DNA of 64,000 nt from Rhodobacteraceae bacterium Alg231-30 (GTDB taxonomy: Bacteria > Pseudomonadota > Alphaproteobacteria > Rhodobacterales > Rhodobacteraceae): the NCBI GenBank assembly GCA_900143615.1, contig FREU01000004.1, positions 186,001 to 250,000 on the forward strand, given 5' to 3'. A program made the position numbers and the translations under genes. Of this stretch, positions 1 to 64,000 are shown piece after piece. Every line of letters begins with the position of its first letter. Positions within the stretch are counted from its first letter, which is position 1. The notes under the pieces were generated by a model. The model was given only the letters and a program-made list of their open reading frames with translations. It did no database searches and had not been told where the DNA came from.

Positions 1-1
1 A

Positions 2-217
2 TTCTCTGATGCAATCCCAGCTGATGTTGCGGCATCTGCTATGGCTCTGAAAGAGTCTCTGGCAGATGGCTCATACCACGCCTTTACCGGCCCACTGAAC
101 AAGCAAGACGGCTCCGCCTGGTTGGCGGAAGGCGAAACAGCTGCTGACTACGGTGATGGCGGTCTGGCTGGCATGAACTTCTATCTGGAAGGCATCGAAG
201 GCTCGATCCCACAATAA
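2..217 (+). CDS. BMP-family ABC transporter substrate-binding protein, C-terminal fragment
   Basis: Only the last 71 residues are in the window; the reading frame is open from base 2 to the TAA at 215-217. The end of the protein has the pattern FTGPLNKQDGS followed by GGLAGMNFYLEGIEGSIP. This resembles the C-terminus of BMP/PnrA-like periplasmic proteins, which bind nucleosides or similar ligands for ABC importers, but the match is from memory of the family. A strong terminator follows 26 bases after the stop, so this is the last gene of its transcript. The ligand cannot be told from this piece. Confidence 0.7.
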   Translation, partial: FSDAIPADVAASAMALKESLADGSYHAFTGPLNKQDGSAWLAEGETAADYGDGGLAGMNFYLEGIEGSIPQ

Positions 218-242
218 GGATCGCTCTCGATAGAACAAACTT

Positions 243-270
243 AAGGGCTCGCAGTTTTGCGGGCCCTTTT
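243..270 (+). terminator. Intrinsic terminator after the BMP-family gene
   Basis: GGGCTCGC (245-252) pairs with GCGGGCCC (259-266) around a 6-base loop, with one G-U pair. The stem is followed by TTTTAT. It ends the plus-strand transcript and lies in the gap before the convergent histidine kinase gene. Confidence 0.85.
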
Positions 271-318
271 ATTTCGCCTGCTCTATTTCTTGCCGCCCAC
301 CCTTGGTTTGGCCGAGCG

Positions 319-2646
319 TCACGATGCGCGGGCTACATCCAAAAACTGAAGTAGAACTTGCTCAACGTCTGCTTTGCGCACAGGCTTTGCCAGAAAACCA
401 TCCATCCCTGCCGCGTTGCTCTCGGCCCGGGTTTCAGGTTGCGTCGCGGCCGTCAGGGCAACAATTGAACTGCGTGGCAAATCATAGTCCCGCTCCAGAT
501 TGCGAATAGCGCGACTGGCATCAAACCCATTCATGACGGGCATGGTTATATCCATGAATATCACGTCGAAGAACTCGCTTTCTCTGGCAATAACCGCGTC
601 TTGGCCATTGCCACATGTCTTTACCGTCGCGCCATAGCGCTGCAACAATTTCTGCATGACAAACTGGTTGGTTCGGTTGTCGTCCACGATCAATATCTTT
701 GCGCCAATAAACTGCATTTCCGAGGTCAAAGGCTTGGTGGGGCGGGCAGTCTCATCTGGAATACGCGCATTGAACACTTTGCTGAGGCAGCTATGCAATT
801 GTTCGGACGTTGCGGGCTTGGTCAAACAGCCGGCAAATCCGCTCTCCTTGAGCCGCGAGGCGGACCAATGCTGATCTACCGACGAAAACAGAATGAGTGG
901 AAATTGAGCCCCGTCCACGGCGCGTAGTTCTTTGGCAAGCTCCACACCATTCACATGTGGCATCTGAAAATCGATAACCGCCACATCAAAGCTTTGCTGC
1001 CTTTCAGAGCGGACCGCGTCAAGCGCAGCCTCTGCACTTTCGGCGGAAACCGTGTCCAATCCCCATCCCGCAAGGCGGTGTTCCAGAATGCGACGATTGA
1101 CCAGAACATCGTCCACAATCAAAGCCCGCAATCCATCAAATCGACCGATACCGTCCTTGTCGCGCGGCAATGGCACCTCGACCTGCGTCAAAGGCACTGT
1201 GATCTCAAACCGACTGCCCTTGTTTAGTTCAGACTCAAGATGAATCTCTCCGCCCATCAGGCGCACCAGCCTCAGCGCAATCGCCAAGCCAAGTCCGGTC
1301 CCTTCAAATTGACGGGTGCTTGCACCATCAACCTGCTCAAAAGCACTGAAAACCTGGGTTTTCTTTGCCTCTGCAATGCCAATTCCGCTGTCCTGAATCC
1401 TCAGCCTTAAACCATCCTGCGCAGCGCGCACCGAAATTGCGACATATCCGGTTTCAGTAAATTTGACGGCATTCCCGACGATATTGGTCAGCACTTGTCT
1501 TAACCGCAACGCATCGCCCATGTAGCCGCGTGCAAGCTCGTCAGGGAAATCGACGCAGAGATCGAGGCCTTTCTTGGCGGCCTTGGGCGCCAGCAAATTG
1601 ACCACTTCATATATCGTGTCATGCAAGTCGAATGCTTCATTAACCAAGCCGATCCGCATGGCTTCGGCTTTGGAAAAGTCTAATACGTCGTTCACAATCC
1701 CCAGCAACGCATTGCCCGAATGGACAATCGTTTTCGCAAAACTTTCCTGTTCTTTGGTGAGGTCGGTTTCGCGCAACAATTCACTCATCCCGATGATGCC
1801 ATTCATTGGCGTGCGAATTTCATGACTCATGTTTGCCAGAAACTGGGATTTTGCAACCGAAGCGGCCTGCGCACGCTCAGCCTGATGTTCAGCCTCTTCG
1901 CGGGCTTGGCGCAGCGCCGCGTTTTGCTGTTTGAGTTCACGGTTGTTGGCGCTTAGCATGCGGAAAATTGGCAAAAAGATAAAAACCATCTCTAAAATCA
2001 GGACAATGAGCGCGATCACATAGCTGAGCGTCCCCAACCCAAGCGCTTGTTTGGTCAGGCGCACGGCCTTGTCCTCAAATAGGCCAACCGCCGTATTGAG
2101 CCCTTCCAAAAGGGCTTCGGCGTCATAGGTATCAAATTGCGCAAGCGCCACAGACATCTCATCCGACATCTCATCAGGCCGGGCATCCCGCACCACCTGA
2201 GCCAATGCAGCAAATTCCTGGGATTGGCGATCAAGCCCCCCCAAGGCCCCAATGTCATAATGTGCAATCAAATCTTCATCGCTGGATTTGGACGCATTCA
2301 AACCCGAAGTCAGCGCATCATGCGCCGCGCGAAACTGTGTAATCGCATCGCCTAACATCGCATGGGCATTCGAGGATGTTCCCGCCGAATCAGCATAACG
2401 GATCGCCGCCAACTGAATGCGCTGGCTTAACATCCGCTGCCGGCCGCTGACGTTAATCGCTTCAGCCACGCCGTCCTGCGCCGACAAGGCAAGCCTCGAC
2501 AGGAAGTGCGAGGCCGAGACCGTGAGAATGACAACCAAAATCGCAAGAATATAGCGTCTCGAAATTTTCGACACGGCACCACCGTCAGTTTTGAAAGAAC
2601 CGCCCAACATTTCAACCAAAGGCCACCAACAAACACATTTCAGCAA
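319..2646 (-). CDS. Hybrid sensor histidine kinase with PilJ/NarX-like sensor and two receiver domains
   Basis: Membrane-bound signalling kinase of 775 residues at most. Seen in order: a transmembrane segment at about 32-54; a P-box-like motif [13 protein letters not shown] at 65-77; a helical periplasmic region; a second transmembrane segment at about 204-229; a coiled coil; a HisKA domain with phosphoacceptor H275 (SHEIRTP); an HATPase domain with GTGLGLAI near 449; receiver 1 with D559; and receiver 2 with D699. The P-box resembles the ligand-binding helix of PilJ, NarX and NIT-type sensors, several of which bind nitrate, so nitrate sensing is a reasonable inference. There is no separate response regulator next to it. 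The start is uncertain: ATG 2610 or GTG 2574 would also keep the first membrane segment. Confidence 0.9.
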
Positions 2647-2819
2647 CCGTCACACAAGGTCGCTAATTTTTGTTTTACAACCAAGCGACAAACCTGCGCT
2701 GCAGGCATGATAAGCGCCTTATCGCCTAAGGCCGCCGTTGGCAAAACGCGCATGCCATACTCAATCAACGGGGGCGCTCCCGCCCATTTGCGACCTGACG
2801 GTCTAAAATAGTTGGGCGT

Positions 2820-2841
2820 GGCTCGCCCAAATGGGCGAGCC
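2820..2841. repeat. Perfect inverted repeat (hairpin)
   Basis: GGCTCGCCC (2820-2828) and GGGCGAGCC (2833-2841) flank AAAT. A T-rich TATTT follows on the plus strand, but without a clean T run. It may be a weak terminator or a binding site. Confidence 0.5.
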
Positions 2842-2924
2842 TATTTCGCGAGATGGCGTGGTTTGGGCCCCTAGCATGTGTTGCGCAACGTGCGCAGGAT
2901 TAACCGGCATTTTCGGCCAGATCC

Positions 2925-2962
2925 TACCGTCGCATTACCGACGTAATACCGACGCAATACAG
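2925..2962. repeat. 11-bp tandem direct repeats (ATACCGACGCA type)
   Basis: About three units with an 11-base period: TACCGTCGCAT, TACCGACGTAA and TACCGACGCAA, followed by TACAG. Near copies are present at 57111-57142 (upstream of nrtB) and, as one degenerate unit, at 53571-53587 (upstream of nasT). The one-helical-turn period suggests protein binding on one face of the DNA; function unknown. Confidence 0.6.
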
Positions 2963-3092
2963 AAACAGAAATTCGGAGGTTCGCCCCACGTTAACGATTT
3001 CCCGCGCACGACCGCACATTTACTGCGCGCCGACACCCATTCGCGGCGCCTAGCGAAAAGTTTACACTGCGAAAATCCAAGGGAGGAATAGA

Positions 3093-3674
3093 ATGCGCAA
3101 GATTCAAGCTCAAGGCGTCCATCACATCACCCTGACCGGCGCAGACCGTCAGACGTCAATTGATTTTTGGGAGGGCCTGCTGGCCATGCCCTTTGTGTTT
3201 GATCAACCCAATTTGGACGATCCTGACGAAGGCCATCTCTACTTCGACCCAGGCGATGGCAGACTGATCACCGTTTTTACAAATGAAACGCGTAGCCCCA
3301 ATCCGCGCCGTACCCCGACCGAACCGGGTTGCGTGCATCACCTCGCCTTTAACCTCAGCCGGGCAAGTCTTTTGCAAGCCATTGAACGCCTTGAAGAAAG
3401 AGGCATATCCCATTCCGGAATGAAAGATCGTGGTTTTATGGATTCGATCTATTTCACCGAACCTATGGGCCTGCTGATCGAGCTTGCGTGCTACAAGTTT
3501 GAACCGCCTTTTGGCTGTTCTCATGCCGATGTTATGATCCGTGCTCATCAGCTACGAGTCGCCGCGGGAGACTATAACATTCAGGAAAAACATCTTGCCG
3601 ATGCCATCGAGCAGCTGGTTGAAACGCGGCAGGCGTCATTGTCCGCAAACCGCGCCCCAGCCAATCCGTACTAA
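3093..3674 (+). CDS. VOC family (glyoxalase/dioxygenase-like) protein
   Basis: 193 residues of the vicinal oxygen chelate superfamily, with two beta-alpha-beta-beta-beta modules. Likely metal ligands: the H10-H11 pair of GVHHITL at the N-terminus, the H-H pair of CVHHLAF near residue 81, and the Glu of LLIELACY near 134. This arrangement fits extradiol dioxygenase-like or glyoxalase-like enzymes; the substrate cannot be assigned. A strong ribosome binding site (GGGAGGA) precedes the ATG. It appears to be a single-gene unit, ending against the convergent small membrane protein gene, whose stop overlaps its last bases (3671-3674). Confidence 0.8.
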   Translation: MRKIQAQGVHHITLTGADRQTSIDFWEGLLAMPFVFDQPNLDDPDEGHLYFDPGDGRLITVFTNETRSPNPRRTPTEPGCVHHLAFNLSRASLLQAIERLEERGISHSGMKDRGFMDSIYFTEPMGLLIELACYKFEPPFGCSHADVMIRAHQLRVAAGDYNIQEKHLADAIEQLVETRQASLSANRAPANPY

Positions 3675-3916
3675 CTCGACAGCATCCCACTCACCATGGC
3701 CACCAAAGCGACCGCATGAATCAGAATGATCGCGCGGTCGCGCCAGAGAACTCCAACGGCAAACCAACCAGACAGGCCGATGATAAAAAACACCATATTC
3801 CATGGTGTTAACCCATATGCGGTCGCCCCGTAACCCGCAATTTGCGCGCCTGAAGCGACCCATTTTAGCACATCCACATGGCAGAGTGGTCCGCGGAAGA
3901 CTGTGACTTCAGACAT
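3671..3916 (-). CDS. Small membrane protein of 81 residues
   Basis: Two or three hydrophobic segments are visible, around residues 18-34, 39-57 and 62-80, with little soluble sequence. This suggests a small inner-membrane protein of the kind common in Rhodobacteraceae (possibly DUF6552, from memory). Its ATG at 3914-3916 overlaps the stop of the upstream SDR gene by 8 bases, so translation is probably coupled and the two act in one transcript. No catalytic motif is visible and no function can be given. Confidence 0.65.
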   Translation of the reverse strand: MSEVTVFRGPLCHVDVLKWVASGAQIAGYGATAYGLTPWNMVFFIIGLSGWFAVGVLWRDRAIILIHAVALVAMVSGMLSS

Positions 3917-4616
3917 GTGCCGTCAAACCGCCATCAACCCGCCAGTTCTGGCCTGTGACATAGGTGCCTTCACCTGCCAAATACGACACAAGCGACGACA
4001 CTTCCTCGGCACGACCATACCGCTGCATCGCAATCCGTGCGCGGCGCTCTTCCGTTTCGGGAAGGCTGTCGATGAATCCCGGCAAGATATTGTTCATACG
4101 TACATTTTTCGCAGCCATTTTATCTGCAAACAGTTTTGTAAAGCTCGCCAGACCCGCGCGAAATACGCCAGATGTTGGGAACAGTGGATCGGGCTCAAAG
4201 GCTGCGAATGTTGAGATATTGATGATCGACCCACCGCCTTGTTCAGCCATGATTGGAGCCGCCAGCCGAGCCGGACGGATCACATTCATCAGGTAAAATT
4301 CCATACCTAAATGCCAATCATCGTCGCTGATTTCCAGAATATCGCCCTTGGGTCCATGACCTGCTGAGTTCACTAGAACGTCTATACGCCCCCAAGTCGA
4401 AACCGCTTTATCAACAAGCGCTTGCAAATCATTCTGGACAAGGTTCGAGCCCGTAACGCCCACGCCGCCCAACTCTTTCGCCAAGGCTTCGCCCTTGCCG
4501 GAAGAAGAAAGGATTGCCACCTCAAATCCATCTTGTCTCAAACGACGTGCCGCATCCGCGCCCATGCCGCTACCGCCCGCTGTGATTACTGCTACTTTGG
4601 TCATATCAGCCTCCAT
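3909..4616 (-). CDS. SDR family oxidoreductase lacking the usual YxxxK
   Basis: 235-residue Rossmann-fold protein. The N-terminal cofactor motif AGGSGMG and the NSAG motif near residue 86 are intact, as is the catalytic-region serine of NIST. At the place where SDR enzymes carry Tyr-x-x-x-Lys, this protein reads SGVFRAGL, so Tyr is replaced by Ser and Lys by Arg. It therefore may be an atypical dehydrogenase or a non-catalytic NAD(P)-binding protein. It is divergent from the LysR gene at 4705 and overlaps the downstream membrane protein gene; the LysR protein may control it. Confidence 0.85.
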   Translation of the reverse strand: MEADMTKVAVITAGGSGMGADAARRLRQDGFEVAILSSSGKGEALAKELGGVGVTGSNLVQNDLQALVDKAVSTWGRIDVLVNSAGHGPKGDILEISDDDWHLGMEFYLMNVIRPARLAAPIMAEQGGGSIINISTFAAFEPDPLFPTSGVFRAGLASFTKLFADKMAAKNVRMNNILPGFIDSLPETEERRARIAMQRYGRAEEVSSLVSYLAGEGTYVTGQNWRVDGGLTAHV

Positions 4617-4704
4617 TTGTGTTACGTCAATGTTGGTTAAACTGCGCGTTTTGACTAATCATCATTCATCGCTTAGCCTGTAGATAATCTACTGGCTTAG
4701 TTTC
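4617..4704. promoter_or_regulatory. Divergent promoter region between SDR and LysR genes
   Basis: 88 bases between the start codons of two divergent genes. The SDR ribosome binding site (GGAGGC, read on the minus strand) is visible just inside. LysR proteins usually bind such intervals near their own gene, but I could not pick out one clear T-N11-A operator. Confidence 0.45.
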
Positions 4705-5571
4705 ATGCTTCCACCCAACTTGAATACGCTAAAAATGTTTGATGCTGCCGCACGCCACCTGAACTTTAGGCTGGCGTCCCAAGAGTTGAATTTGACGCAA
4801 GGCGCAGTTGCTCAACAGGTTCGACAACTAGAAAACTCCATAAATACAAAGTTATTCGAGAGACTTCCCCGTGGTTTAGCGCTCACAGATACGGGCCATG
4901 AATTTCACGCTGAAATCCGACGCGCCCTCGATATCATAGACACCGCAACGGCCCGGCTTGTACCGGCATCCCATTCGGTAACCCTATCAGTGCCACCGTC
5001 TTTGGCTGCAAAATGGCTGGTTCCTAGATTGACAGACTTTGCAAAAATCCACCCGGATATCACCCTGCAAACGCACGCCAGCGCAGATGTCTCTGATTTT
5101 CGTCGCGATGGCATAGACCTTGCGATCAGACAAGGCCCACCCCCCTCGGACGAAAGCGTCGTATCAACCCTGCTGGCGCCGATAAACCTTATGGCTGTCG
5201 CAAGCCCCGCATATATCGGGCCTACCTCTGTTCCTAAAGAACTCGGCGATTTGGCACAGCACCAATTAATTGAAGATGGCCATCGCAGATGGGAGGCTCT
5301 TTTCTTAGACAATCAGCTGCAAACACCCGCCCGAAAGCTGAGCTTTAACCAAACAGCCCTTGCGATTGATGCAGCGGTGAACGGGCAAGGTGTCGCAATT
5401 GCGCCCCAACTGTTGATTCAGGATGCCTTGGATCAAGGCTTGCTTAGACCTTTTTGGACCCCTCCCGCGCCTGTTGAATGCTTTACACTTCTACACCCTA
5501 GATCCCGCCATCCGGCGCGAACCAAAGTCATCAAGTGGTTGTTAGATCAATCCCCTATCTCTCAGAAATAA
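4705..5571 (+). CDS. LysR-family transcriptional regulator (GcvA-like)
   Basis: 288 residues. The N-terminal 60 residues form the LysR winged helix-turn-helix: FDAAARHLNFRLASQELNLTQGAVAQQVRQLE. They are followed by a linker helix and a periplasmic-binding-protein-like effector domain. The start PPNLNTLKMFDAAARH is typical of the GcvA branch. It is divergent from the SDR gene at 3909-4616, the most likely target, and lies upstream of the aldo-keto reductase operon on the same strand, which could be a second target. The effector is unknown. Confidence 0.9.
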   Translation: MLPPNLNTLKMFDAAARHLNFRLASQELNLTQGAVAQQVRQLENSINTKLFERLPRGLALTDTGHEFHAEIRRALDIIDTATARLVPASHSVTLSVPPSLAAKWLVPRLTDFAKIHPDITLQTHASADVSDFRRDGIDLAIRQGPPPSDESVVSTLLAPINLMAVASPAYIGPTSVPKELGDLAQHQLIEDGHRRWEALFLDNQLQTPARKLSFNQTALAIDAAVNGQGVAIAPQLLIQDALDQGLLRPFWTPPAPVECFTLLHPRSRHPARTKVIKWLLDQSPISQK

Positions 5572-5665
5572 ATGAACTAATCAGAATTCTTAGCGTTGTA
5601 GAAAAGCCATGAAACCACGCATTTAATCTCTTTCACAAGTCAATAAATCGTGGCAACGTCACGCC

Positions 5666-6604
5666 ATGATGACCAAGATCTCAAGCCCCAACGGCACGCC
5701 TGTCAGCCGCTTCGCGTTTGGTGCGATGCAGTTTGGCACAACAGCCGACGAAGCCGCCTCAACCGAGATGTTTGAGGCCTGTCTAACCGCTGGCATCACT
5801 CACTTTGATACGGCATTTGCCTACACAGGTGGGCAAAGCGAAGAAATCCTTGGGCGCCTCATCGCCCCGCATCGCGACAAGTTGGTTCTGGCGACAAAGG
5901 TCGGCTATACGGGGGGCGCCATGCCTTCTAATCTGCGCGCTCAGTTTGATACATCGCGCCGCCGTCTGGGCTTGGATCACATCGATATCCTTTATCTGCA
6001 CCGTTTTGATCCAGAGGCAGATCTCGCTGAAACCCTTGCGTTTTTTGCCTCTCTCAAACAGGCCGGTCAAATCTCCTACGTGGGCCTTTCGAATTTTGCA
6101 GCTTGGCAGGTAGTGAAGGCGCTTTGGGCCGCCCAAGCCTTGGAGCTGCCGATTGCCACGCTTCAGCCGATGTACAGCCTGATCAAACGACAAGCCGAGG
6201 TTGAAATATTACCGATGTGCACCGACATGGGCTTGCTGCCAGTGACCTATTCACCACTGGGCGCAGGACTACTCTCCGGCAAATATTCGAGCAACGCAGC
6301 AAATGGCCGATTGACAACCGACGCAAGATACGCCGCCCGATACGGCAAAGGTTGGATGCATCATGCCGCCAAAGAGTTGAGCAATATTGCGGTGGACGTA
6401 AATGTTCATCCCGCAACCCTGGCCGTCGCATGGGCTGCGCGCCACCCAAGCCGCCCCAGCCCCATTCTGTCTGCTCGCAATGCCTGTCAACTCGCGCCGT
6501 CCTTGGATGGCATCCTCTATGAAATGAATGATGAAACTTACGCGCGACTGTCAGCCTTGACGCCAACCCCGGCGCCGGCGACCGATCGTTTGGAGGAAGC
6601 ATGA
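5666..6604 (+). CDS. Aldo/keto reductase
   Basis: 312-residue TIM-barrel NAD(P)H oxidoreductase. The family tetrad is visible: D of FDTAFAY near 51, Y of AFAYTGGQ near 56, K of LATKVGY near 80 and H of LYLHRFD near 115. The C-terminal cofactor-binding stretch is PILSARNACQL. The gene overlaps the next one by four bases (ATGA at 6601), so it is translationally coupled to the FAD-dependent oxidoreductase. The substrate is unknown; the neighbour suggests metabolism of an amine or amino acid derivative. Confidence 0.88.
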   Translation: MMTKISSPNGTPVSRFAFGAMQFGTTADEAASTEMFEACLTAGITHFDTAFAYTGGQSEEILGRLIAPHRDKLVLATKVGYTGGAMPSNLRAQFDTSRRRLGLDHIDILYLHRFDPEADLAETLAFFASLKQAGQISYVGLSNFAAWQVVKALWAAQALELPIATLQPMYSLIKRQAEVEILPMCTDMGLLPVTYSPLGAGLLSGKYSSNAANGRLTTDARYAARYGKGWMHHAAKELSNIAVDVNVHPATLAVAWAARHPSRPSPILSARNACQLAPSLDGILYEMNDETYARLSALTPTPAPATDRLEEA

Positions 6605-7677
6605 TCGATTTTCTAGTCATTGGCGGCGGCATCGCCGGGACCTCGGCTGCCGCACGGTTGGCCCCTCTGGGAAAAACCTGTCTGCTAGAGCGCGAAACAG
6701 CGCTCGGTTACCACGCCTCGGGGCGCTCGGCGGCTCTGTTTGAATCCAACTACGGGCTTGCGAGCACAGTGGCTCTGTCCAAAGCAAGTGCTGACTTTCA
6801 CGCAACCGCCCATGGTGGCTTCCTAAGCCCGCGTGGTTTGATGTTTGTCGCTGGAAAGAACAAACAAGCCGCCTTTGCGACCGCTTGTGAGCACTTCAAT
6901 GCCTCTCCAATCACCGTGGAGACAGCACAAGACATGGTCCCGATCCTCAACCTCGAATCCGTCGGGCAGGTCGCTTACCATGAAGCAGCCTATGATATTG
7001 ATACAGATCGTCAAATTCAGTGTTTTGCGCGTGATGTACGCGACAATGGCGGCTCGGTTCTGACGGGGCAGACCGTTTCGGCGATCACCAGAACCGACCA
7101 CGGCTGGCGTGTCACGGCCAATGGTGAAACCTATGAGACGCGAATGGTGTTTAACGCGGCCGGCGCGTGGGTCGACCCAATTGCGATGATGGCTGGCATC
7201 GCACCCTTGGGCTTTACTCCGCTACGGCGCTCCATGGCGCGCATTCCCGCACCAGGTGGTCACGACCTTAGCAAGTGGCCGATGATGCTGGACATCGAAG
7301 AGACATGGTATGCCAAACCTGATGCGGGCAGCTTGCTGGTCTCTCCAGCCGAGGAAGACCACATGGAGCCGTTTGATGCTTGGGCAGACGACATGGTTCT
7401 CGCCGAGGGGCTGTCGCGTTACCAAGACTATGTCACAGAAGAAGTGACGCGTCTGGAAGCCAGCTGGGCGGGGCTTAGAACTTTCTCCCCAGATAGGAAC
7501 CTGGTCTTGGGTCCATCGGTTGATGACCCAAGTTTCTTCTGGGTTGCAGGACAGGGCGGCTACGGATTCCAATCAGCGCCGGCAGCTTCACAGCTTGTGG
7601 CTGACATCGTGCAAGGACGCGCGTCAGAGTTGGACGCAGAAACACTTGCTGCGCTTGATCCTCAGAGGTTTGCATAA
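6601..7677 (+). CDS. FAD-dependent amino acid/amine oxidoreductase (DAO fold)
   Basis: 358 residues. The N-terminal FAD-binding motif is IGGGIAGTSAAARLA, and HASGRSAALF near 38-47 is the family's flavin-contact region. The C-terminal GQGGYGFQSAPA is the second FAD motif of glycine/D-amino acid oxidase-type enzymes. The sequence is closest in feel to D-arginine dehydrogenase-like proteins, which oxidise an amine and pass electrons to a carrier, but the exact substrate cannot be read. It overlaps the genes on both sides (ATGA at 6601, TAATG at 7675-7679), so the three form one operon. Confidence 0.85.
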   Translation: MIDFLVIGGGIAGTSAAARLAPLGKTCLLERETALGYHASGRSAALFESNYGLASTVALSKASADFHATAHGGFLSPRGLMFVAGKNKQAAFATACEHFNASPITVETAQDMVPILNLESVGQVAYHEAAYDIDTDRQIQCFARDVRDNGGSVLTGQTVSAITRTDHGWRVTANGETYETRMVFNAAGAWVDPIAMMAGIAPLGFTPLRRSMARIPAPGGHDLSKWPMMLDIEETWYAKPDAGSLLVSPAEEDHMEPFDAWADDMVLAEGLSRYQDYVTEEVTRLEASWAGLRTFSPDRNLVLGPSVDDPSFFWVAGQGGYGFQSAPAASQLVADIVQGRASELDAETLAALDPQRFA

Positions 7678-8336
7678 TGCCGCGACGTCTCAACCTGCCT
7701 GACAGCGCATCGGTGGCCACACCAGCAGAAGATGGCAAGCTTTTCGCCCCCTCTGCTGACCGCAATACCAGCGCCATTGTTGAACTTGTTCAATCTTTAG
7801 CGCCGACTTCGGGCAAAGCCTTGGAACTGGCCTCGGGCACAGGACAGCACATCGTCGCATTGGCAACATCCCTGCCCGATCTTATGTGGCAGCCCAGCGA
7901 AGTGGACCCGACGCGCCTCAGCAGCATCCGCGCCTACGTCACATCAGCCGATCTGCCAAATATCGGCGAGGTTCAAACAATCGACGCCACCTCTGATGGC
8001 TGGGGGGAGCAACAACAGGGGCAGGACTTAATCACCCTGTCCAACTTGCTGCATTTGATTAGCATGCCCGAAACTAAAACCTTGATCCAAGAAGCCGCCC
8101 ACGCGCTCTCTACCAATGGGCAACTGGTAATTTACGGCCCCTTTAAACGTGACGATGCGCTGACAAGCGAGGGCGACATTCGTTTTGACCAGAGCCTTCG
8201 ACAACAGGACCCCGAAATTGGTTATAAATCGGACCAAGACGTCATCAAATGGGGCGTTGATGCGGGATTGAGTTTAACTAAATCCGTGGACATGCCCGCC
8301 AATAACCTTGCGATCTGTTGGCGCAAAAATCTCTGA
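7677..8336 (+). CDS. DUF938 family SAM-dependent methyltransferase-like protein
   Basis: 219 residues. The start (MPRRLNLPD...PSADRNTSAIVELVQ) and the SAM-binding loop ALELASGTGQHIVALA near 51-66 are typical of the DUF938 family of class I methyltransferase-fold proteins. The substrate is not known for the family. Its ATG overlaps the stop of the FAD oxidoreductase by one base. It ends the three-gene operon begun at 5666. Confidence 0.85.
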   Translation: MPRRLNLPDSASVATPAEDGKLFAPSADRNTSAIVELVQSLAPTSGKALELASGTGQHIVALATSLPDLMWQPSEVDPTRLSSIRAYVTSADLPNIGEVQTIDATSDGWGEQQQGQDLITLSNLLHLISMPETKTLIQEAAHALSTNGQLVIYGPFKRDDALTSEGDIRFDQSLRQQDPEIGYKSDQDVIKWGVDAGLSLTKSVDMPANNLAICWRKNL

Positions 8337-8356
8337 CATCCAGAATGTCCCTTTTC

Positions 8357-8375
8357 TGATCTTGATCAAAGATCA
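8357..8375. promoter_or_regulatory. Inverted repeat TGATCTT-N5-AAGATCA
   Basis: Perfect 7-bp arms (8357-8363 and 8369-8375) around GATCA, about 50 bases upstream of the AhpD-like gene. It contains TTGAT and GATCA elements reminiscent of an FNR/CRP-type site but does not have the exact TTGAT-N4-ATCAA spacing. Candidate operator for the gene at 8426. Confidence 0.45.
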
Positions 8376-8425
8376 CATTCCATTTTTGTGATTTGTTTCT
8401 GCAAAGCGAAACACAGGAGACGTAG

Positions 8426-8764
8426 ATGAGCTGGACAGACAAATTAGACGACACACGCACACAACTGCGCGGCCTTAACAAAACTATTCCGGACACGACA
8501 CGTGCCTTTGGCGCACTTGGCAAATCCGTGAAAGAAGGCGGCGCGCTAGACTTTAAGACCAAAGAATTCATCGCGCTGGGTATTGCGGTTGCGATGCGTT
8601 GCGAGGCCTGCATTGTACTGCACTGCCAAGCCTTGCTGAAAGCTGGCGCAACAAAGGAAGAAGTTGGCGACGTGCTGGCGATGACCATCCAAATGGGCGG
8701 TGGTCCTTCAATGATGTACGCCGCCAAAGCACTTGAGTGCTTTGAAGAGCTATCTGCGGGCTGA
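8426..8764 (+). CDS. Carboxymuconolactone decarboxylase/AhpD-like protein
   Basis: 112 residues, all-helical CMD/AhpD fold. The redox motif C59-x2-C62-x3-H66-x-Q68 matches the AhpD active-site pattern, so a thiol-peroxidase or alkylhydroperoxidase-type role is likelier than lactone decarboxylation. The ATG has a good ribosome binding site (AGGAGA). It is transcribed alone, preceded by the inverted repeat at 8357 and followed 64 bases later by the EF-hand gene. Confidence 0.85.
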   Translation: MSWTDKLDDTRTQLRGLNKTIPDTTRAFGALGKSVKEGGALDFKTKEFIALGIAVAMRCEACIVLHCQALLKAGATKEEVGDVLAMTIQMGGGPSMMYAAKALECFEELSAG

Positions 8765-8828
8765 CAGCGACCAAAAGAGCACGTAGGGTCGCAGGCAAAA
8801 GACCATAACACCGACTGGGAATGCCTTA

Positions 8829-9233
8829 ATGATCAAAGCTCTTTCTTTTGCCACCGCCATGCTTGTTGCCACGACTACTGCACATGCCTCAGAGACAGCC
8901 TTTCTCGAAGTTTGGGATATGGACGCCGACGGCAAAGTGACCATGCGCGAAGTGGACGAAATGCGCATCGCCATCTTTGAAACCTTTGACAAAGATGGCG
9001 ATGGTGCTTTGAACAGCGAAGAATACACCGCCTTTGACAAAGCACGCGGTGACGCTGCGAAAGACTCAAACTCACCGCTGCTCAAGCGTGCCGTACATGG
9101 GCTGCGCCGTGAAAGCATGGACACCAACCTCGATGGTATGGTGACCCGCAACGATATGTCCGCAGCACTGCGCGATTGGTTTATGTCACACGACAAAGAC
9201 AAAGACGGTGTACTCACTGACGGCGATTTCTAA
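8829..9233 (+). CDS. Exported EF-hand calcium-binding protein
   Basis: 134 residues with a signal peptide (hydrophobic 3-18, cleavage after AHA near residue 20). Four EF-hand loops are visible at 30-41, 54-65, 98-109 and 122-133. The third is weaker, with N in place of the second D. It is expected to bind Ca2+ in the periplasm. It ends nine bases from the end of the convergent CHAT gene, also exported; co-function is only a guess. Confidence 0.88.
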   Translation: MIKALSFATAMLVATTTAHASETAFLEVWDMDADGKVTMREVDEMRIAIFETFDKDGDGALNSEEYTAFDKARGDAAKDSNSPLLKRAVHGLRRESMDTNLDGMVTRNDMSAALRDWFMSHDKDKDGVLTDGDF

Positions 9234-9242
9234 AGCTGCTAT

Positions 9243-11930
9243 TTAGTCCGGAGTGCCCACCAAAACAAACGGCGCCCAATAAGCGGGATGAACCCATTCC
9301 GGACGTGGGGCATTGTCCAGAATCTCCAAGATTGCTTGGCGTTGTGCTTCGGCCATCGTCAGGTTTTCGTCCTGTGCGCGGCGCGCAAACATATCCGTCA
9401 TCAATGCAACCGCCGACTGGCTCTCAACCGGCCAATGCGACACCAACAACGCCCGAGCTCCTGCATAGGAAAACGCCTGCGCCAAGCCCGATAACGCCTC
9501 GGCTCCAGGTGTGCCGCCGACCGCTGTATTGCAAGCGGACAAGACAACAAGGTCAGCGTTGAGCTTTAGCTCGGCAACTTCGGACTGGGTCAGCAACCCG
9601 TCCTCCCCACCCCCAGCAGTCAGCGCCAAAGCAGGTTCTGCCAACTCGCCGTCGCGTACCATGTCGCCCGCCACCAAACCGTGGGTTGCGAAATACAGGA
9701 TTTCATACTCAGCCAGCGTCTGTTTCTTAAGTTCAGCCTCAGAGGCGGAAGTCCCCTCAAAAAGCGCCGTGCCCTCATGGTTCAAAGCCCGCGCCACCGC
9801 GCGCACTTCATCACGGGTTTCAGGCAAAGGCGCCAGTGCGCCACGCAATGCCCCCTCTCCCGCACTCAACGATGCGACTTGGATTGTGTCCGTTGGCTTC
9901 TCGCCAAAATCAGGGTCGGCAAAAGCCAACAGCGCCTTGCGATCCGGAGGTGCTGCGCGGGCAAGCTCGGTGACCTTTAGGGCAAAGGCTGACGGTATCA
10001 CAGTTATTGCATGATCCCGCACCAGCCAGTGAATGGTTTGCCAAGTTGTTTCTTCGCTCAAAGGCCGCTTGATCAACAATTGAGGTGGCAGACCTGAGAG
10101 AGGCCCGCGCAGGTCCACAAACCAGTGAGTTTTTTCTCCAATGACGTCTTCCAACTCTCCAAACGTGGTGTCGTACAGATACTCCGAAGCACCGAAGTGA
10201 AAGGTCATGTCATCACCTTGAGAGCTGTCTTCATCCAAAGATTCAGCTGCCCTCAGCCCAAACCTTAGATCAATACCCTCGCGCGCGTCCGCCGCCGCAA
10301 GCGACATGTTCTGCAAGTTGCTGCCTGTTAATCGCCAGACAACACGCTCTTTGGTCACCGCGACCATAAAATGATTGCCGCTGTCATCTTCCGCCAGATC
10401 AAAAACCACCAATGCCTCGTGCGGCAATAGCAGACGTTGCGCCTCATCCACCGACAACTCAGCATCCCCCAACATCGCTGCACCCGCTGGTTCATTGTCT
10501 TTCAAATAGCGGCTTAGCCGTCCGATTTCTGCGGAATTTATCGCCAGTTTAGATTGCATTTCTCGTTCAAGCGCGGGGTCACGGTCACCTTTTGGCAGAT
10601 TGACCATTCCGGCGAGTTGGGCCTGCATTTCCTGTTCAAAACTCTGGAGATCAGTCAATTCCCGATAAGCCTTGCCCAAATCACCCGTCCCGAATTCAAG
10701 CCGCAGCCCCTGACTTTGCGCCGCCGCTTTGAACTTGCCATTGTGCGTTAGCTGCGCGATCCGAAATGCTTCTTTCGCGCCGTCTTCGGCACTCAAGACA
10801 CCTTCCTCCACCGCAGTCCACAGTGTAAAATACAACGTGTCTCGGCTGTTAACTCCTGCGGCTTCCGCATTCAACGCAGCCTCAAGCGCACCGGCATGAT
10901 CCCCTGCATCGGTCAACATAGGTGACAAATCCAGCCATGCCCTACCGGTTCTATCAGCGTTTTGACCTAAAGCCTGTTCATAGTATTGAGCCACAGCGCG
11001 CATGTCCTTGGCAGCTTTCAGAAACCCTGGACTGCCTTTTTCGCTGATCGTGGCCTGAAACAGCGCGCGCCGCTCTCGCAGCAAATACATATGTGGGCTA
11101 TCCGGCCCAAAGATTTCGGTGACGCGCGGGAACAGATCTATAATCGCCTCATCCAAAGCATCATATTGCCCCATCCGGTAAAAATGTATCAGCCGGTTAA
11201 GCTCTGCCTCCAAAGTCTGTGTGTGCTGTAGCCCGAAACTTGACCGCAGCCTTTCAACACTACGTCGCCAATATGGTGCCGCGCTTTCGGTTTGCCCTGT
11301 GTCCTCGTAAATTTGCGCCAGTGTATATGAGTAGACTCCGGCACGGCGCCGTGCGAGTTCGCCATCACTTGTGTCAAAAAACGCGATAATGATTTTGTGA
11401 GCTGCGATGGTTTCAGCAAGATAGCCCAACTCATAGTAAATACCTGCAAGTGTTGCGCGCCAAACATGAGTGACTTCTTCGCCTTCGCCAAACACCTGTT
11501 CGGCAAATCGCACGGCCTTTACTGCCAACGGCAAGGCCTCTTCCATCTGCCCCGTAATCGACAGCGCTCTGGCGAGTTCAATCTGTGACAGCATCCTGCC
11601 CGGATGAGCTTCGGGATAGTGCGCCGCCCATCTGGCATGGGCGTCACGAAAATGAACCAGCGCCTCGAGCATCCCGAACTTGTGGGCCGCCGCCTGCGCA
11701 AACTTCAGGCGTAGCTCCAAAGAGACAACAGCGTTTTCGCCATAGGCCGCCTCTGCCACTTGTACTGATGCGTCTGCAATTTCCAAAGCGGCATCAATAT
11801 CGCCACTTCGATATGCTTCATCAAATAACACCTTGGCAGCTTCCAAAGCTTCAAAGGTGTCCGCCTTTTCCTCTTGAGCTAGAACTGGAACGGCAAACCA
11901 ACACAAAAACAAAAGACAACAAACACGCAT
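9243..11930 (-). CDS. Exported TPR-CHAT domain protein (caspase-like)
   Basis: 895 residues. A signal peptide (MRVCCLLFLCWFAVPVLA) precedes a long alpha-helical repeat region (about 25-480) with the A/L/Y/A spacing of tetratricopeptide repeats. The C-terminal third is a CHAT domain, a caspase-fold peptidase type. Its catalytic pair is visible as H750 in YFATHG and C800 in VLSACNT. CHAT proteins are proteases or scaffolds in signalling and defence; the predicted export of this one points to the periplasm or outside. It is transcribed alone; a 12-bp tandem repeat lies about 100 bases upstream. Confidence 0.88.
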   Translation of the reverse strand: MRVCCLLFLCWFAVPVLAQEEKADTFEALEAAKVLFDEAYRSGDIDAALEIADASVQVAEAAYGENAVVSLELRLKFAQAAAHKFGMLEALVHFRDAHARWAAHYPEAHPGRMLSQIELARALSITGQMEEALPLAVKAVRFAEQVFGEGEEVTHVWRATLAGIYYELGYLAETIAAHKIIIAFFDTSDGELARRRAGVYSYTLAQIYEDTGQTESAAPYWRRSVERLRSSFGLQHTQTLEAELNRLIHFYRMGQYDALDEAIIDLFPRVTEIFGPDSPHMYLLRERRALFQATISEKGSPGFLKAAKDMRAVAQYYEQALGQNADRTGRAWLDLSPMLTDAGDHAGALEAALNAEAAGVNSRDTLYFTLWTAVEEGVLSAEDGAKEAFRIAQLTHNGKFKAAAQSQGLRLEFGTGDLGKAYRELTDLQSFEQEMQAQLAGMVNLPKGDRDPALEREMQSKLAINSAEIGRLSRYLKDNEPAGAAMLGDAELSVDEAQRLLLPHEALVVFDLAEDDSGNHFMVAVTKERVVWRLTGSNLQNMSLAAADAREGIDLRFGLRAAESLDEDSSQGDDMTFHFGASEYLYDTTFGELEDVIGEKTHWFVDLRGPLSGLPPQLLIKRPLSEETTWQTIHWLVRDHAITVIPSAFALKVTELARAAPPDRKALLAFADPDFGEKPTDTIQVASLSAGEGALRGALAPLPETRDEVRAVARALNHEGTALFEGTSASEAELKKQTLAEYEILYFATHGLVAGDMVRDGELAEPALALTAGGGEDGLLTQSEVAELKLNADLVVLSACNTAVGGTPGAEALSGLAQAFSYAGARALLVSHWPVESQSAVALMTDMFARRAQDENLTMAEAQRQAILEILDNAPRPEWVHPAYWAPFVLVGTPD

Positions 11931-12026
11931 GTCATACCCGAAAAAGACTTACTAAAAAGGCAAGTCTGCCTGTGTCTGGGCTACATGGCAAGTTGGCGAA
12001 ACTGTTGGGAGGTCCAACTACACATT

Positions 12027-12050
12027 GAACGTCCCAAAGAACGTCCCAAA
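12027..12050. repeat. Perfect tandem repeat, GAACGTCCCAAA x2
   Basis: Two adjacent identical 12-mers (12027-12038 and 12039-12050) in the 255-bp gap, 97-120 bases upstream of the CHAT gene start. They could be a paired binding site for its control. Nothing else is recognisable in this gap apart from the terminator at 12132. Confidence 0.6.
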
Positions 12051-12131
12051 ATCTTCGCAGTGGAGCCTAACCACAACTACCGAATCTCGGCTTGCAAAAA
12101 ATAGGCTCTGTGCGAGATGATGTCCGTCATG

Positions 12132-12163
12132 AAAAAGGGCGGCACCCAGTCCCGATGCCGCCC
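12132..12163 (-). terminator. Intrinsic terminator of the dimethylglycine dehydrogenase-like gene
   Basis: On the minus strand GGGCGGCA pairs with TGCCGCCC around an 11-base loop and is followed by TTTTT. It lies 23 bases beyond the stop codon at 12186. Confidence 0.88.
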
Positions 12164-12185
12164 TGATGCTCTTATCTGGCGTGGA

Positions 12186-14693
12186 TCACCCGTCCTTGCG
12201 GATCGTTTCGTTTTTGGAATCGTAAGGACTGTCGCAGGTCACAACCGCATCCCACAGTTTGTCTTGCAGCTTGACCTTCAACTTGGTGCCTTCAACTGCC
12301 AAATCCGGACGGACGTACCCCATGCCGATGGACTTCTCAAACGCCACAGAATACCCACCAGATGTCAGACGACCTACACGAGTGCCATCTTCCATATACA
12401 ACACTTCGCGCCCCCAAGGATCAGCATCCGCCGGACCGTCAATCAACAGAGTGCAGCATTTGGACCGGATGCCTTTGGCTTCCATCTCCGCTTTGCCATG
12501 GAACTCTTTGGACTGATCGATAAAGCGCGGCAAATCCGCCTCGGCAGGGGTCGCATCGCGGCCCAACTCGTTGCCAAACGCACGATAGGACTTCTCCTGA
12601 CGCAGCCAGTTCTGCGCCCGCGCACCAACCAGCTTCATACCGTGTTTCTCGCCCGCTTCATTAAGCAAATCCCACAGGTAGTTCTGCATCTCGATCGGGT
12701 GATGCAGCTCCCAACCCAGCTCGCCGGTGTAGGCTACACGGATCGCGTTGACCGGACACATGCCAAGCTCGATCTTGCGCGCAGACAACCACGGGAACCG
12801 CTTGTTGCTCAGCGCTGTGTCAGGATCGGCGTCCTTGATAACTTCTTTCAGAACATCGCGCGATTTGGGTCCAGCAATGGCAAAAACCCCCCACTGGGTC
12901 GTCACATCCTGAATTTCGATGTAGCCGAACGCGTCCATCTTATCTTCCGCAGCCTTGCGCAGATAGTCGGCATCATATTCGGTCCAAGCCCCTGCCGAGA
13001 CGAGGTAGTAATTGTTCTCGCCGTTGCGCACGATGGTGTATTCGGTGCGTGTTGTTCCATGGCTGGTCAGCGCATAGGTCAGGTTGATCCGGCCAACCTT
13101 GGGCAGTTTGTTACAGGTAAACCAGTCCAGAAATGCGGTCGCGCCGGGGCCTTTAACCACATGTTTGGTAAAGGCAGTCGCGTCCACCAAACCAACCCCT
13201 TCACGGATCGCCTTGGCTTCGTCAACCGCATATTGCCACCACCCACCGCGGCGGAAACTGCGCGCGTCGTGGTCAAAATTCTCTGGTGCATCAAGCGGGC
13301 CATAGTAGTTCGGACGTTCCCATCCATTGACCCAGCCGAATTGTGCACCTTGCGCCTTTTGGCGATCAAACGCAGGCGCTGTGCGCAAGGGGCGGCAGGC
13401 AGGACGTTCCTCATCAGGGTGGTGCAGAATATAGACGTGATCGTAGCATTCTTCGTTTTTGCGCGCGGCAAACTCGGTGGTCATCCAGTTTTGGGAATAC
13501 CGCTTAGGATCAAGGCTCGCCATGTCGATCTCGGCTTCACCATCCACCATCATCTGCGCCAGATAATATCCGGTGCCGCCCGCAGCAGTGATCCCAAACG
13601 AGAAGCCCTCAGCCAGCCACATGTTACGCAGACCGGGCGCTGGACCAACCAGCGGGTTGCCGTCCGGTGTATAACAGATCGGGCCGTTGAAATCATCTTT
13701 GAGACCGCTTTCTTCACAGGACGGCACGCGATGGATCATCGCCATATATTGCTCTTCAATCCGCTCCAGATCGAGCGGGAACAAATCAGCGCGGAAACTG
13801 TCGGGCACGCCGTATTCAAAGCAGGCTGGTGCATTTTTTTCATACACGCCGAGGATCCAGCCGCCACGCTCTTCGCGCACATAGGACTGCGCATCAGCAT
13901 CGCGGATCACAGGATGCTCCGCCCCCCCCGCTTCGCGGTATTTCACCAACTCGGGATCCTGATCCATCACAATGAACTGATGTTCGACCGGAATGGCCGG
14001 GATCTTGATACCCAGCTTCTTGGCCGTGGTTTGCGCGTGGTTACCCGAAGCTGTCACCACATGCTCTGCACTTACAATGATCTGCTCATCGCTCGGCACC
14101 AGATTGCCGCCCTTTTCCACCATCTTGGTCAGAGTGACGTCCCAGTGATCGCCTTTCCATTCATAGGCATCAGCCTGCCACTTACGCTCGATCACCGCGC
14201 CATGCTGACGCGCACCTTTTGCCATCGCCTGTGTAACGTCTGCAGGGTTAATGTAACCGTCAGTGTTGTGATAGAGTGCGCCCTTTAAGTCTTCGGTGCG
14301 GATCAATGGCCAGCGCGCTTTGATCTCATCCGGTGTCAGCCACTCATAAGGCACACCACAGGTCTCGGCTGTTGAGGCATAGAGCATATATTCGTCCATA
14401 CGCGCATCGGTCTGCGCCATGCGCAAATTGCCCACCACCGCAAAACCCGCGTTTAGACCGGTTTCTGCTTCCAGCTGTTTGTAGAAATCGACCGAATACT
14501 TATGAATATGCGTTGTTGCATAAGACATGTTGAACAGCGGCAGCAATCCAGCCGCATGCCACGTTGACCCCGACGTCAACTCATCCCGCTCGATCAGCAT
14601 CACATCGTTCCAGCCCGCCTTGGCCAGATGATACGCAATCGCGGTCCCAATGGCCCCGCCACCAACAACAAGCGCTTTGACATTCGTTTTCAT
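12186..14693 (-). CDS. FAD-dependent dimethylglycine/sarcosine dehydrogenase-like, GcvT family
   Basis: 835 residues from the ATG at 14693 (MKTNVKALVVGGGAIGTA). The longer open frame starts upstream without family sequence. Domains: N-terminal FAD-binding oxidoreductase with GGGAIGTAIAYHLA near 10-23 and STWHAAGLLP near 43; a linker; then a GcvT-like aminomethyltransferase fold and its C-terminal barrel (about 430-830). Such two-module enzymes oxidatively demethylate dimethylglycine or sarcosine and pass the one-carbon unit to tetrahydrofolate. Betaine and its breakdown products are common substrates in marine bacteria. The substrate choice between the two, or a related methylamine, is not decided by sequence reading. 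It has its own terminator. Confidence 0.88.
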   Translation of the reverse strand: MKTNVKALVVGGGAIGTAIAYHLAKAGWNDVMLIERDELTSGSTWHAAGLLPLFNMSYATTHIHKYSVDFYKQLEAETGLNAGFAVVGNLRMAQTDARMDEYMLYASTAETCGVPYEWLTPDEIKARWPLIRTEDLKGALYHNTDGYINPADVTQAMAKGARQHGAVIERKWQADAYEWKGDHWDVTLTKMVEKGGNLVPSDEQIIVSAEHVVTASGNHAQTTAKKLGIKIPAIPVEHQFIVMDQDPELVKYREAGGAEHPVIRDADAQSYVREERGGWILGVYEKNAPACFEYGVPDSFRADLFPLDLERIEEQYMAMIHRVPSCEESGLKDDFNGPICYTPDGNPLVGPAPGLRNMWLAEGFSFGITAAGGTGYYLAQMMVDGEAEIDMASLDPKRYSQNWMTTEFAARKNEECYDHVYILHHPDEERPACRPLRTAPAFDRQKAQGAQFGWVNGWERPNYYGPLDAPENFDHDARSFRRGGWWQYAVDEAKAIREGVGLVDATAFTKHVVKGPGATAFLDWFTCNKLPKVGRINLTYALTSHGTTRTEYTIVRNGENNYYLVSAGAWTEYDADYLRKAAEDKMDAFGYIEIQDVTTQWGVFAIAGPKSRDVLKEVIKDADPDTALSNKRFPWLSARKIELGMCPVNAIRVAYTGELGWELHHPIEMQNYLWDLLNEAGEKHGMKLVGARAQNWLRQEKSYRAFGNELGRDATPAEADLPRFIDQSKEFHGKAEMEAKGIRSKCCTLLIDGPADADPWGREVLYMEDGTRVGRLTSGGYSVAFEKSIGMGYVRPDLAVEGTKLKVKLQDKLWDAVVTCDSPYDSKNETIRKDG

Positions 14694-14914
14694 AAGCAGA
14701 CGACTCCCGCAGAGATGCAATTTCCCAAAGTTTTAGCGCATTGGCCACAAAACGCACGGTCCAGCCGACGCTTGAGAGTGCGAAACCGACCCCAAGATCA
14801 CTCACGCACAGCTTTCTGCCCAATTCGCCCCACGCCGCGTCACCGCTGAATCTCCTTGCTGCATCGCAGCGGACCCATTACACCGGAAAGCCACTTTGGG
14901 AGACGACCGCGAAC

Positions 14915-15760
14915 ATGCAAATTTGCCGTAGCATTTCTGACTGCCGAGCCACGTTGGCAACGTTTCGCGCTAACGGCGCGCGCATCGGTATGGTGCCCAC
15001 CATGGGGTATCTTCACGAGGGGCATCTGTCGCTGGTGGATATCGCTCGCGCACAGGCTGATCGCGTCATAGTGTCGATTTTTGTGAACCCTTCCCAATTT
15101 GGGGAGGCCGCTGATCTCGACGCCTATCCGCGCAATGAAACCCGTGACCTTGCCTTGCTCAAAGCTGCGGGAGTCGACGTGGTGTTTATGCCCGACGTTG
15201 CCACGATGTACCCCGAAGGTGACGAAACAATTGTCGAAACCACCCGACTGGCCAATATGCTGCATGGTGAAGTGCGCCCCGGCCATTTTCGAGGTGTCAG
15301 CACAGTGGTGACACGCCTGTTTAATATCGCCCAGCCGGACGTGGCGGTGTTTGGTGAAAAAGATTATCAGCAGTTGCAAGTGATCAAGCGTATGGTGTCC
15401 GACCTGCATATTCCTGTCGACATCATCGGCGGTCCAACCGTGCGCGAACCCGACGGGCTGGCCATGTCATCGCGCAATGTGCGCCTCTCCAAAGACGACC
15501 GCGCAGATGCCAGCGTTCTGTCACGCGCACTAAATGCAGCACAGGCCGAAGCTTTGGCGGGCGCAACCGTCGAAAGTTTGCAGAAACTGATCTCAGACAT
15601 GATCGCGGATGTGCCCAGCGCCCGCCTTACTGGACTGGACATTGTTGCGGCTGAGACCCTCAATCCCCTCACGGGGCCGCTCACAGGCCCAACCGCCATC
15701 ATGATTTCCGCCGCTTTCGGCGATGTATTGTTAATCGATCAAAAGGTCGTATCCCCATGA
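14915..15760 (+). CDS. panC: Pantoate--beta-alanine ligase
   Basis: 281 residues from the ATG at 14915, which has GGAGA upstream and gives the family N-terminus. The open frame extends further upstream, but that stretch has no family sequence. The ATP-binding signature [15 protein letters not shown] (near 29-43) and the motifs FVNPSQF, EKDYQQL and SSRNVRLS are complete. It joins pantoate and beta-alanine with ATP in the cytoplasm, the last step of pantothenate synthesis. It overlaps panB by four bases (ATGA at 15757), so the two are co-translated. It is divergent from the dimethylglycine dehydrogenase-like gene. Confidence 0.97.
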
Positions 15761-16566
15761 GTAAACAAGCCCCCATCCGCCGCACAACTGTGCCCCAAAT
15801 CGCGGCTCGCAAAGGTGGTGACCCGATTGTCTCTCTGACATCATACCACGCACATACCGCCGCAATTGTGGATAAATATGCAGACTTTATTCTTGTGGGT
15901 GACAGCCTTGGCATGGTCATGCATGGCATGGAAAGCACCGTGGGCGTGCCGCTTGATCTGATGATCATGCACGGCAAGGCAGTTGTGCGCGGCACCAAAC
16001 AGGCGCTGGTAGTTGTGGACATGCCGTTTGGCACCTATGAGGAAAGCCCCGCAGTGGCATTTCGAAACGCGGCGAAAATCATGAAAGAAACCAGCTGCGG
16101 CGCGGTCAAACTCGAAGGCGGCGCGCGCATGGCCGAGACCATCCGCTTCCTCACCGAACGCGGCATTCCGGTGATGGCGCATATTGGCCTCACACCCCAA
16201 TCGTCTCACGTCATGGGCGGGTTCAAAACCCAAGGCCGCGACGAGGACAGCTGGGGCATTCACGAAGCAGACGCACAGGCCGTGTCCGACGCTGGTGCCT
16301 TTGCAATCGTATTGGAAGGCATGGTTGAACCGCTTGCCGCCAAGATCACCAAACAGGTTCCAATCCCCACCATCGGCATCGGCGCGAGCGCTGAATGCGA
16401 CGGGCAAATCCTCGTGCTTGAGGATATGCTGGGGCTGAATGAATGGACCCCAAAGTTTGTCAAAGTCTACGGTGACCTTGGTCCCGCAATTGAGCGTGCT
16501 GTCAGCCAATACGCAGACGAGGTCAAGGACCGCACATTTCCAAGTGAGGATGAAGTGTACCGCTGA
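15757..16566 (+). CDS. panB: 3-methyl-2-oxobutanoate hydroxymethyltransferase
   Basis: 269 residues, normal length. Family motifs: [21 protein letters not shown] with metal-binding Asp, [20 protein letters not shown] and a catalytic Glu in IVLEGMV. It makes ketopantoate from 2-oxoisovalerate using methylene-tetrahydrofolate, the first committed step of pantothenate synthesis. It is translated with panC. A perfect 10-bp stem-loop covers its stop codon. Its substrate comes from the valine pathway, whose IlvD is also in this window. Confidence 0.97.
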
Positions 16567-16581
16567 GGGTTTCAGCGGTAC
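16557..16581. repeat. Stem-loop between convergent panB and D-lactate dehydrogenase-like genes
   Basis: GTACCGCTGA (16557-16566, including the panB stop) pairs perfectly with TCAGCGGTAC (16572-16581) around a 5-base loop. There is no T run on either strand, so it may act as a transcript-end stabiliser or a weak two-way terminator. Confidence 0.6.
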
Positions 16582-16588
16582 CAATCTT

Positions 16589-17986
16589 TCAGATAATCTT
16601 GCCGGGGTTCATGATATTATCAGGGTCGATTGCGGCCTTGATCCCCGCCATCACATCCACGGCCCCACCTAGTTCTTTGATCAGATAAGATCGCTTGCCC
16701 TGACCAATACCGTGCTCGCCTGTGCAAGTGCCCTCCATCGAGATCGCCATATCGTTGAGCCAGCTGACAAATTCTTCGCCCGCCGCAACCTCGGCGGGAT
16801 TGTCCATGTCCAACAGCGGCAGACAGTGGAAATTGCCGTCCCCAACATGCCCAACGATAGGCGACAACAACCCCAATTCGGTGGCCTTGTCCTGCGCCGC
16901 CGTCACGCATTCCGCCAGACGCGAGATCGGCACACAAACATCCGTCGACACGCCCTTGGCACCGGGGCGCAGCTGAAGCGACGCCCAATACATATCGTGA
17001 CGCGCTTGCCAAAGCTTGTTGCGATCCTCGGCCTTGGTTGTCCATTCAAACCCAGAGCCGCCAAATTCTTCTGCAATCTGGCCAAATACTTCGGATTGTT
17101 CGGTTACACCGGCCTCGGAGCCATGGAATTCTAACAGCAAAAGTGGCGTGTCCGGCAAATCCAGATTTGAATAGGCATTTGCCGCCTTCACACTCATCGT
17201 GTCCAGCAACTCGATCCGCGCGACCGGAATGCCATACTGAATGGTCGCCATCACTGCCTGACAGGCTTCGGTCACCGTCTCAAACGAACAGCGTGCCGAC
17301 GACATTGCCTCGGGAATACCCTGCAATTTCAGCGTAATTTCTGTAATGATGCCCAGCGTGCCTTCTGCACCGATCAGCAACCGCGTCAAATCATACCCCG
17401 CGCTGGTTTTCTTGGCGCGGCTGGCTGTGCGGATCACCTCGCCTGATGGCAAAACCACCTCCAACGCCAGCACATTGTCTTTCATTGTGCCATAGCGCAC
17501 TGCGTTGGTGCCGCTAGCCCGTGTGGCTGCCATACCGCCCAATGACGCATTAGCTCCCGGGTCAATCGGAAAGAACAGACCCTGATCACGGAGATGCGTA
17601 TTTAGCTGCTCACGCGTCACGCCCGGCTGCACCACGCAGTCCAAATCTTCAGCATGCACGGCCTTGATTTCGGCCATTTCGGTCAGATCAATGCAAATCC
17701 CGCCCGCTGGCGCATTCACATGCCCCTCAAGCGATGTGCCGGTCCCATAGGCAATCACCGGCACCTTATGGGCGGCACAGACTTTTACGATATCGGAGAC
17801 TTCACTCGTAGAGCGCGCAAAAATCACCGCATCCGGCGCCTGAGTGCGAATCCATGTGGTGGTATGGCCATGCTGCTCACGCACCGACTGGCCAGTCTGG
17901 CATTTTTCGCCGAACTGCTGCTTTAATATCCCCAAAGCAGCGCCAATTCCTTCTTCGTTGCGCGGCAAGTCCACAGCGTCGACCAT
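16589..17986 (-). CDS. FAD-linked 2-hydroxyacid (D-lactate-type) dehydrogenase
   Basis: 465 residues from the ATG at 17986, chosen because GGAGGA stands seven bases upstream; a TTG at 17998 would lie in that site. The FAD-binding PCMH domain has PVIAYGTGTSLEGH (near 75-88) and FPIDPGANASLGGMAATRASG. The C-terminal cap has VGHVGDGNFHCLP with metal ligands and GEHGIGQGKR. This is the GlcD/D-lactate dehydrogenase (cytochrome) family, which oxidises D-2-hydroxyacids and feeds quinones or cytochrome c. D-lactate is most likely; glycolate or 2-hydroxyglutarate remain possible. Confidence 0.92.
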   Translation of the reverse strand: MVDAVDLPRNEEGIGAALGILKQQFGEKCQTGQSVREQHGHTTTWIRTQAPDAVIFARSTSEVSDIVKVCAAHKVPVIAYGTGTSLEGHVNAPAGGICIDLTEMAEIKAVHAEDLDCVVQPGVTREQLNTHLRDQGLFFPIDPGANASLGGMAATRASGTNAVRYGTMKDNVLALEVVLPSGEVIRTASRAKKTSAGYDLTRLLIGAEGTLGIITEITLKLQGIPEAMSSARCSFETVTEACQAVMATIQYGIPVARIELLDTMSVKAANAYSNLDLPDTPLLLLEFHGSEAGVTEQSEVFGQIAEEFGGSGFEWTTKAEDRNKLWQARHDMYWASLQLRPGAKGVSTDVCVPISRLAECVTAAQDKATELGLLSPIVGHVGDGNFHCLPLLDMDNPAEVAAGEEFVSWLNDMAISMEGTCTGEHGIGQGKRSYLIKELGGAVDVMAGIKAAIDPDNIMNPGKII

Positions 17987-18046
17987 ATCTTCCTCCAAAA
18001 TTCCCCGAGGAACAGCTACCGAAGCTCTCAGCGATGCGCAATCACC

Positions 18047-19816
18047 CTACTCACCATAAGCCAGCCCTTCGCGGCGCGGATCAGCGCCTCCAGACAAGCG
18101 ATCCCCAATTGCGATCGCGTGAATACCAGAGTTCATATCCCGTACCGACACCTCAAACCCCATAGCGGACAATTCTTCGGACAGGGCTTCGACCTCGACA
18201 TCATACCGCCCAAAGCGATTGTTGCGATTGGGCAGCTCAATTGCTTGCTGCACATCCAATCCCCACTCCAGATAGCCGATAATGGTCTTGGCTACATACC
18301 CGATGATCTGGCTACCGCCCGGACTTCCAACCACCAAAACAGGGATCCCGTCTTTCAAAACAATCGTCGGCGCCATTGACGAACGAGGCCGTTTGCCCGG
18401 CTCAACCCGATTGGCCACCGGCACGCCATTATTGTGTGAGCGAAAAGAAAAATCCGTCAGCTCATTATTGAGCAGAAAGCCCCGCGTCATCACCCGACTG
18501 CCAAAGCCGTTTTCAATGGTTGTGGTCATGCTCAGCGCGTTGCCATAACTGTCGACAATCGAGATATGTGTGGTGGACGGCAATTCTATCGCATCGTCAT
18601 CTGCCCAATTCAGCGCGTGATGAAACTCGGGGCTTCCTGGAGCCACCTCGGGCAATGCATCATCGCCCTCCAACAGTTTGGCACGCTCCGCCAAATAACC
18701 TCGGTCCAATAGGCCTTTGGTGGGTACCGGCACAAAATCCTCGTCCGCCACATATCGACCGCGGTCGGCAAACGACAGCCTCATCGCATCCCCAATGATC
18801 CGCCAAGTTTCGGCATCTTGCGCGCCCAGAGACGCCAAGTCGAACTTTTCGACCAACCCTAATATTTGCCCCACGGCAATCGCACCGGATGATGGTGGCC
18901 CCATTCCGCAAACATCATGCCCCCGATACTGCGCACAGGCCGCCGGACGTTCTTTGACTTGGTACAGTGCTAAATCGACGGCGCTTAGCACCCCGGGATT
19001 ATTCGCGCCTCGCACAGCCGCAATGATGTCCGTCGCAATTTCGCCGCTATAAAATGGCGCCGCCCCCTGTTCAGCCATCAGCCGCAAACTTTGGGCATAT
19101 GCAGGGTTTTTCAACAACGTCCCTTCTGTCACTGCAACACCATCCGGCATAAAATATGCCCCCGTCACAGGATGAGACGCCAACCGCTCTGCATCGCGCG
19201 CCACTGAGGCCGCCATGCGCGGAGACACAGAAAACCCCTCCTCAGCGAGTGACACTGCATGATCAAACAGGCTTGGCCACTGCGCACGCCCCCACTTGCG
19301 ATGCGCCACCTCCATTAGCCGAGGTGTACCCGGTGTACCGACAGAGCGCCCACCAACGACCGCATCCCAAAACCCCATGGGAGACCCGTCTATGTTTTGA
19401 AACAGTCGTGGTGTAGCAGCAAGCGGTGCAGTTTCACGCCCATCAAGCGTGGTCAACTCACCGCTTTCGGCGTCGTACCAGACCAAAAAAGCACCACCGC
19501 CCAACCCGGAACTTTGCGGCTCCACCAACCCCAACACAGCCTGAACGGCCACCATCGCATCAGCGGCAGTGCCCCCATCGCGCAGCACGTCCGCACCCGC
19601 CTCAACAGCCAGCGGATGCGCCGCAGCCACCATCCAATTGTCCGATACATAGGGCTTACCAGCTTGGCGTGCTTCAAACGCTGGCTGCAAAACATCGGGC
19701 ACTTGGCCACCCAAAGCTGTCGCCCCTTCGGGCGCGACAGCATCTGCCGCGTCTTGTGCAAGACCTGCCCCCGCAAGCCCCATCACCAATATTCCAGCCA
19801 CACTCCAATTGCGCAT
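18047..19816 (-). CDS. ggt: Gamma-glutamyltransferase
   Basis: 589 residues, the normal length for a proenzyme. A signal peptide (2-20) targets it to the periplasm. The self-cleavage site and nucleophile are the first Thr of TTHISIVD at about residue 415, which splits the chain into large and small subunits. The downstream PRSSMAPT and GSPGGSQI motifs of the small subunit are present. It hydrolyses or transfers the gamma-glutamyl group of glutathione and related compounds. The neighbouring genes do not suggest a pathway. Confidence 0.95.
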   Translation of the reverse strand: MRNWSVAGILVMGLAGAGLAQDAADAVAPEGATALGGQVPDVLQPAFEARQAGKPYVSDNWMVAAAHPLAVEAGADVLRDGGTAADAMVAVQAVLGLVEPQSSGLGGGAFLVWYDAESGELTTLDGRETAPLAATPRLFQNIDGSPMGFWDAVVGGRSVGTPGTPRLMEVAHRKWGRAQWPSLFDHAVSLAEEGFSVSPRMAASVARDAERLASHPVTGAYFMPDGVAVTEGTLLKNPAYAQSLRLMAEQGAAPFYSGEIATDIIAAVRGANNPGVLSAVDLALYQVKERPAACAQYRGHDVCGMGPPSSGAIAVGQILGLVEKFDLASLGAQDAETWRIIGDAMRLSFADRGRYVADEDFVPVPTKGLLDRGYLAERAKLLEGDDALPEVAPGSPEFHHALNWADDDAIELPSTTHISIVDSYGNALSMTTTIENGFGSRVMTRGFLLNNELTDFSFRSHNNGVPVANRVEPGKRPRSSMAPTIVLKDGIPVLVVGSPGGSQIIGYVAKTIIGYLEWGLDVQQAIELPNRNNRFGRYDVEVEALSEELSAMGFEVSVRDMNSGIHAIAIGDRLSGGADPRREGLAYGE

Positions 19817-19868
19817 TTACCCGACTCCCCGACACCTAAGATACAAGCAGCCTAAATCAGTCGTGCAC

Positions 19869-20423
19869 CTACACCAAACTTTGAAATGGATAGTCCGCAA
19901 GTTCGTCGTAAACCGGCCCGTCAGGCGTTAAGGTTGACCGCATAAGGGAAAACCCTTCAACGGAGAGTTCGCCTGCGAAAAAATTGCCATATGCAGACAC
20001 AAACCGTTGTAGCTTTTCCGGCTGACTCGGCGGTTCATTACGACCAAACCGAGCTATGGTGACATGCGGTTGAAACCGCCGCCGCTCCAATGTGATCCCA
20101 GCCATCCGAGCCGCGCGGCGCACTGCGTCGTGAAGATCCAAAAGAGACGGCACCTTTTCAGCCATCAGCGTCAATGCGCGAACACCGCGGCCACTGCCAA
20201 TCACATCCAGCCCCTTTAGAGACACGTCAAACGGCAGCATGCGCAATTGCGACAGCTCTTCATCTAACGCCTCAAGGGCCGAGATTGGTTGATCATCCAG
20301 AAAAGCCAAGGTGAGGTGCAAATTATCTTCAGGCACCACGCGCCCAACACGCAGGTTTTCCTGCATGTGCACAATTGCCCCGGCAACGTCTCCGCTCACC
20401 TCGATGCTGACAAAAGCCCGCAT
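19869..20423 (-). CDS. thpR: RNA 2',3'-cyclic phosphodiesterase
   Basis: 184 residues from the ATG at 20423, chosen because the family begins MRAFVSIE. The open frame reaches back to 20480 inside the upstream gene. The two 2H-phosphoesterase motifs HLTLAF (near 37) and HVTIARF (near 123) carry the catalytic histidines. Family members cleave 2',3'-cyclic phosphates and ligate tRNA halves in vitro. The start lies seven bases after the stop of the hydroxyacid dehydrogenase gene, so the two form an operon. Confidence 0.92.
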   Translation of the reverse strand: MRAFVSIEVSGDVAGAIVHMQENLRVGRVVPEDNLHLTLAFLDDQPISALEALDEELSQLRMLPFDVSLKGLDVIGSGRGVRALTLMAEKVPSLLDLHDAVRRAARMAGITLERRRFQPHVTIARFGRNEPPSQPEKLQRFVSAYGNFFAGELSVEGFSLMRSTLTPDGPVYDELADYPFQSLV

Positions 20424-20430
20424 CAAGAAG

Positions 20431-21417
20431 TCAGAGCATCGCCGGAACCACCAGATCAGGTGGTCGGTGGCCATCGTCAAAGGTTTTGATATTGATCAAG
20501 ACTTTCTCGCCCATCTCGATACGCCCTTCCACGGTGGCGGAACTGATATGCGGCAGCAGAACGACGTTGGGCATATCACGCAGGTCCGGATTTACTTCCG
20601 AACCATGCTCATACACATCCAACCCGGCGCCTGCGATCTCGCCCGCTTTGAGCATGCGGGTCATCGCGTTCTCGTCAATCACCTCGCCGCGCGATGTGTT
20701 CACAATCACCGCCGTGGGTTTCATCAACTTGAGACGACGCGCATTCAACAAGTGAAATGTCGAGGGCGTGTGTGGACAGTTGACCGAAATTACATCCATT
20801 CGCGCCAACATCTGGTCTAGGCTTTCCCAATATGTGGCGTCGTATTCCGCTTCTATCTCGGGGCGCAGGCGACGGCGGTTATGATAATGGATTTGCATCC
20901 CACACGCTTGAGCACGACGCGCCACGGCGGTGCCGATGCGGCCCATGCCCAAAATGCCCAAACGCTTGCCATGTACACGATGGCCAAGCAGCGCGGTGGG
21001 CGCCCATCCATCCCAAGTTCCCGATTGCATGCGCGCCAACCCTTCGGGCACACGTCGGGTTGCCGACAAGATCAGCGCCAGCGCCATATCCGCTGCATCA
21101 TCTGCCGAGACACCAGGCGTGTTGGACACCAAAATGCCGCGCTGCCGCGCTGTGGCCACATCAATATGATCGACTCCTGCGCCATAGTTGGCGATCAGCT
21201 TTAGGCGCTCTCCTGCTTGCGAGAGCATTGCGCTGTCAATCTTGTCCGATAGCGTCGGAATCAAAACATCCGCCTGCTTCATCGCGGAAACCATTTCGTC
21301 ACGCGTCATAGGTGTATCATCGTCGCGCAACACGACATCAAAAAGCTCCGACAACCGTGTTTCCACCGCCTCAGGCAAGCGTCGCGTAACAACAACACTC
21401 AGACGTTGCTTTGCCAT
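20431..21417 (-). CDS. NAD(P)-dependent D-2-hydroxyacid dehydrogenase (glyoxylate/hydroxypyruvate reductase type)
   Basis: 328 residues from the ATG at 21417, which has GGGAGG eight bases upstream; the frame extends back to 21441 without support. The dinucleotide-binding motif is LGILGMGRIGTAVA (near 151-164). The catalytic Arg lies in NTSRGEV, followed by a Glu and by the His of LLPHISSAT. Closest in pattern to D-glycerate dehydrogenase/glyoxylate reductase. It is divergent from the SH3 protein gene and is followed by thpR. Confidence 0.9.
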   Translation of the reverse strand: MAKQRLSVVVTRRLPEAVETRLSELFDVVLRDDDTPMTRDEMVSAMKQADVLIPTLSDKIDSAMLSQAGERLKLIANYGAGVDHIDVATARQRGILVSNTPGVSADDAADMALALILSATRRVPEGLARMQSGTWDGWAPTALLGHRVHGKRLGILGMGRIGTAVARRAQACGMQIHYHNRRRLRPEIEAEYDATYWESLDQMLARMDVISVNCPHTPSTFHLLNARRLKLMKPTAVIVNTSRGEVIDENAMTRMLKAGEIAGAGLDVYEHGSEVNPDLRDMPNVVLLPHISSATVEGRIEMGEKVLINIKTFDDGHRPPDLVVPAML

Positions 21418-21525
21418 TCCAAGCCTCCCAGTCCTTTTCAAATCAGCGCGTCGATGCCACAGTGCCCCACAGGTCCACGGGGCACAAGAACCTGGGACAA
21501 AAACACGAGTAGAAAATCAGGCGAT

Positions 21526-22038
21526 ATGCTGGACTTGCGGAAATTACACCTTGTTGGGTTGGCCGTTGCACTTTGCGTCACGCTCAGCGGTATGGCGCGT
21601 GCCAATGAGGTACGTGGCCCTGTAACCAATCTCCCGATGCCGCGATTTGTGTCGCTTAAAGCCAGCGAAGCCAATGTGCGACGCGGCCCTTCGCGCACAC
21701 ATCGCATCGATTGGGTGTTCAAGCGCCGCAATATGCCACTGCAAATCACCGCAGAACACGGCCACTGGCGACGGGTCCACGACATCGAAGGAGTCGGAGG
21801 CTGGGTGCATTACTCCCTTTTGTCGGGCGTTCGCACCGTCATCGTCGAAAAAGACATGCTGACATTAACCGCGCGACCGGAAGCAAATACACAAGAAGTT
21901 GCGCGCCTTGAGTTAGGCGTCGTTGCAAAGCTTGGGGAATGTGGCATTGATTGGTGCCACCTCAATGCTGGCGGCTACAAAGGTTGGGCACCCAAAGCGG
22001 ACCTTTGGGGGGTAACTCCTGAAGAACTGCGAGAGTAG
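21526..22038 (+). CDS. Exported bacterial SH3-domain protein
   Basis: 170 residues from the ATG at 21526. The longer frame upstream to 21406 overlaps the divergent gene and has no family sequence. A signal peptide (about 1-26, ending MARA) precedes two SH3-like barrels. The first carries ASEANVRRGPSRTHRIDWVF and W-containing HWRRVHDIEGVGGWVH; the second carries CGIDWCHLNAGGYKGWAPK. Such proteins bind cell-wall peptides in the periplasm. Homologues are often misnamed as tRNA synthetases; there is no synthetase domain here. Confidence 0.85.
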   Translation: MLDLRKLHLVGLAVALCVTLSGMARANEVRGPVTNLPMPRFVSLKASEANVRRGPSRTHRIDWVFKRRNMPLQITAEHGHWRRVHDIEGVGGWVHYSLLSGVRTVIVEKDMLTLTARPEANTQEVARLELGVVAKLGECGIDWCHLNAGGYKGWAPKADLWGVTPEELRE

Positions 22039-22047
22039 CCGCAAACA

Positions 22048-22069
22048 GAAGGCACCAAACATTGCCTTC
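22048..22069. terminator. Weak stem-loop between convergent SH3 and rpe genes
   Basis: GAAGGCA (22048-22054) pairs with TGCCTTC (22063-22069) around eight bases. There is no proper T run. It may serve as a shared transcript end. Confidence 0.35.
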
Positions 22070-22091
22070 CGTTCAATATCTTAACGACCAT

Positions 22092-22784
22092 TTAGTCCTG
22101 TGCGGCTTGCGCCGCAGCGCGGATCGCACGGATGTTGTCGCCATAGACGTCAGCTTTGCCCACCGATCCACCTTTGAACACCGCTGATCCTGCGACCAAG
22201 ACATCCGCACCTGCGGCGGCAACCAGCGGCGCGGTCTCAGTGGTCACACCACCGTCAATCTGGATGTGGATTTCGCGATCCCCGATCATCTCGCGGCACC
22301 GACGGGTTTTTTCAACACCAGAATGAATAAACTTCTGCCCACCAAATCCGGGGTTCACAGTCATAATCAGAACCATGTCGAGCAAGTCCATGACATGTTC
22401 AATCGACTCAAGCGGTGTACCGGGATTCAGCGACACGCCAGCCTTAACGCCCTGTGCCTTGATCGCCTGCAATGTTCGGTGAATATGGGGGCCTGCCTCA
22501 ACATGTGCCGTGATCATATCCGCGCCCGCTTCCGCATAGGCTTCGATGTAAGGATCCACTGGCGCAATCATCAGATGCACGTCCATGAAGGTCTTCACAT
22601 GTGGGCGGAACGCTTTCACTGCCGGGGGACCAAACGTCAGGTTTGGCACAAAATGCCCGTCCATTACGTCGACATGCACCCAATCGGCACCTTGGTCCTC
22701 AATGGCGCGGATTTCTGCACCAAAATTGGCAAAATCCGCCGACAGGATCGACGGGGCGATCTTGATTGAACGATCGAAAGACAT
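22092..22784 (-). CDS. rpe: Ribulose-phosphate 3-epimerase
   Basis: 230-residue TIM barrel. Motifs: [31 protein letters not shown] with metal-binding His and Asp, [15 protein letters not shown], and [12 protein letters not shown]. It interconverts ribulose-5-phosphate and xylulose-5-phosphate in the pentose phosphate pathway. A clear AAGGAG precedes the ATG. The 269-bp gap between it and ureD holds no recognisable gene and no operator I could name. Confidence 0.96.
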
Positions 22785-23053
22785 GTGTGTCTCCTTGGAT
22801 GTGAGCCCCTGATCCGGTTCGGCCGCGATTTCGGCGGTACCATATCAAAGTGATTCGTGTTTGAGCGGAAAATGGGGCCGATACGGCGGAAATTCAATCC
22901 ACAGCATTCACACGGGTGAATCCTGAGACATCCCACTGGCTTGAAACTAATGTTGCCTAAAAATTAGACACCAACCATCACTCGCGACGTCATTTGCATC
23001 AAAATTGAACAATTCGCCATTTTTTCAGGCACCTCTTCTTTGGTCTGTCACAT

Positions 23054-23932
23054 GTGCAGGGCATCCTGCTGTCAAAGACATGGAGGCGCCCAATCTCTGC
23101 ATTGGCAAAATACGAAGAACCTGCACCACAGGCCGCGCAACCGCGCGCCCGTGGTACTGCGCTGTTGCAAAGCAAGCTTAGAGGAACCGCCAGCGTTTTG
23201 GACGACTTCCGACTGTCCGGCTCAAGTCGCGTTCTATTCCCGAAACGGGCAGATCAAACGCTCGAAGCAGTACTTCTCAACACATCTGGCGGGCTGACTG
23301 GCGGAGATGTTTTTGCCACTGAAATCATTGCTGGCGAAAACAGCCACTTGATTATGACAACCCAAGCGGCCGAACGCGCTTACTGCAGCAACGACATCCA
23401 GCCCGCGCGCGTGCGCACAAACCTGACCCTCAAAGCTGGTTCCAAGCTGGACTGGCTCCCACAGGAAACCATCTTGTTTGAGGGCTCTTCAATAGATCGC
23501 GAGCTTTCCATCGATATGGCATCTGACGCACGGCTTTTGCTGGTTGAGCCGATGATTTTTGGCCGCTTGGCCATGGGAGAAACCCTGCGCCAAGCAAACC
23601 TCTTTGATCGCATTTCATTGCGGCGCGATGGCAAACTAGAGTTTGTTGACCGCGTCCGGCTATCCGGCGACATCCACGCGCAACTGGACCGAACCGCCAT
23701 AGCGACCGGTGCACGCGCCATGGCCTCAGTTTTGATCGCAAGCCCTGATGCCGAACGTCATCTCGATCCGCTTCGCGCACTTCTACCACCATCGTGCGGC
23801 GCGTCCCTGATACAAGACGGCCTGCTGTTTGCCCGCCTGCTGGCCGTGGATAGCCACGCGCTGCGCCAAATTCTCATTCCCGCATTGCGCCTTTTGCGTG
23901 GTGCCGACCTCCCCCGAACATGGATGCTTTAA
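23054..23932 (+). CDS. ureD: Urease accessory protein UreD
   Basis: 292 residues from a GTG at 23054. The start is uncertain: no ribosome binding site is visible there, family proteins usually begin closer to QPRARGTALL (near residue 30), and an in-frame TTG at 23102 is possible. Family motifs: SGSSRVLFPKR, LLNTSGGLTGGD, TTQAAERAYCS and WLPQETILFEGSS. UreD, with UreF and UreG, forms the complex that inserts nickel into apo-urease. First gene of the urease cluster; it ends three bases before ureA. Confidence 0.93.
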   Translation: MQGILLSKTWRRPISALAKYEEPAPQAAQPRARGTALLQSKLRGTASVLDDFRLSGSSRVLFPKRADQTLEAVLLNTSGGLTGGDVFATEIIAGENSHLIMTTQAAERAYCSNDIQPARVRTNLTLKAGSKLDWLPQETILFEGSSIDRELSIDMASDARLLLVEPMIFGRLAMGETLRQANLFDRISLRRDGKLEFVDRVRLSGDIHAQLDRTAIATGARAMASVLIASPDAERHLDPLRALLPPSCGASLIQDGLLFARLLAVDSHALRQILIPALRLLRGADLPRTWML

Positions 23933-23935
23933 AAG

Positions 23936-24238
23936 ATGCAACTGACCCCGCGTGAAAAGGACAAACTGCTGATTGCCATGGCTGCCGAAGTGGCGCGCAA
24001 ACGCCTCGCGCGTGGCGTGAAGCTCAACCATCCCGAAGCCATCGCTCTGATCACGGATGCCGTTGTTGAAGGCGCACGCGACGGGCGCTCGGTGGCCGAT
24101 ATGATGCAAGCTGGCGCTCAAGTGATCAACCGCGACCAATGCATGGAAGGCATCGCTGAGATGATCCATGAAGTTCAGGTCGAAGCCACCTTTCCGGACG
24201 GCACCAAACTGGTGACCGTGCACAATCCCATTCGCTAA
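23936..24238 (+). CDS. ureA: Urease subunit gamma
   Basis: 100 residues, full length for the family. Typical [20 protein letters not shown] start, [13 protein letters not shown], and [18 protein letters not shown] end. It is the smallest of the three structural subunits of cytoplasmic nickel urease. Transcribed right after ureD. In this cluster it is separated from ureB by a small membrane protein gene. Confidence 0.97.
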
Positions 24239-24289
24239 TTCCAAAATACACGGGTCACGCACCCGAAAAATGACCTGAAGGAGACCACT

Positions 24290-24454
24290 ATGTTCCGCCT
24301 CGCCACACCAGCCTTGATGCTCATGTCCACACCGGTTTTGGCGCATTCTGGCCCGCACATGCACCCCCATGCCAATGACCCGATGTGGATCCAGCTTCTC
24401 GTTGGCACATTGGTTGTGGCCGCCTTGGGCTATCTGGTCTGGACGCGCCAATGA
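24290..24454 (+). CDS. 54-residue His-rich exported/membrane protein inside the urease operon
   Basis: ATG at 24290 with AAGGAG eight bases upstream; stop TGA at 24452-24454 overlaps the ureB start (ATGA). The protein has a signal-like N-terminus (2-18, ending VLA), then [12 protein letters not shown] with four His, then a transmembrane helix (about 32-51). With its tight coupling to ureB this is clearly a real gene. A His-rich periplasmic segment in an operon for a nickel enzyme suggests metal binding or delivery, which is inference. No named family is recognised. Confidence 0.8.
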
Positions 24455-24759
24455 TACCGGGGGAACTCTTTGCGGCAGACGGAGACCTGACGCTCAATGA
24501 AGGCGCGACGGTAACCACCTTGATGGTTGCCAACACCGGAGATCGCCCAATTCAGGTAGGCAGTCACTATCACTTTGCCGAAACCAATCCTGCGCTCGAT
24601 TTTGATCGCACGGCTGCCACAGGCCAACGGCTTGATATTGCCGCAGGCACTGCTGTGCGCTTTGAACCCGGGCAACGCCGCGAAGTGGCGCTGATCCCGA
24701 TCTCCGGCGCCCGCCGGATCTATGGCTTCAATCAAAAGGTCATGGGCCCCCTTTCATGA
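24451..24759 (+). CDS. ureB: Urease subunit beta
   Basis: 102 residues from the ATG at 24451, giving the canonical MIPGEL start; the open frame extends back to 24385 but that stretch is the His-rich protein in another frame. Family motifs: [34 protein letters not shown] and [10 protein letters not shown]. It builds the urease trimer with UreA and UreC. It overlaps the small membrane protein gene by four bases and is followed 28 bases later by the Lys/Ala/Pro-rich protein gene. Confidence 0.97.
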
Positions 24760-24787
24760 GTTTTACCAATTAATTGAGGAGACTGAG

Positions 24788-25363
24788 ATGCCACCTTTAG
24801 TGACAACCCCGATGACAGCTTCCATCAACAGCTTTGTTCTATTCTCACATTTGTTTGAGCGCCAATTGCGTCTGGCCTATGCGATGAGCAACGCCATGTT
24901 GGACGCCACGCCTTTTGGCGCACGCACGCCTGATGCACCTGTTCCTGTCACCCGCAAAAAGGCAGCCTCCAAAAAGCCCGCTGCGCGCAAATCAGTCTCG
25001 GCACCCAAAGTCACAGCCGTCAAGAAAACAACCGTAGCCTCAACACGCAAAAGCCCCCCACCCAAGGCGGCAAATACACAGCCCGCAGCAGTAAAAGCCG
25101 CGCCAGAACCTGCGATCAAAGTAAAACCAGCGGCCAAGAAGTCGGTCGCCGCGCCAAAACCCAAAACAGTTCCCGTTGCCGACACGATAAAGGCCAAGCC
25201 AAGTAAAAAGGTTGCCGCCCCCGCCCCAAAAGTCGAGGCGGCCAAGCCAAAAGCTGCGGTTTCCGAGCCGGCCACAACAAAGCCGACACCGCGTAAACGA
25301 ACGCGTCAGCCGTCCACACCGCCGATCTTGCCTACCAAAGGTAGCCCCAAGTCCAAAACCTGA
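24788..25363 (+). CDS. Lys/Ala/Pro-rich low-complexity protein inside the urease operon
   Basis: 191 residues from the ATG at 24788, chosen for its GAGGAG ribosome binding site (24776-24781); the frame runs back to 24722 inside ureB. Residues about 12-40 form a likely amphipathic helix (FVLFSHLFERQLRLAYAMSNA). From residue 50 to the end the chain is made of Lys, Ala, Pro, Ser and Thr with repeated KKPAA/KPAAKK-like units. This resembles the tails of bacterial histone H1-like proteins or of some phasins. The whole gene sits between ureB and ureC. No function can be assigned. Confidence 0.75.
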   Translation: MPPLVTTPMTASINSFVLFSHLFERQLRLAYAMSNAMLDATPFGARTPDAPVPVTRKKAASKKPAARKSVSAPKVTAVKKTTVASTRKSPPPKAANTQPAAVKAAPEPAIKVKPAAKKSVAAPKPKTVPVADTIKAKPSKKVAAPAPKVEAAKPKAAVSEPATTKPTPRKRTRQPSTPPILPTKGSPKSKT

Positions 25364-25444
25364 CAAAAATTACAAAAGCTCTGTATCAACCTTTGATCCA
25401 GAGCCTTCACAACCAATTCTCAATTACCACAGAGGCCTGCCAAA

Positions 25445-27181
25445 ATGCCCGCCAAAATTTCCCGCCACGACTACGCTGCCATGTTTGGCCCCACCACTGG
25501 CGATAAACTGCGTCTGGCCGACACAGATTTGATTATCGAGGTCGAACAGGATCTTACAGCGCTCAAGGCTGGGCAAAACACGCCAATGTATGGCGAAGAA
25601 GTCAAATTCGGCGGCGGCAAAGTCATCCGCGACGGCATGGGCCAAGCCCAAACCACTCGCGCCGAAGGGGCTGTGGACACCGTCATTACCAATGCGCTGA
25701 TTGTTGACCACACCGGCATCTACAAGGCGGATGTGGGTCTGAAAAACGGGCGCATCGCAAAAATTGGCAAGGCGGGCAATCCGGACACCCAACCCGGTGT
25801 CGACATTATTGTCGGACCCGGCACCGAAGCCATCGCAGGCGAAGGCAAAATTCTCACAGCCGGTGGTTTTGACAGCCACATTCATTTCATTTGCCCGCAA
25901 CAGATCGAGGATGCTCTGCATTCGGGCCTCACCACCATGTTAGGCGGCGGCACTGGCCCCGCGCACGGCACACTCGCCACCACGTGCACTCCTGGACCTT
26001 GGCACATTGGTCGCATGCTGCAATCCGCAGATGCCTTCCCGATGAACCTCGCCTTTGCAGGCAAGGGAAACGCCTCGCTTCCGGCAGCACTTGAAGAACA
26101 AGTCAAAGGTGGCGCCTGTGCGCTCAAGCTGCACGAAGACTGGGGCACCACCCCTGCGGCCATCGATTGCTGCCTTTCCGTCGCAGATGCGATGGATGTG
26201 CAGGTGATGATCCACACTGATACGCTCAATGAATCCGGCTTTGTCGAAAACACCGTTGCTGCCATGAAGGGCCGCACCATCCACGCCTTCCACACCGAAG
26301 GCGCCGGTGGCGGCCATGCACCTGACATCATCAAAATCTGTGGCGAAGAACATGTGTTGCCGTCGTCCACCAACCCGACGCGGCCGTTTACGGTCAACAC
26401 GGTGGACGAACACCTCGACATGCTGATGGTCTGCCACCATCTGGACAAATCCATCCCCGAGGACGTCGCCTTTGCCGAAAGCCGCATCCGGCGCGAAACC
26501 ATCGCTGCCGAAGACATCCTGCACGACATGGGCGCGTTTTCGATCATCGCCTCGGATAGTCAGGCCATGGGCCGCGTCGGCGAAGTGCTGATCCGCACGT
26601 GGCAGACCGCCGATAAGATGAAGAAACAACGTGGGCGCTTGGCCGAGGAAACTGGCGAGAACGACAACTACCGTGTGCGCCGCTATATCGCCAAATACAC
26701 CATCAATCCCGCAATTGCGCACGGCCTCAGCCAAGAGATCGGCAGCATTGAAGAAGGCAAGCGCGCGGACTTGGTACTCTGGAATCCAGCGTTCTTTGGC
26801 GTAAAGCCGGAAATGGTGCTGATCGGCGGCTCGATTGTTTGCGCCCAAATGGGGGATCCGAACGCCTCGATCCCAACCCCGCAACCGGTCTATTCCCGTC
26901 CGATGTTTGGCGCCTATGGTCGCGCGGTGGAAAACTCTGCGGTGGTCTTTGTCTCCGAGGCGGCCCAAGCAGACAATATCGGCAACACTCTGGGGCTGGC
27001 CAAACAGACCATAGCTGTCCAGAATACCCGTCAGATTGGCAAGTCCGACCTACGCCTGAACGACGCCACTCCCGAAATCGAGGTCAATCCAGAGACCTAT
27101 GAGGTACGCGCCGACGGTGAACTCTTGACCTGTCAGCCTGCCGAAGTGCTGCCCATGGCGCAGCGCTACTTCATGTTTTGA
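25445..27181 (+). CDS. ureC: Urease subunit alpha (catalytic)
   Basis: 578 residues. All nickel ligands are visible: H145, H147, the carbamylated K228, H257, H283 and D371, with substrate-contact H230 and catalytic-flap H331. Each sits 11 positions later than in Klebsiella urease. Most of the shift is an extra stretch of about ten residues around 39-48 ([10 protein letters not shown]), just before [10 protein letters not shown]. It hydrolyses urea to ammonia and carbamate. The 81-bp gap before it contains the site AGAGG. It is followed by the small exported protein gene 15 bases later. Confidence 0.98.
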
Positions 27182-27196
27182 CCCTTCGGAGACCCT

Positions 27197-27784
27197 ATGC
27201 GCGCCCTGTTTTTCCTAACGACCCTGCTGGCTTCGCCAACATGGGCAGACTGCCCGTCCCAAGCTGATCTACGCCACGGAATCCGCTTGACCGACACTGA
27301 CGGCGGCAGCGAGGTTTTTCAACGGCATGACCAGTATTTCGTCCGAGTCACCTATGACGACGGTGACGGCTTTGGTGCGCAGTATCTGTTGCTCAAAGGG
27401 ATTTACGTCGTCGAAGTTTTTGACTTGGAAAATGGTGATAGCGTCCCCGGGACACGTATCACACACGCCTATCCGCTCAAACCCGCTCTCGCGCCGCTAC
27501 CCGTTGCTGGCGGCAGCTGGGACACCGAAGTGATCACATTGGATCAGGGCGAGGTACTTAATGGCGCGGAAAGCTATCGATTTGGTGCGCACACACAGGC
27601 GACAATCGGCGGATGCAGCTACGAAATGCTCAAAATTACGGCAGTTTATCACGACGACGACGGGTACACAGAGACTCTTAACTATCTTCCAGAGCTCGGA
27701 ATTTCTTATCTAGTGGAGAGCCGCGAAGCCAGTGATCCTTTAGAAACATACACTTACACCTATGTCCGCATAGAAGCAGAATAA
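27197..27784 (+). CDS. Exported protein of unknown function following ureC
   Basis: 195 residues with a signal peptide (about 1-17, MRALFFLTTLLASPTWA) and Cys at 19 and about 135. The mature part is rich in Asp, Glu, Tyr and Thr with predicted beta strands. I recognise no family. A GGAG ribosome binding site precedes the ATG, and the gene starts 15 bases after the ureC stop, so it is part of the urease transcript. The 129-bp gap after it and the palindrome in that gap suggest that the first transcript unit may end here. Confidence 0.7.
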   Translation: MRALFFLTTLLASPTWADCPSQADLRHGIRLTDTDGGSEVFQRHDQYFVRVTYDDGDGFGAQYLLLKGIYVVEVFDLENGDSVPGTRITHAYPLKPALAPLPVAGGSWDTEVITLDQGEVLNGAESYRFGAHTQATIGGCSYEMLKITAVYHDDDGYTETLNYLPELGISYLVESREASDPLETYTYTYVRIEAE

Positions 27785-27791
27785 CCATGAC

Positions 27792-27810
27792 TTTGCTGCA
27801 TTGCAGCAAA
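27792..27810. promoter_or_regulatory. Perfect palindrome TTTGCTGCA-T-TGCAGCAAA, candidate PhaR-type operator
   Basis: Nine-base arms around a single T. It contains CTGC-N3-GCAG, the pattern described for the polyhydroxyalkanoate regulator PhaR in Rhodobacter and Paracoccus (from memory). It lies about 100 bases upstream of the DUF1127 gene. Shorter CTGC/TGCAG-containing relatives are seen at 37851-37861 (upstream of urtA) and 55382-55412 (upstream of nrtA). Confidence 0.6.
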
Positions 27811-27913
27811 CGCAAGACGGATATGACGAGAGAGGCCCTAGCAATGGCAATACCTTTGACCAATATTCAGCCACAGGGAAGGAACAACGACTCTTTAATG
27901 TCCGAGGTTCAAC

Positions 27914-28150
27914 ATGGCACTGACAGATACACACAGCACTACACACACTATTTCAGCAGCATCCATTGGCACAGTCTTGGTTGCTCCGTTCAAGGCAATC
28001 GGCCGCTTTTTCGTTCAGATCATGGAAAGCAACAGCCGCCTGCACCAAGTCGAGCAACTCAATGCTCTGACCGACGAAGAACTGGCAAAACGTGGCCTGC
28101 GTCGCGAAGACATCGTGCGCTTCGTATTCCGCGACTACATGCACTTCTGA
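27914..28150 (+). CDS. DUF1127 family small protein
   Basis: 78 residues. The C-terminal half LNALTDEELAKRGLRREDIVRFVF is the typical DUF1127 (YjiS-like) helix pair. GAGG precedes the ATG by six bases. Arg-rich DUF1127 proteins in alphaproteobacteria have been linked to RNA handling and to phosphate or carbon metabolism. It lies between ureC and ureE with a larger gap upstream, so it may have its own promoter under the palindrome at 27792. Confidence 0.88.
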   Translation: MALTDTHSTTHTISAASIGTVLVAPFKAIGRFFVQIMESNSRLHQVEQLNALTDEELAKRGLRREDIVRFVFRDYMHF

Positions 28151-28175
28151 TTTCTTTGGGCAAAGGGGGCGCACA

Positions 28176-28679
28176 ATGACTGCGTTGCTCACCGCCCGGA
28201 CCTATCACAATCACGCCCACGCCCCAGAAATGGGGCGCGTGGCGCTCTCCTACGAAGACCGGTTTCTACGTCGCAAAACGCTGACACTTGAAGATGGAAC
28301 CCGCCTTCTGGTCGATCTCCCCCAAACCACATCTCTGGATCATGGCGGCGTATTGGTTTTGACCGATGGCCGTGAGATTGGCGTTATTGCCGCGCCGGAA
28401 ACTCTCTTGCAGATCACGGCTGAAGATATGACGCGTGTCGCATGGCATGTCGGCAACCGCCACACACCCTGCCAGATCGAAGCCAACAGGCTACTGATCC
28501 AACCCGATCACGTGATTGCCGATATGCTGGCCTTGCTTGGCGCATCAGTCACCGAAGTGACCGAGCCATTTACGCCCGAAGGCGGCGCCTATGGGCATGG
28601 CCGCACACATGGCCACGATCATTCGCATGTGCATGACCACGCACATGATCACAGCCACGACCACCAACATGACCACTGA
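28176..28679 (+). CDS. ureE: Urease accessory protein UreE (nickel chaperone)
   Basis: 167 residues from the ATG at 28176 (AAAGGGGG upstream); the frame extends back into the DUF1127 gene without support. The N-terminal peptide-binding domain is followed by the metal-binding domain with VAWHVGNRHTPCQIE, and a C-terminal tail with 13 His mixed with Asp, Gly and Ser. UreE stores Ni2+ and passes it to UreG. Its last 11 bases overlap the ureF start inside the His-coding tail. Confidence 0.95.
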   Translation: MTALLTARTYHNHAHAPEMGRVALSYEDRFLRRKTLTLEDGTRLLVDLPQTTSLDHGGVLVLTDGREIGVIAAPETLLQITAEDMTRVAWHVGNRHTPCQIEANRLLIQPDHVIADMLALLGASVTEVTEPFTPEGGAYGHGRTHGHDHSHVHDHAHDHSHDHQHDH

Positions 28680-29313
28680 CCCGATCCTAACTTTGACCCA
28701 ATGGTTATCTCCTGCCTATCCGGTAGGGGCTTTCAGCTACAGCCATGGGCTGGAAACTATGGTGGAACAGGGCGCTGTTACCGATGTCGCCAGCTTTCGG
28801 GACTGGTTGGGGGACATTATTGAACATGGCGCAGGCCACAGCGATGCAATCCTTTTAACCGCCGCCTATAACGCAAATAACAACGATGAATTGGCCGAGA
28901 TCGATGCCTTAGCGCGCGCTTTGGCACCATCGCGCGAACGGCTTCTGGAAACCGACCAACAAGGCGGCGCGTTTGCACGTACCACGGCAGATATCCTTGA
29001 TCTGCCGCTTTTCTCGCTCACCTATCCGGTGGCCGTCGGCCGCGCGGCAAGGCTGCAAGATCTGCCCCTCGCAGAAACCGCGCGTCTGTTTTTACATGCT
29101 TTTGCGGCCAATCTCACCTCGGCGGCGATCCGACTTGTTCCGCTTGGACAAACCGAAGGACAGCTGGCCCTACATCAATTGACACCGCTCTGCCAATCCA
29201 TGGCGGACAAAGCGATCACCGAAACAATTGACGCTATCGGGTCATCTGCATTTGCCGCCGACATCGCGTCGATGAACCACGAAACCCAATATTCAAGGCT
29301 ATTTCGCTCATGA
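28669..29313 (+). CDS. ureF: Urease accessory protein UreF
   Basis: 214 residues from the ATG at 28669, which gives the family start [27 protein letters not shown]; the longer frame upstream only reads the UreE tail in another frame. It is an all-helical protein that bridges UreD and UreG and gates nickel insertion. It overlaps ureE by 11 bases and ureG by four (ATGA at 29310), so E, F and G are translationally coupled. Confidence 0.95.
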
Positions 29314-29948
29314 CTTCTCCAAACGGACCACTTCGTATCGGCATTGGCGGCCCTGTTGGTGCTGGCAAAACGACCCTGACCGCCAATCTCTGCCTTGCGC
29401 TGCGCGACAAGCTGTCGATCGCTGTCGTCACCAACGACATTTACACTCGCGAGGACGCCGAAGAACTGATGCGCCGTCAGGTGTTACCATTGGATCGTAT
29501 CAAGGGTGTCGAAACAGGTGGTTGCCCACACACTGCGATCCGCGAAGATGCCTCGATAAACCTTGCCGCAATTGCCGAACTCAACGCACAGATCCCTGAT
29601 CTCGATGTCGTGCTTATTGAATCTGGCGGCGACAATCTCTCCGCCACTTTTAGTCCGGAACTGGCGGATATCACCATCTATGTAATCGACGTGGCAGCAG
29701 GCGAAGAAATCCCCCGCAAGGGCGGACCCGCGATCACCAAATCCGACATCTTGGTCATCAACAAAACCGATCTCGCCCCCCACGTCGGCGCCTCGCTCGA
29801 GGTCATGGATCGCGACGCCACCCGCATGCGCGCGGGTCGCCCGTTTGTGTTTGCCGCGATGCGCCACAATCAGGGATTGGACAAACTGCTTCCATTGATT
29901 GGTGAAATTGGTGGCCTGCCGGAATTGATGTCTAAGGCTGCAGAATAG
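29310..29948 (+). CDS. ureG: Urease accessory GTPase UreG
   Basis: 212 residues, SIMIBI-class GTPase. P-loop GPVGAGKT at 14-21; nickel-binding CPH in [18 protein letters not shown]; and the NKTDLAP guanine motif. It supplies GTP hydrolysis and nickel for urease maturation. Last gene of the urease cluster; a 76-bp gap with no clear terminator separates it from bioM. Confidence 0.98.
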
Positions 29949-30024
29949 CCCATCGGCCCCAAAGCGCCTTCTCTCCCTGCACGCTTTGCGTTATCAGCGC
30001 GCAAGCTCGTGTCAGGGGGATTCC

Positions 30025-30699
30025 ATGATTGAAATTCGCAATGTCAGTCACAGTTTTGGCGACCAGCCCATTCTGCATGACATTTCACTCACGCTCTCTG
30101 AACGCCGCATCGCTATTGTTGGCGCAAACGGCTCGGGAAAATCCACCTTTGCGCGCCTACTCAACGGCCTCTTGCTGCCCACGTCAGGCGAAGTGCTTGT
30201 TGATGGCATAAACACCGAAAAAGACGGCAAACACGTGCGCGCCAAAGTTGGTTTTGTGTTTCAGAACCCCGACAATCAAATTGTGTTTCCAGTGGTCGAA
30301 GAAGACCTTGCCTTTGGCATGAAAAACCTCGGATTTTCCAAAGAAACGATCGAGGAAAAAACCGTCGAAATCCTTACGCGCTATGACATGAACCATTTGC
30401 GAGAGCATCCCGCCCATCTGTTGTCCGGCGGCCAGAAACAGCTGCTCGCCATCGCGGGCGTACTGGTCATGGATCCCGCTTATCTTGTACTGGACGAACC
30501 CACGACCTTATTGGACTTGCGCAATAAACGTCGCGTTGCCGCCGCGCTGGACGCTTTGGAGCAAACCGTTATCTTGGCCAGCCATGATCTTGACCTGATT
30601 GCGGATTACGATCGCGTTCTGGTTTTTGAAAATGGCCAAGTCGTCATCGATGATGTGCCGACCAATGCGATCCCCGCTTATGAAAAGCTGATGTCCTGA
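30025..30699 (+). CDS. bioM: Energy-coupling-factor ATPase for biotin uptake (BioM)
   Basis: 224 residues from the ATG at 30025 (AGGGGG upstream). Walker [10 protein letters not shown] near 34-42, Q-loop [12 protein letters not shown], signature [11 protein letters not shown], Walker B YLVLDEP and the H-loop SHDLD. The QNPDNQ form is typical of ECF transporter ATPases. With the next two genes it forms BioMNY, which imports biotin. It overlaps bioN by one base (TGATG). The substrate is inferred from bioY. Confidence 0.92.
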
Positions 30700-31295
30700 T
30701 GCTGGATATGTACTCCCCTGGCACCTCGGTTCTGCACCGTTTGACACCCGGCCCGAAAATCTTCGCCCTGATGGGGCTAGGCACGGCGCTTTTCCTGACG
30801 GAAAGTACCTATGTCGTCGCCGGTGCCCTGATGTGTGTGCTTGCGCTTTATCGGCTGGCAGCGCTCTCGCTGCGTCAGGTATGGAACCAAATCCGCCCCG
30901 TATTGTGGCTACTCATCCTATTTTTCGCGCTGCAATGGTGGCTAAGTGGCCCAATGCTGGCCGCCTTCGTGGTCTTACGCCTTGCAACGCTTTTGTTGCT
31001 GGCCGGTCTTGTGACATTGACCAGTCGCGCTAGCGACATGATCGACGCGATATCGCATGGTCTGAAATTCCTGCGCCCTATCGGCGTAAATCCCGCCAAA
31101 GTTGGTCTCGCGATTTCCCTGACCCTGCGCTTTATTCCGGTCTTGGCACAGGTGACCGCCGAAGTCAGAGAAGCCCAGAAGGTGCGCGGATTAGAGCGCT
31201 CAGTGATCGCGCTTGCACTTCCTGTTGCAATCAGGACGTTAAAAATGGCCGAAGATATTTCTGACGCGATCGATGCCCGAGGATTTAAATCTTAA
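30699..31295 (+). CDS. bioN: Energy-coupling-factor transmembrane protein (BioN)
   Basis: 198 residues with about five transmembrane segments. The two coupling motifs of T-components are visible: AQKVRG near 162-167 and DARGFKS at the very C-terminus. It links the ATPase BioM to the substrate-binding BioY in the inner membrane. It is slightly short for the family, as is usual for BioN. It overlaps bioM by one base and is followed by a 105-bp gap before bioY. Confidence 0.92.
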   Translation: MLDMYSPGTSVLHRLTPGPKIFALMGLGTALFLTESTYVVAGALMCVLALYRLAALSLRQVWNQIRPVLWLLILFFALQWWLSGPMLAAFVVLRLATLLLLAGLVTLTSRASDMIDAISHGLKFLRPIGVNPAKVGLAISLTLRFIPVLAQVTAEVREAQKVRGLERSVIALALPVAIRTLKMAEDISDAIDARGFKS

Positions 31296-31400
31296 AATTT
31301 AACTAACGAAACGTATTTCTTGCTTTTGTGCAAGTGCAGCATTACCACCTGCAAAATCCTCCACGTTGCCGCTCAAAACGCACAGAAGGAAACGCGCACT

Positions 31401-31937
31401 ATGAATACCAAGAGCATCGTCTATATCGCTCTTTTTGCTGCCCTCACGGCGGCGCTCGGACTTTTCCCACCGGTCGCCTTTGCTGGCCTTGGCCTGCCGC
31501 CAATTACTGCGCAATCGCTGGGCGTTATGCTCGCAGGTGCCATCTTGGGCGCAAGACGCGGTGCTCTGGCCATGTTGCTGTTCGTGGTCCTTGTCGCAGT
31601 TGGCTTGCCACTGCTATCTGGCGGACGCGGCGGATTTGGCGTTTTCCTCAGCGGATCCGGTGGCTTCCTTCTGGCTTGGCCGCTCTCGGCCTATGTGATC
31701 GGCTGGTTGCTGCAGCGCTACAAAGGCGCCAATTTCGCCATGCAATGCCTGTTTGTCTCCTACGGTGGTATTCTTGTGATGTATGCGATCGGCGTTCCAT
31801 GGATGGCCGTCATCGCCAAGCTGGAACTCAGCAAGGCCATGACAATCATGCTCGCCTACATTCCAGGAGATCTCATCAAAGTGGTCATTGCGACAATCAT
31901 CGCGCGCGGCGTACGTAAAGCGCTGCCAAACATCTAG
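31401..31937 (+). CDS. bioY: Biotin transporter BioY
   Basis: 178 residues from the ATG at 31401; the frame starts at 31320 but the added part is not membrane-like. Six hydrophobic segments and the BioY motifs GLPPITAQSLGVMLAGAILG and GLPLLSGGRGGFGVFLSGSGGFLLAWP are complete. It binds biotin for the ECF module BioMN. AAGGAA precedes the start. It is followed by an acyl-CoA ligase gene six bases later, so transport and ligase genes are one transcript. No BioR-type TTAT-N2-ATAA palindrome was seen upstream. Confidence 0.96.
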   Translation: MNTKSIVYIALFAALTAALGLFPPVAFAGLGLPPITAQSLGVMLAGAILGARRGALAMLLFVVLVAVGLPLLSGGRGGFGVFLSGSGGFLLAWPLSAYVIGWLLQRYKGANFAMQCLFVSYGGILVMYAIGVPWMAVIAKLELSKAMTIMLAYIPGDLIKVVIATIIARGVRKALPNI

Positions 31938-31943
31938 GTCACT

Positions 31944-33458
31944 GTGCCGCTCGGCTCAAATCTCTGGACCCATGCTCGCCAGCGCCCCGACGCGCTGGCG
32001 GTTGCACTCGCCGAGCAAAGCTGGACATATCATGATCTGGCACGCGCAACTTCTGGCTTGGCCGGTTGGGCACGCAGCCTCCCCAAGAAACACCATAACG
32101 GCCTCACACTGCCGCCCCATGGCAGACTGATTGCGCTTTCTTTGGGAAACCACGCATCGGCAGCCCCCGCCCTGACGCTGGGATTAGCGACAGACCATGC
32201 TATAGCCGTATGTGATCCGGCTTGGCCCGAGGGGCTTTTGTCAGAAACACTGGCCAAACTACGCCCTGACGGCCTTGTTGCACTCTCTCATCAAACCGCC
32301 TTGCTCGACAGAGCCCATGCGCTAAGCATCCCTGTCTTGCTCGGCGATCAGGCCTTACCGACAAGCCACAGTCTTCCTAACGTCACGACCTGCGGCAACC
32401 TCAGCTTTCTCGTCGGCTTTACGTCCGGAACGACCTCCTCCCCCAAAGCTTTTGCCCGCAATCGTGCCTCATGGCGGATTAGCCTGCGCGAAGGCAAAAC
32501 GGCCTTCAACCTCTCTGATCAAAGCCACACCCTTGCGCCCGGTCCGCTGTCTCACGGCATCACTCTTTATGCTTTTGCTGAAACACTGTCGCTAGGTGCC
32601 GCGTTTTACGGCCAAGACACCTCCAACAGCTTCAAAACCGCGCGCCTTCTTCTTGAAAACACCGTCTCACGCCTCGTTGCAGTGCCAACCATGCTTCAAT
32701 CCCTGACAACGCGCGGCCCATTTCCAATTCTTAAAAACGTCACCACGGCTGGAGCCAAACTTGCTCCAAGGACACTGACCCAGCTCTATGGTGCCTTTCC
32801 AAATGCAACCATCCACGAGTACTTTGGCGCATCGGAACTAGGCTTCGTCAGCCACGCTGAACATCGCAGAAATGCCTCAAGTGCCGCGGCCGATACTGTC
32901 GGCCACCCGTTCTCTCACGTAGACATGCGCCTGCTCGATGCCAACGGCGCGCCGTCCCAAACCAACCAAGGCACTGTTTACGTCCGCGCGGACTTGGCCA
33001 TCGAGGGTTATCTGTTCGGACAGGACAATTCCGGATTTCGCCAGCACGAAGGCTGGGCAACCGTTGGAGACATCGCGCGCCGCAACACCGATGGCAGCCT
33101 GACACTTCTGGGGCGCGAAGGCGGCATGGTCATTTCGGGCGGATATAATATCTATCCTCAAGAGGTTGCGCACGCCCTTCAATCTGCCCTTGGTGTTTTG
33201 CAGGTGCATGTCACCGCACGCGGAGATGAAAACCGCGGTCAGTCTCTGATTGCGCTCCTCAATGTTGATCAACACTTTGATGCACAGACGCTAAGAGCCC
33301 ATTGCGCCGAGCACCTGCCGCGCTACAAAATCCCGCGCAAGGTCTTTACAGTGGAGACATGGCCAACCACGAAAAGTGGAAAAACCGCCATTAACACGCT
33401 GGAACACTGGCTAGATCAAAAGGATATGCGGCTTGTCCCACTTCACACTCCCGCTTGA
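31944..33458 (+). CDS. AMP-forming acyl-CoA ligase linked to bioY
   Basis: 504 residues from a GTG at 31944. ANL superfamily: phosphate loop FTSGTTSSPKA near 158-168, EYFGASELGF near 292-301, VGDIARRNTDGSLTLLGREGGMVISGGYNIYP near 370-401, and a C-terminal catalytic Lys in PTTKSGKTAIN. It activates a carboxylic acid with ATP and CoA. In Bacillus the order bioY-ligase-thiolase (yhfU-T-S) is known and biotin-regulated, so a role in making or salvaging a biotin precursor acyl-CoA is plausible. It overlaps the thiolase gene by 26 bases. Confidence 0.87.
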   Translation: MPLGSNLWTHARQRPDALAVALAEQSWTYHDLARATSGLAGWARSLPKKHHNGLTLPPHGRLIALSLGNHASAAPALTLGLATDHAIAVCDPAWPEGLLSETLAKLRPDGLVALSHQTALLDRAHALSIPVLLGDQALPTSHSLPNVTTCGNLSFLVGFTSGTTSSPKAFARNRASWRISLREGKTAFNLSDQSHTLAPGPLSHGITLYAFAETLSLGAAFYGQDTSNSFKTARLLLENTVSRLVAVPTMLQSLTTRGPFPILKNVTTAGAKLAPRTLTQLYGAFPNATIHEYFGASELGFVSHAEHRRNASSAAADTVGHPFSHVDMRLLDANGAPSQTNQGTVYVRADLAIEGYLFGQDNSGFRQHEGWATVGDIARRNTDGSLTLLGREGGMVISGGYNIYPQEVAHALQSALGVLQVHVTARGDENRGQSLIALLNVDQHFDAQTLRAHCAEHLPRYKIPRKVFTVETWPTTKSGKTAINTLEHWLDQKDMRLVPLHTPA

Positions 33459-34608
33459 CCGCCAACCGGTGATTATCGCCGCGCGGCGTAGTGCAATCGG
33501 ACGCGCGGGAGGGATGTTTGCGGAGGTGGAGGTAGAAGATCTCGCCGCCTCTGTAATGCGTGCCGCGATCGCTGATGCGGGTATACCAGCTGAAGACATT
33601 GACGATGTCCTTCTTGGCAATGCTTCGGGACCGGGCGGAAACGTCGCGCGCCTGTCACTGCTCAGCGCTGGACTTGCGCACCACATCCCCGGCGTCACAA
33701 TCGACCGTCAATGCGGCTCGGGGCTTGAGGCCGTTAATCTCGCCTGTCAAAAGATCGCCTCCGGCGCAGGTCAGATCTTTGTCGCAGGCGGTGTTGAGAG
33801 CCAAAGCCGGGCTCCCCTTCGTACCCTACCCGCCAGCAAAACACTCCCTGAACAAAACTATTCCCGTGCGCGCTTTTCCCCCGACTCAATTGGCGATCCT
33901 GAGATGGGAGTTGCCGCTGAAAATGTCGCTGCAGCTTTTAAGGTTTCCCGCGCACGCCAAGACGCCTTCGCCCTGCAATCCCAAGCCCGCGCCGTCGCGG
34001 CCGCGGCAGCCGGTAAATTCAACGCTGAAATTGCACCTGTGGCGGCTCAGAACCAAGACGAGTGCATTCGCGCGGATATGACAGCACAACGTCTTGCACG
34101 TCTGCGCCCCGCGTTTGCCAAAGATGGCACCGTGACTGTCGGCAACGCCTGCCCTTTAAACGATGGTGCCGCAGCAATTGTTGTGACCTCAGCCCAGCGG
34201 GCCCGCGACCTTGGCCACCGCACCGCACTGGCCTATCTGGACAGCGCCAGCGCCGGAGTGGATCCAAACCTTCTGGGCATCGGCCCTGTTGCCTCAACCC
34301 ACAAACTGCTGCAGCGCAATCCCAACCTTTCGCTCAACCTGCTGACACATCTGGAATTCAACGAAGCCTTTGCGTCCCAAGTATTAGCCAGTCTTGATCA
34401 ACTCGATCTTGCGTCTGATTTTGTAAACCAAGACGGCGGGGCCATTGCTTTGGGGCATCCCTTTGCAGCCTCCGGCGCCATTCTCGTCACGCGGCTTTAC
34501 AGCCAACTGATGCGCGATACGGTCACCCAAAATGCGCTTGCCATGGCCATGATCGGCATCGGTGGCGGCCAAGGCATCACCACCGCTTTCGCGCCAATGA
34601 CCCTTTAA
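33433..34608 (+). CDS. Thiolase-family acyltransferase lacking the second catalytic cysteine
   Basis: 391 residues from a TTG at 33433 that overlaps the ligase gene; a later start is possible. The nucleophile C94 (DRQCGSG) and the His H342 (GGAIALGHPFAASG) are present, as is NEAFA. In the C-terminal motif that normally reads C-I-G-G-G-Q/M-G, this protein has GIGGGQG, so the second catalytic Cys is Gly375. This should alter or remove classic thiolysis. Last gene of the bioMNY-ligase-thiolase cluster. The fatty-acid-like substrate is unknown. Confidence 0.88.
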   Translation: MSHFTLPLDRQPVIIAARRSAIGRAGGMFAEVEVEDLAASVMRAAIADAGIPAEDIDDVLLGNASGPGGNVARLSLLSAGLAHHIPGVTIDRQCGSGLEAVNLACQKIASGAGQIFVAGGVESQSRAPLRTLPASKTLPEQNYSRARFSPDSIGDPEMGVAAENVAAAFKVSRARQDAFALQSQARAVAAAAAGKFNAEIAPVAAQNQDECIRADMTAQRLARLRPAFAKDGTVTVGNACPLNDGAAAIVVTSAQRARDLGHRTALAYLDSASAGVDPNLLGIGPVASTHKLLQRNPNLSLNLLTHLEFNEAFASQVLASLDQLDLASDFVNQDGGAIALGHPFAASGAILVTRLYSQLMRDTVTQNALAMAMIGIGGGQGITTAFAPMTL

Positions 34609-34681
34609 TCCGCGCTTCCTCTTGCTCTAAATATCCCGGGGGTGTCGCGGCGCGACGCGACGGGGGCTGGCCCCCAAATGC

Positions 34682-34707
34682 AAAACGGGGCCGCCATCGC
34701 GACCCCG
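34682..34707 (-). terminator. Intrinsic terminator of ilvD
   Basis: On the minus strand CGGGGTC pairs with GGCCCCG (one G-U) around eight bases, followed by TTTT. It lies 26 bases beyond the ilvD stop. Between it and the thiolase stop is a GGGGGC-TG-GCCCCC hairpin (34662-34675) of a GC-rich type often seen between Rhodobacteraceae genes. Confidence 0.8.
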
Positions 34708-34732
34708 CTCAATTCTCTCAACTGACGCAGAT

Positions 34733-36583
34733 TTACTCGTCTTCATCCAACACCCGCACAGCTCCAAGCGACGCGTTGGAAACATGTGCTGCGTAGACTT
34801 TCAGAGCCTTAGACACCGCCCGAGGACGCCCTTCGGCCTTCCAGACTTTCTTGTCGGCCTGCGGGTGGTTGGCGCGACGTTCGGCCAGAACCTCTTCGCT
34901 CACATCCAGATGGATCGTCCGGTTTGGCACCGAAATCTTGATCTTGTCGCCATCTTCCACCAACCCGATCACACCCTTCTCAGCCGCTTCCGGCGAGGCA
35001 TGACCAATCGAAAGCCCCGCGGTTCCGCCCGAGAAACGGCCGTCCGTCAAAAGCGCACAGGTCGTGTCGAGCTTCTTGGATTTCAGATAGGCCGTTGGGT
35101 ACAGCATCTCCTGCATACCGGGCCCACCCTTGGGGCCTTCATATCGGATGACCACAACGGAATATGGCTGCACTTCGTTCTGCAAAATCCCGTGCATTGC
35201 GTCGTCCATACTTTCAAAGACCTTCGCTGTGCCTTCAAACTCATACATCTCTTTGATGACGCCCGCTGTCTTTAGGATACAACCCTGCTCGGCGATATTG
35301 CCAAACAGCACGCACAATCCTCCTTCTTCGGAATACGCATTGTCAAAATCGCGCACACAACCGTCTTCGATATCCAGATCAAGCTCGGTGTACATCCGTG
35401 ACTGGCTAAACGCCTGCGTGGTGCGCACACCACCGGGCGCTGCGATAAACAAATCACGTGCCTCATTACCCGCAGTTTCACGGCGAATATCCCATTTGTC
35501 GATAAACTCGCCCACGGTCTTTTCATGCACAGTCGCACACTCTCGGTGGATTTTGCCTTCTCGGTCCAATTCCCCCAAAATCCGCGCAATACCGCCAGCA
35601 CGGTGCACATCTTCCATGTGATATTTCGGTGTGGACGGTGCAACCTTGCACAGATGCGGAATCTGGCGGCTCATGCGATCCATGTCCGCCATGGTAAAGT
35701 CCACTTCACCCTCATGCGCAATCGCCAAGAGGTGCAGCACGGTGTTGGTGGACCCTCCCATGGCGATATCCAGCGCCATGGCGTTTTCAAAAGCTTTGAA
35801 GTTGGCAATCCCGCGTGGCAGCGCAGTCTCGTCACCGTCTTTGTACCACCGCTCACACAACTCAACGATCTTGTGGCCAGCTTCCTCAAACAGCCCACGG
35901 CGTTTGGAATGTGTTGCCAGCAACGACCCGTTGCCCGGCAGGGCCAGACCCAACGCTTCAGCCAGACAGTTCATCGAGTTCGCGGTAAACATCCCCGAGC
36001 ACGATCCACAAGTCGGACAAGCCGAGCGCTCAAGCTTATCGACTTCTTCCATCGAACGATCTTCGTCGGTTGCGCCCACAATTGCCGTCACCAGATCAGC
36101 CTTGTGCTCGCCGTCCTGCAACAGAACCTTGCCCGCCTCCATTGGACCGCCGGAGACAAACACCGCCGGAATGTTCAGACGCATTGCCGCCATCAACATA
36201 CCGGGAGTGATCTTGTCACAGTTGGAGATACACACCAGCGCGTCCGCGCAATGCGCATTCGCCATATACTCAACACTATCCGCGATCACTTCGCGCGACG
36301 GCAGCGAATACAGCATCCCGTCATGGCCCATCGCAATGCCATCATCCACCGCAATGGTGTTCATCTCTTTGGCAACACCACCGGCTTTTTCGATCTCGCG
36401 CGCGACCAGCTGACCCATGTCTTTGAGGTGTACGTGACCGGGCACAAATTCGGTGAACGAGTTGACCACCGCCACAATCGGTTTGCCAAAATCTTCCGTC
36501 TGCATGCCAGTTGCACGCCACAGCGCGCGGGCAGCGGCCATCCGGCGGCCAAAGGTGGAGGTCTTGGAACGAAGATCAGGCAT
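34733..36583 (-). CDS. ilvD: Dihydroxy-acid dehydratase
   Basis: 616 residues from the ATG at 36583 (GGAG upstream; family start [26 protein letters not shown]). The longer frame to 36625 is unsupported. Fe-S/Mg region: C122 in CISNCDK and the [18 protein letters not shown] block near 190. Also GGSTNTVLH and the C-terminal [14 protein letters not shown]. It dehydrates dihydroxy acids to the keto acids of valine and isoleucine, in the cytoplasm. 2-Oxoisovalerate from this step also feeds PanB. Confidence 0.98.
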
Positions 36584-36842
36584 CTGGTGCACTCCTGCAG
36601 TGGCTCGGGCACAACGATGCTGCACCCCTTATGTCTCTGAGCAGAACGGGTGCCATTCCGAATGATAATTTGCAAGGGCGTCTGGCAATTTTGTTGCCAA
36701 TCCCCCCCCCGCCGGGTTGCAAAAAGATCGCAACTCTACCGTCTGGTGAAACCTGATGGCTGACAGAGGGTGGTTGCTCCTGGCCGCTGCGCAAACTAAC
36801 GTCGCGCCAAACCCCAAGCCTCTGGACCTCAGTCACTTTACC

Positions 36843-37643
36843 ATGCGCCAAATACCCCAAAACATCTTCCAGACTTGGAAAACCAAAGACCCCGCCCTGA
36901 TGGAACGCCCCATGCGCCGCTGGATAGCGACATGGCCTGCGCAAAATCCGGATTGGCGTGTCGAGTTCTGCGATGATGACGATTGCCTGGATCTCATCAA
37001 GACGTATTTTCCCGACCATCTTGAGACCTATCTAGCGCTCACACCTGTCGAGCGCTCTGACCTATGGCGCTTGCTTGTTGTACTGCAGCACGGCGGCCTC
37101 TACTCGGATGCCGACACAATTTGCCGGACACCGCTTTCGGATTGGATCCAGCCCGACGACGAAGCCGTGATCGGCATAGACGGCGACTACCTCAACAAAT
37201 TCCCGAACTGGCAGCCCGAGGGTCATGTGCAATCCGGCGGAGCCTATAACATGTCGCTGTGGTGGCATGACAATGTCGTGGCCTTTTCCAACTGGACCTT
37301 TGCCGCCCGCGCTGGCCATCCGATTCTGGCAGAAACCGCGCGACGTATCGAACTTAACGTGCGCGATCCGTTTTTCACCGAACAACACCCCGATTGGACC
37401 ATCAAGAAAACCGGTCCCGGTGTGCTGACCGACGTCATCTATGATTGGTTGGCCGAACGCGGCCATTCCGCGCCGGAACTGGTCTGGAGCCTGCGCAAAA
37501 CCCGCTCTGTGGTGATCGATGGGGTCCGTTTTGTTGACCGCCCAACGCTGCATTGGCGTCAGGTCAAACACTTTGGCATGGGCAGCTGGAAACCAATGTC
37601 CATCGTTGTTGCGTGGCGGAAACTGTCGCGTCACTGGCAATAA
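36843..37643 (+). CDS. Glycosyltransferase with DXD motif (Gly_transf_sug type)
   Basis: 266 residues from ATG 36843, chosen because the family begins with the pattern IPQNIFQTWK; an in-frame ATG at 36756 would add 29 unrelated residues. The DXD-containing stretch RLLVVLQHGGLYSDADTIC near 78-97 binds the nucleotide sugar and metal. Such OCH1-like enzymes act on surface polysaccharide or glycolipid. It is alone between ilvD and the urea transporter, and its acceptor is unknown. No good ribosome binding site is visible for either start. Confidence 0.82.
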   Translation: MRQIPQNIFQTWKTKDPALMERPMRRWIATWPAQNPDWRVEFCDDDDCLDLIKTYFPDHLETYLALTPVERSDLWRLLVVLQHGGLYSDADTICRTPLSDWIQPDDEAVIGIDGDYLNKFPNWQPEGHVQSGGAYNMSLWWHDNVVAFSNWTFAARAGHPILAETARRIELNVRDPFFTEQHPDWTIKKTGPGVLTDVIYDWLAERGHSAPELVWSLRKTRSVVIDGVRFVDRPTLHWRQVKHFGMGSWKPMSIVVAWRKLSRHWQ

Positions 37644-37755
37644 TCCGACGTTCCAATTCTAGGAATCAGCCTCAAATTTTATGGATCGCGCCCCACATCG
37701 GACGCGTCAAAATTCGGGAATTCCCGTCTCCCACACCAAAAGCCGCTTTCAGGAT

Positions 37756-37843
37756 GCACATTAATTTGGCGAAACGCGTCTTTATTGCACAACATTTGCA
37801 CAGTCCGACGCACTCGCTCAAAAAGTGGGCACATTAATTTGGC
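37756..37843. repeat. Direct repeat GCACATTAATTTGGC x2 upstream of urtA
   Basis: Identical 15-mers at 37756-37770 and 37829-37843, 73 bases apart (seven helical turns). The GCAC-A/T-rich-GGC shape is loosely like an NtrC site (TGCAC-N7-GTGCA) but does not match its right half. Candidate paired operator for nitrogen control of the urt operon. Confidence 0.6.
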
Positions 37844-37966
37844 ATTTCCGCTGCGTCGCAGAAGGGTAAGGGCACCCGAGGCGCGAACAAATTTCCAAGC
37901 TCGGGTGTGTGACGACCAGCGAATTGGACCTCGACACGGCCGCCACACGGATTGCAACAACAAGTT

Positions 37967-38025
37967 GCAGGGCCGAGTTAGGGTTTCCGGCGCATTTGCG
38001 CAAGGGAAACCGCCCTAAGCCCTGC
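37967..38025 (+). promoter_or_regulatory. Long leader hairpin before the urtA ribosome binding site
   Basis: GCAGGGC (37967-37973) pairs with GCCCTGC (38019-38025); TTAGGG (37978-37983) with CCCTAA (38013-38018); TTTCC (37984-37988) with GGAAA (38005-38009); and a GCGC-ATTT-GCGC tip closes it. The structure ends one base before GGAGG (38027-38031). It could regulate translation or stabilise the 5' end. It does not match a riboswitch I know. Confidence 0.7.
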
Positions 38026-38037
38026 TGGAGGATGCAC

Positions 38038-39318
38038 ATGAATTTCCTGAAAACCACTCTTGCTGGCGCGACAATGCTGGCTGGCATGTCCGGCGCTGTA
38101 CTTGCAGCTGAAGACACAATCAAAATCGGTGTTTTGCACTCGTTGTCCGGCACAATGGCGATCTCTGAGACCACTCTCAAAGACACCATGCTGATGCTGA
38201 TTGACGAGCAAAACGCCAAAGGCGGCGTGCTTGGCAAACAACTTGAAGCCGTTGTTGTCGACCCGGCGTCTGACTGGCCACTGTTTGCGGAAAAGGCCCG
38301 CGAACTGCTGACCGTGGAAGAGGTCGACGTGATGTTCGGTTGCTGGACTTCGGTATCTCGCAAATCGGTTCTGCCGGTAATTGAAGAGTTGAACGGCCTG
38401 CTGTTCTACCCCGTTCAGTACGAAGGCGAAGAGAGCTCTAAAAACGTCTTCTACACAGGCGCAGCCCCCAACCAACAGGCGATCCCCGCCACAGATTACT
38501 TCCTTGAAGAACTGGGCGTCGAAAAATTTGCCCTGCTTGGAACAGACTATGTCTACCCGCGCACAACCAACAATATTCTCGAAAGCTACCTGCAAGACAA
38601 AGGCATCGCCGCTGACGATATTTTCGTGAACTACACACCATTTGGACACTCTGACTGGTCCAAAATCGTCGCCGACGTGGTGGCTTTGGGTGCTGACGGC
38701 AAAAAAGTGGGCGTGATCTCGACCATCAACGGTGACGCAAACATCGGCTTCTACAAGGAACTGGCAGCGGCTGGCATTTCGGCTGACGACATTCCGGTTG
38801 TGGCCTTCTCGGTGGGTGAAGAAGAGCTTTCCGGTCTGGACACAACCAACCTTGTTGGCCACTTGGCTGCTTGGAACTACTTCCAGTCTGCTGAAAGCGA
38901 TCTGAACGAAGAATTCATCGCTCAGTGGAAAGCCTTCGCGGGTGAAGAGCGTGTGACCAATGACCCGATGGAAGCTCACGTGATCGGCTTTGAAATGTAT
39001 GTCAAAGCGCTTGAAGCTGCTGGCACCACAGATGTCGATGCGGTCCGCGAAGCCATGTATGGCATCGAAGTTCCAAACCTGACCGGCGGCACCGCCGTGA
39101 TGCTGCCAAACCACCACCTGGCCAAACCAGTGCTGATTGGTGAAATTCAGGACGATGGTCAGTTCGACATCATCTCCCAGACTGCAGAAGTACCTGGTGA
39201 TGCATGGACAGACTACCTGCCAGAATCAGCTGTTCTGAAGTCCGACTGGGCTGAGTTGGACTGCGGCATGTACAACACCGACACAAGCTCCTGCGTACAG
39301 ATCAAATCCAACTACTGA
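38038..39318 (+). CDS. urtA: Urea ABC transporter, substrate-binding protein
   Basis: 426 residues from the ATG at 38038, preferred over ATG 38032 for its spacing from GGAGG. Signal peptide about 1-24 (ending VLA). UrtA-specific stretches: IKIGVLHSLSGTMAISE, DPASDWPLFAEKARELL, MFGCWTSVSRKSVLPV and LLFYPVQYEGEE. It binds urea in the periplasm for the high-affinity importer UrtBCDE. A 10-bp stem-loop follows the gene and probably lets this subunit be made in excess. Confidence 0.97.
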   Translation: MNFLKTTLAGATMLAGMSGAVLAAEDTIKIGVLHSLSGTMAISETTLKDTMLMLIDEQNAKGGVLGKQLEAVVVDPASDWPLFAEKARELLTVEEVDVMFGCWTSVSRKSVLPVIEELNGLLFYPVQYEGEESSKNVFYTGAAPNQQAIPATDYFLEELGVEKFALLGTDYVYPRTTNNILESYLQDKGIAADDIFVNYTPFGHSDWSKIVADVVALGADGKKVGVISTINGDANIGFYKELAAAGISADDIPVVAFSVGEEELSGLDTTNLVGHLAAWNYFQSAESDLNEEFIAQWKAFAGEERVTNDPMEAHVIGFEMYVKALEAAGTTDVDAVREAMYGIEVPNLTGGTAVMLPNHHLAKPVLIGEIQDDGQFDIISQTAEVPGDAWTDYLPESAVLKSDWAELDCGMYNTDTSSCVQIKSNY

Positions 39319-39336
39319 TCTGACAGTGACGCAATA

Positions 39337-39363
39337 TGGTCAGGCGTAATCACCGCCTGACCA
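39337..39363 (+). repeat. Stem-loop after urtA
   Basis: TGGTCAGGCG (39337-39346) pairs perfectly with CGCCTGACCA (39354-39363) around seven bases. CTCTTAAATT follows, with no T run. In the gap between binding protein and permease it likely stabilises the urtA end of the transcript or causes partial termination. Confidence 0.7.
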
Positions 39364-39399
39364 CCTCTTAAATTCCCAGAATAAACTTAGGTCCTCGCA

Positions 39400-41343
39400 A
39401 TGCGGCACATCCTTTTCTCTCTGTGCGCAGCGATGCTGCTCGCCCTGACGCTCCCGGCAATGGCACAAACGCCCTCAGGTCCTGTGCAAACACTTCTGCA
39501 AGAGCACAGCGCGCTGATCGAAAAAGCCTCGCGCAAAACCGTCCAACCGGCCATCGATGCTTTGGCCACTTCTGGCCTGCCCGCCGCGCAGACTGTTTTG
39601 CAAAAATGGCAATCCAAAGACATGTGGCTGCGCAAAGACCAAGACGGTTTTTTCTGGGCCGAAGACCTCGGCGACAAACAATACCGCCTCTATGATTTTG
39701 ATACGGACCAGCCTGTTGGCGACTACGACAAAAAAGCCCTTAAACAACTCAAACCCAACAGCGGTGTGCGCGCCCTGATCGGTGTGGCCCTTGTTCAGTT
39801 CCAACTCAGCGACCCGGACCCAATCCGCCGCCAAGAAGCTTTGACGGCTATCAAACGGGACTCCGCTCCGGCCCACCTTGCCCCTCTACGGGCATCAATC
39901 GAGGGCGAAACCGATCCCGCGATCAAGGCTCGCAAAGAACAACTCGAAGTTCTTCTGACGTTGCGGTTTGACACTGACGACGCCGCCCGCGTCGCCGCGA
40001 TAGAGAGCATCTCCAAGGACATCTCCCTAGATGCCCGCGCCGCGTTGAATTCCCTGCTAACCAGCTCAATCAAATATGCTCCGGCGGAGACTGCGAACAT
40101 CGCGGGTCCCGTCGAGCCAGGCAGTGCAGACCTCACTGTCGAGGCCGCCTATGACATGATGGTAGCCGAAAATGCGGCAACCGCGCTGCCCTCAGCCGTC
40201 GAACGCAAAACCTTCCTTAGTGAAAACATCCAAGGTGGTCTTGTTGGCGGTATCCCCGTTGCGCAGTTGTCGACCCAAGAGGCACGCGACCGCGCCTATG
40301 CTACACTCAACCCGACCTGGTCGGCCGACGTATCCAAAGCGAGCATCGTCGCCAACGCCCCGTTTTTCCGCGTCTACGCCGAGCCCTCCTCTGCGGTGAC
40401 CACCGCCGCAGAGAAAGCCCTCAACAGCATCAACACCCGTGTCGGCTTTAACCAATCGCTCGATCTCTTGCTTGATGGCTTGTCACTGGCCTCAATCTTC
40501 TTCCTCGCTGCCATCGGCCTCGCCATCACCTTTGGTGTGATGGGCGTGATCAACATGGCGCATGGCGAATTCATCATGATGGGCGCCTACACCGGCTATG
40601 TCGTGCAACAGATGGTGCCCAACTACACCGTTTCGATCCTGATCGCGCTGCCGCTGGCCTTTGCCGTCACATTCGCAGCAGGCGTTGCCATGGAGCGTCT
40701 GGTGATCCGCCACCTCTATTCCCGTCCGCTGGAAACGCTTCTGGCCACCTTCGGGATTTCCATCGCCCTGCAACAGATCGCCAAGAACATCTTTGGCACC
40801 CAGGCCCGCCCGCTTACAGCCCCCGGCTGGCTTGACGGCGCGTGGGTTCTGAACGACGTAGTCTCCATCAGCTACATCCGCATCGCGATCTTCGTGCTCG
40901 CCCTGATCTTCCTTGCGGTGTTCCTCTTTATCATGAACCGCACGCGCCTTGGCCTTGAGACCCGCGCGGTCACCCAAAACCCGCGCATGGCCGCCTCGAT
41001 GGGCATCAACCCCGACCGCGTGAACATGCTCACCTTCGGCCTTGGCTCGGGTATCGCAGGTATCGCAGGCGTCGCCATTGGGCTGTTTGCCAAGGTCACC
41101 TCCGAGCTCGGCTCCGACTATATCGTGCAATCCTTCATGACCGTGGTTGTCGGCGGCGTTGGCAACATCTGGGGCACGCTTGCGGGCGCTGCAATGATCG
41201 GCTTCCTGCAAAAAGGCATCGAATGGGGCAACCCTTCCAATACGCTCGCCGCCCAGACCTATATGATCGTCTTCATCATCATCTTCATCCAGTTCCGCCC
41301 CCGCGGCATCATCGCCCTCAAGGGCCGTGCGGCAGGAGATTGA
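39400..41343 (+). CDS. urtB: Urea ABC transporter, permease UrtB
   Basis: 647 residues. Signal-like N-terminus (1-22), then a long soluble region (about 25-340) with alpha-helical repeats, which UrtB proteins carry in the periplasm; then a LivH-type membrane domain with about eight segments (about 350-645). Motifs: AIGLAITFGVMGVINMAHGEFIMMGAYTG and NPRMAASMGINPDRVNMLTFGLGSGIAG. It is one of the two channel halves for urea. It is followed by urtC after 51 bases. Confidence 0.95.
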   Translation: MRHILFSLCAAMLLALTLPAMAQTPSGPVQTLLQEHSALIEKASRKTVQPAIDALATSGLPAAQTVLQKWQSKDMWLRKDQDGFFWAEDLGDKQYRLYDFDTDQPVGDYDKKALKQLKPNSGVRALIGVALVQFQLSDPDPIRRQEALTAIKRDSAPAHLAPLRASIEGETDPAIKARKEQLEVLLTLRFDTDDAARVAAIESISKDISLDARAALNSLLTSSIKYAPAETANIAGPVEPGSADLTVEAAYDMMVAENAATALPSAVERKTFLSENIQGGLVGGIPVAQLSTQEARDRAYATLNPTWSADVSKASIVANAPFFRVYAEPSSAVTTAAEKALNSINTRVGFNQSLDLLLDGLSLASIFFLAAIGLAITFGVMGVINMAHGEFIMMGAYTGYVVQQMVPNYTVSILIALPLAFAVTFAAGVAMERLVIRHLYSRPLETLLATFGISIALQQIAKNIFGTQARPLTAPGWLDGAWVLNDVVSISYIRIAIFVLALIFLAVFLFIMNRTRLGLETRAVTQNPRMAASMGINPDRVNMLTFGLGSGIAGIAGVAIGLFAKVTSELGSDYIVQSFMTVVVGGVGNIWGTLAGAAMIGFLQKGIEWGNPSNTLAAQTYMIVFIIIFIQFRPRGIIALKGRAAGD

Positions 41344-41394
41344 TCCAATGACCCAACCGTTCTTTCGCCAAATATTCGTCGGGGGTTTCACCCA

Positions 41395-42627
41395 ATGAGA
41401 AAATCACTCTTCGCCCGCAATCCTTCGGTGCTGATCTTTCTCACCTGTCTTGCGCTCTTCACCCTTGGGGTGACCGTGCTGTCCGAAGCATTCGGCACCG
41501 ACATGATCTCCACCAGCTTTGTCAAAACACTGGGCAAAACCCTCTGTCTGTGCCTGATCGCTTTGGCGATGGATCTGGTCTGGGGCTACACAGGTATCCT
41601 CAGCCTTGGCCACTTCGCCTTCTTCGGGCTTGGTGGCTATATGATTGGCATGTGGCTGATGTATGAGCGCACGCGCGACATCATTGTGACCTCCATGGCC
41701 AACAATCCGATCCCACCGACAGATTCCGAAGTTGTCGCGGCCATCGGCAACCAGATCTTCGGTGTGGTCGGCAGCTCGGACTTTCCGCTGATCTGGGGGT
41801 TCTCCCACAGCCTGACGTTACAGCTGATCCTTGTGGTCGCGGTGCCCGGCCTTCTGGCGCTGATCTTTGGCTGGCTTGCCTTCCGCTCTCGCGTGACCGG
41901 CGTCTATCTGTCGATCCTGACCCAAGCCATGACCCTCGCGCTTGCCCTGTACCTTTTCCAAAACGACAGCGGCCTGCGTGGTAACAACGGACTCTCCGGT
42001 TTGCAAAACCTGCCCGGACTGGATGATGTACCCCAATCGGTGGTCTCGATCTGGTTTCTTTGGGCTTCGGCTCTGGCGCTAGGCCTTGGCTATATCTTTG
42101 CGGCTTGGGTTGTCTCGGGTAAATTCGGCTCGGTCCTGCGCGGTATCCGCGACGACGAAGCCCGCGTGCGCTTTCTCGGCTACTCCGTGGAGGGCTACAA
42201 GCTCTTCATCTTCACCGTGACCGCGATCATCTCGGCCATCGCCGGCGCGCTCTATTATCCGCAGGCCGGCATCATCAACCCCGCCGAAATTGCCCCCATC
42301 GCATCAATCTATCTCGCTGTCTGGGTCGCCATTGGTGGACGTGGACGGCTTTATGGCGCCGTCATCGGTGCTGCCTTCGTTAGCCTTGTCTCAACGTGGT
42401 TCACAGGCGGTCAGGTGCCGTCGATCCCACTTGGGTTCTACACGATCGATTGGGTTGACTGGTGGCAGGTTGTGCTGGGCCTCAGCTTTGTGCTGGTCAC
42501 ACTCTTTGCGCCCAAAGGCATCGGTGGGTTGTTTGACCTGATCTCGGGGCGCACTTCCCCCAACCGCCACGGCCAGGACCTAGGGCCAGGCGCAGGATCC
42601 CTGCAAGAACAGGAAGCTGAATCATGA
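41395..42627 (+). CDS. urtC: Urea ABC transporter, permease UrtC
   Basis: 410 residues with about ten hydrophobic segments, LivM-type. Motifs: LAMDLVWGYTGILSLGHFAFFGLGGYMIG and the coupling loop GIRDDEARVRFLGYSVEGYKL (near 245-265). Cytoplasmic tail rich in Gly, Pro and Gln. It pairs with UrtB. It overlaps urtD by four bases (ATGA at 42624). Confidence 0.96.
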   Translation: MRKSLFARNPSVLIFLTCLALFTLGVTVLSEAFGTDMISTSFVKTLGKTLCLCLIALAMDLVWGYTGILSLGHFAFFGLGGYMIGMWLMYERTRDIIVTSMANNPIPPTDSEVVAAIGNQIFGVVGSSDFPLIWGFSHSLTLQLILVVAVPGLLALIFGWLAFRSRVTGVYLSILTQAMTLALALYLFQNDSGLRGNNGLSGLQNLPGLDDVPQSVVSIWFLWASALALGLGYIFAAWVVSGKFGSVLRGIRDDEARVRFLGYSVEGYKLFIFTVTAIISAIAGALYYPQAGIINPAEIAPIASIYLAVWVAIGGRGRLYGAVIGAAFVSLVSTWFTGGQVPSIPLGFYTIDWVDWWQVVLGLSFVLVTLFAPKGIGGLFDLISGRTSPNRHGQDLGPGAGSLQEQEAES

Positions 42628-43364
42628 GCACCCTTCTCGAAGTCTCCGGCGTTTCGGTCAGCTTTGATGGTTTCAAAGCCATCAACAACCTCAGCTTTCA
42701 AATTGGCAATGCTGAAATGCGCGCCATCATCGGACCCAACGGCGCAGGTAAAACCACCTTCATGGATATTGTCACCGGCAAAACCCGTCCCAACGAGGGC
42801 CGTGTGATCTGGGGCGAAAAATCTGTCTCGCTGCTCAAGATGTCCGAGGCTCAAATCGCCCGCGCAGGTGTGGGGCGCAAATTCCAGCGCCCGACCGTTT
42901 TTGAAGACCAGAGTGTCTTTGACAACCTGCTTATGGCCCTCAAGAAACAACGCGGCCCGCTGTCTGTACTGCTCTATCGCAAGTCCGAAGAAGACACTGC
43001 CAAAGTCCAGGAACTGGCCGCCGAAATTGGCCTTGTCGATCAACTGCCGCGCAAATCAGGCGAGTTGAGCCACGGCCAAAAACAATGGCTCGAAATTGGC
43101 ATGTTGCTGGCGCAGGATCCGCGGCTGTTGCTGGTGGATGAACCCGCCGCAGGCATGACACCGGAAGAGCGCGAGCACACCACTTCGATCCTTGTAGAAG
43201 CGGCCAAAACCCGCGCGGTGGTCGTCGTCGAACATGACATGGAATTTGTCCGCCGCCTCAATTGCAAAGTGACCGTGCTGCATGAAGGCTCTGTCTTGGC
43301 CGAAGGCTCGCTGGACCATGTTACATCCAATCAGGACGTCATCGACGTCTATCTGGGACGCTAA
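42624..43364 (+). CDS. urtD: Urea ABC transporter, ATPase UrtD
   Basis: 246 residues. Walker A GPNGAGKTT near 39-47; GRKFQRPTVFEDQSVFDNL typical of the LivG type; signature LSHGQKQWLEIGM; Walker B LLLVDEPAAGM; H-loop VVEHDM. It hydrolyses ATP with UrtE to drive urea import. Coupled to urtC by overlap and followed by urtE three bases after its stop. Confidence 0.96.
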   Translation: MSTLLEVSGVSVSFDGFKAINNLSFQIGNAEMRAIIGPNGAGKTTFMDIVTGKTRPNEGRVIWGEKSVSLLKMSEAQIARAGVGRKFQRPTVFEDQSVFDNLLMALKKQRGPLSVLLYRKSEEDTAKVQELAAEIGLVDQLPRKSGELSHGQKQWLEIGMLLAQDPRLLLVDEPAAGMTPEEREHTTSILVEAAKTRAVVVVEHDMEFVRRLNCKVTVLHEGSVLAEGSLDHVTSNQDVIDVYLGR

Positions 43365-43367
43365 AAA

Positions 43368-44063
43368 ATGTTGAAGATCGAAAACCTGAACCTGCACTAC
43401 GGTGGCTCCCAAATCCTCTATGACATTTCGATGCTAGCGGAACTGGGCAAGACCACATGCATCATGGGCACCAATGGTGTGGGCAAAACCAGCCTGCTCA
43501 AGGCCATTTCCGGCACGCATGGTCGCAGCTCTGGTGGCATCACATTCAATGGTCAAACCCTCGGAAAGCTACCCGCCCACGCAATGGCGCAACTTGGCGT
43601 TGGCTATGTGCCTCAGGGGCGCGATATCTTCCCCTTGCTGACAGTGCGCGAAAACCTGGAAATCGGATTTGCCTGCCTGCCGCGCTCTGAACATGTGATC
43701 CCCGATGAAATCTTTGAACTGTTCCCGATCCTCAAGGAGTTTCTCAACCGTCGTGGTGGCGATCTTTCCGGCGGCCAACAGCAGCAACTCGCAATCGCCC
43801 GCGCGCTGATCACCAAGCCGAAACTCTTGCTATTGGACGAACCCACCGAAGGCATTCAGCCCAATATCATCAAACAGATCGGTCGCGTGATCGACATCCT
43901 GCGCGATCGTGGTGATATGGCGATTGTTTTGGTCGAGCAGTTTTTTGACTTTGCCTACGAGCACGCCGACGCCTTTGTCATCCTGCGACGCGGCGAAGTG
44001 GTTAAATCCGGCGCCGCAGGCACACTTAGCCGCGACGAGCTGCTGCAAGCGGTCTCTGTCTAG
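43368..44063 (+). CDS. urtE: Urea ABC transporter, ATPase UrtE
   Basis: 231 residues. Walker A GTNGVGKTS near 35-43; VGYVPQGRDIFPLLTVRENL; signature LSGGQQQQLAIAR; Walker B LLLLDEPTEGIQPNII; H-loop VEQFFDFA. LivF type, second ATPase of the urea importer. The operon ends here, ten bases before the end of the convergent PAS-LuxR gene. Confidence 0.96.
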   Translation: MLKIENLNLHYGGSQILYDISMLAELGKTTCIMGTNGVGKTSLLKAISGTHGRSSGGITFNGQTLGKLPAHAMAQLGVGYVPQGRDIFPLLTVRENLEIGFACLPRSEHVIPDEIFELFPILKEFLNRRGGDLSGGQQQQLAIARALITKPKLLLLDEPTEGIQPNIIKQIGRVIDILRDRGDMAIVLVEQFFDFAYEHADAFVILRRGEVVKSGAAGTLSRDELLQAVSV

Positions 44064-44073
44064 TCCGATCCGT

Positions 44074-44613
44074 CTAAGGCGCACCGATTGTCAAACGTGA
44101 CAGCAATTCAGCTGCGTTTTTGACACTGAAGCGCTTCAAAAGGCGCGCGCGCACGTCTTCAATCGTGCGTGGTGACAGCCCCAGCTCCCGAGCGATTTCT
44201 TTGCTGGTCAGCCCGCGCCCCAGACCACTCACCACCTGACGCTCCCGCGCACTTAGGGAGACAGGCGGCACCTCCATGATCTCGGCGAAAGTCATCACAA
44301 CCTGCGCCAGCGGTGTTTCCGGCGTCAATGAATGCGCCCGAAAACGGCACCAAACCTGCCCGCCATCCCGTCGGCGCATCATGCGTTCGTCGGAATACAC
44401 GCCGTCCTGTTGCAATAGCTCCAGACCAATGTCGCGCACCCGCTCAAACTCTTCGTTAGATGCATAAAGCAGGCGAAACGACTGCCCCAACAGGTCTTCG
44501 CGGCTGTAGCCAACCATATCCGCAAAGGTCTGGTTGCAGGCAGAAATGACCCGATCCTCTGTTAGTACAATACCTGCAGGCGCCTGATCATAGGCAACGC
44601 GATCCAAATCCAT
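44074..44613 (-). CDS. PAS domain LuxR-family transcriptional regulator
   Basis: 179 residues from the ATG at 44613 (GAGGG upstream); the frame extends to a TTG at 44628 inside the operator array. The N-terminal PAS domain (about 5-105: APAGIVLTEDRVISACNQTFADMVGYSREDLLGQSFRLLY) may sense a small ligand or redox state. The C-terminal LuxR/GerE helix-turn-helix is LSARERQVVSGLGRGLTSKEIARELGLSPRTIEDVRARLLKRF. There is no receiver or autoinducer domain. It is divergent from the M20/ABC operon, with eight half-sites between them, so it probably controls itself and that operon. Confidence 0.93.
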   Translation of the reverse strand: MDLDRVAYDQAPAGIVLTEDRVISACNQTFADMVGYSREDLLGQSFRLLYASNEEFERVRDIGLELLQQDGVYSDERMMRRRDGGQVWCRFRAHSLTPETPLAQVVMTFAEIMEVPPVSLSARERQVVSGLGRGLTSKEIARELGLSPRTIEDVRARLLKRFSVKNAAELLSRLTIGAP

Positions 44614-44627
44614 TTTAAGGTCCCTCA

Positions 44628-44726
44628 ACCGTATTCATACGGTGTTGATACCGTATCCCCTGACTGTCAGTCTACGGTATTAATACCGTAGCATACCAAC
44701 CGTAATCTTACGGTATTGATACCGTA
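44628..44726. promoter_or_regulatory. Operator array: eight ACCGTA/TACGGT half-sites in regularly spaced palindromes
   Basis: TACGGTATTNATACCGTA-type 18-bp palindromes stand at 44638-44655 (one mismatch, TACGGTGTT), 44673-44690 (perfect) and 44709-44726, at steps of 35 and 36 bases. The outer two each carry an extra ACCGTA half-site ten bases before, making identical triplets at 44628-44655 and 44699-44726, 71 bases apart. 18-bp inverted repeats fit LuxR-type dimers. The array lies between the PAS-LuxR gene and the M20 operon. Confidence 0.88.
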
Positions 44727-44858
44727 GTGCCGTCTACGTCACTCTGATCGGGCTGAAAAGGCCATGATCGGGCGTCGTGCACTCGGCTGCATATTCCGCC
44801 TCTCCCTCAGGAGGCCAACGCCCCGTCCGGCAAATCAGCTGCCCGCGAAAGGAACCCG

Positions 44859-46190
44859 ATGACCCACGCCTTGCCCGAGACCCTGCAAACGCCTTTGCCT
44901 GCCCACCTCCAAGGTCTGATGAGCCGAATTGATGACCTGCGCGACGATCTGATCGCCCTGACACAGGATCTCATTCGCATTCCTACGCTCAATCCTCCGG
45001 GTGACTGTTACCGCGACATCTGTGATTATCTGGACAAACGCTTGGGCCGTCACGGGTTTGACACCCAACTGATCCGCGCCCACGGCGCACCAGGCGACAG
45101 CGAGAAATACCCCCGCTGGAATATCATTGCCCGCCGCGAAGGCAAAAACCCCGGCGAATGCGTGCATTTCAACTCCCACACCGATGTGGTCGAAGTTGGA
45201 TTGGGCTGGACCAAAGACCCCTTTGGCGGTGAAATAGAAGACGGTAAAATATACGGCCGTGGCGCGTGTGACATGAAAGGCGGTCTCGCCTCATCCATTA
45301 TTGCCGCCGAAGCCTTTATTCGCGAATTCCCCGACTTCAACGGCGCCATCGAAATCTCGGGGACAGCAGATGAAGAATCCGGCGGCTATGGCGGCGTGGC
45401 CTACCTTGCCGATCACGGCTTCTTTGCGCCCGAGCGCGTTCAACATGTGATCATCCCAGAACCGCTGCACAAAGACCGCATCTGTCTAGGGCACCGCGGC
45501 GGCTGGTGGGCCGAAATCGAAACCTTTGGCGAAATCGCCCATGGCTGTATGCCCTTCTTAGGCGATTGCGCTGTCCGCCACATGGGCGCGGTGATCGACA
45601 AATTCGAAACCGATCTCTACCCTGCAATGGCTGCGCGTCACACCGACATGCCGGTGGTGCCCGAGGGCGCGCGCAGCTCGACCATGAACATCAATTCAAT
45701 CCACGGCGGCCAACCCGAACAGGCGCCGGACTTTGACGGGCTGCCGGCACATTGCGTGCCCGACAGCTGCCGCATCGTAATTGATCGGCGGTATCTCGCC
45801 GAAGAGAATCACGCCCAAGTTTCCGGCGAAGTCGAGGCCCTGCTAAAAGAACTTGAGACCAACCGCGATAACTTCCGGTATGAGATGCGTGAATTGAACC
45901 ACGTCGCCCCGTCCATGACTGACCGCTCAGCACCGGTGGTGTCCACTGTTGACCGGTCCATCACCGAAATTCTTGGCAAAGCGCCTGAATACGTGGCGTC
46001 CCCCGGAACCTATGATCAGAAACACATCGACCGCATCGGCAAGCTGAAGAACTGCATTGCCTATGGTCCCGGCATTCTGGAAATGGCCCACAAGCCTGAT
46101 GAGTACATTGATATACAAGACATGATCGACAGCGCCAAAGTCATGGCGCACAGTCTTGCACAGCTATTGCTACCGGCAGACCGCCAATAA
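44859..46190 (+). CDS. M20 family amidohydrolase (ArgE/DapE type)
   Basis: 443 residues. Two-zinc peptidase fold: HFNSHTDVV (first His, Asp), GRGACDMKGGLA (bridging Asp), TADEESGG (catalytic Glu pair), IIPEP, and the C-terminal His in EMAHKPDEY. It is annotated in relatives as acetylornithine deacetylase/succinyl-DAP desuccinylase family, but ArgE itself is unlikely given the context. It probably deacylates an imported N-acyl or peptide-like compound. AAAGGAA precedes the ATG. First gene of a seven-gene operon downstream of the operator array. Confidence 0.9.
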   Translation: MTHALPETLQTPLPAHLQGLMSRIDDLRDDLIALTQDLIRIPTLNPPGDCYRDICDYLDKRLGRHGFDTQLIRAHGAPGDSEKYPRWNIIARREGKNPGECVHFNSHTDVVEVGLGWTKDPFGGEIEDGKIYGRGACDMKGGLASSIIAAEAFIREFPDFNGAIEISGTADEESGGYGGVAYLADHGFFAPERVQHVIIPEPLHKDRICLGHRGGWWAEIETFGEIAHGCMPFLGDCAVRHMGAVIDKFETDLYPAMAARHTDMPVVPEGARSSTMNINSIHGGQPEQAPDFDGLPAHCVPDSCRIVIDRRYLAEENHAQVSGEVEALLKELETNRDNFRYEMRELNHVAPSMTDRSAPVVSTVDRSITEILGKAPEYVASPGTYDQKHIDRIGKLKNCIAYGPGILEMAHKPDEYIDIQDMIDSAKVMAHSLAQLLLPADRQ

Positions 46191-46225
46191 ATCTGAGAGA
46201 CATCGGAAAATAGGGAGTTAGAGAC

Positions 46226-47713
46226 ATGACATTTCAAGGAACCAAACTGGCATTTGCCAGCGCATTGGCCCTCTGCGCGGGGCTGGGCGTCGCGCAAGCA
46301 CAGCAAACCGACATCACCGTCGCCTTGCAGCTTGAACCGCCCCACCTTGACCCCACGAGCGCCGCCGCTGGCGCCATTGATCAGGTTCTCTACTCTAACG
46401 TTTTCGAAGGCCTGACCCGTTTTATGGGCGATGGTTCTGTCGTTGCGGGTCTCGCCAAAAGCTGGGACATCTCCGAGGACAACCTTACCTATACATTCCA
46501 CCTGCAAGACGGCGTGACGTTTCATGACGGCTCGGCGTTTACAGCAGACGATGTAAAATTCTCGCTTGATCGTGCACGCGCCGAAGACAGCGTGAACGCC
46601 CAGAAAGCGCTCTTTGAAGACATCGCCAGCGTTGAGGTTGTCGACCCGCTGACCGTCACTGTGACGCTGGCACAGCCAAATGGCAGCTTCCTCTTCAACC
46701 TCGCTTGGGGTGATGCGGTGATTGTCGCCGAAGAGTCGATCGAGGGCATTAAAAACGCTCCGGTTGGCACGGGCGCGTTCCAATTCGCAAACTGGGTACA
46801 GGGCGACAAGGTCGAGCTCACCCGCAACGATGCATACTGGGGCGACGCCCCTGCGCTGACCGAAGTCACTTTCAAGTTTATCTCGGATCCGACAGCAGCG
46901 TTCGCGGCCATGATGGCACAGGATATCGATGCCTTTGTCAGCTATCCAGCGCCCGAAAACCTGCCACAGTTTGACGCCGACCCACGTTTTCAGGTTCTGC
47001 GCGGCAGCTCTGAGGGTGAAACCATCCTGTCCACCAACAATGCCCTGCCCCCGCTGGATGATGTAAAGGTCCGCAAAGCGATTGCCCACGCCATCGACCG
47101 TCAGTCCATCATCGACGGCGCCATGTTTGGCCTCGGCACCCCGATTGGCACACATTTCGCGCCGCACAATCCAGACTATGTCGATCTGACAGCAAATTCG
47201 GCTTACGACCCCGAGCTCTCCAAACAGCTTTTGGCAGAAGCGGGTCTGCCGGATGGCTTTACAACCACGCTGAAACTGCCACCGCCCTCTTATGCGCGTC
47301 GCGGTGGTGAGATTGTCGCCGCACAACTGCGTGCGGTTGGCATTCAGACCGAGATTACCAATCTGGAATGGGCACAGTGGCTAGAACAAGTGTTCCGCGG
47401 CAATGATTTTGGTCTGACCATCATCAGCCACACCGAACCCATGGACATCGGCATCTACGCGCGTCCAGATTACTACTTCCAGTATGACAATCCAACTCTG
47501 CAGGAATTGATTGAAACGCTTGATGCAACAACAGACCCGGCCAAGCGCTCTGAATTGCTGCAGCAAGCCCAGACGATCATCTCAGAAGACTACGTAAACG
47601 GTTATTTGTTCCAACTCGCCGTCCCGACCGTTGCCGATGCGCGCATTCAGGGACTTTGGGAAAACGCTCCAACGCAGGCCACTGACCTGACCGGCGTTTC
47701 CTGGGCTGAGTAA
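46226..47713 (+). CDS. Peptide/oligopeptide-type ABC substrate-binding protein (SBP_bac_5)
   Basis: 495 residues. Signal peptide about 1-25 (ending AQA). Family motifs: LQLEPPHLDPTSAAAGAIDQVLYSNVFEGLTRF, LAKSWDISEDNLTYTFHLQDGVTFHDGSAFTADDVKFSLDRA and VRKAIAHAIDRQSII. Binds a peptide, nickel-chelate or other amide-containing ligand in the periplasm. AGGGAG precedes the ATG. A hairpin follows at 47724-47740. Confidence 0.93.
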   Translation: MTFQGTKLAFASALALCAGLGVAQAQQTDITVALQLEPPHLDPTSAAAGAIDQVLYSNVFEGLTRFMGDGSVVAGLAKSWDISEDNLTYTFHLQDGVTFHDGSAFTADDVKFSLDRARAEDSVNAQKALFEDIASVEVVDPLTVTVTLAQPNGSFLFNLAWGDAVIVAEESIEGIKNAPVGTGAFQFANWVQGDKVELTRNDAYWGDAPALTEVTFKFISDPTAAFAAMMAQDIDAFVSYPAPENLPQFDADPRFQVLRGSSEGETILSTNNALPPLDDVKVRKAIAHAIDRQSIIDGAMFGLGTPIGTHFAPHNPDYVDLTANSAYDPELSKQLLAEAGLPDGFTTTLKLPPPSYARRGGEIVAAQLRAVGIQTEITNLEWAQWLEQVFRGNDFGLTIISHTEPMDIGIYARPDYYFQYDNPTLQELIETLDATTDPAKRSELLQQAQTIISEDYVNGYLFQLAVPTVADARIQGLWENAPTQATDLTGVSWAE

Positions 47714-47723
47714 GACCGTCACC

Positions 47724-47740
47724 GGCCTGCTTGGCAGGCC
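47724..47740 (+). repeat. Stem-loop after the substrate-binding protein gene
   Basis: GGCCTGC (47724-47730) pairs with GCAGGCC (47734-47740) around TTG. No T run follows. Same position and likely role as the hairpins after urtA and nrtA. Confidence 0.65.
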
Positions 47741-47808
47741 ACCCTTAATCACCGCCCCGCTCCGGCGTATTCTCGTCGGGCGGGACATTCTCGGATGACT
47801 GCCCCTTT

Positions 47809-48756
47809 ATGCTTCGCTACTCCCTGAAACGGTTGCTGTCGCTCATTGTCAGCCTGGCCATTGCCTCGGTGGTCATCTTTCTGGTGATCGAGGTCGCCCC
47901 CGGCGACCCGGCCTCCTTTATGCTGGGCATCAATGCCCAACCCGACACCGTCGCGGCCTTGCGCGCCGAGCTCGGCCTCGATGTCTCAAAAACCCAACGC
48001 TACCTGTCGTGGGTCGGCGGCATGCTTCAGGGTGACTTTGGCACATCCTACACCTATCGCACTCCTGTCACCCAAATGATCGCAGATCGGGTCTGGGTCT
48101 CACTGCCCTTGGCGCTCTACGCCCTGACGCTCTCGACGCTGATTGCCTTTCCTGCCGGTATTTACGCCGCCTCTCGTCGCGGCAAACCCGGCGACATCAC
48201 CGTTATGGGAGCAACTCAACTGGGCATCGCCGTTCCGAACTTCTGGTTCGCGATGCTGCTGGTGCTGGTGTTTGCGATCAACCTACGCTGGTTTAGCGCG
48301 GGCGGATTTCCGGGCTGGGACGAAGGCTTCTTCGTCGCCCTCAAGGCTCTGACTCTGCCCGCCATTGCACTGGCCCTGCCACAATCTGCAATCCTTGCCC
48401 GCGTCATGCGCTCCTCGCTGCTGGATATCTTGTCCGAAGATTTTATGCGCACCGCCCGCGCCAAGGGCCTATCGCGCCGTCAAGCTTTGTGGCGGCACGG
48501 CCTGCGCAATGCTTTGGTGCCTGTGCTGACCATCATGGGCCTGCAGTTTTCTTTCCTGCTCGCAGGTGGGATCATCATTGAACAGGTGTTCTTCCTGCCC
48601 GGCCTTGGGCGTCTGATTTTTCAAGCCATTTCCGCGCGTGACCTGATTGTTGTGGAAAGCGTCGTGATGCTCTTGGTGTTCTCTGTCATCCTTGTGAACT
48701 TCCTCGTTGATCTGGCCTACGCCGCCGTTGACCCCCGCCTAAGGAGCCGCACATGA
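47809..48756 (+). CDS. ABC transporter permease (DppB type)
   Basis: 315 residues with six membrane segments. The start MLRYSLKRLLSLIVSLAIASVVIF, the conserved GDPA near 28, and the coupling loop MRTARAKGLSRRQALWRHGLRNALVPVLT (about 217-245) are typical of DppB/OppB. First channel subunit of the importer. It overlaps the next permease gene by four bases (ATGA at 48753). Confidence 0.94.
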   Translation: MLRYSLKRLLSLIVSLAIASVVIFLVIEVAPGDPASFMLGINAQPDTVAALRAELGLDVSKTQRYLSWVGGMLQGDFGTSYTYRTPVTQMIADRVWVSLPLALYALTLSTLIAFPAGIYAASRRGKPGDITVMGATQLGIAVPNFWFAMLLVLVFAINLRWFSAGGFPGWDEGFFVALKALTLPAIALALPQSAILARVMRSSLLDILSEDFMRTARAKGLSRRQALWRHGLRNALVPVLTIMGLQFSFLLAGGIIIEQVFFLPGLGRLIFQAISARDLIVVESVVMLLVFSVILVNFLVDLAYAAVDPRLRSRT

Positions 48757-49574
48757 TCCGCTCGCGAAATCTCCTACTAGGTGGCTTGCTCTGCCTGATC
48801 GTCGTCGCTGGCGCCCTCGTCAGCTTCCTCTGGACCCCTTATGACATCACGGTCCTCGACATCCCTAACAAACTGCAGACCCCGTCTCTGCAACACCCGT
48901 TTGGCACCGACCACTTCGGCCGTGACATCCTGTCGATGATCATGATCGGCGCGCGCACATCACTGGCTGTGGCCATCGTGGCCGTGGGCATCGGCATGGG
49001 CATCGGTGTGCCACTTGGTCTTTGGGCGGCCTCCAACAAAGGCGGCTGGATTGATGAGATCATCATGCGCGGCAATGACCTCGTCTTTGCCTTCCCATCG
49101 CTGGTCATCGCCATTCTGATCACCGCTGTGATGGGCGCCAGCGCTCTTAATGCGATCATCGCCATCGGGATTTTCAACATTCCAGTCTTTGCCCGCCTGA
49201 CCCGCTCCGGCGCGCTATCCCTGTGGGAGCGCGAGTTCATCCTCGCCGCCCGCGTGGCTGGCAAATCCAAAGCCCGCATTAGCTTTGAGCACATTCTGCC
49301 CAACGTCGGAAACCTACTGATCGTGCAAGGCACCATCCAGTTCAGCCTTGGCATCCTCGCCGAAGCGGGCCTCAGCTATGTCGGTCTTGGTGCGCAGCCC
49401 CCGATCCCCTCGTGGGGCCGCATGCTGGCGGACGCCCAAACCATGGTCAGCTTTGCGCCCCACCTCGCCATGGTGCCCGGCCTAGCCATCATCACCGCCG
49501 TTCTGGGCCTTAACCTGATGGGCGACGGTCTGCGCGATCTGCTCGACCCCCGTATCCGCGTGGTGCGCCAATGA
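48753..49574 (+). CDS. ABC transporter permease (DppC type)
   Basis: 273 residues with six membrane segments. HPFGTDHFGRDILSMIMIGARTSLAVA (about 49-75) and the coupling loop EFILAARVAGKSKARISFEHILPNV are hallmarks of DppC/OppC. Second channel subunit. It overlaps both neighbours by four bases. Confidence 0.94.
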   Translation: MIRSRNLLLGGLLCLIVVAGALVSFLWTPYDITVLDIPNKLQTPSLQHPFGTDHFGRDILSMIMIGARTSLAVAIVAVGIGMGIGVPLGLWAASNKGGWIDEIIMRGNDLVFAFPSLVIAILITAVMGASALNAIIAIGIFNIPVFARLTRSGALSLWEREFILAARVAGKSKARISFEHILPNVGNLLIVQGTIQFSLGILAEAGLSYVGLGAQPPIPSWGRMLADAQTMVSFAPHLAMVPGLAIITAVLGLNLMGDGLRDLLDPRIRVVRQ

Positions 49575-51184
49575 CCCTGCTATCCATTGAAAACCTTTCG
49601 CTCTCTATCGGCGAATTCCCGATCCTCAAAGGTGTGACCTTTTCCATCGCCCCCGGCGAGATCGTGGCTGTGACCGGCGAAAGCGGCTCGGGCAAATCCA
49701 TGACGGCGCTGGCCACCATGCAGCTCTTGCCCGACAGCGCGACAACCTCCGGCTACATCATGCTCAGCGGCCAGAATATTCTGGACCTGAGTGAGCCCGA
49801 GCTTTGCGCCATGCGCGGCAATGATGTGGGCATGGTCTTCCAAGAGCCGATGACGGCGCTAAACCCCGTGAAAACCATCGGCGCGCAGGTGGCCGAAACC
49901 ATCCTTGTGCATTCTGACACACCCCGCGATCAGGCCATGGAGCGTGCAGGCGAAATGCTGCGCCGCGTTGGCCTGCCGCCTGAACGCTTTCCGCTGTCGC
50001 GCTATCCACACGAACTCTCCGGCGGTCAACGCCAACGCGTGGTCATCGCCATGGCCATTGCTCAGCGCCCCCGCCTTTTGATTGCGGACGAGCCGACAAC
50101 CGCACTGGATGTCACCACCCAAGCCCAGATTCTCGACCTGCTCAAAGAGCTGGTGGATGAATTTGGCATGGGCCTTCTGATGATCACCCATGATCTGGCG
50201 GTGGTCTCAGATATGGCGGACCGTATCGTCGTGATGCGCCACGGTGAAATCGTCGAGCAGGGCGAAACCCGCCAGCTGTTTGCGGACATGAAACACCCCT
50301 ACACCAAAGCGCTGTTTGAAGCCTCAGGCCATCAGGTCACACTGCCCGATGTCCCCGAGGCCCCCGAACCGATCCTTCAGGTCGAAAACGCGGTGCGCGA
50401 ATATGCCCTGCCGCGCAAAGGGCTGTTTGGCGCGCGCCAGTTCCACCGCGCCGTGGATGGGATTTCCTTCACTATCCACCACGGTGAGCGCGTCGGACTG
50501 GTCGGGGAATCCGGTTGTGGAAAATCCACACTGACCCGTGCACTCTTGGGGCTGGAAGCGCTTCAGGGCGGTTCCATTACGGCCTTTGGCAAACCCGTTG
50601 GCCCCGGCACAGATCCGGGTCTGCGCGCGGGTCTACAAGTGGTGTTCCAAGACCCCTATGGCAGCTTCAATCCACGCCACCGCGTAGATCGCATCATCAC
50701 CGAGCCATATCACCTGATCTCTAATCCCCCCACGGGGCTTGAGCGTCAGGAAGCGATTTCCGAAGCGCTCATTGCGGTGGGCTTAAAGCCGTCTGATGCG
50801 GATAAATACATCCACGAATTCTCTGGCGGTCAGCGCCAACGGATCGCCATCGCCCGCGCCCTGATCATTCGCCCCGAACTGATTATTTTTGACGAAGCCG
50901 TGTCTGCGCTGGATGTCTCGATCCGCGCGCAAATCCTTGATCTTATTGCGGATCTGTCTGAAAGCCACAACCTCGCCTATCTCTTCATTTCACACGATCT
51001 TTCGGTCGTGCGCACTGTGACCGACCGCGTTCTGGTGATGAAGTCAGGTGAAATTGTCGAACAGGGCGAGACCGAAGAGGTCTTCGCCAACCCGCAACAC
51101 ACCTACACAAAAACTCTGATTGAGGCCGCTCCGGTGCTGCCCGATATGTCCCATCTGAAAGAAGCTGCAAATGTCCCTGCCTGA
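49571..51184 (+). CDS. ABC transporter, fused double ATPase (DppD-DppF type)
   Basis: 537 residues with two complete ATPase domains in one chain. First: Walker [37 protein letters not shown]. Second (from about 265): Walker [37 protein letters not shown] (Ala replaces Pro of the usual DEP). It powers the importer formed with the two permeases. It overlaps the downstream aldehyde dehydrogenase gene by 14 bases. Confidence 0.95.
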
Positions 51185-52625
51185 CCTCTGGTTTGACCCT
51201 TCCCTCTGCCTGATCAACGGCGAATGGCGCGCCCCGGCCTCCGGCGATACAATCGATCTGGTGAACCCTTCCGACGGCAGCACGCTCTGCGCCATCGCCC
51301 GTGGCACCAAGGCGGATATGGACGAAGCCGTCGTCGCCGCTCAGGCTGCGCGCGCAGGCGTCTGGGGCCGCACCACCGCGCTGGAGCGTGGCCGCATCCT
51401 GACACGTCTCGGCCAACTCGTGCTGGAAAACGTCGAAACCCTCACACTGCTGGAAGCTCTGGATGTGGGCAAACCGCTGACTCAGGCCCGCAATGATGTG
51501 ATCGCCTTCGCGCGCTACATGGAATTTTACGGCGGCGCCGCTGACAAGGTGCACGGCGAAACCATCCCTTATATGGACGGCTACACGGTTTACACCATCC
51601 GCGAGGCCTTTGGTGTCACTGGTCATATCGTGCCGTGGAACTACCCGATGCAAATCATCGGCCGCTCGGTTGGTGCAGCCCTGACAATGGGCAACGCCTG
51701 CGTGCTAAAGCCTGCTGAAGAAGCCTGCCTGACCGCGCTGGCCTTTGCCGATCTGGCCAAACAGGCTGGGCTGCCCGATGGCGCGCTCAACGTGGTGCCC
51801 GGTCTTGGTGCCGAAGCGGGCGCAGCCTTGGCCGAACACCCCGGCATTCAGCACATGTCGTTCACAGGCTCGGTGGCCACAGGCAGCTTGATCCAAGCGG
51901 CCACCGCTAAAAACGTTGTGCCTGTGACGTTAGAACTGGGTGGAAAATCCCCACAGCTGGTGTTTGACGACGCGGACATCGACGCGGCCCTGCCCTTCCT
52001 TGTGAACGCAGGTATTCAAAACGCGGGTCAGACCTGCTCGGCCTCTTCGCGCATCCTTGTGCAACGCGGCGTCTATGATCAGGTTGTCTCGCGCATGTCT
52101 GAACGCTACGCCGCCCTGCGCTCGGGTCCGGCCACCGATAACCTCGAACTTGGCCCGCTGATCTCGGCGCGCCAGAAAGCGCTGGTCAATGGTTTCATTG
52201 AAAAAGGCACCGATCTTGAGCTGGCCGCAACTGGCACCATTGTCGATCACGCCCCTGTAACGGGTGCCTATGTCGCCCCCACGCTTTTTGCCAACGTCAG
52301 CCCCGATCATGCGCTCGCACAGGACGAGATTTTTGGCCCTGTTCAGGTCGTCATCCCGTTTGACACTGAAGAAGACGCTCTCGCCATCGCCAATGGCACC
52401 GACTACGGCCTCGTCGCCTCGGTCTGGTCACGTGATGGTGGCCGCCAGATGCGTTTGGCCCGCGACCTTTCGGCAGGTCAGGTGTTTCTCAACAACTACG
52501 GCGCAGGCGGTGGTGTTGAGTTGCCCTTTGGCGGCACCGGAAAATCCGGTCACGGTCGCGAGAAAGGCTTCGAAGCCCTCTTCCATTTCTCGCAACTCAA
52601 AACCGTGGCTGCCCACCACGGTTAA
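51171..52625 (+). CDS. NAD(P)-dependent aldehyde dehydrogenase
   Basis: 484 residues. Motifs: HIVPWNYPMQIIGRSVGAALTMGNACVLKPAE, FTGSVATGS, VTLELGGKSPQ (general base Glu) and GQTCSASSR (nucleophile Cys), followed by EIFGPVQVV. It resembles betaine- and aminoaldehyde-type dehydrogenases, but the substrate is open. The start overlaps the ATPase gene by 14 bases, so it is translationally coupled to the importer; it likely oxidises an aldehyde made from the imported compound. Confidence 0.93.
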   Translation: MSLPDLWFDPSLCLINGEWRAPASGDTIDLVNPSDGSTLCAIARGTKADMDEAVVAAQAARAGVWGRTTALERGRILTRLGQLVLENVETLTLLEALDVGKPLTQARNDVIAFARYMEFYGGAADKVHGETIPYMDGYTVYTIREAFGVTGHIVPWNYPMQIIGRSVGAALTMGNACVLKPAEEACLTALAFADLAKQAGLPDGALNVVPGLGAEAGAALAEHPGIQHMSFTGSVATGSLIQAATAKNVVPVTLELGGKSPQLVFDDADIDAALPFLVNAGIQNAGQTCSASSRILVQRGVYDQVVSRMSERYAALRSGPATDNLELGPLISARQKALVNGFIEKGTDLELAATGTIVDHAPVTGAYVAPTLFANVSPDHALAQDEIFGPVQVVIPFDTEEDALAIANGTDYGLVASVWSRDGGRQMRLARDLSAGQVFLNNYGAGGGVELPFGGTGKSGHGREKGFEALFHFSQLKTVAAHHG

Positions 52626-52706
52626 GCCTTCTTCTCTGCAAAAATACTTCCGCCGGAGGCGTCCACCTCGCGCCACCGCGAACCAGCCAAATCAAGGAGA
52701 GACCCC

Positions 52707-53450
52707 ATGCGTCTTGCACATAAAACAGCCATCATCACCGGCGGCGCTCAAGGCTTCGGCGCAGGCATCGTCGACAAATTCCTCGCTGAAGGTGCCAAGG
52801 TTCTCATCGCCGACATCAACGGCGACCTTGCAGCGACCAAAGCAGCGGAACACGAAAACGCGCGGTCCTGTGCCGCCAACATCGCTGTTGCTGCCAGCGT
52901 TCAGACCATGGTCGACACCGCGATTGCAGAATTCGGCCATGTCGACATTCTGGTGAACAACGCTGGCACCACACACCTGCCCGCGCCAATGGAAGAGGTC
53001 AGCGAGGACGACTTTGACAAAGTCTTCGCGGTCAACTGTAAATCGATCTATCTGATTGCCCGCGCCTTGGTGCCCCACATGAAATCCCGCGCCACAGGAG
53101 CAATCCTGAATGTTTCCTCCACCGCCGGTCTGTCGCCACGCCCCAACCTCAACTGGTACAACGCCTCCAAAGGCTGGGTGAACGTCGCCACCAAAGCCAT
53201 GGCCGTGGAACTTGCCCCCGCAGGCATCCGCGTCAACGCCATCAACCCCGTGGCCGGAGAAACGCCGCTGCTCAAATCCTTCATGGGCGAAGACACCCCC
53301 GAAGTGCGCGCCAAGTTCATCTCCACCATCCCGCTGGGCCGTTTCTCTACCCCAGAAGACATGGGCAACGCGGCGGCTTTCCTCTGCTCCGATGAGGCCA
53401 GCATGATCACTGGCGTCTTGATGGAAGTCGACGGCGGTCGCTGCATCTAA
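52707..53450 (+). CDS. SDR family oxidoreductase
   Basis: 247 residues, classical SDR. Cofactor motif TGGAQGFGAGI near 12-22; NNAG near 88; catalytic Ser in NVSSTAG, then Tyr and Lys in WYNASKGW; NPVAGETPLL. It is intact, unlike the SDR at 3909. It probably converts a hydroxy/keto intermediate of the same pathway as the aldehyde dehydrogenase. AAGGAGA precedes the ATG. Last gene of the operon, followed by a terminator. Confidence 0.92.
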   Translation: MRLAHKTAIITGGAQGFGAGIVDKFLAEGAKVLIADINGDLAATKAAEHENARSCAANIAVAASVQTMVDTAIAEFGHVDILVNNAGTTHLPAPMEEVSEDDFDKVFAVNCKSIYLIARALVPHMKSRATGAILNVSSTAGLSPRPNLNWYNASKGWVNVATKAMAVELAPAGIRVNAINPVAGETPLLKSFMGEDTPEVRAKFISTIPLGRFSTPEDMGNAAAFLCSDEASMITGVLMEVDGGRCI

Positions 53451-53490
53451 TTTCGCAGTTGCGCCATTCAAGTCGCACAATAAAATAGCA

Positions 53491-53523
53491 AACGCCCAAA
53501 AATCGCACGGATTTTGGGCGTTT
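53491..53523 (+). terminator. Intrinsic terminator of the M20/ABC operon
   Basis: AACGCCCAAAA (53491-53501) pairs perfectly with TTTTGGGCGTT (53512-53522) around ten bases. A short T stretch follows. It separates the catabolic operon from nasT. Confidence 0.85.
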
Positions 53524-53612
53524 CGACCTCTTAGCCCTATGGCCAATCTGGCCCATCGCAACGCGCCCCCCGATACTGACGCAACACTCATGACTATCGG
53601 AATCTAACGCGC

Positions 53613-54197
53613 GTGCCAGATAAACTCACCATCATCATCGTCGAACCCGACAAGACCCGCGCCGAAGCCATGATCGACAGCCTGTCCCAGACAGGGGATC
53701 ATCACATTCAGGTCCTCGCTGAACGCACCGGACTGGCGCGCTCTGTTGCCGAAATGAACCCCGATGTTGTGCTGGTGGACATCACCAACCCCTCACGCGA
53801 CGCAATCGAAGAACTCACGCTGGCTTCTGGCCCTCTGGAACGCCCCGTGGCCATGTTTGTCGACCGCTCCGATGACCGGCTGACCAAGACAGCGATCGAA
53901 GCAGGCGTATCGGCCTATGTCGTCGACGGATTGCGGGCCGATCGCATCAAGCCGGTTCTGGACGCCGCCATCGCGCGCTTTCATATGTTTTCACGGATGC
54001 GCACCGAACTTGCCGCCACCAAACGCGCGCTAGAGGAACGCAAGATCATCGATCGCGCCAAAGGCATCCTGATGCGCGCACGCGGCCTCACAGAAGACGA
54101 AGCCTACGCCTTGATCCGCAAAACTGCGATGAGCCAAGGCAAAAAGATCGCCGACGTCGGCCAAGCTCTGGTCACCGCATCGGAGCTTTTGTCATGA
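53613..54197 (+). CDS. nasT: ANTAR-domain antiterminator NasT
   Basis: 194 residues from a GTG at 53613. A receiver-like N-terminal domain (about 5-115, D56 at the usual phosphorylation place) precedes an ANTAR RNA-binding domain (about 130-185: RALEERKIIDRAKGILMRARGLTEDEAYALIRKTAM). NasT binds leader RNA to prevent termination of nitrate-assimilation genes when NasS senses nitrate or nitrite. The target leader is at 55479-55584. It overlaps nasS by four bases (ATGA at 54194). One degenerate ATACCGACGCA-like unit lies just upstream at 53571-53587. Confidence 0.94.
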   Translation: MPDKLTIIIVEPDKTRAEAMIDSLSQTGDHHIQVLAERTGLARSVAEMNPDVVLVDITNPSRDAIEELTLASGPLERPVAMFVDRSDDRLTKTAIEAGVSAYVVDGLRADRIKPVLDAAIARFHMFSRMRTELAATKRALEERKIIDRAKGILMRARGLTEDEAYALIRKTAMSQGKKIADVGQALVTASELLS

Positions 54198-55366
54198 GCA
54201 CATCATCTCTGTCAGCAGGCTTTATTCCCCTTATCGACGCCGCCCCCTTAGTCATTGCACACGAACTGGGCTTTGCCGAAGAAGAAGGCCTCGCCCTGAC
54301 CCTTCACAAAAGCCCAAGCTGGTCCACCCTGCGCGACCGCCTTGTGCTCGGGCAAATCGATGCCGCGCATATGCTCTCAACACTGCCTGTGGCAATGGCT
54401 CTAGGGTTGGGGGGCATCCCGACACGCTTGGATGCGCTGTCGGTCATGTCGGTGAACGGCAATGTCATTGGCGTGTCTAATGCACTGGCAGACAGGCTTC
54501 GCGGATCTGGCTTCACGCCTGACTTCCGCGACGCCGCGGCCACCGGACGGGCGCTCACAAATCTTGGCGGCACACTCCGCGTCGGCGTCCCCTTCCCCTT
54601 TTCTATGCATTCCGAGCTGCTCTACTACTGGCTTGGCGCATTGGGAGGCACCTCCCAAAAACTGGATGTCCGCACAGTCCCTCCGCAACTGATGGCCGAA
54701 GCCATTGCCAAGGACGAAATCGACGCCTTTTGCGTCGGAGAGCCATGGGGATCGATCACCGTTGAAAACGGTGGCGGGGAATTGATCCTCCCAGGTGCCG
54801 CGATCTGGCAGTTTGCGCCGGAAAAGGTGCTGGCTGTGCGCCACGATTGGGCCACGGATCACGACGATCTGGCCGGCCGCCTGATGCGCGCGACTTGGAA
54901 AGCCGGCCGTTGGCTGTCGCGTCCTGACAAACATTCCACAGCCGCAGAAATCCTTGCATGGCCGGATTATCTGGGCTTGCCCGCCGAAATTTTGGAACGC
55001 GCTTTCAGCGGCAATATGGTCAATGCGCCACATGGGCCAACCAAACACGTCACACGCATGGTCGAGTTTTTTGAAGGGGCCGCAACTTTCCCATGGAAAT
55101 CACAAGCCGCCTGGATGGCGCAACAAATGGCGGCACGTTTTGACATCGATCCCGACAACGCCACACGCGCGGCCGCCAATGTGTTTCGCACCGATCTATA
55201 CCGTCGACACCTGGGGGCACTCGGGGCTGACATGCCCGGCGCATCCGAAAAACTCGAGGGCGCGTTGCCCGCCCAAACGCCCGCGGCTTCGGACAATGGC
55301 ATTTTGATTCTCGGCCCGGATTGCTTTTTTGATGGTCAAATCTTTGACCCATCCGCCCCCAAGTGA
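54194..55366 (+). CDS. nasS: Nitrate/nitrite sensor NasS
   Basis: 390 residues, NrtA-like bilobed binding protein without a signal peptide, so cytoplasmic. Motifs shared with the NrtA at 55632: GFIPLIDAAPLVIAHELGFAEEEGLALTLHKSPSWSTLRDRL and DAFCVGEPWGS. In Paracoccus and Azotobacter NasS holds NasT inactive and releases it on binding nitrate or nitrite. Translationally coupled to nasT, which fits a 1:1 complex. Confidence 0.94.
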   Translation: MSTSSLSAGFIPLIDAAPLVIAHELGFAEEEGLALTLHKSPSWSTLRDRLVLGQIDAAHMLSTLPVAMALGLGGIPTRLDALSVMSVNGNVIGVSNALADRLRGSGFTPDFRDAAATGRALTNLGGTLRVGVPFPFSMHSELLYYWLGALGGTSQKLDVRTVPPQLMAEAIAKDEIDAFCVGEPWGSITVENGGGELILPGAAIWQFAPEKVLAVRHDWATDHDDLAGRLMRATWKAGRWLSRPDKHSTAAEILAWPDYLGLPAEILERAFSGNMVNAPHGPTKHVTRMVEFFEGAATFPWKSQAAWMAQQMAARFDIDPDNATRAAANVFRTDLYRRHLGALGADMPGASEKLEGALPAQTPAASDNGILILGPDCFFDGQIFDPSAPK

Positions 55367-55381
55367 TGATTTTTTGTGCAA

Positions 55382-55412
55382 ATGCAGCATCTAGCTCGCC
55401 GCATTGCAGCAA
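55382..55412. promoter_or_regulatory. TGCA-rich imperfect repeats upstream of the nas leader
   Basis: GCAAATGCAGCA (55378-55389) and GCATTGCAGCAAA (55400-55412) resemble the arms of the palindrome at 27792. They could be a binding site near the nrtA promoter. The promoter itself could not be identified. Confidence 0.35.
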
Positions 55413-55478
55413 AAACAACGATTTTCTTTCAGCACATCCTTGCCGACCCGCCCCCCAACCCGCCTAATGGTGTCAAGG

Positions 55479-55584
55479 CGGAGCAAGGGCGCTCCGTTTC
55501 CTCCCCCCCGATGTCGGGGACCACTTTGAGCAAAGCCGCTCGACCCACCGATTTCATAATCGGCGCTGGTCAGCGGCTTTTTTT
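55479..55584 (+). promoter_or_regulatory. ANTAR-responsive antitermination leader (two hexaloops plus terminator)
   Basis: Hairpin P1: CGGAGC-AAGGGC-GCTCCG (55479-55496). Hairpin P2: TTGAGC-AAAGCC-GCTCGA (55526-55543). Both have a six-base loop with A at position 1 and G at position 4, the known ANTAR-target signature. The terminator stem uses AAAGCCGCT (55532-55540, part of P2) and AGCGGCTTT (55572-55580), with an inner CCGATT/AATCGG stem and TTTTTTT at the end. P2 and the terminator cannot form together, which is the switch. It controls nrtA and the genes after it. Confidence 0.92.
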
Positions 55585-55631
55585 CGCTTTTCGCCCTCTC
55601 CTCCAATCAGGGCAAGACACAGGACATTGAT

Positions 55632-56999
55632 ATGAAACGCATCACATCCTTACTCGCAGCAACAACCATTCTGGCGACCCCCGCCATGGCGGAAATGCTG
55701 GATCTGGAAAAAGACGAACTCACGTTTGGCTTTATCAAACTCACTGACATGGCCCCATTGGCTGTGGCCTATGAGCAAGGCTATTTTGATGACGAAGGTC
55801 TCTTTGTAACACTCGAAGCCCAAGCAAACTGGAAAGTACTCTTGGACGGTGTGATCGACGGCCAACTCGACGGCGCCCACATGCTGGCAGGCCAGCCGCT
55901 GGCCGCCACAATCGGCTACGGCACCGAGGCCCACATCATCACACCTTTCTCGATGGACTTGAACGGCAACGGCATCACCGTCTCCAATCAAATCTGGTCG
56001 GAAATGAAGCCACACATCCCACATGACGATGCGGGCAAGCCGATCCACCCGATTTCTGCCTCTGCACTCAAGCCAGTGGTCGATGACTACAAAGACCAAG
56101 GCAAGCCGTTCAACATGGGCATGGTTTTCCCTGTGTCGACCCACAACTACGAACTGCGCTACTGGCTCGCCGCTGGTGGGCTTGAGCCGGGTTTCTATTC
56201 TCCTGAAAACATCACCGGCCAGATCGGCGCTGACGTTCTGCTGTCCGTGACTCCTCCGCCCCAGATGCCAGCCACCATGGAAGCCGGCACCATCTATGGC
56301 TACTGCGTGGGGGAGCCTTGGAACCAACAGGCCGTCGCCAAAGGTATCGGCGTGCCCGTGATCACCGACTACGAGTTGTGGAAAAACAATCCTGAGAAAG
56401 TGTTCGGCCTGAACGCAGAGTTCGCCGAGCAATATCCTAACACCACACTGGCTGTGACCAAGGCCCTGATCCGTGCCGCGATGTGGCTTGACGAAAACGA
56501 CAACGCCAACCGCGAAGCTGCCGTGGAAATCCTCAGCCAGCCTGAATATGTCGGCGCTGACTATGATGTGATCGCGGCTTCCATGACAGGAACCTTTGAA
56601 TATGAAAAAGGCGACGTGCGCGCGGTGCCGGACTTCAACGTGTTCTTCCGCTACAACGCCACCTACCCGTTCTATTCTGACGCCGTTTGGTATCTGACCC
56701 AGATGCGCCGTTGGGGCCAGATCTCCGAGGCCAAGCCAGACAGCTGGTATGATGAAGTGGCCAAATCAGTCTACAAGCCCGAGATCTATCTGGAAGCCGC
56801 AAAAATGCTGGTTGATGAAGGTCTGGCCAATGAGGCTGACTTCCCATGGGACAGCGATGGCTACAAAGCGCCAACACCCTCTGAAGATATCATCGACGGC
56901 ATCGCCTATGACGGTCGCACACCAAATGCCTACCTCGAAAGCCTGCCAATCGGCCTGAAAGGTGACCAACGCGTCGTAGGTACCGAAATCCAAGGCTGA
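55632..56999 (+). CDS. nrtA: Nitrate ABC transporter, substrate-binding protein
   Basis: 455 residues. Signal peptide about 1-20 (ending MAMA). CmpA/NrtA family: [63 protein letters not shown] and [13 protein letters not shown]. Binds nitrate (or nitrite) in the periplasm. It is the first gene after the ANTAR leader and is followed by a long hairpin. Confidence 0.94.
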
Positions 57000-57015
57000 A
57001 AGTAACACGCATACT

Positions 57016-57070
57016 GGATGGCGGGCGGGGCGATGTTGCCCACAGGGCGACGAGCGCCGCACCGCCATCC
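57016..57070 (+). repeat. Long stem-loop after nrtA
   Basis: GGATGGCGG (57016-57024) pairs with CCGCCATCC (57062-57070); GCGG/CCGC and an imperfect GTTGCCC/GGGCGAC extend the stem inside. No T run follows. Like the hairpins after urtA and the peptide-binding-protein gene, it probably protects the binding-protein mRNA. Confidence 0.7.
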
Positions 57071-57110
57071 CACCCTTAAAAACCCGTTAAATCGCGAAAA
57101 ACGACACAGT

Positions 57111-57142
57111 CGCGATACCGACGCAATACCGACGCGATACAG
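57111..57142. repeat. 11-bp tandem direct repeats upstream of nrtB
   Basis: CGCGATACCGACGCAATACC followed by GACGCGATACAG: two full 11-base units and a partial one, nearly the same as the repeat at 2925-2962. It lies 36 bases before the nrtB start. Confidence 0.65.
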
Positions 57143-57177
57143 CACCCGATTTCAAGCCTTCTAGGACCCGACCAACC

Positions 57178-58260
57178 ATGACCGCAATTGATCCCCAAAC
57201 TCTTAAAGATGAGGACCGCGAAGCCCGCCGCGCCCGTCTTTTCACCCGCATCAATAAGGCCGACACCTGGTTTCAGGTCCTTGGCCTCAGCTTTATCACC
57301 CCTCTTCTCAAAGCCGCCGCCGGAGACAATCCGCGCGCCCAAGCCGCTGAAATTTGGCGCCTTTTAGGCGTACCCCTCCTCGCGATCCTGTGCTTTTTGG
57401 TTATGTGGGGCACGCTTGCGCCCAAAGTTCACACCTCTCTCGGCGCGGTTCCCGGCCCCAAAGAGGTTTGGACCGAAGCCGTCAACCTGCACCACGACGC
57501 GCAGGCAAAGGCGGAAAAAGAGGCCAAATTCTACGATCGCGTAGACGCGCGCAACGCCAAGTTCATCGCCAACGGACAACCCGAAAAAGTCAAAGATATC
57601 AAGTACACAGGCTCTCCCAGCTACTACAATCAGATTTGGACATCGATCAAAACTGTGTTCTTTGGCTTCCTGATCGGCACCGCCATTGCCGTACCACTGG
57701 GTATCCTATCCGGCCTCTCGCTTTACGCCAATGCCGCGATCAATCCGCTGATCCAGATCTTCAAACCGGTCTCACCATTGGCATGGCTTCCGATCGTTAC
57801 AATGGTTGTTTCGGCCACTTATACGGTGGATGACGGACTGTTCACCAAGTCATTCCTGACCTCCGCGATCACTGTAACGCTTTGTTCTTTATGGCCAACT
57901 TTGATCAATACTGCGCTTGGCGTGGCTTCCATCGACAAAGACCTGATCAGCGTTTCCAAAGTTCTCAAGATGAATACTTGGACTAAAATCACCAAACTGG
58001 TGCTGCCGTCCGCCCTGCCGCTGATCTTCACCGGCCTGCGTCTGAGCCTCGGTGTTGGCTGGATGGTTCTGATCGCCGCAGAAATGCTGGCGCAGAACCC
58101 GGGTCTTGGAAAATTTGTCTGGGATGAATTCCAGAACGGCTCTTCCAGCTCGCTGGCCAAAATCATGGTAGCTGTCTTCACCATCGGCATCATCGGCTTC
58201 CTGCTAGACCGCCTGATGTATGCGATCCAATCGCTCTTCACCTTCAGCTCTAACCGGTGA
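57178..58260 (+). CDS. nrtB: Nitrate ABC transporter, permease
   Basis: 360 residues. A cytoplasmic N-terminus (about 1-55), one membrane segment near 62-79, a charged soluble loop (about 85-150), then a BPD permease domain with the coupling loop KVLKMNTWTKITKLVLPSALPLIFTGLRLSLGVGWMVLIAAEML. The long N-terminal extension is found in alphaproteobacterial NrtB proteins. Its stop (TGA at 58258-58260) lies just before the ATPase start. Confidence 0.93.
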   Translation: MTAIDPQTLKDEDREARRARLFTRINKADTWFQVLGLSFITPLLKAAAGDNPRAQAAEIWRLLGVPLLAILCFLVMWGTLAPKVHTSLGAVPGPKEVWTEAVNLHHDAQAKAEKEAKFYDRVDARNAKFIANGQPEKVKDIKYTGSPSYYNQIWTSIKTVFFGFLIGTAIAVPLGILSGLSLYANAAINPLIQIFKPVSPLAWLPIVTMVVSATYTVDDGLFTKSFLTSAITVTLCSLWPTLINTALGVASIDKDLISVSKVLKMNTWTKITKLVLPSALPLIFTGLRLSLGVGWMVLIAAEMLAQNPGLGKFVWDEFQNGSSSSLAKIMVAVFTIGIIGFLLDRLMYAIQSLFTFSSNR

Positions 58261-58265
58261 TCGAC

Positions 58266-59951
58266 ATGAGCATTCTTAAATTCGATAATGTTTCCAAAAG
58301 CTTCGGTGAGGGCACCGCCAAAACCGAAGTCCTCAAAAACATTGATCTGGACGTCAAGGAGGGCGAGTTCCTCGTCCTCCTCGGCTTCTCCGGCTCTGGC
58401 AAAACCACTCTGATCAACCTCATGGCTGGTCTGGAACAGCCGACCAAAGGCAGCGTGACCTTCAAAGGGAAGCCGATCTCCGGCCCCGGGCCGGAGCGCG
58501 GCGTGATCTTTCAAAGCTATTCGCTGATGCCTTGGCTCACCGTGACGGGCAATGTCCGCCTCGCGCTCGACTCGGTCTTTCCCAAAATGCCTAAAGCGGA
58601 AAAAGAAGAGAAAGTTTCCCACTATATCAACATGGTAGGCCTTTCTCATGCCACCTCTCGCCGTCCGGCAGAACTGTCCGGTGGCATGCGTCAGCGGGTC
58701 AATGTGGCCCGCGCTCTGGCCATGAGCCCCGAAGTGCTCCTGCTGGACGAGCCCCTTTCGGCACTCGACGCGCTTACCCGCGCCAATTTGGCAGATGAGA
58801 TTGAGGCCATTTGGGACACCGAAAAGAAAACCTGCGTCCTGATTACCAATGACGTGGACGAAGCTATCATTCTGGCGGACCGCATCATTGCCCTGAACCC
58901 TGACGGAACCCTGGGCCAAGAGTTCAAGGTCGACATTCCGCGTCGTCGCGACCGAATGGAGATGAACCACCACGAGGGTTTCAAGAAACTGCGCGCGGAG
59001 GTCACCAAATATCTGATGGATGTTGGCATCGCTTCCAAGTCCGACACCTCTCGTAATCTTCCCAATGTGACCGCCATCCACAACCTGCCAAAGGCGCAGG
59101 CAGATGTGAAAGCCTCGCAAAGCACGCGGACCGACAAATATCTGGAATTCTCACAACTCCACAAAGTTTATCCGACACCCAAAGGGCCGTTGACCGTCGT
59201 GGAAGACTTTGACCTCAAACTAGAAAAGGGTGAGTTCATTTCCTTGATCGGGCACTCAGGCTGTGGCAAATCCACTGTCCTGACCATGGCCGCCGGCCTT
59301 AATGAAATCTCCAAAGGCGTCATCAATCTCGACGGTCGCGGCGTCTTTGGCGCAGACCCCGAACGCGCCGTGGTCTTTCAGTCTCCCAACCTCTTCCCTT
59401 GGCTCTCAGCCAAGGAAAATGTGGCGATTGGTGTAAACAAAGTCTATCCCAAAGCCAGCCAATCTGAACGTCAGGATGTGGTCGAATACTATCTAGAACG
59501 TGTCGGGTTGGCCGATGCCATGGACCGCCCAGCGCATTCTATGTCCAACGGTATGAAGCAACGTGTCGGCATCGCGCGTGCCTTTGCACTCTCCCCGAAA
59601 CTTCTGTTGCTCGATGAACCTTTTGGCATGCTCGACAGCCTGACCCGCTGGGAGTTGCAAGAGGTTTTAATGGAAGTCTGGGACCGTACCAAAGTCACCG
59701 CAGTCTGCGTGACCCATGATGTCGACGAAGCCATTCTTCTGGCTGATCGCGTGGTGATGATGACAAACGGCCCGCAGGCCACCATCGGCAAAATTGTCGA
59801 TGTCGACCTGCCACGTCCGCGCAGCCGCAAGGCGCTTTTAGAACACCCCGACTACTACAGCTTCAGACAGGAAGTTCTCGATTTCCTCGAAGAATACGAG
59901 CACGGTGCGAAGCCTAAGGCCAAAACGGCCAAGGCTATCGCAGCGGAGTAG
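58266..59951 (+). CDS. Nitrate ABC transporter, fused double ATPase (NrtC-NrtD type)
   Basis: 561 residues from the ATG at 58266; a GTG at 58257 would overlap nrtB. Two ATPase domains: first with Walker A GFSGSGKTT, LSGGMRQRVNVARA and LLLDEPLSALDA; second (from about 285) with GHSGCGKST, MSNGMKQRVGIARA and LLLDEPFGMLDS. The second signature has SN in place of SG. It powers NrtAB. Unlike cyanobacterial NrtC it has no substrate-binding domain. It ends three bases before the globin gene. Confidence 0.93.
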   Translation: MSILKFDNVSKSFGEGTAKTEVLKNIDLDVKEGEFLVLLGFSGSGKTTLINLMAGLEQPTKGSVTFKGKPISGPGPERGVIFQSYSLMPWLTVTGNVRLALDSVFPKMPKAEKEEKVSHYINMVGLSHATSRRPAELSGGMRQRVNVARALAMSPEVLLLDEPLSALDALTRANLADEIEAIWDTEKKTCVLITNDVDEAIILADRIIALNPDGTLGQEFKVDIPRRRDRMEMNHHEGFKKLRAEVTKYLMDVGIASKSDTSRNLPNVTAIHNLPKAQADVKASQSTRTDKYLEFSQLHKVYPTPKGPLTVVEDFDLKLEKGEFISLIGHSGCGKSTVLTMAAGLNEISKGVINLDGRGVFGADPERAVVFQSPNLFPWLSAKENVAIGVNKVYPKASQSERQDVVEYYLERVGLADAMDRPAHSMSNGMKQRVGIARAFALSPKLLLLDEPFGMLDSLTRWELQEVLMEVWDRTKVTAVCVTHDVDEAILLADRVVMMTNGPQATIGKIVDVDLPRPRSRKALLEHPDYYSFRQEVLDFLEEYEHGAKPKAKTAKAIAAE

Positions 59952-59954
59952 GTA

Positions 59955-60380
59955 ATGGACGACACCCAGATTATGATGATTCAACAAAGCTTCTCAAAAC
60001 TCGCGCAGAACGCGCCGCAGGCGGCAGAGACATTCTATGCCCACCTGTTTGAGATCGCGCCCGAGGTTCGACCGCTTTTCAAAGGCGACATGGACCATCA
60101 AGGTGCCAAGCTGATGACCACACTGGGTGCCGTTGTAAAAGGGTTGCGCGATCCCGACACCATCGCGCCGGTGGCACAAATGCTAGCCCGCAATCATGTG
60201 GGTTTTGGCGTTGCCGCCGATCATTACGAACCCGTTGGAGCAGCGCTGCTCCACACGCTGAAAGCCGGGCTGGGCGACGATTTCGACGCTGAAACCGAAG
60301 CCGCCTGGGCAACCGCCTACACGTCCCTTGCGGACGTGATGAAAGAAGCCGCCTATGGTGGCTCACCAGGACACACATGA
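59955..60380 (+). CDS. Single-domain globin in the nitrate-assimilation operon
   Basis: 141 residues, flavohaemoglobin/Vitreoscilla-globin type without a reductase domain. Proximal haem His is H81 (ARNHVGFGVAADHYEPVG) and a Gln at about 49 sits near the distal E7 place. Such globins bind O2 and NO. Its place between the nitrate transporter and nitrite reductase genes, with a four-base overlap to nirB, suggests that it deals with nitric oxide formed from nitrite or serves electron transfer. This role is inferred. Confidence 0.9.
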   Translation: MDDTQIMMIQQSFSKLAQNAPQAAETFYAHLFEIAPEVRPLFKGDMDHQGAKLMTTLGAVVKGLRDPDTIAPVAQMLARNHVGFGVAADHYEPVGAALLHTLKAGLGDDFDAETEAAWATAYTSLADVMKEAAYGGSPGHT

Positions 60381-62821
60381 CCCAGAAACTCATTATTATC
60401 GGGGCTGGGATGGCCGCGGGCCGCGCGCTCGAACATCTCTTTGAAACTGCCCCAGACGCTTATGACGTCACCCTGTTTAACGCAGAACCACGCGGCACAT
60501 ATAATCGGATTATGCTGTCTCCCGTTTTATCCGGTGACAAGAATTTCCAAGAAATCGTGACCCATACCGCCCAATGGTATGAAGACAATAACGTCACATG
60601 CCGTTTTGGCGAAACGGTCACCAATATCGATCGTGCCGCTAGAACCGTCACATCCGACACCGGTGAGACCCTAGCGTACGACAAGCTTATCATCGCCACC
60701 GGCTCTAACCCTTTCATCATTCCCCTACCCGGCCATAATCTGGACGGAGTGATCGCCTATCGCGATCTGGAAGACACCAACGCGATGATTGCGCTTGGTG
60801 ACAAGCCTGACGCCAAAGCCGTTGTGATCGGTGGCGGCCTTCTGGGCCTTGAAGCTGCCGCAGGTCTCGCTCTGCGTGGGGTCGACGTTACTGTAGTGCA
60901 CATCATGGGCCACTTGATGGAACGCCAGCTGGATGAAGCCGCGGGTTACCTCTTGCGCAAAGCTCTGGTGGACAAGGGCATCACCGTCAAATGCTCGGCG
61001 AACTCCAAGGAAATCCTAGGCGAGAATGGAAAGGTTCGCGCCCTTTTGTTGGATGACGGAACCGAGTTGCCTTGTGATCTTCTGGTCATGGCGGTTGGCA
61101 TCCGTCCCTCCATCGCTTTGGCGGCGGACGCGGGGCTTGCCACAGGTCGCGGTATTCACGTCGACGACCAAATGGTCACTTCCGATGAAAACATCCTGTC
61201 ATTGGGTGAATGTGTAGAGCACAATGGCGATATCTTTGGCCTTGTCGCGCCCCTGTACGACCAAGCCAAGGTGCTTGCAAAAACACTTACGGGCGAAGAC
61301 GCAGCCTTTGTGAACAAAGACGTCGCCACCAAGCTTAAAGTCACGGGCTGCGATCTCTTCTCGGCGGGTGATTTTGCAGACGGCGAAGGCCGCGAAGACA
61401 TTGTGTTTCGCGACCCGGCACGCGGCGTCTACAAGCGCTTGGTCATCGAAGACAACCGCATCTGTGGTGCTGTGATGTACGGCGACACCGCTGACGGCAA
61501 TTGGTTCTTTGGCCTGATCAAAGACCGCACTGACATCTCCGAGATGCGTGACACATTAATCTTTGGCCCCGCCTTTCAAGGAGGGGCAGCGCCGGACCCT
61601 ATGGCGGCCGTTGCAGCCTTACCGGCTGACGCAGAAATCTGCGGCTGCAACGGCGTATGTAAAGGTCAGATCGTGGACGCCATCGGCAATGGCGCGACCA
61701 CGCTAGAAGACGTAAAAGCCGTGACCAAAGCGTCCGGTTCCTGCGGCACCTGTACCGGATTGGTGGAACAGGTCTTATCCGTCACATTGGGTGATGATTT
61801 TGTGCTGCCTGCGGCCAAATCGGTCTGTGGGTGCACCGATCTCACGCATGAAGATGTACGCCGTCTCATCAAGTCTGGCGAGCTGAAATCCCAGCCCGCA
61901 GTTTGGCAAGAGCTGGGGTGGACCACCCCCAATGGCTGCCATGTGTGTCGGCCCGCAATCAACTACTACCTGCTGGCGGATTGGCCGCTGGATTATGCCG
62001 ACGATCCTCAGTCGCGTTTCGTAAACGAACGCAACCACGCCAACATCCAAAAGGACGGAACATATTCAGTTGTGCCACGTATGTGGGGCGGGATCACCAC
62101 ACCAGAAGAGCTGCGCGCGATTGCAGATGCTGCAGACAAATATGCGGTGCCGACGGTCAAAGTCACTGGTGGTCAGCGCATCGATTTGCTCGGTGTGAAG
62201 AAAGAGGACCTACCCGCAATCTGGTTTGACCTAAACCAAGCCGGACTGGTGTCGGGACATGCCTATTCTAAAGGTCTACGCACGGTTAAAACCTGCGTTG
62301 GCTCCGATCACTGCCGCTTTGGCACACAAGACAGCACCGGTCTTGGTGTGAAACTTGAAAAACATCTCTGGGGGTCTTGGACGCCGCATAAACTCAAACT
62401 GGGCGTCTCCGGCTGCCCGCGCAATTGCGCCGAAGCAACGTGCAAAGACATCGGTGTGATCTGCGTGGACAGCGGCTATGAAATCTCAGTCGCAGGCGCC
62501 GCCGGCATGGAGGTGATTGAAACTCAATTGCTGTGCAAGGTCGCTACCGAAGAAGAAGCCATGGAAGTGATTTCGGCGATGACGCAGATTTATCGCGAAA
62601 ACGCGAAATACCTCGATCGCATTCACAAATGGGTCGCCAAAGTTGGCTTGGATTGGGTCAAAGAACAAATCGTAGACGATCTAGAGAACCGTCAGACCCT
62701 AGCTGAACGCTTCGAGCTATCCCAATCGGTCTATCGCAACGATCCGTGGGCCGAACACGCCCGTGAAAAAGCACAAATTTATCAACCCGTTGCCAACCTA
62801 ACACTGGAGGCCGCAGAATGA
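60377..62821 (+). CDS. nirB: Assimilatory nitrite reductase, large subunit
   Basis: 814 residues. N-terminal FAD domain (IIGAGMAAGRALEHL), NAD(P)H domain (VIGGGLLGLEAAAGLALRG near 152-170), Fe-S Cys-rich segment CGCNGVCKGQIVDAIGNG near 418-435 and CGTCTGLVEQV, then the sirohaem/4Fe-4S domain with TCVGSDHCRFG and GCPRNCAEATCKD near 640-690. It reduces nitrite to ammonium with NADH in the cytoplasm. It overlaps the globin gene and nirD by four bases each. Confidence 0.97.
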   Translation: MTQKLIIIGAGMAAGRALEHLFETAPDAYDVTLFNAEPRGTYNRIMLSPVLSGDKNFQEIVTHTAQWYEDNNVTCRFGETVTNIDRAARTVTSDTGETLAYDKLIIATGSNPFIIPLPGHNLDGVIAYRDLEDTNAMIALGDKPDAKAVVIGGGLLGLEAAAGLALRGVDVTVVHIMGHLMERQLDEAAGYLLRKALVDKGITVKCSANSKEILGENGKVRALLLDDGTELPCDLLVMAVGIRPSIALAADAGLATGRGIHVDDQMVTSDENILSLGECVEHNGDIFGLVAPLYDQAKVLAKTLTGEDAAFVNKDVATKLKVTGCDLFSAGDFADGEGREDIVFRDPARGVYKRLVIEDNRICGAVMYGDTADGNWFFGLIKDRTDISEMRDTLIFGPAFQGGAAPDPMAAVAALPADAEICGCNGVCKGQIVDAIGNGATTLEDVKAVTKASGSCGTCTGLVEQVLSVTLGDDFVLPAAKSVCGCTDLTHEDVRRLIKSGELKSQPAVWQELGWTTPNGCHVCRPAINYYLLADWPLDYADDPQSRFVNERNHANIQKDGTYSVVPRMWGGITTPEELRAIADAADKYAVPTVKVTGGQRIDLLGVKKEDLPAIWFDLNQAGLVSGHAYSKGLRTVKTCVGSDHCRFGTQDSTGLGVKLEKHLWGSWTPHKLKLGVSGCPRNCAEATCKDIGVICVDSGYEISVAGAAGMEVIETQLLCKVATEEEAMEVISAMTQIYRENAKYLDRIHKWVAKVGLDWVKEQIVDDLENRQTLAERFELSQSVYRNDPWAEHAREKAQIYQPVANLTLEAAE

Positions 62822-63153
62822 GCTGGATTGATATTTGCTCCGTCGCCGAGATTCCCCTGCGTGGCGCGCGTATCGTAAAAACGTCGGTCGGCTGCGTGGC
62901 GGTTTTTCGCACCGATACTGAGGAAGTTTTTGCCACTTCCGATCGCTGCCCACACAAAGGCGGACCGCTGTCAGAAGGTATTGTACACGGCAGGAAAGTC
63001 ACCTGTCCGCTGCACAATTGGGTCTTTTCGCTGGAAACCGGTGATGCCCAAGGCGCCGACGAAGGCCAAATTGCCACCTACGCCACACAGATTGTCGATG
63101 GACGTGTCATGCTGGATGGCTCTGAACTAACCGCAAGCGTAGCCGCGGAATGA
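62818..63153 (+). CDS. nirD: Assimilatory nitrite reductase, small subunit (Rieske type)
   Basis: 111 residues with a Rieske-like fold. The 2Fe-2S ligand pairs C44/H46 (CPHKGGPL) and C63/H66 (CPLHNW) are both complete; many NirD proteins have lost them. It works with NirB. It overlaps nirB and nasA by four bases each (ATGA at 62818 and 63150). Confidence 0.95.
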   Translation: MSWIDICSVAEIPLRGARIVKTSVGCVAVFRTDTEEVFATSDRCPHKGGPLSEGIVHGRKVTCPLHNWVFSLETGDAQGADEGQIATYATQIVDGRVMLDGSELTASVAAE

Positions 63154-64000
63154 GCGCGCCTATTTGCACCACTTGCCCCTACTGTGGCACTGGCTGTGGC
63201 GTCAAAGCATCGCCTGACGGCGCGGGTGGTGTCACAATCAAGGGCGACCCCGAGCACCCGGCAAACTATGGTCGGCTTTGCTCCAAGGGATCGGCGCTCG
63301 GAGAAACCATCACTACGGATGGTCGTCTCCTCGCGCCGCAGATCGGTGAGCGGGCCGCGCCTTGGGATGAAGCACTTGATCTGGTTGCCAGCCGGTTTCA
63401 GGAGACCATCGCCAAATACGGCCCAGACTCAGTGGCCTTTTACGTCTCAGGCCAACTGTTGACCGAGGACTATTATGTGGCCAACAAGCTGATGAAAGGG
63501 TTCATCGGCTCGGCCAACATCGACACCAATTCCCGGCTCTGCATGGCCTCAAGCGTGGCTGGACACAAACGTGCTTTTGGCACCGACACGGTTCCCGGAA
63601 CCTATGAGGACCTTGAACAGGCCGATCTGATTGTGTTGACAGGGTCCAACCTCGCTTGGTGTCACCCGGTCTTGTTTCAAAGGATAATTGCCGCGCGCGA
63701 GAAGCGTCCCGAGATGAAACTGGTGGTGATAGATCCAAGGCGTACCGCAACCGCCGAAGCTGCCGATCTCCACTTGCAAATAGCGCCAGGCACAGACGTA
63801 GCCCTTTTTAACCGTTTGCTGACAGAAATTCATGCCCGAGGCGCAACCGACGCAAATTTTGTAGCAGAAAACATCAATGGCTTTGCAGAGGCAGTTGTTG
63901 CAGCACAAGCTTCCGAGACCAACTCTGAGCTGCCACATGACAAGATAAGCCAATTTCTTGATCTCTGGATCAACACTCCCAAGGTTGTCACCGTCTACTC
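63150..64000 (+). CDS. nasA: Assimilatory nitrate reductase catalytic subunit, 5' part
   Basis: The first 283 residues are present; the frame runs off the window end. ATG at 63150 overlaps the nirD stop. N-terminal 4Fe-4S ligands C9, C12, C16 and C44 (CPYCGTGC...GRLCSKG), then molybdopterin-binding stretches SNLAWCHPVLFQRIIAARE and VIDPRRTATAEAADLHLQIAPGTDVALFNRLL. It reduces nitrate to nitrite in the cytoplasm. With nirBD it completes nitrate assimilation. The molybdenum ligand Cys is in SRLCMASS near residue 131. Confidence 0.96.
   Translation, partial: MSAPICTTCPYCGTGCGVKASPDGAGGVTIKGDPEHPANYGRLCSKGSALGETITTDGRLLAPQIGERAAPWDEALDLVASRFQETIAKYGPDSVAFYVSGQLLTEDYYVANKLMKGFIGSANIDTNSRLCMASSVAGHKRAFGTDTVPGTYEDLEQADLIVLTGSNLAWCHPVLFQRIIAAREKRPEMKLVVIDPRRTATAEAADLHLQIAPGTDVALFNRLLTEIHARGATDANFVAENINGFAEAVVAAQASETNSELPHDKISQFLDLWINTPKVVTVY

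Follow-up and report, generated by a model that had tools for sequence, protein, structure and literature searches.

CbtB, CbiN and NikN are small, membrane-bound parts of cobalt and nickel transporters, and subunits of the CbiN/NikN type work together with a CbiM/NikM core. N-terminal-His domains are reported to bind copper and nickel, as described for the Anglerases Ang-1 and Ang-2, which are fused to HupE/UreJ-2 (PF13795). Ang-1, studied from a bacterium of the Rhodobacteraceae, is stated to bind copper more tightly than nickel (Kd about 74 versus 220 nM), and a preference for copper at the N-terminal-His site is given for both Ang-1 and Ang-2 (PMC12537917). Homologues of hupE/ureJ are reported from 90% of the examined Roseobacter genomes (PMC4771312). 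An open problem, approached here from a small gene in a urease cluster, is the means by which cells steer scarce nickel to the enzyme that requires it.

The window analysed is a stretch of 64,000 nucleotides from Rhodobacteraceae bacterium Alg231-30 (contig FREU01000004.1, positions 186,001 to 250,000) and contains a urease cluster in the order ureD-ureA-[small gene]-ureB-ureC-ureE-ureF-ureG (Table 1). A scan for promoters and terminators gave no excess over shuffled sequences. Between ureB and ureC lies a 191-aa frame rich in Ala, Lys and Pro (24788-25363, plus strand), with a 34% identical relative in the same place in a genome of the same genus (G210), and a frame of 195 aa whose start is signal-like is found between ureC and ureE (27197-27784, plus strand); neither window frame matched Pfam or NCBIfam. 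Downstream of ureG (30022-31937, plus strand) are genes for an ECF ATPase, for a CbiQ-like T component and for BioY, which together suggest an importer of biotin and not of nickel.

Table 1. Urease genes of the window and parts of the small gene (window coordinates).
Feature	Position	Strand	Basis or remark
ureD	23054..23932	+	PF01774, E 6.6e-48
ureA	23936..24238	+	PF00547, E 2.1e-47
AAGGAG, likely ribosome-binding site of the small gene	24278..24283	+	Direct sequence reading; 6 nt ahead of ATG
Small gene, 54 aa	24290..24454	+	Stop included in coordinates; homologues found
Signal peptide, residues 1-18, predicted cut after VLA	24290..24343	+	Sequence pattern and A18-H19 conservation
His segment [12 protein letters not shown], residues 19-30, predicted mature N-terminus	24344..24379	+	Conserved His19, His23, His25, His27
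Predicted membrane helix, residues 32-53	24383..24448	+	AlphaFold2 helix
ATGA overlap, ureB start and small-gene stop	24451..24454	+	Same 4-nt overlap in 93/99 members
ureB	24451..24759	+	PF00699, E 1.5e-44
ureC	25445..27181	+	PF00449 and PF01979
ureE	28176..28679	+	PF02814 and PF05194
ureF	28669..29313	+	PF01730, E 6.4e-37; start chosen by us, open frame from 28591
ureG	29310..29948	+	PF02492, E 2.6e-40; named UreG from its place in the cluster

The original prediction described a protein of 54 residues with a signal-like segment, a His-rich stretch and a C-terminal membrane helix, overlapping ureB by four bases. The frame translates as claimed, and read directly from the sequence its TGA (24452-24454) shares the ATGA with the ATG of ureB (24451-24453); the overlap is exactly 4 nt in 93 of 99 distinct urease-type members of the family, which suggests production in step with UreB. 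Signal-like segment, His stretch and helix are borne out as predicted features by sequence pattern, conservation and an AlphaFold2 model made with 32 sequences. For the 54 aa of the window protein the model contained helices and no strands, with a helix at residues 32-53 and pLDDT block means of 91-98 from residue 31 and about 70 before it. At E up to 1 the window protein had no match in NCBIfam and in Pfam matched MitoNEET_N alone, below the cut-off (E 0.036), and a scan of 49 members of the family against family models yielded scattered weak matches and nothing more.

A search with this one sequence in 295 genomes of the Rhodobacteraceae gave matches at E up to 1 in 183 genomes, many probably by chance, and 29 of the 30 best places were between ureA and ureB. 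The same frame with its His residues, which the original prediction expected in this position elsewhere in the Rhodobacteraceae, is thus widely present. Among 30 aligned members, His23, His25 and His27 were invariant and His19, Gly21 and Pro26 at least 90% conserved. Across nine pairs of closely similar members (at least 62% identical) dN/dS was 0.14-0.27, and the small protein itself is therefore under purifying selection. Predicted residue 1 of the mature protein was His in 113 and Asp in three of 116 distinct members (99 urease-type, 17 guanidine hydrolase), a count that is partly by construction since the cleavage pattern admitted His or Asp only and the named and guanidine sets were chosen by a rule needing H, D, Q or E directly after A (or S). 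The first 63 members were chosen on size and hydrophobicity, with the A-H or A-D junction used only to pick among starts, and comprised 59 with His, three with Asp and one (L035) that had no site by the narrower pattern but had an S-H junction; they were 49-79 aa long with one helix after the His segment. An HxH motif occurred within residues 2-16 in 107 of the 116 members and HPH in 76; 106 had a basic tail, with two or more of the seven C-terminal residues being Lys or Arg. Members poor in His were also seen, L103 with one His in the segment and L300, L286 and L145 lacking HxH. The guanidine-hydrolase set used 17 of 19 members, L215 and L216 being left out of the dN/dS and anatomy counts, and three two-helix frames of 90-100 aa (L106, L129, L159) were excluded by hand from the member counts. 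A small sample of 55 genomes from across the phylum, 41 of them outside the class, gave matches in two class members, the window genome and G481. No description of this small protein was found in searches of open-licence full-text papers. That these genes constitute a real and previously undescribed family of small proteins we regard as practically certain.

The slot between ureA and ureB was surveyed starting from UreB and not from the small gene, to avoid selection by the latter. UreB was found in 230 of the 295 genomes at E up to 1e-6, and 70 Rhodobacteraceae ureB loci were read, namely the 30 best UreB matches and 40 hand-picked among the matches listed. The slot held the small gene in 35 of these, full-length UreJ in six, two-helix frames of 90-100 aa in three and other frames in two; 23 were empty (an ureA-ureB gap under 130 nt) and one was unreadable. 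For the 40 hand-picked slots alone the numbers were 12, four, two, two, 19 and one. In one of the 35, L147, the small gene shares a gap of 994 nt with other frames. A second collection, overlapping the first in species, was read for the best 80 of 559 confirmed loci, with the small gene in 41, UreJ in 13, an empty slot in 23, another content in one and no ureA within the stretch in two. Outside the family, 40 loci of the class (one per family, hand-chosen, with fused and contig-edge frames skipped) had the small gene in three cases, an empty slot in 36 and a gap of 176 nt with no such frame in one, and a profile search yielded five more outside-family loci. Where UreJ occupied the slot, it filled a gap of 557-636 nt in 18 of 19 cases, leaving no room there for both UreJ and the small gene; the remaining gap was 1245 nt. 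The 23 empty slots among the 70 imply that urease can work without the small gene.

Other occupants of the slot were of several kinds. The 90-100-aa frames of L106, L129 and L159 (genomes G230, G072 and G221) encode a different protein with two hydrophobic stretches. L153 and L156 (G018 and G050) have frames of 143 and 187 aa, similar to each other and with the same 4-nt overlap with ureB, which look like HD-type hydrolases. The urease genes of Rhizobium meliloti were reportedly described in 1994 as interrupted by other frames. A cyanase gene is reported between ureA and ureB in Acidihalobacter (PMC9062700), so the slot accepts other genes too.

The exception among the 30 best places was L014 in genome G259, which is not a urease slot. 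Upstream of this member are an ABC transporter, an enzyme of the agmatinase family and a His-rich protein of 155 aa, and the small gene overlaps the stop of the His-rich gene by 4 nt. The binding protein of the transporter matches TIGR03427, "putative urea ABC transporter". The best PDB matches of the enzyme were 7ESR and 7OI1 (518 bits) and 9FEK (499 bits), the next reaching 175 bits; 7OI1 is GdmH of Synechocystis and 9FEK the guanidinase of N. inopinata, described with one Ni and one Mn per subunit (PMC11410670). Judged by these matches, the enzyme of G259 is a predicted close relative of the nickel guanidine hydrolases. Close relatives of it (E up to 1e-80) were present in 43 of the 295 family genomes, and the window genome had none. 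Of the 30 best enzyme loci, one stops at the enzyme itself; the other 29 all have the His-rich protein behind the enzyme, and 19 of them have the small gene as well. In the ten loci with no small gene, a search for UreJ as its substitute gave no match. The His-rich protein (L031:10221-10688, minus strand, in G259; L192-L221 except L207) has a very His-rich start and found no counterpart in NCBIfam at E up to 0.001 or, above the cut-off, in Pfam; it is a candidate nickel chaperone for the guanidine-hydrolase relative. The nickel loading of guanidine hydrolase is called unclear in comammox bacteria (PMC11410670), and the small protein and the neighbouring His-rich protein are candidate accessory factors for it.

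Specificity for these two operon types was examined with a profile of 49 members in 80 hand-chosen family genomes, which gave 46 matches in 42 genomes. All 36 matches with E up to 3.2e-7 were in urease (31) or guanidine-hydrolase (5) operons, as placed by fetched loci (28 and one), by loci read earlier (six) and by coordinates beside UreB (one); the profile was built from members of the same two operon types and is biased toward them, but the search itself is blind to position. The single-sequence search that preceded it gave the same operon picture. Among the ten weakest of the 46 matches, two were in urease and one in guanidine-hydrolase operons, and the other seven comprised one DUF6732 protein, one ATP synthase b-type subunit and one His-rich ZrgA-like protein (the last two by eye) and four with no assigned identity.

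A 52-aa member was also found in thirteen Sulfitobacter plasmid records. The five that were read, all from one genus and identical in gene order, contain genes for a lactate racemase domain protein, the LarC nickel insertion protein, LysR, an SDR on the other strand, a 3-hydroxyacyl-CoA dehydrogenase and a 3-keto-5-aminohexanoate cleavage protein, followed by the small gene. The end of larC is about 3.5 kb upstream of the small gene with an opposite-strand gene between them, and a shared operon is therefore unlikely; the larC neighbourhood is a third context, weaker than the urease and guanidine-hydrolase contexts. The expectation that annotation programs miss the gene because of its size did not hold in these records, where it is annotated as "hypothetical protein" in one and as "peptidase M23" in twelve (H3-H14), the latter label being surely wrong for a protein of 52 aa.

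The original prediction proposed a nickel-uptake accessory. Its nickel part gained from the presence of the family in the guanidine-hydrolase operon and of UreJ in the same slot elsewhere, and we consider a functional link of the small gene to nickel likely. Uptake as such was not singled out, since a protein that stores, buffers or senses metal at the membrane would be an equally good fit. On balance, and with less assurance than for the nickel link, we favour the reading in which the small protein would be a nickel bait for nickel supply, with an N-terminal His facing the periplasm. The protein would be exported and its signal peptide cut so that His becomes residue 1; one helix would anchor it in the inner membrane with the His segment in the periplasm and the end in the cytoplasm. 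Ligands for Ni(II) would be the imidazoles of HxHPH plus the free amine and the imidazole of His1, in the manner of the Anglerases, the bait being a separate, minimal peptide rather than a domain fused to a permease. In the least certain step, the peptide would pass nickel on to a permease, and supply would thereby increase in parallel with the enzyme requiring it. The absence of the small gene from 23 of the 70 slots and from ten of the 29 guanidine-hydrolase loci speaks against this reading as a whole, as do the members poor in His (L103, L300, L286 and L145).

A permease partner was sought by co-occurrence in a panel of 52 hand-chosen genomes and four families (UreJ/HupE, HupE/UreJ-2, NicO and CbiM). 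Strong UreJ/HupE proteins (E below 1e-17) were present in three of 24 genomes with the small gene, in all six with UreJ in the slot, in five of 18 with an empty slot and in one of four others. HupE/UreJ-2 exceeded the cut-off in 21 of 24, two of six, 16 of 18 (one a broken fragment) and two of four, respectively, and NicO (over the cut-off) and CbiM were each in 12 of the 24 genomes with the small gene. Naming a partner by this means failed, as HupE/UreJ-2 in 21 of 24 genomes with the gene against 16 of 18 with an empty slot gives no separation. Two HupE/UreJ-2 proteins, with scores of 161 and 156 bits, are encoded in the window genome, and their predicted mature ends begin with His (HELDPG and HRFELG). 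NicO and CbiM gave no match there and UreJ none except cross-matches of the two HupE/UreJ-2 proteins, which are the sole good partner candidates among the four families searched. Their presence, together with the prevalence of hupE/ureJ in Roseobacter, points to HupE/UreJ-2 as a likely but unproven partner, and the proposal that the small protein feeds nickel to it is tentative, with less than even odds.

An extension of the nickel bait is possible but somewhat doubtful, in which baits are dedicated to operons. Each nickel-enzyme operon (urease, guanidine hydrolase and perhaps the LarA cluster) would have its own N-terminal-His peptide feeding a shared permease, with capture in step with the apo-enzyme, and a DUF6732 protein beside CbiX, seen in one locus, would be a cobalt version.

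Among the alternatives, two are unlikely to the same degree. In one, the N-terminal segment would never be cut off but remain embedded in the membrane, making the protein a hairpin of two helices around a short His loop; it would then serve a metal importer as an accessory subunit, with CbiN/NikN as the model. All members do have a hydrophobic stretch on either side of the His segment, as follows from the way they were selected, but the pattern of small residues ahead of the conserved A-H junction resembles a cleavage site, and 12 of the 24 panel genomes with the gene, the window genome included, gave no CbiM match. In the other, the peptide would keep copper, zinc or excess nickel away from the apo-enzyme or the uptake route. 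By analogy with the copper preference of Ang-1, and of N-terminal-His sites in Ang-1 and Ang-2 (PMC12537917), the metal could be copper instead; however, no copper gene recurred as a neighbour in the places read, and the strong matches are in nickel operons.

Still less probable is a membrane factor linked to urea or ammonia and not to nickel, for instance an aid to uptake. Urea could be the common thread, as urease consumes it, guanidine hydrolase makes it and the binding protein in the guanidine operon matches a putative urea transporter model, and among the contexts the Sulfitobacter case (one genus, 3.5 kb) is the sole point against such a thread: in the five records inspected, its members neighbour larC and no urea genes. 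The conserved residues are, however, metal ligands, and UreJ, of a nickel permease family, occupies the same slot elsewhere.

That the small protein is a shortened UreJ, a remnant keeping the signal peptide, the N-terminal His and the first helix, is very unlikely. It has the same slot, and L151 and L039, which carry a PDH motif, rank first and second against a model of the UreJ N-terminus. Profile comparison nevertheless matched the signal peptide alone; the mature parts gave an hhalign probability of 0.44%, a value surpassed by several of the 30 controls with shuffled columns (up to 8.15%), the 11.9 bits of L151 in hmmsearch were reached by five of 3150 shuffled sequences, and 13 shuffled controls exceeded 10 bits against one of the 63 members. 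Descent from UreJ was thus rejected, with no support outside the signal peptide in the comparisons with shuffled controls. Finally, an inert product of a leader serving only the translation of ureB, as the exact overlap might suggest, can practically be dismissed in view of the conservation at the protein level (the dN/dS values above) and of the guanidine-hydrolase loci, where the small gene comes after the enzyme and the His-rich gene.

If the nickel-bait reading is true, nickel supply would include an element that is very small, about 36 residues when mature, and simple to test. This protein is found with two nickel enzymes and in the slot that other genomes give to a nickel permease, and it would give meaning to genes now labelled "hypothetical protein" or, falsely, "peptidase M23".

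Compared with the known systems, CbtB, CbiN and NikN have their His residues placed differently from the small protein, and none of them matched the window protein in Pfam (E up to 1). Membership of the CbiN/NikN type is not indicated by the distribution of CbiM, which matched in half of the panel genomes that have the gene (12 of 24) but not in the window genome. DUF6732 (PF20506) is alike in having a signal peptide, HPGH and HGH motifs and one helix. It matched 11 of the 49 members weakly (best E 0.0007) and the Sulfitobacter member at 12.9 bits (cut-off 27), but did not match the protein of the window even at E up to 1. In genome G070 a DUF6732 gene (L342:2405-2632, plus strand, 100.6 bits) has an ATGA overlap with the gene for CbiX, a cobalt chelatase, followed by CbiC; this one locus is a possible cobalt counterpart of the small gene. 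Eight further places fetched by guess yielded no recognisable DUF6732-like frame in seven, the other holding the urease-type member L351; a plasmid search with the G070 protein gave no match, and the name DUF6732 is absent from the open-licence full-text papers searched.

The UreJ/HupE permeases (PF04955) share with the small protein the slot between ureA and ureB, a signal peptide and a His at the predicted mature end, but are about 190 aa long with several helices, compared with 49-79 aa and one helix after the His segment. PF04955 matched neither the window protein (E up to 1) nor the 49 members (E up to 0.1, among the 25 of 26 families listed). With the Anglerases the predicted likeness consists of a His1 straight after the signal peptide and, in the role inferred here, of a periplasmic metal catcher beside a membrane part. 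The Anglerase domain is described as a folded beta-sandwich joined to a permease (PMC12537917), whereas the small protein would present some 12 residues with the extra ligands of HxHPH, on one helix and with no permease attached.
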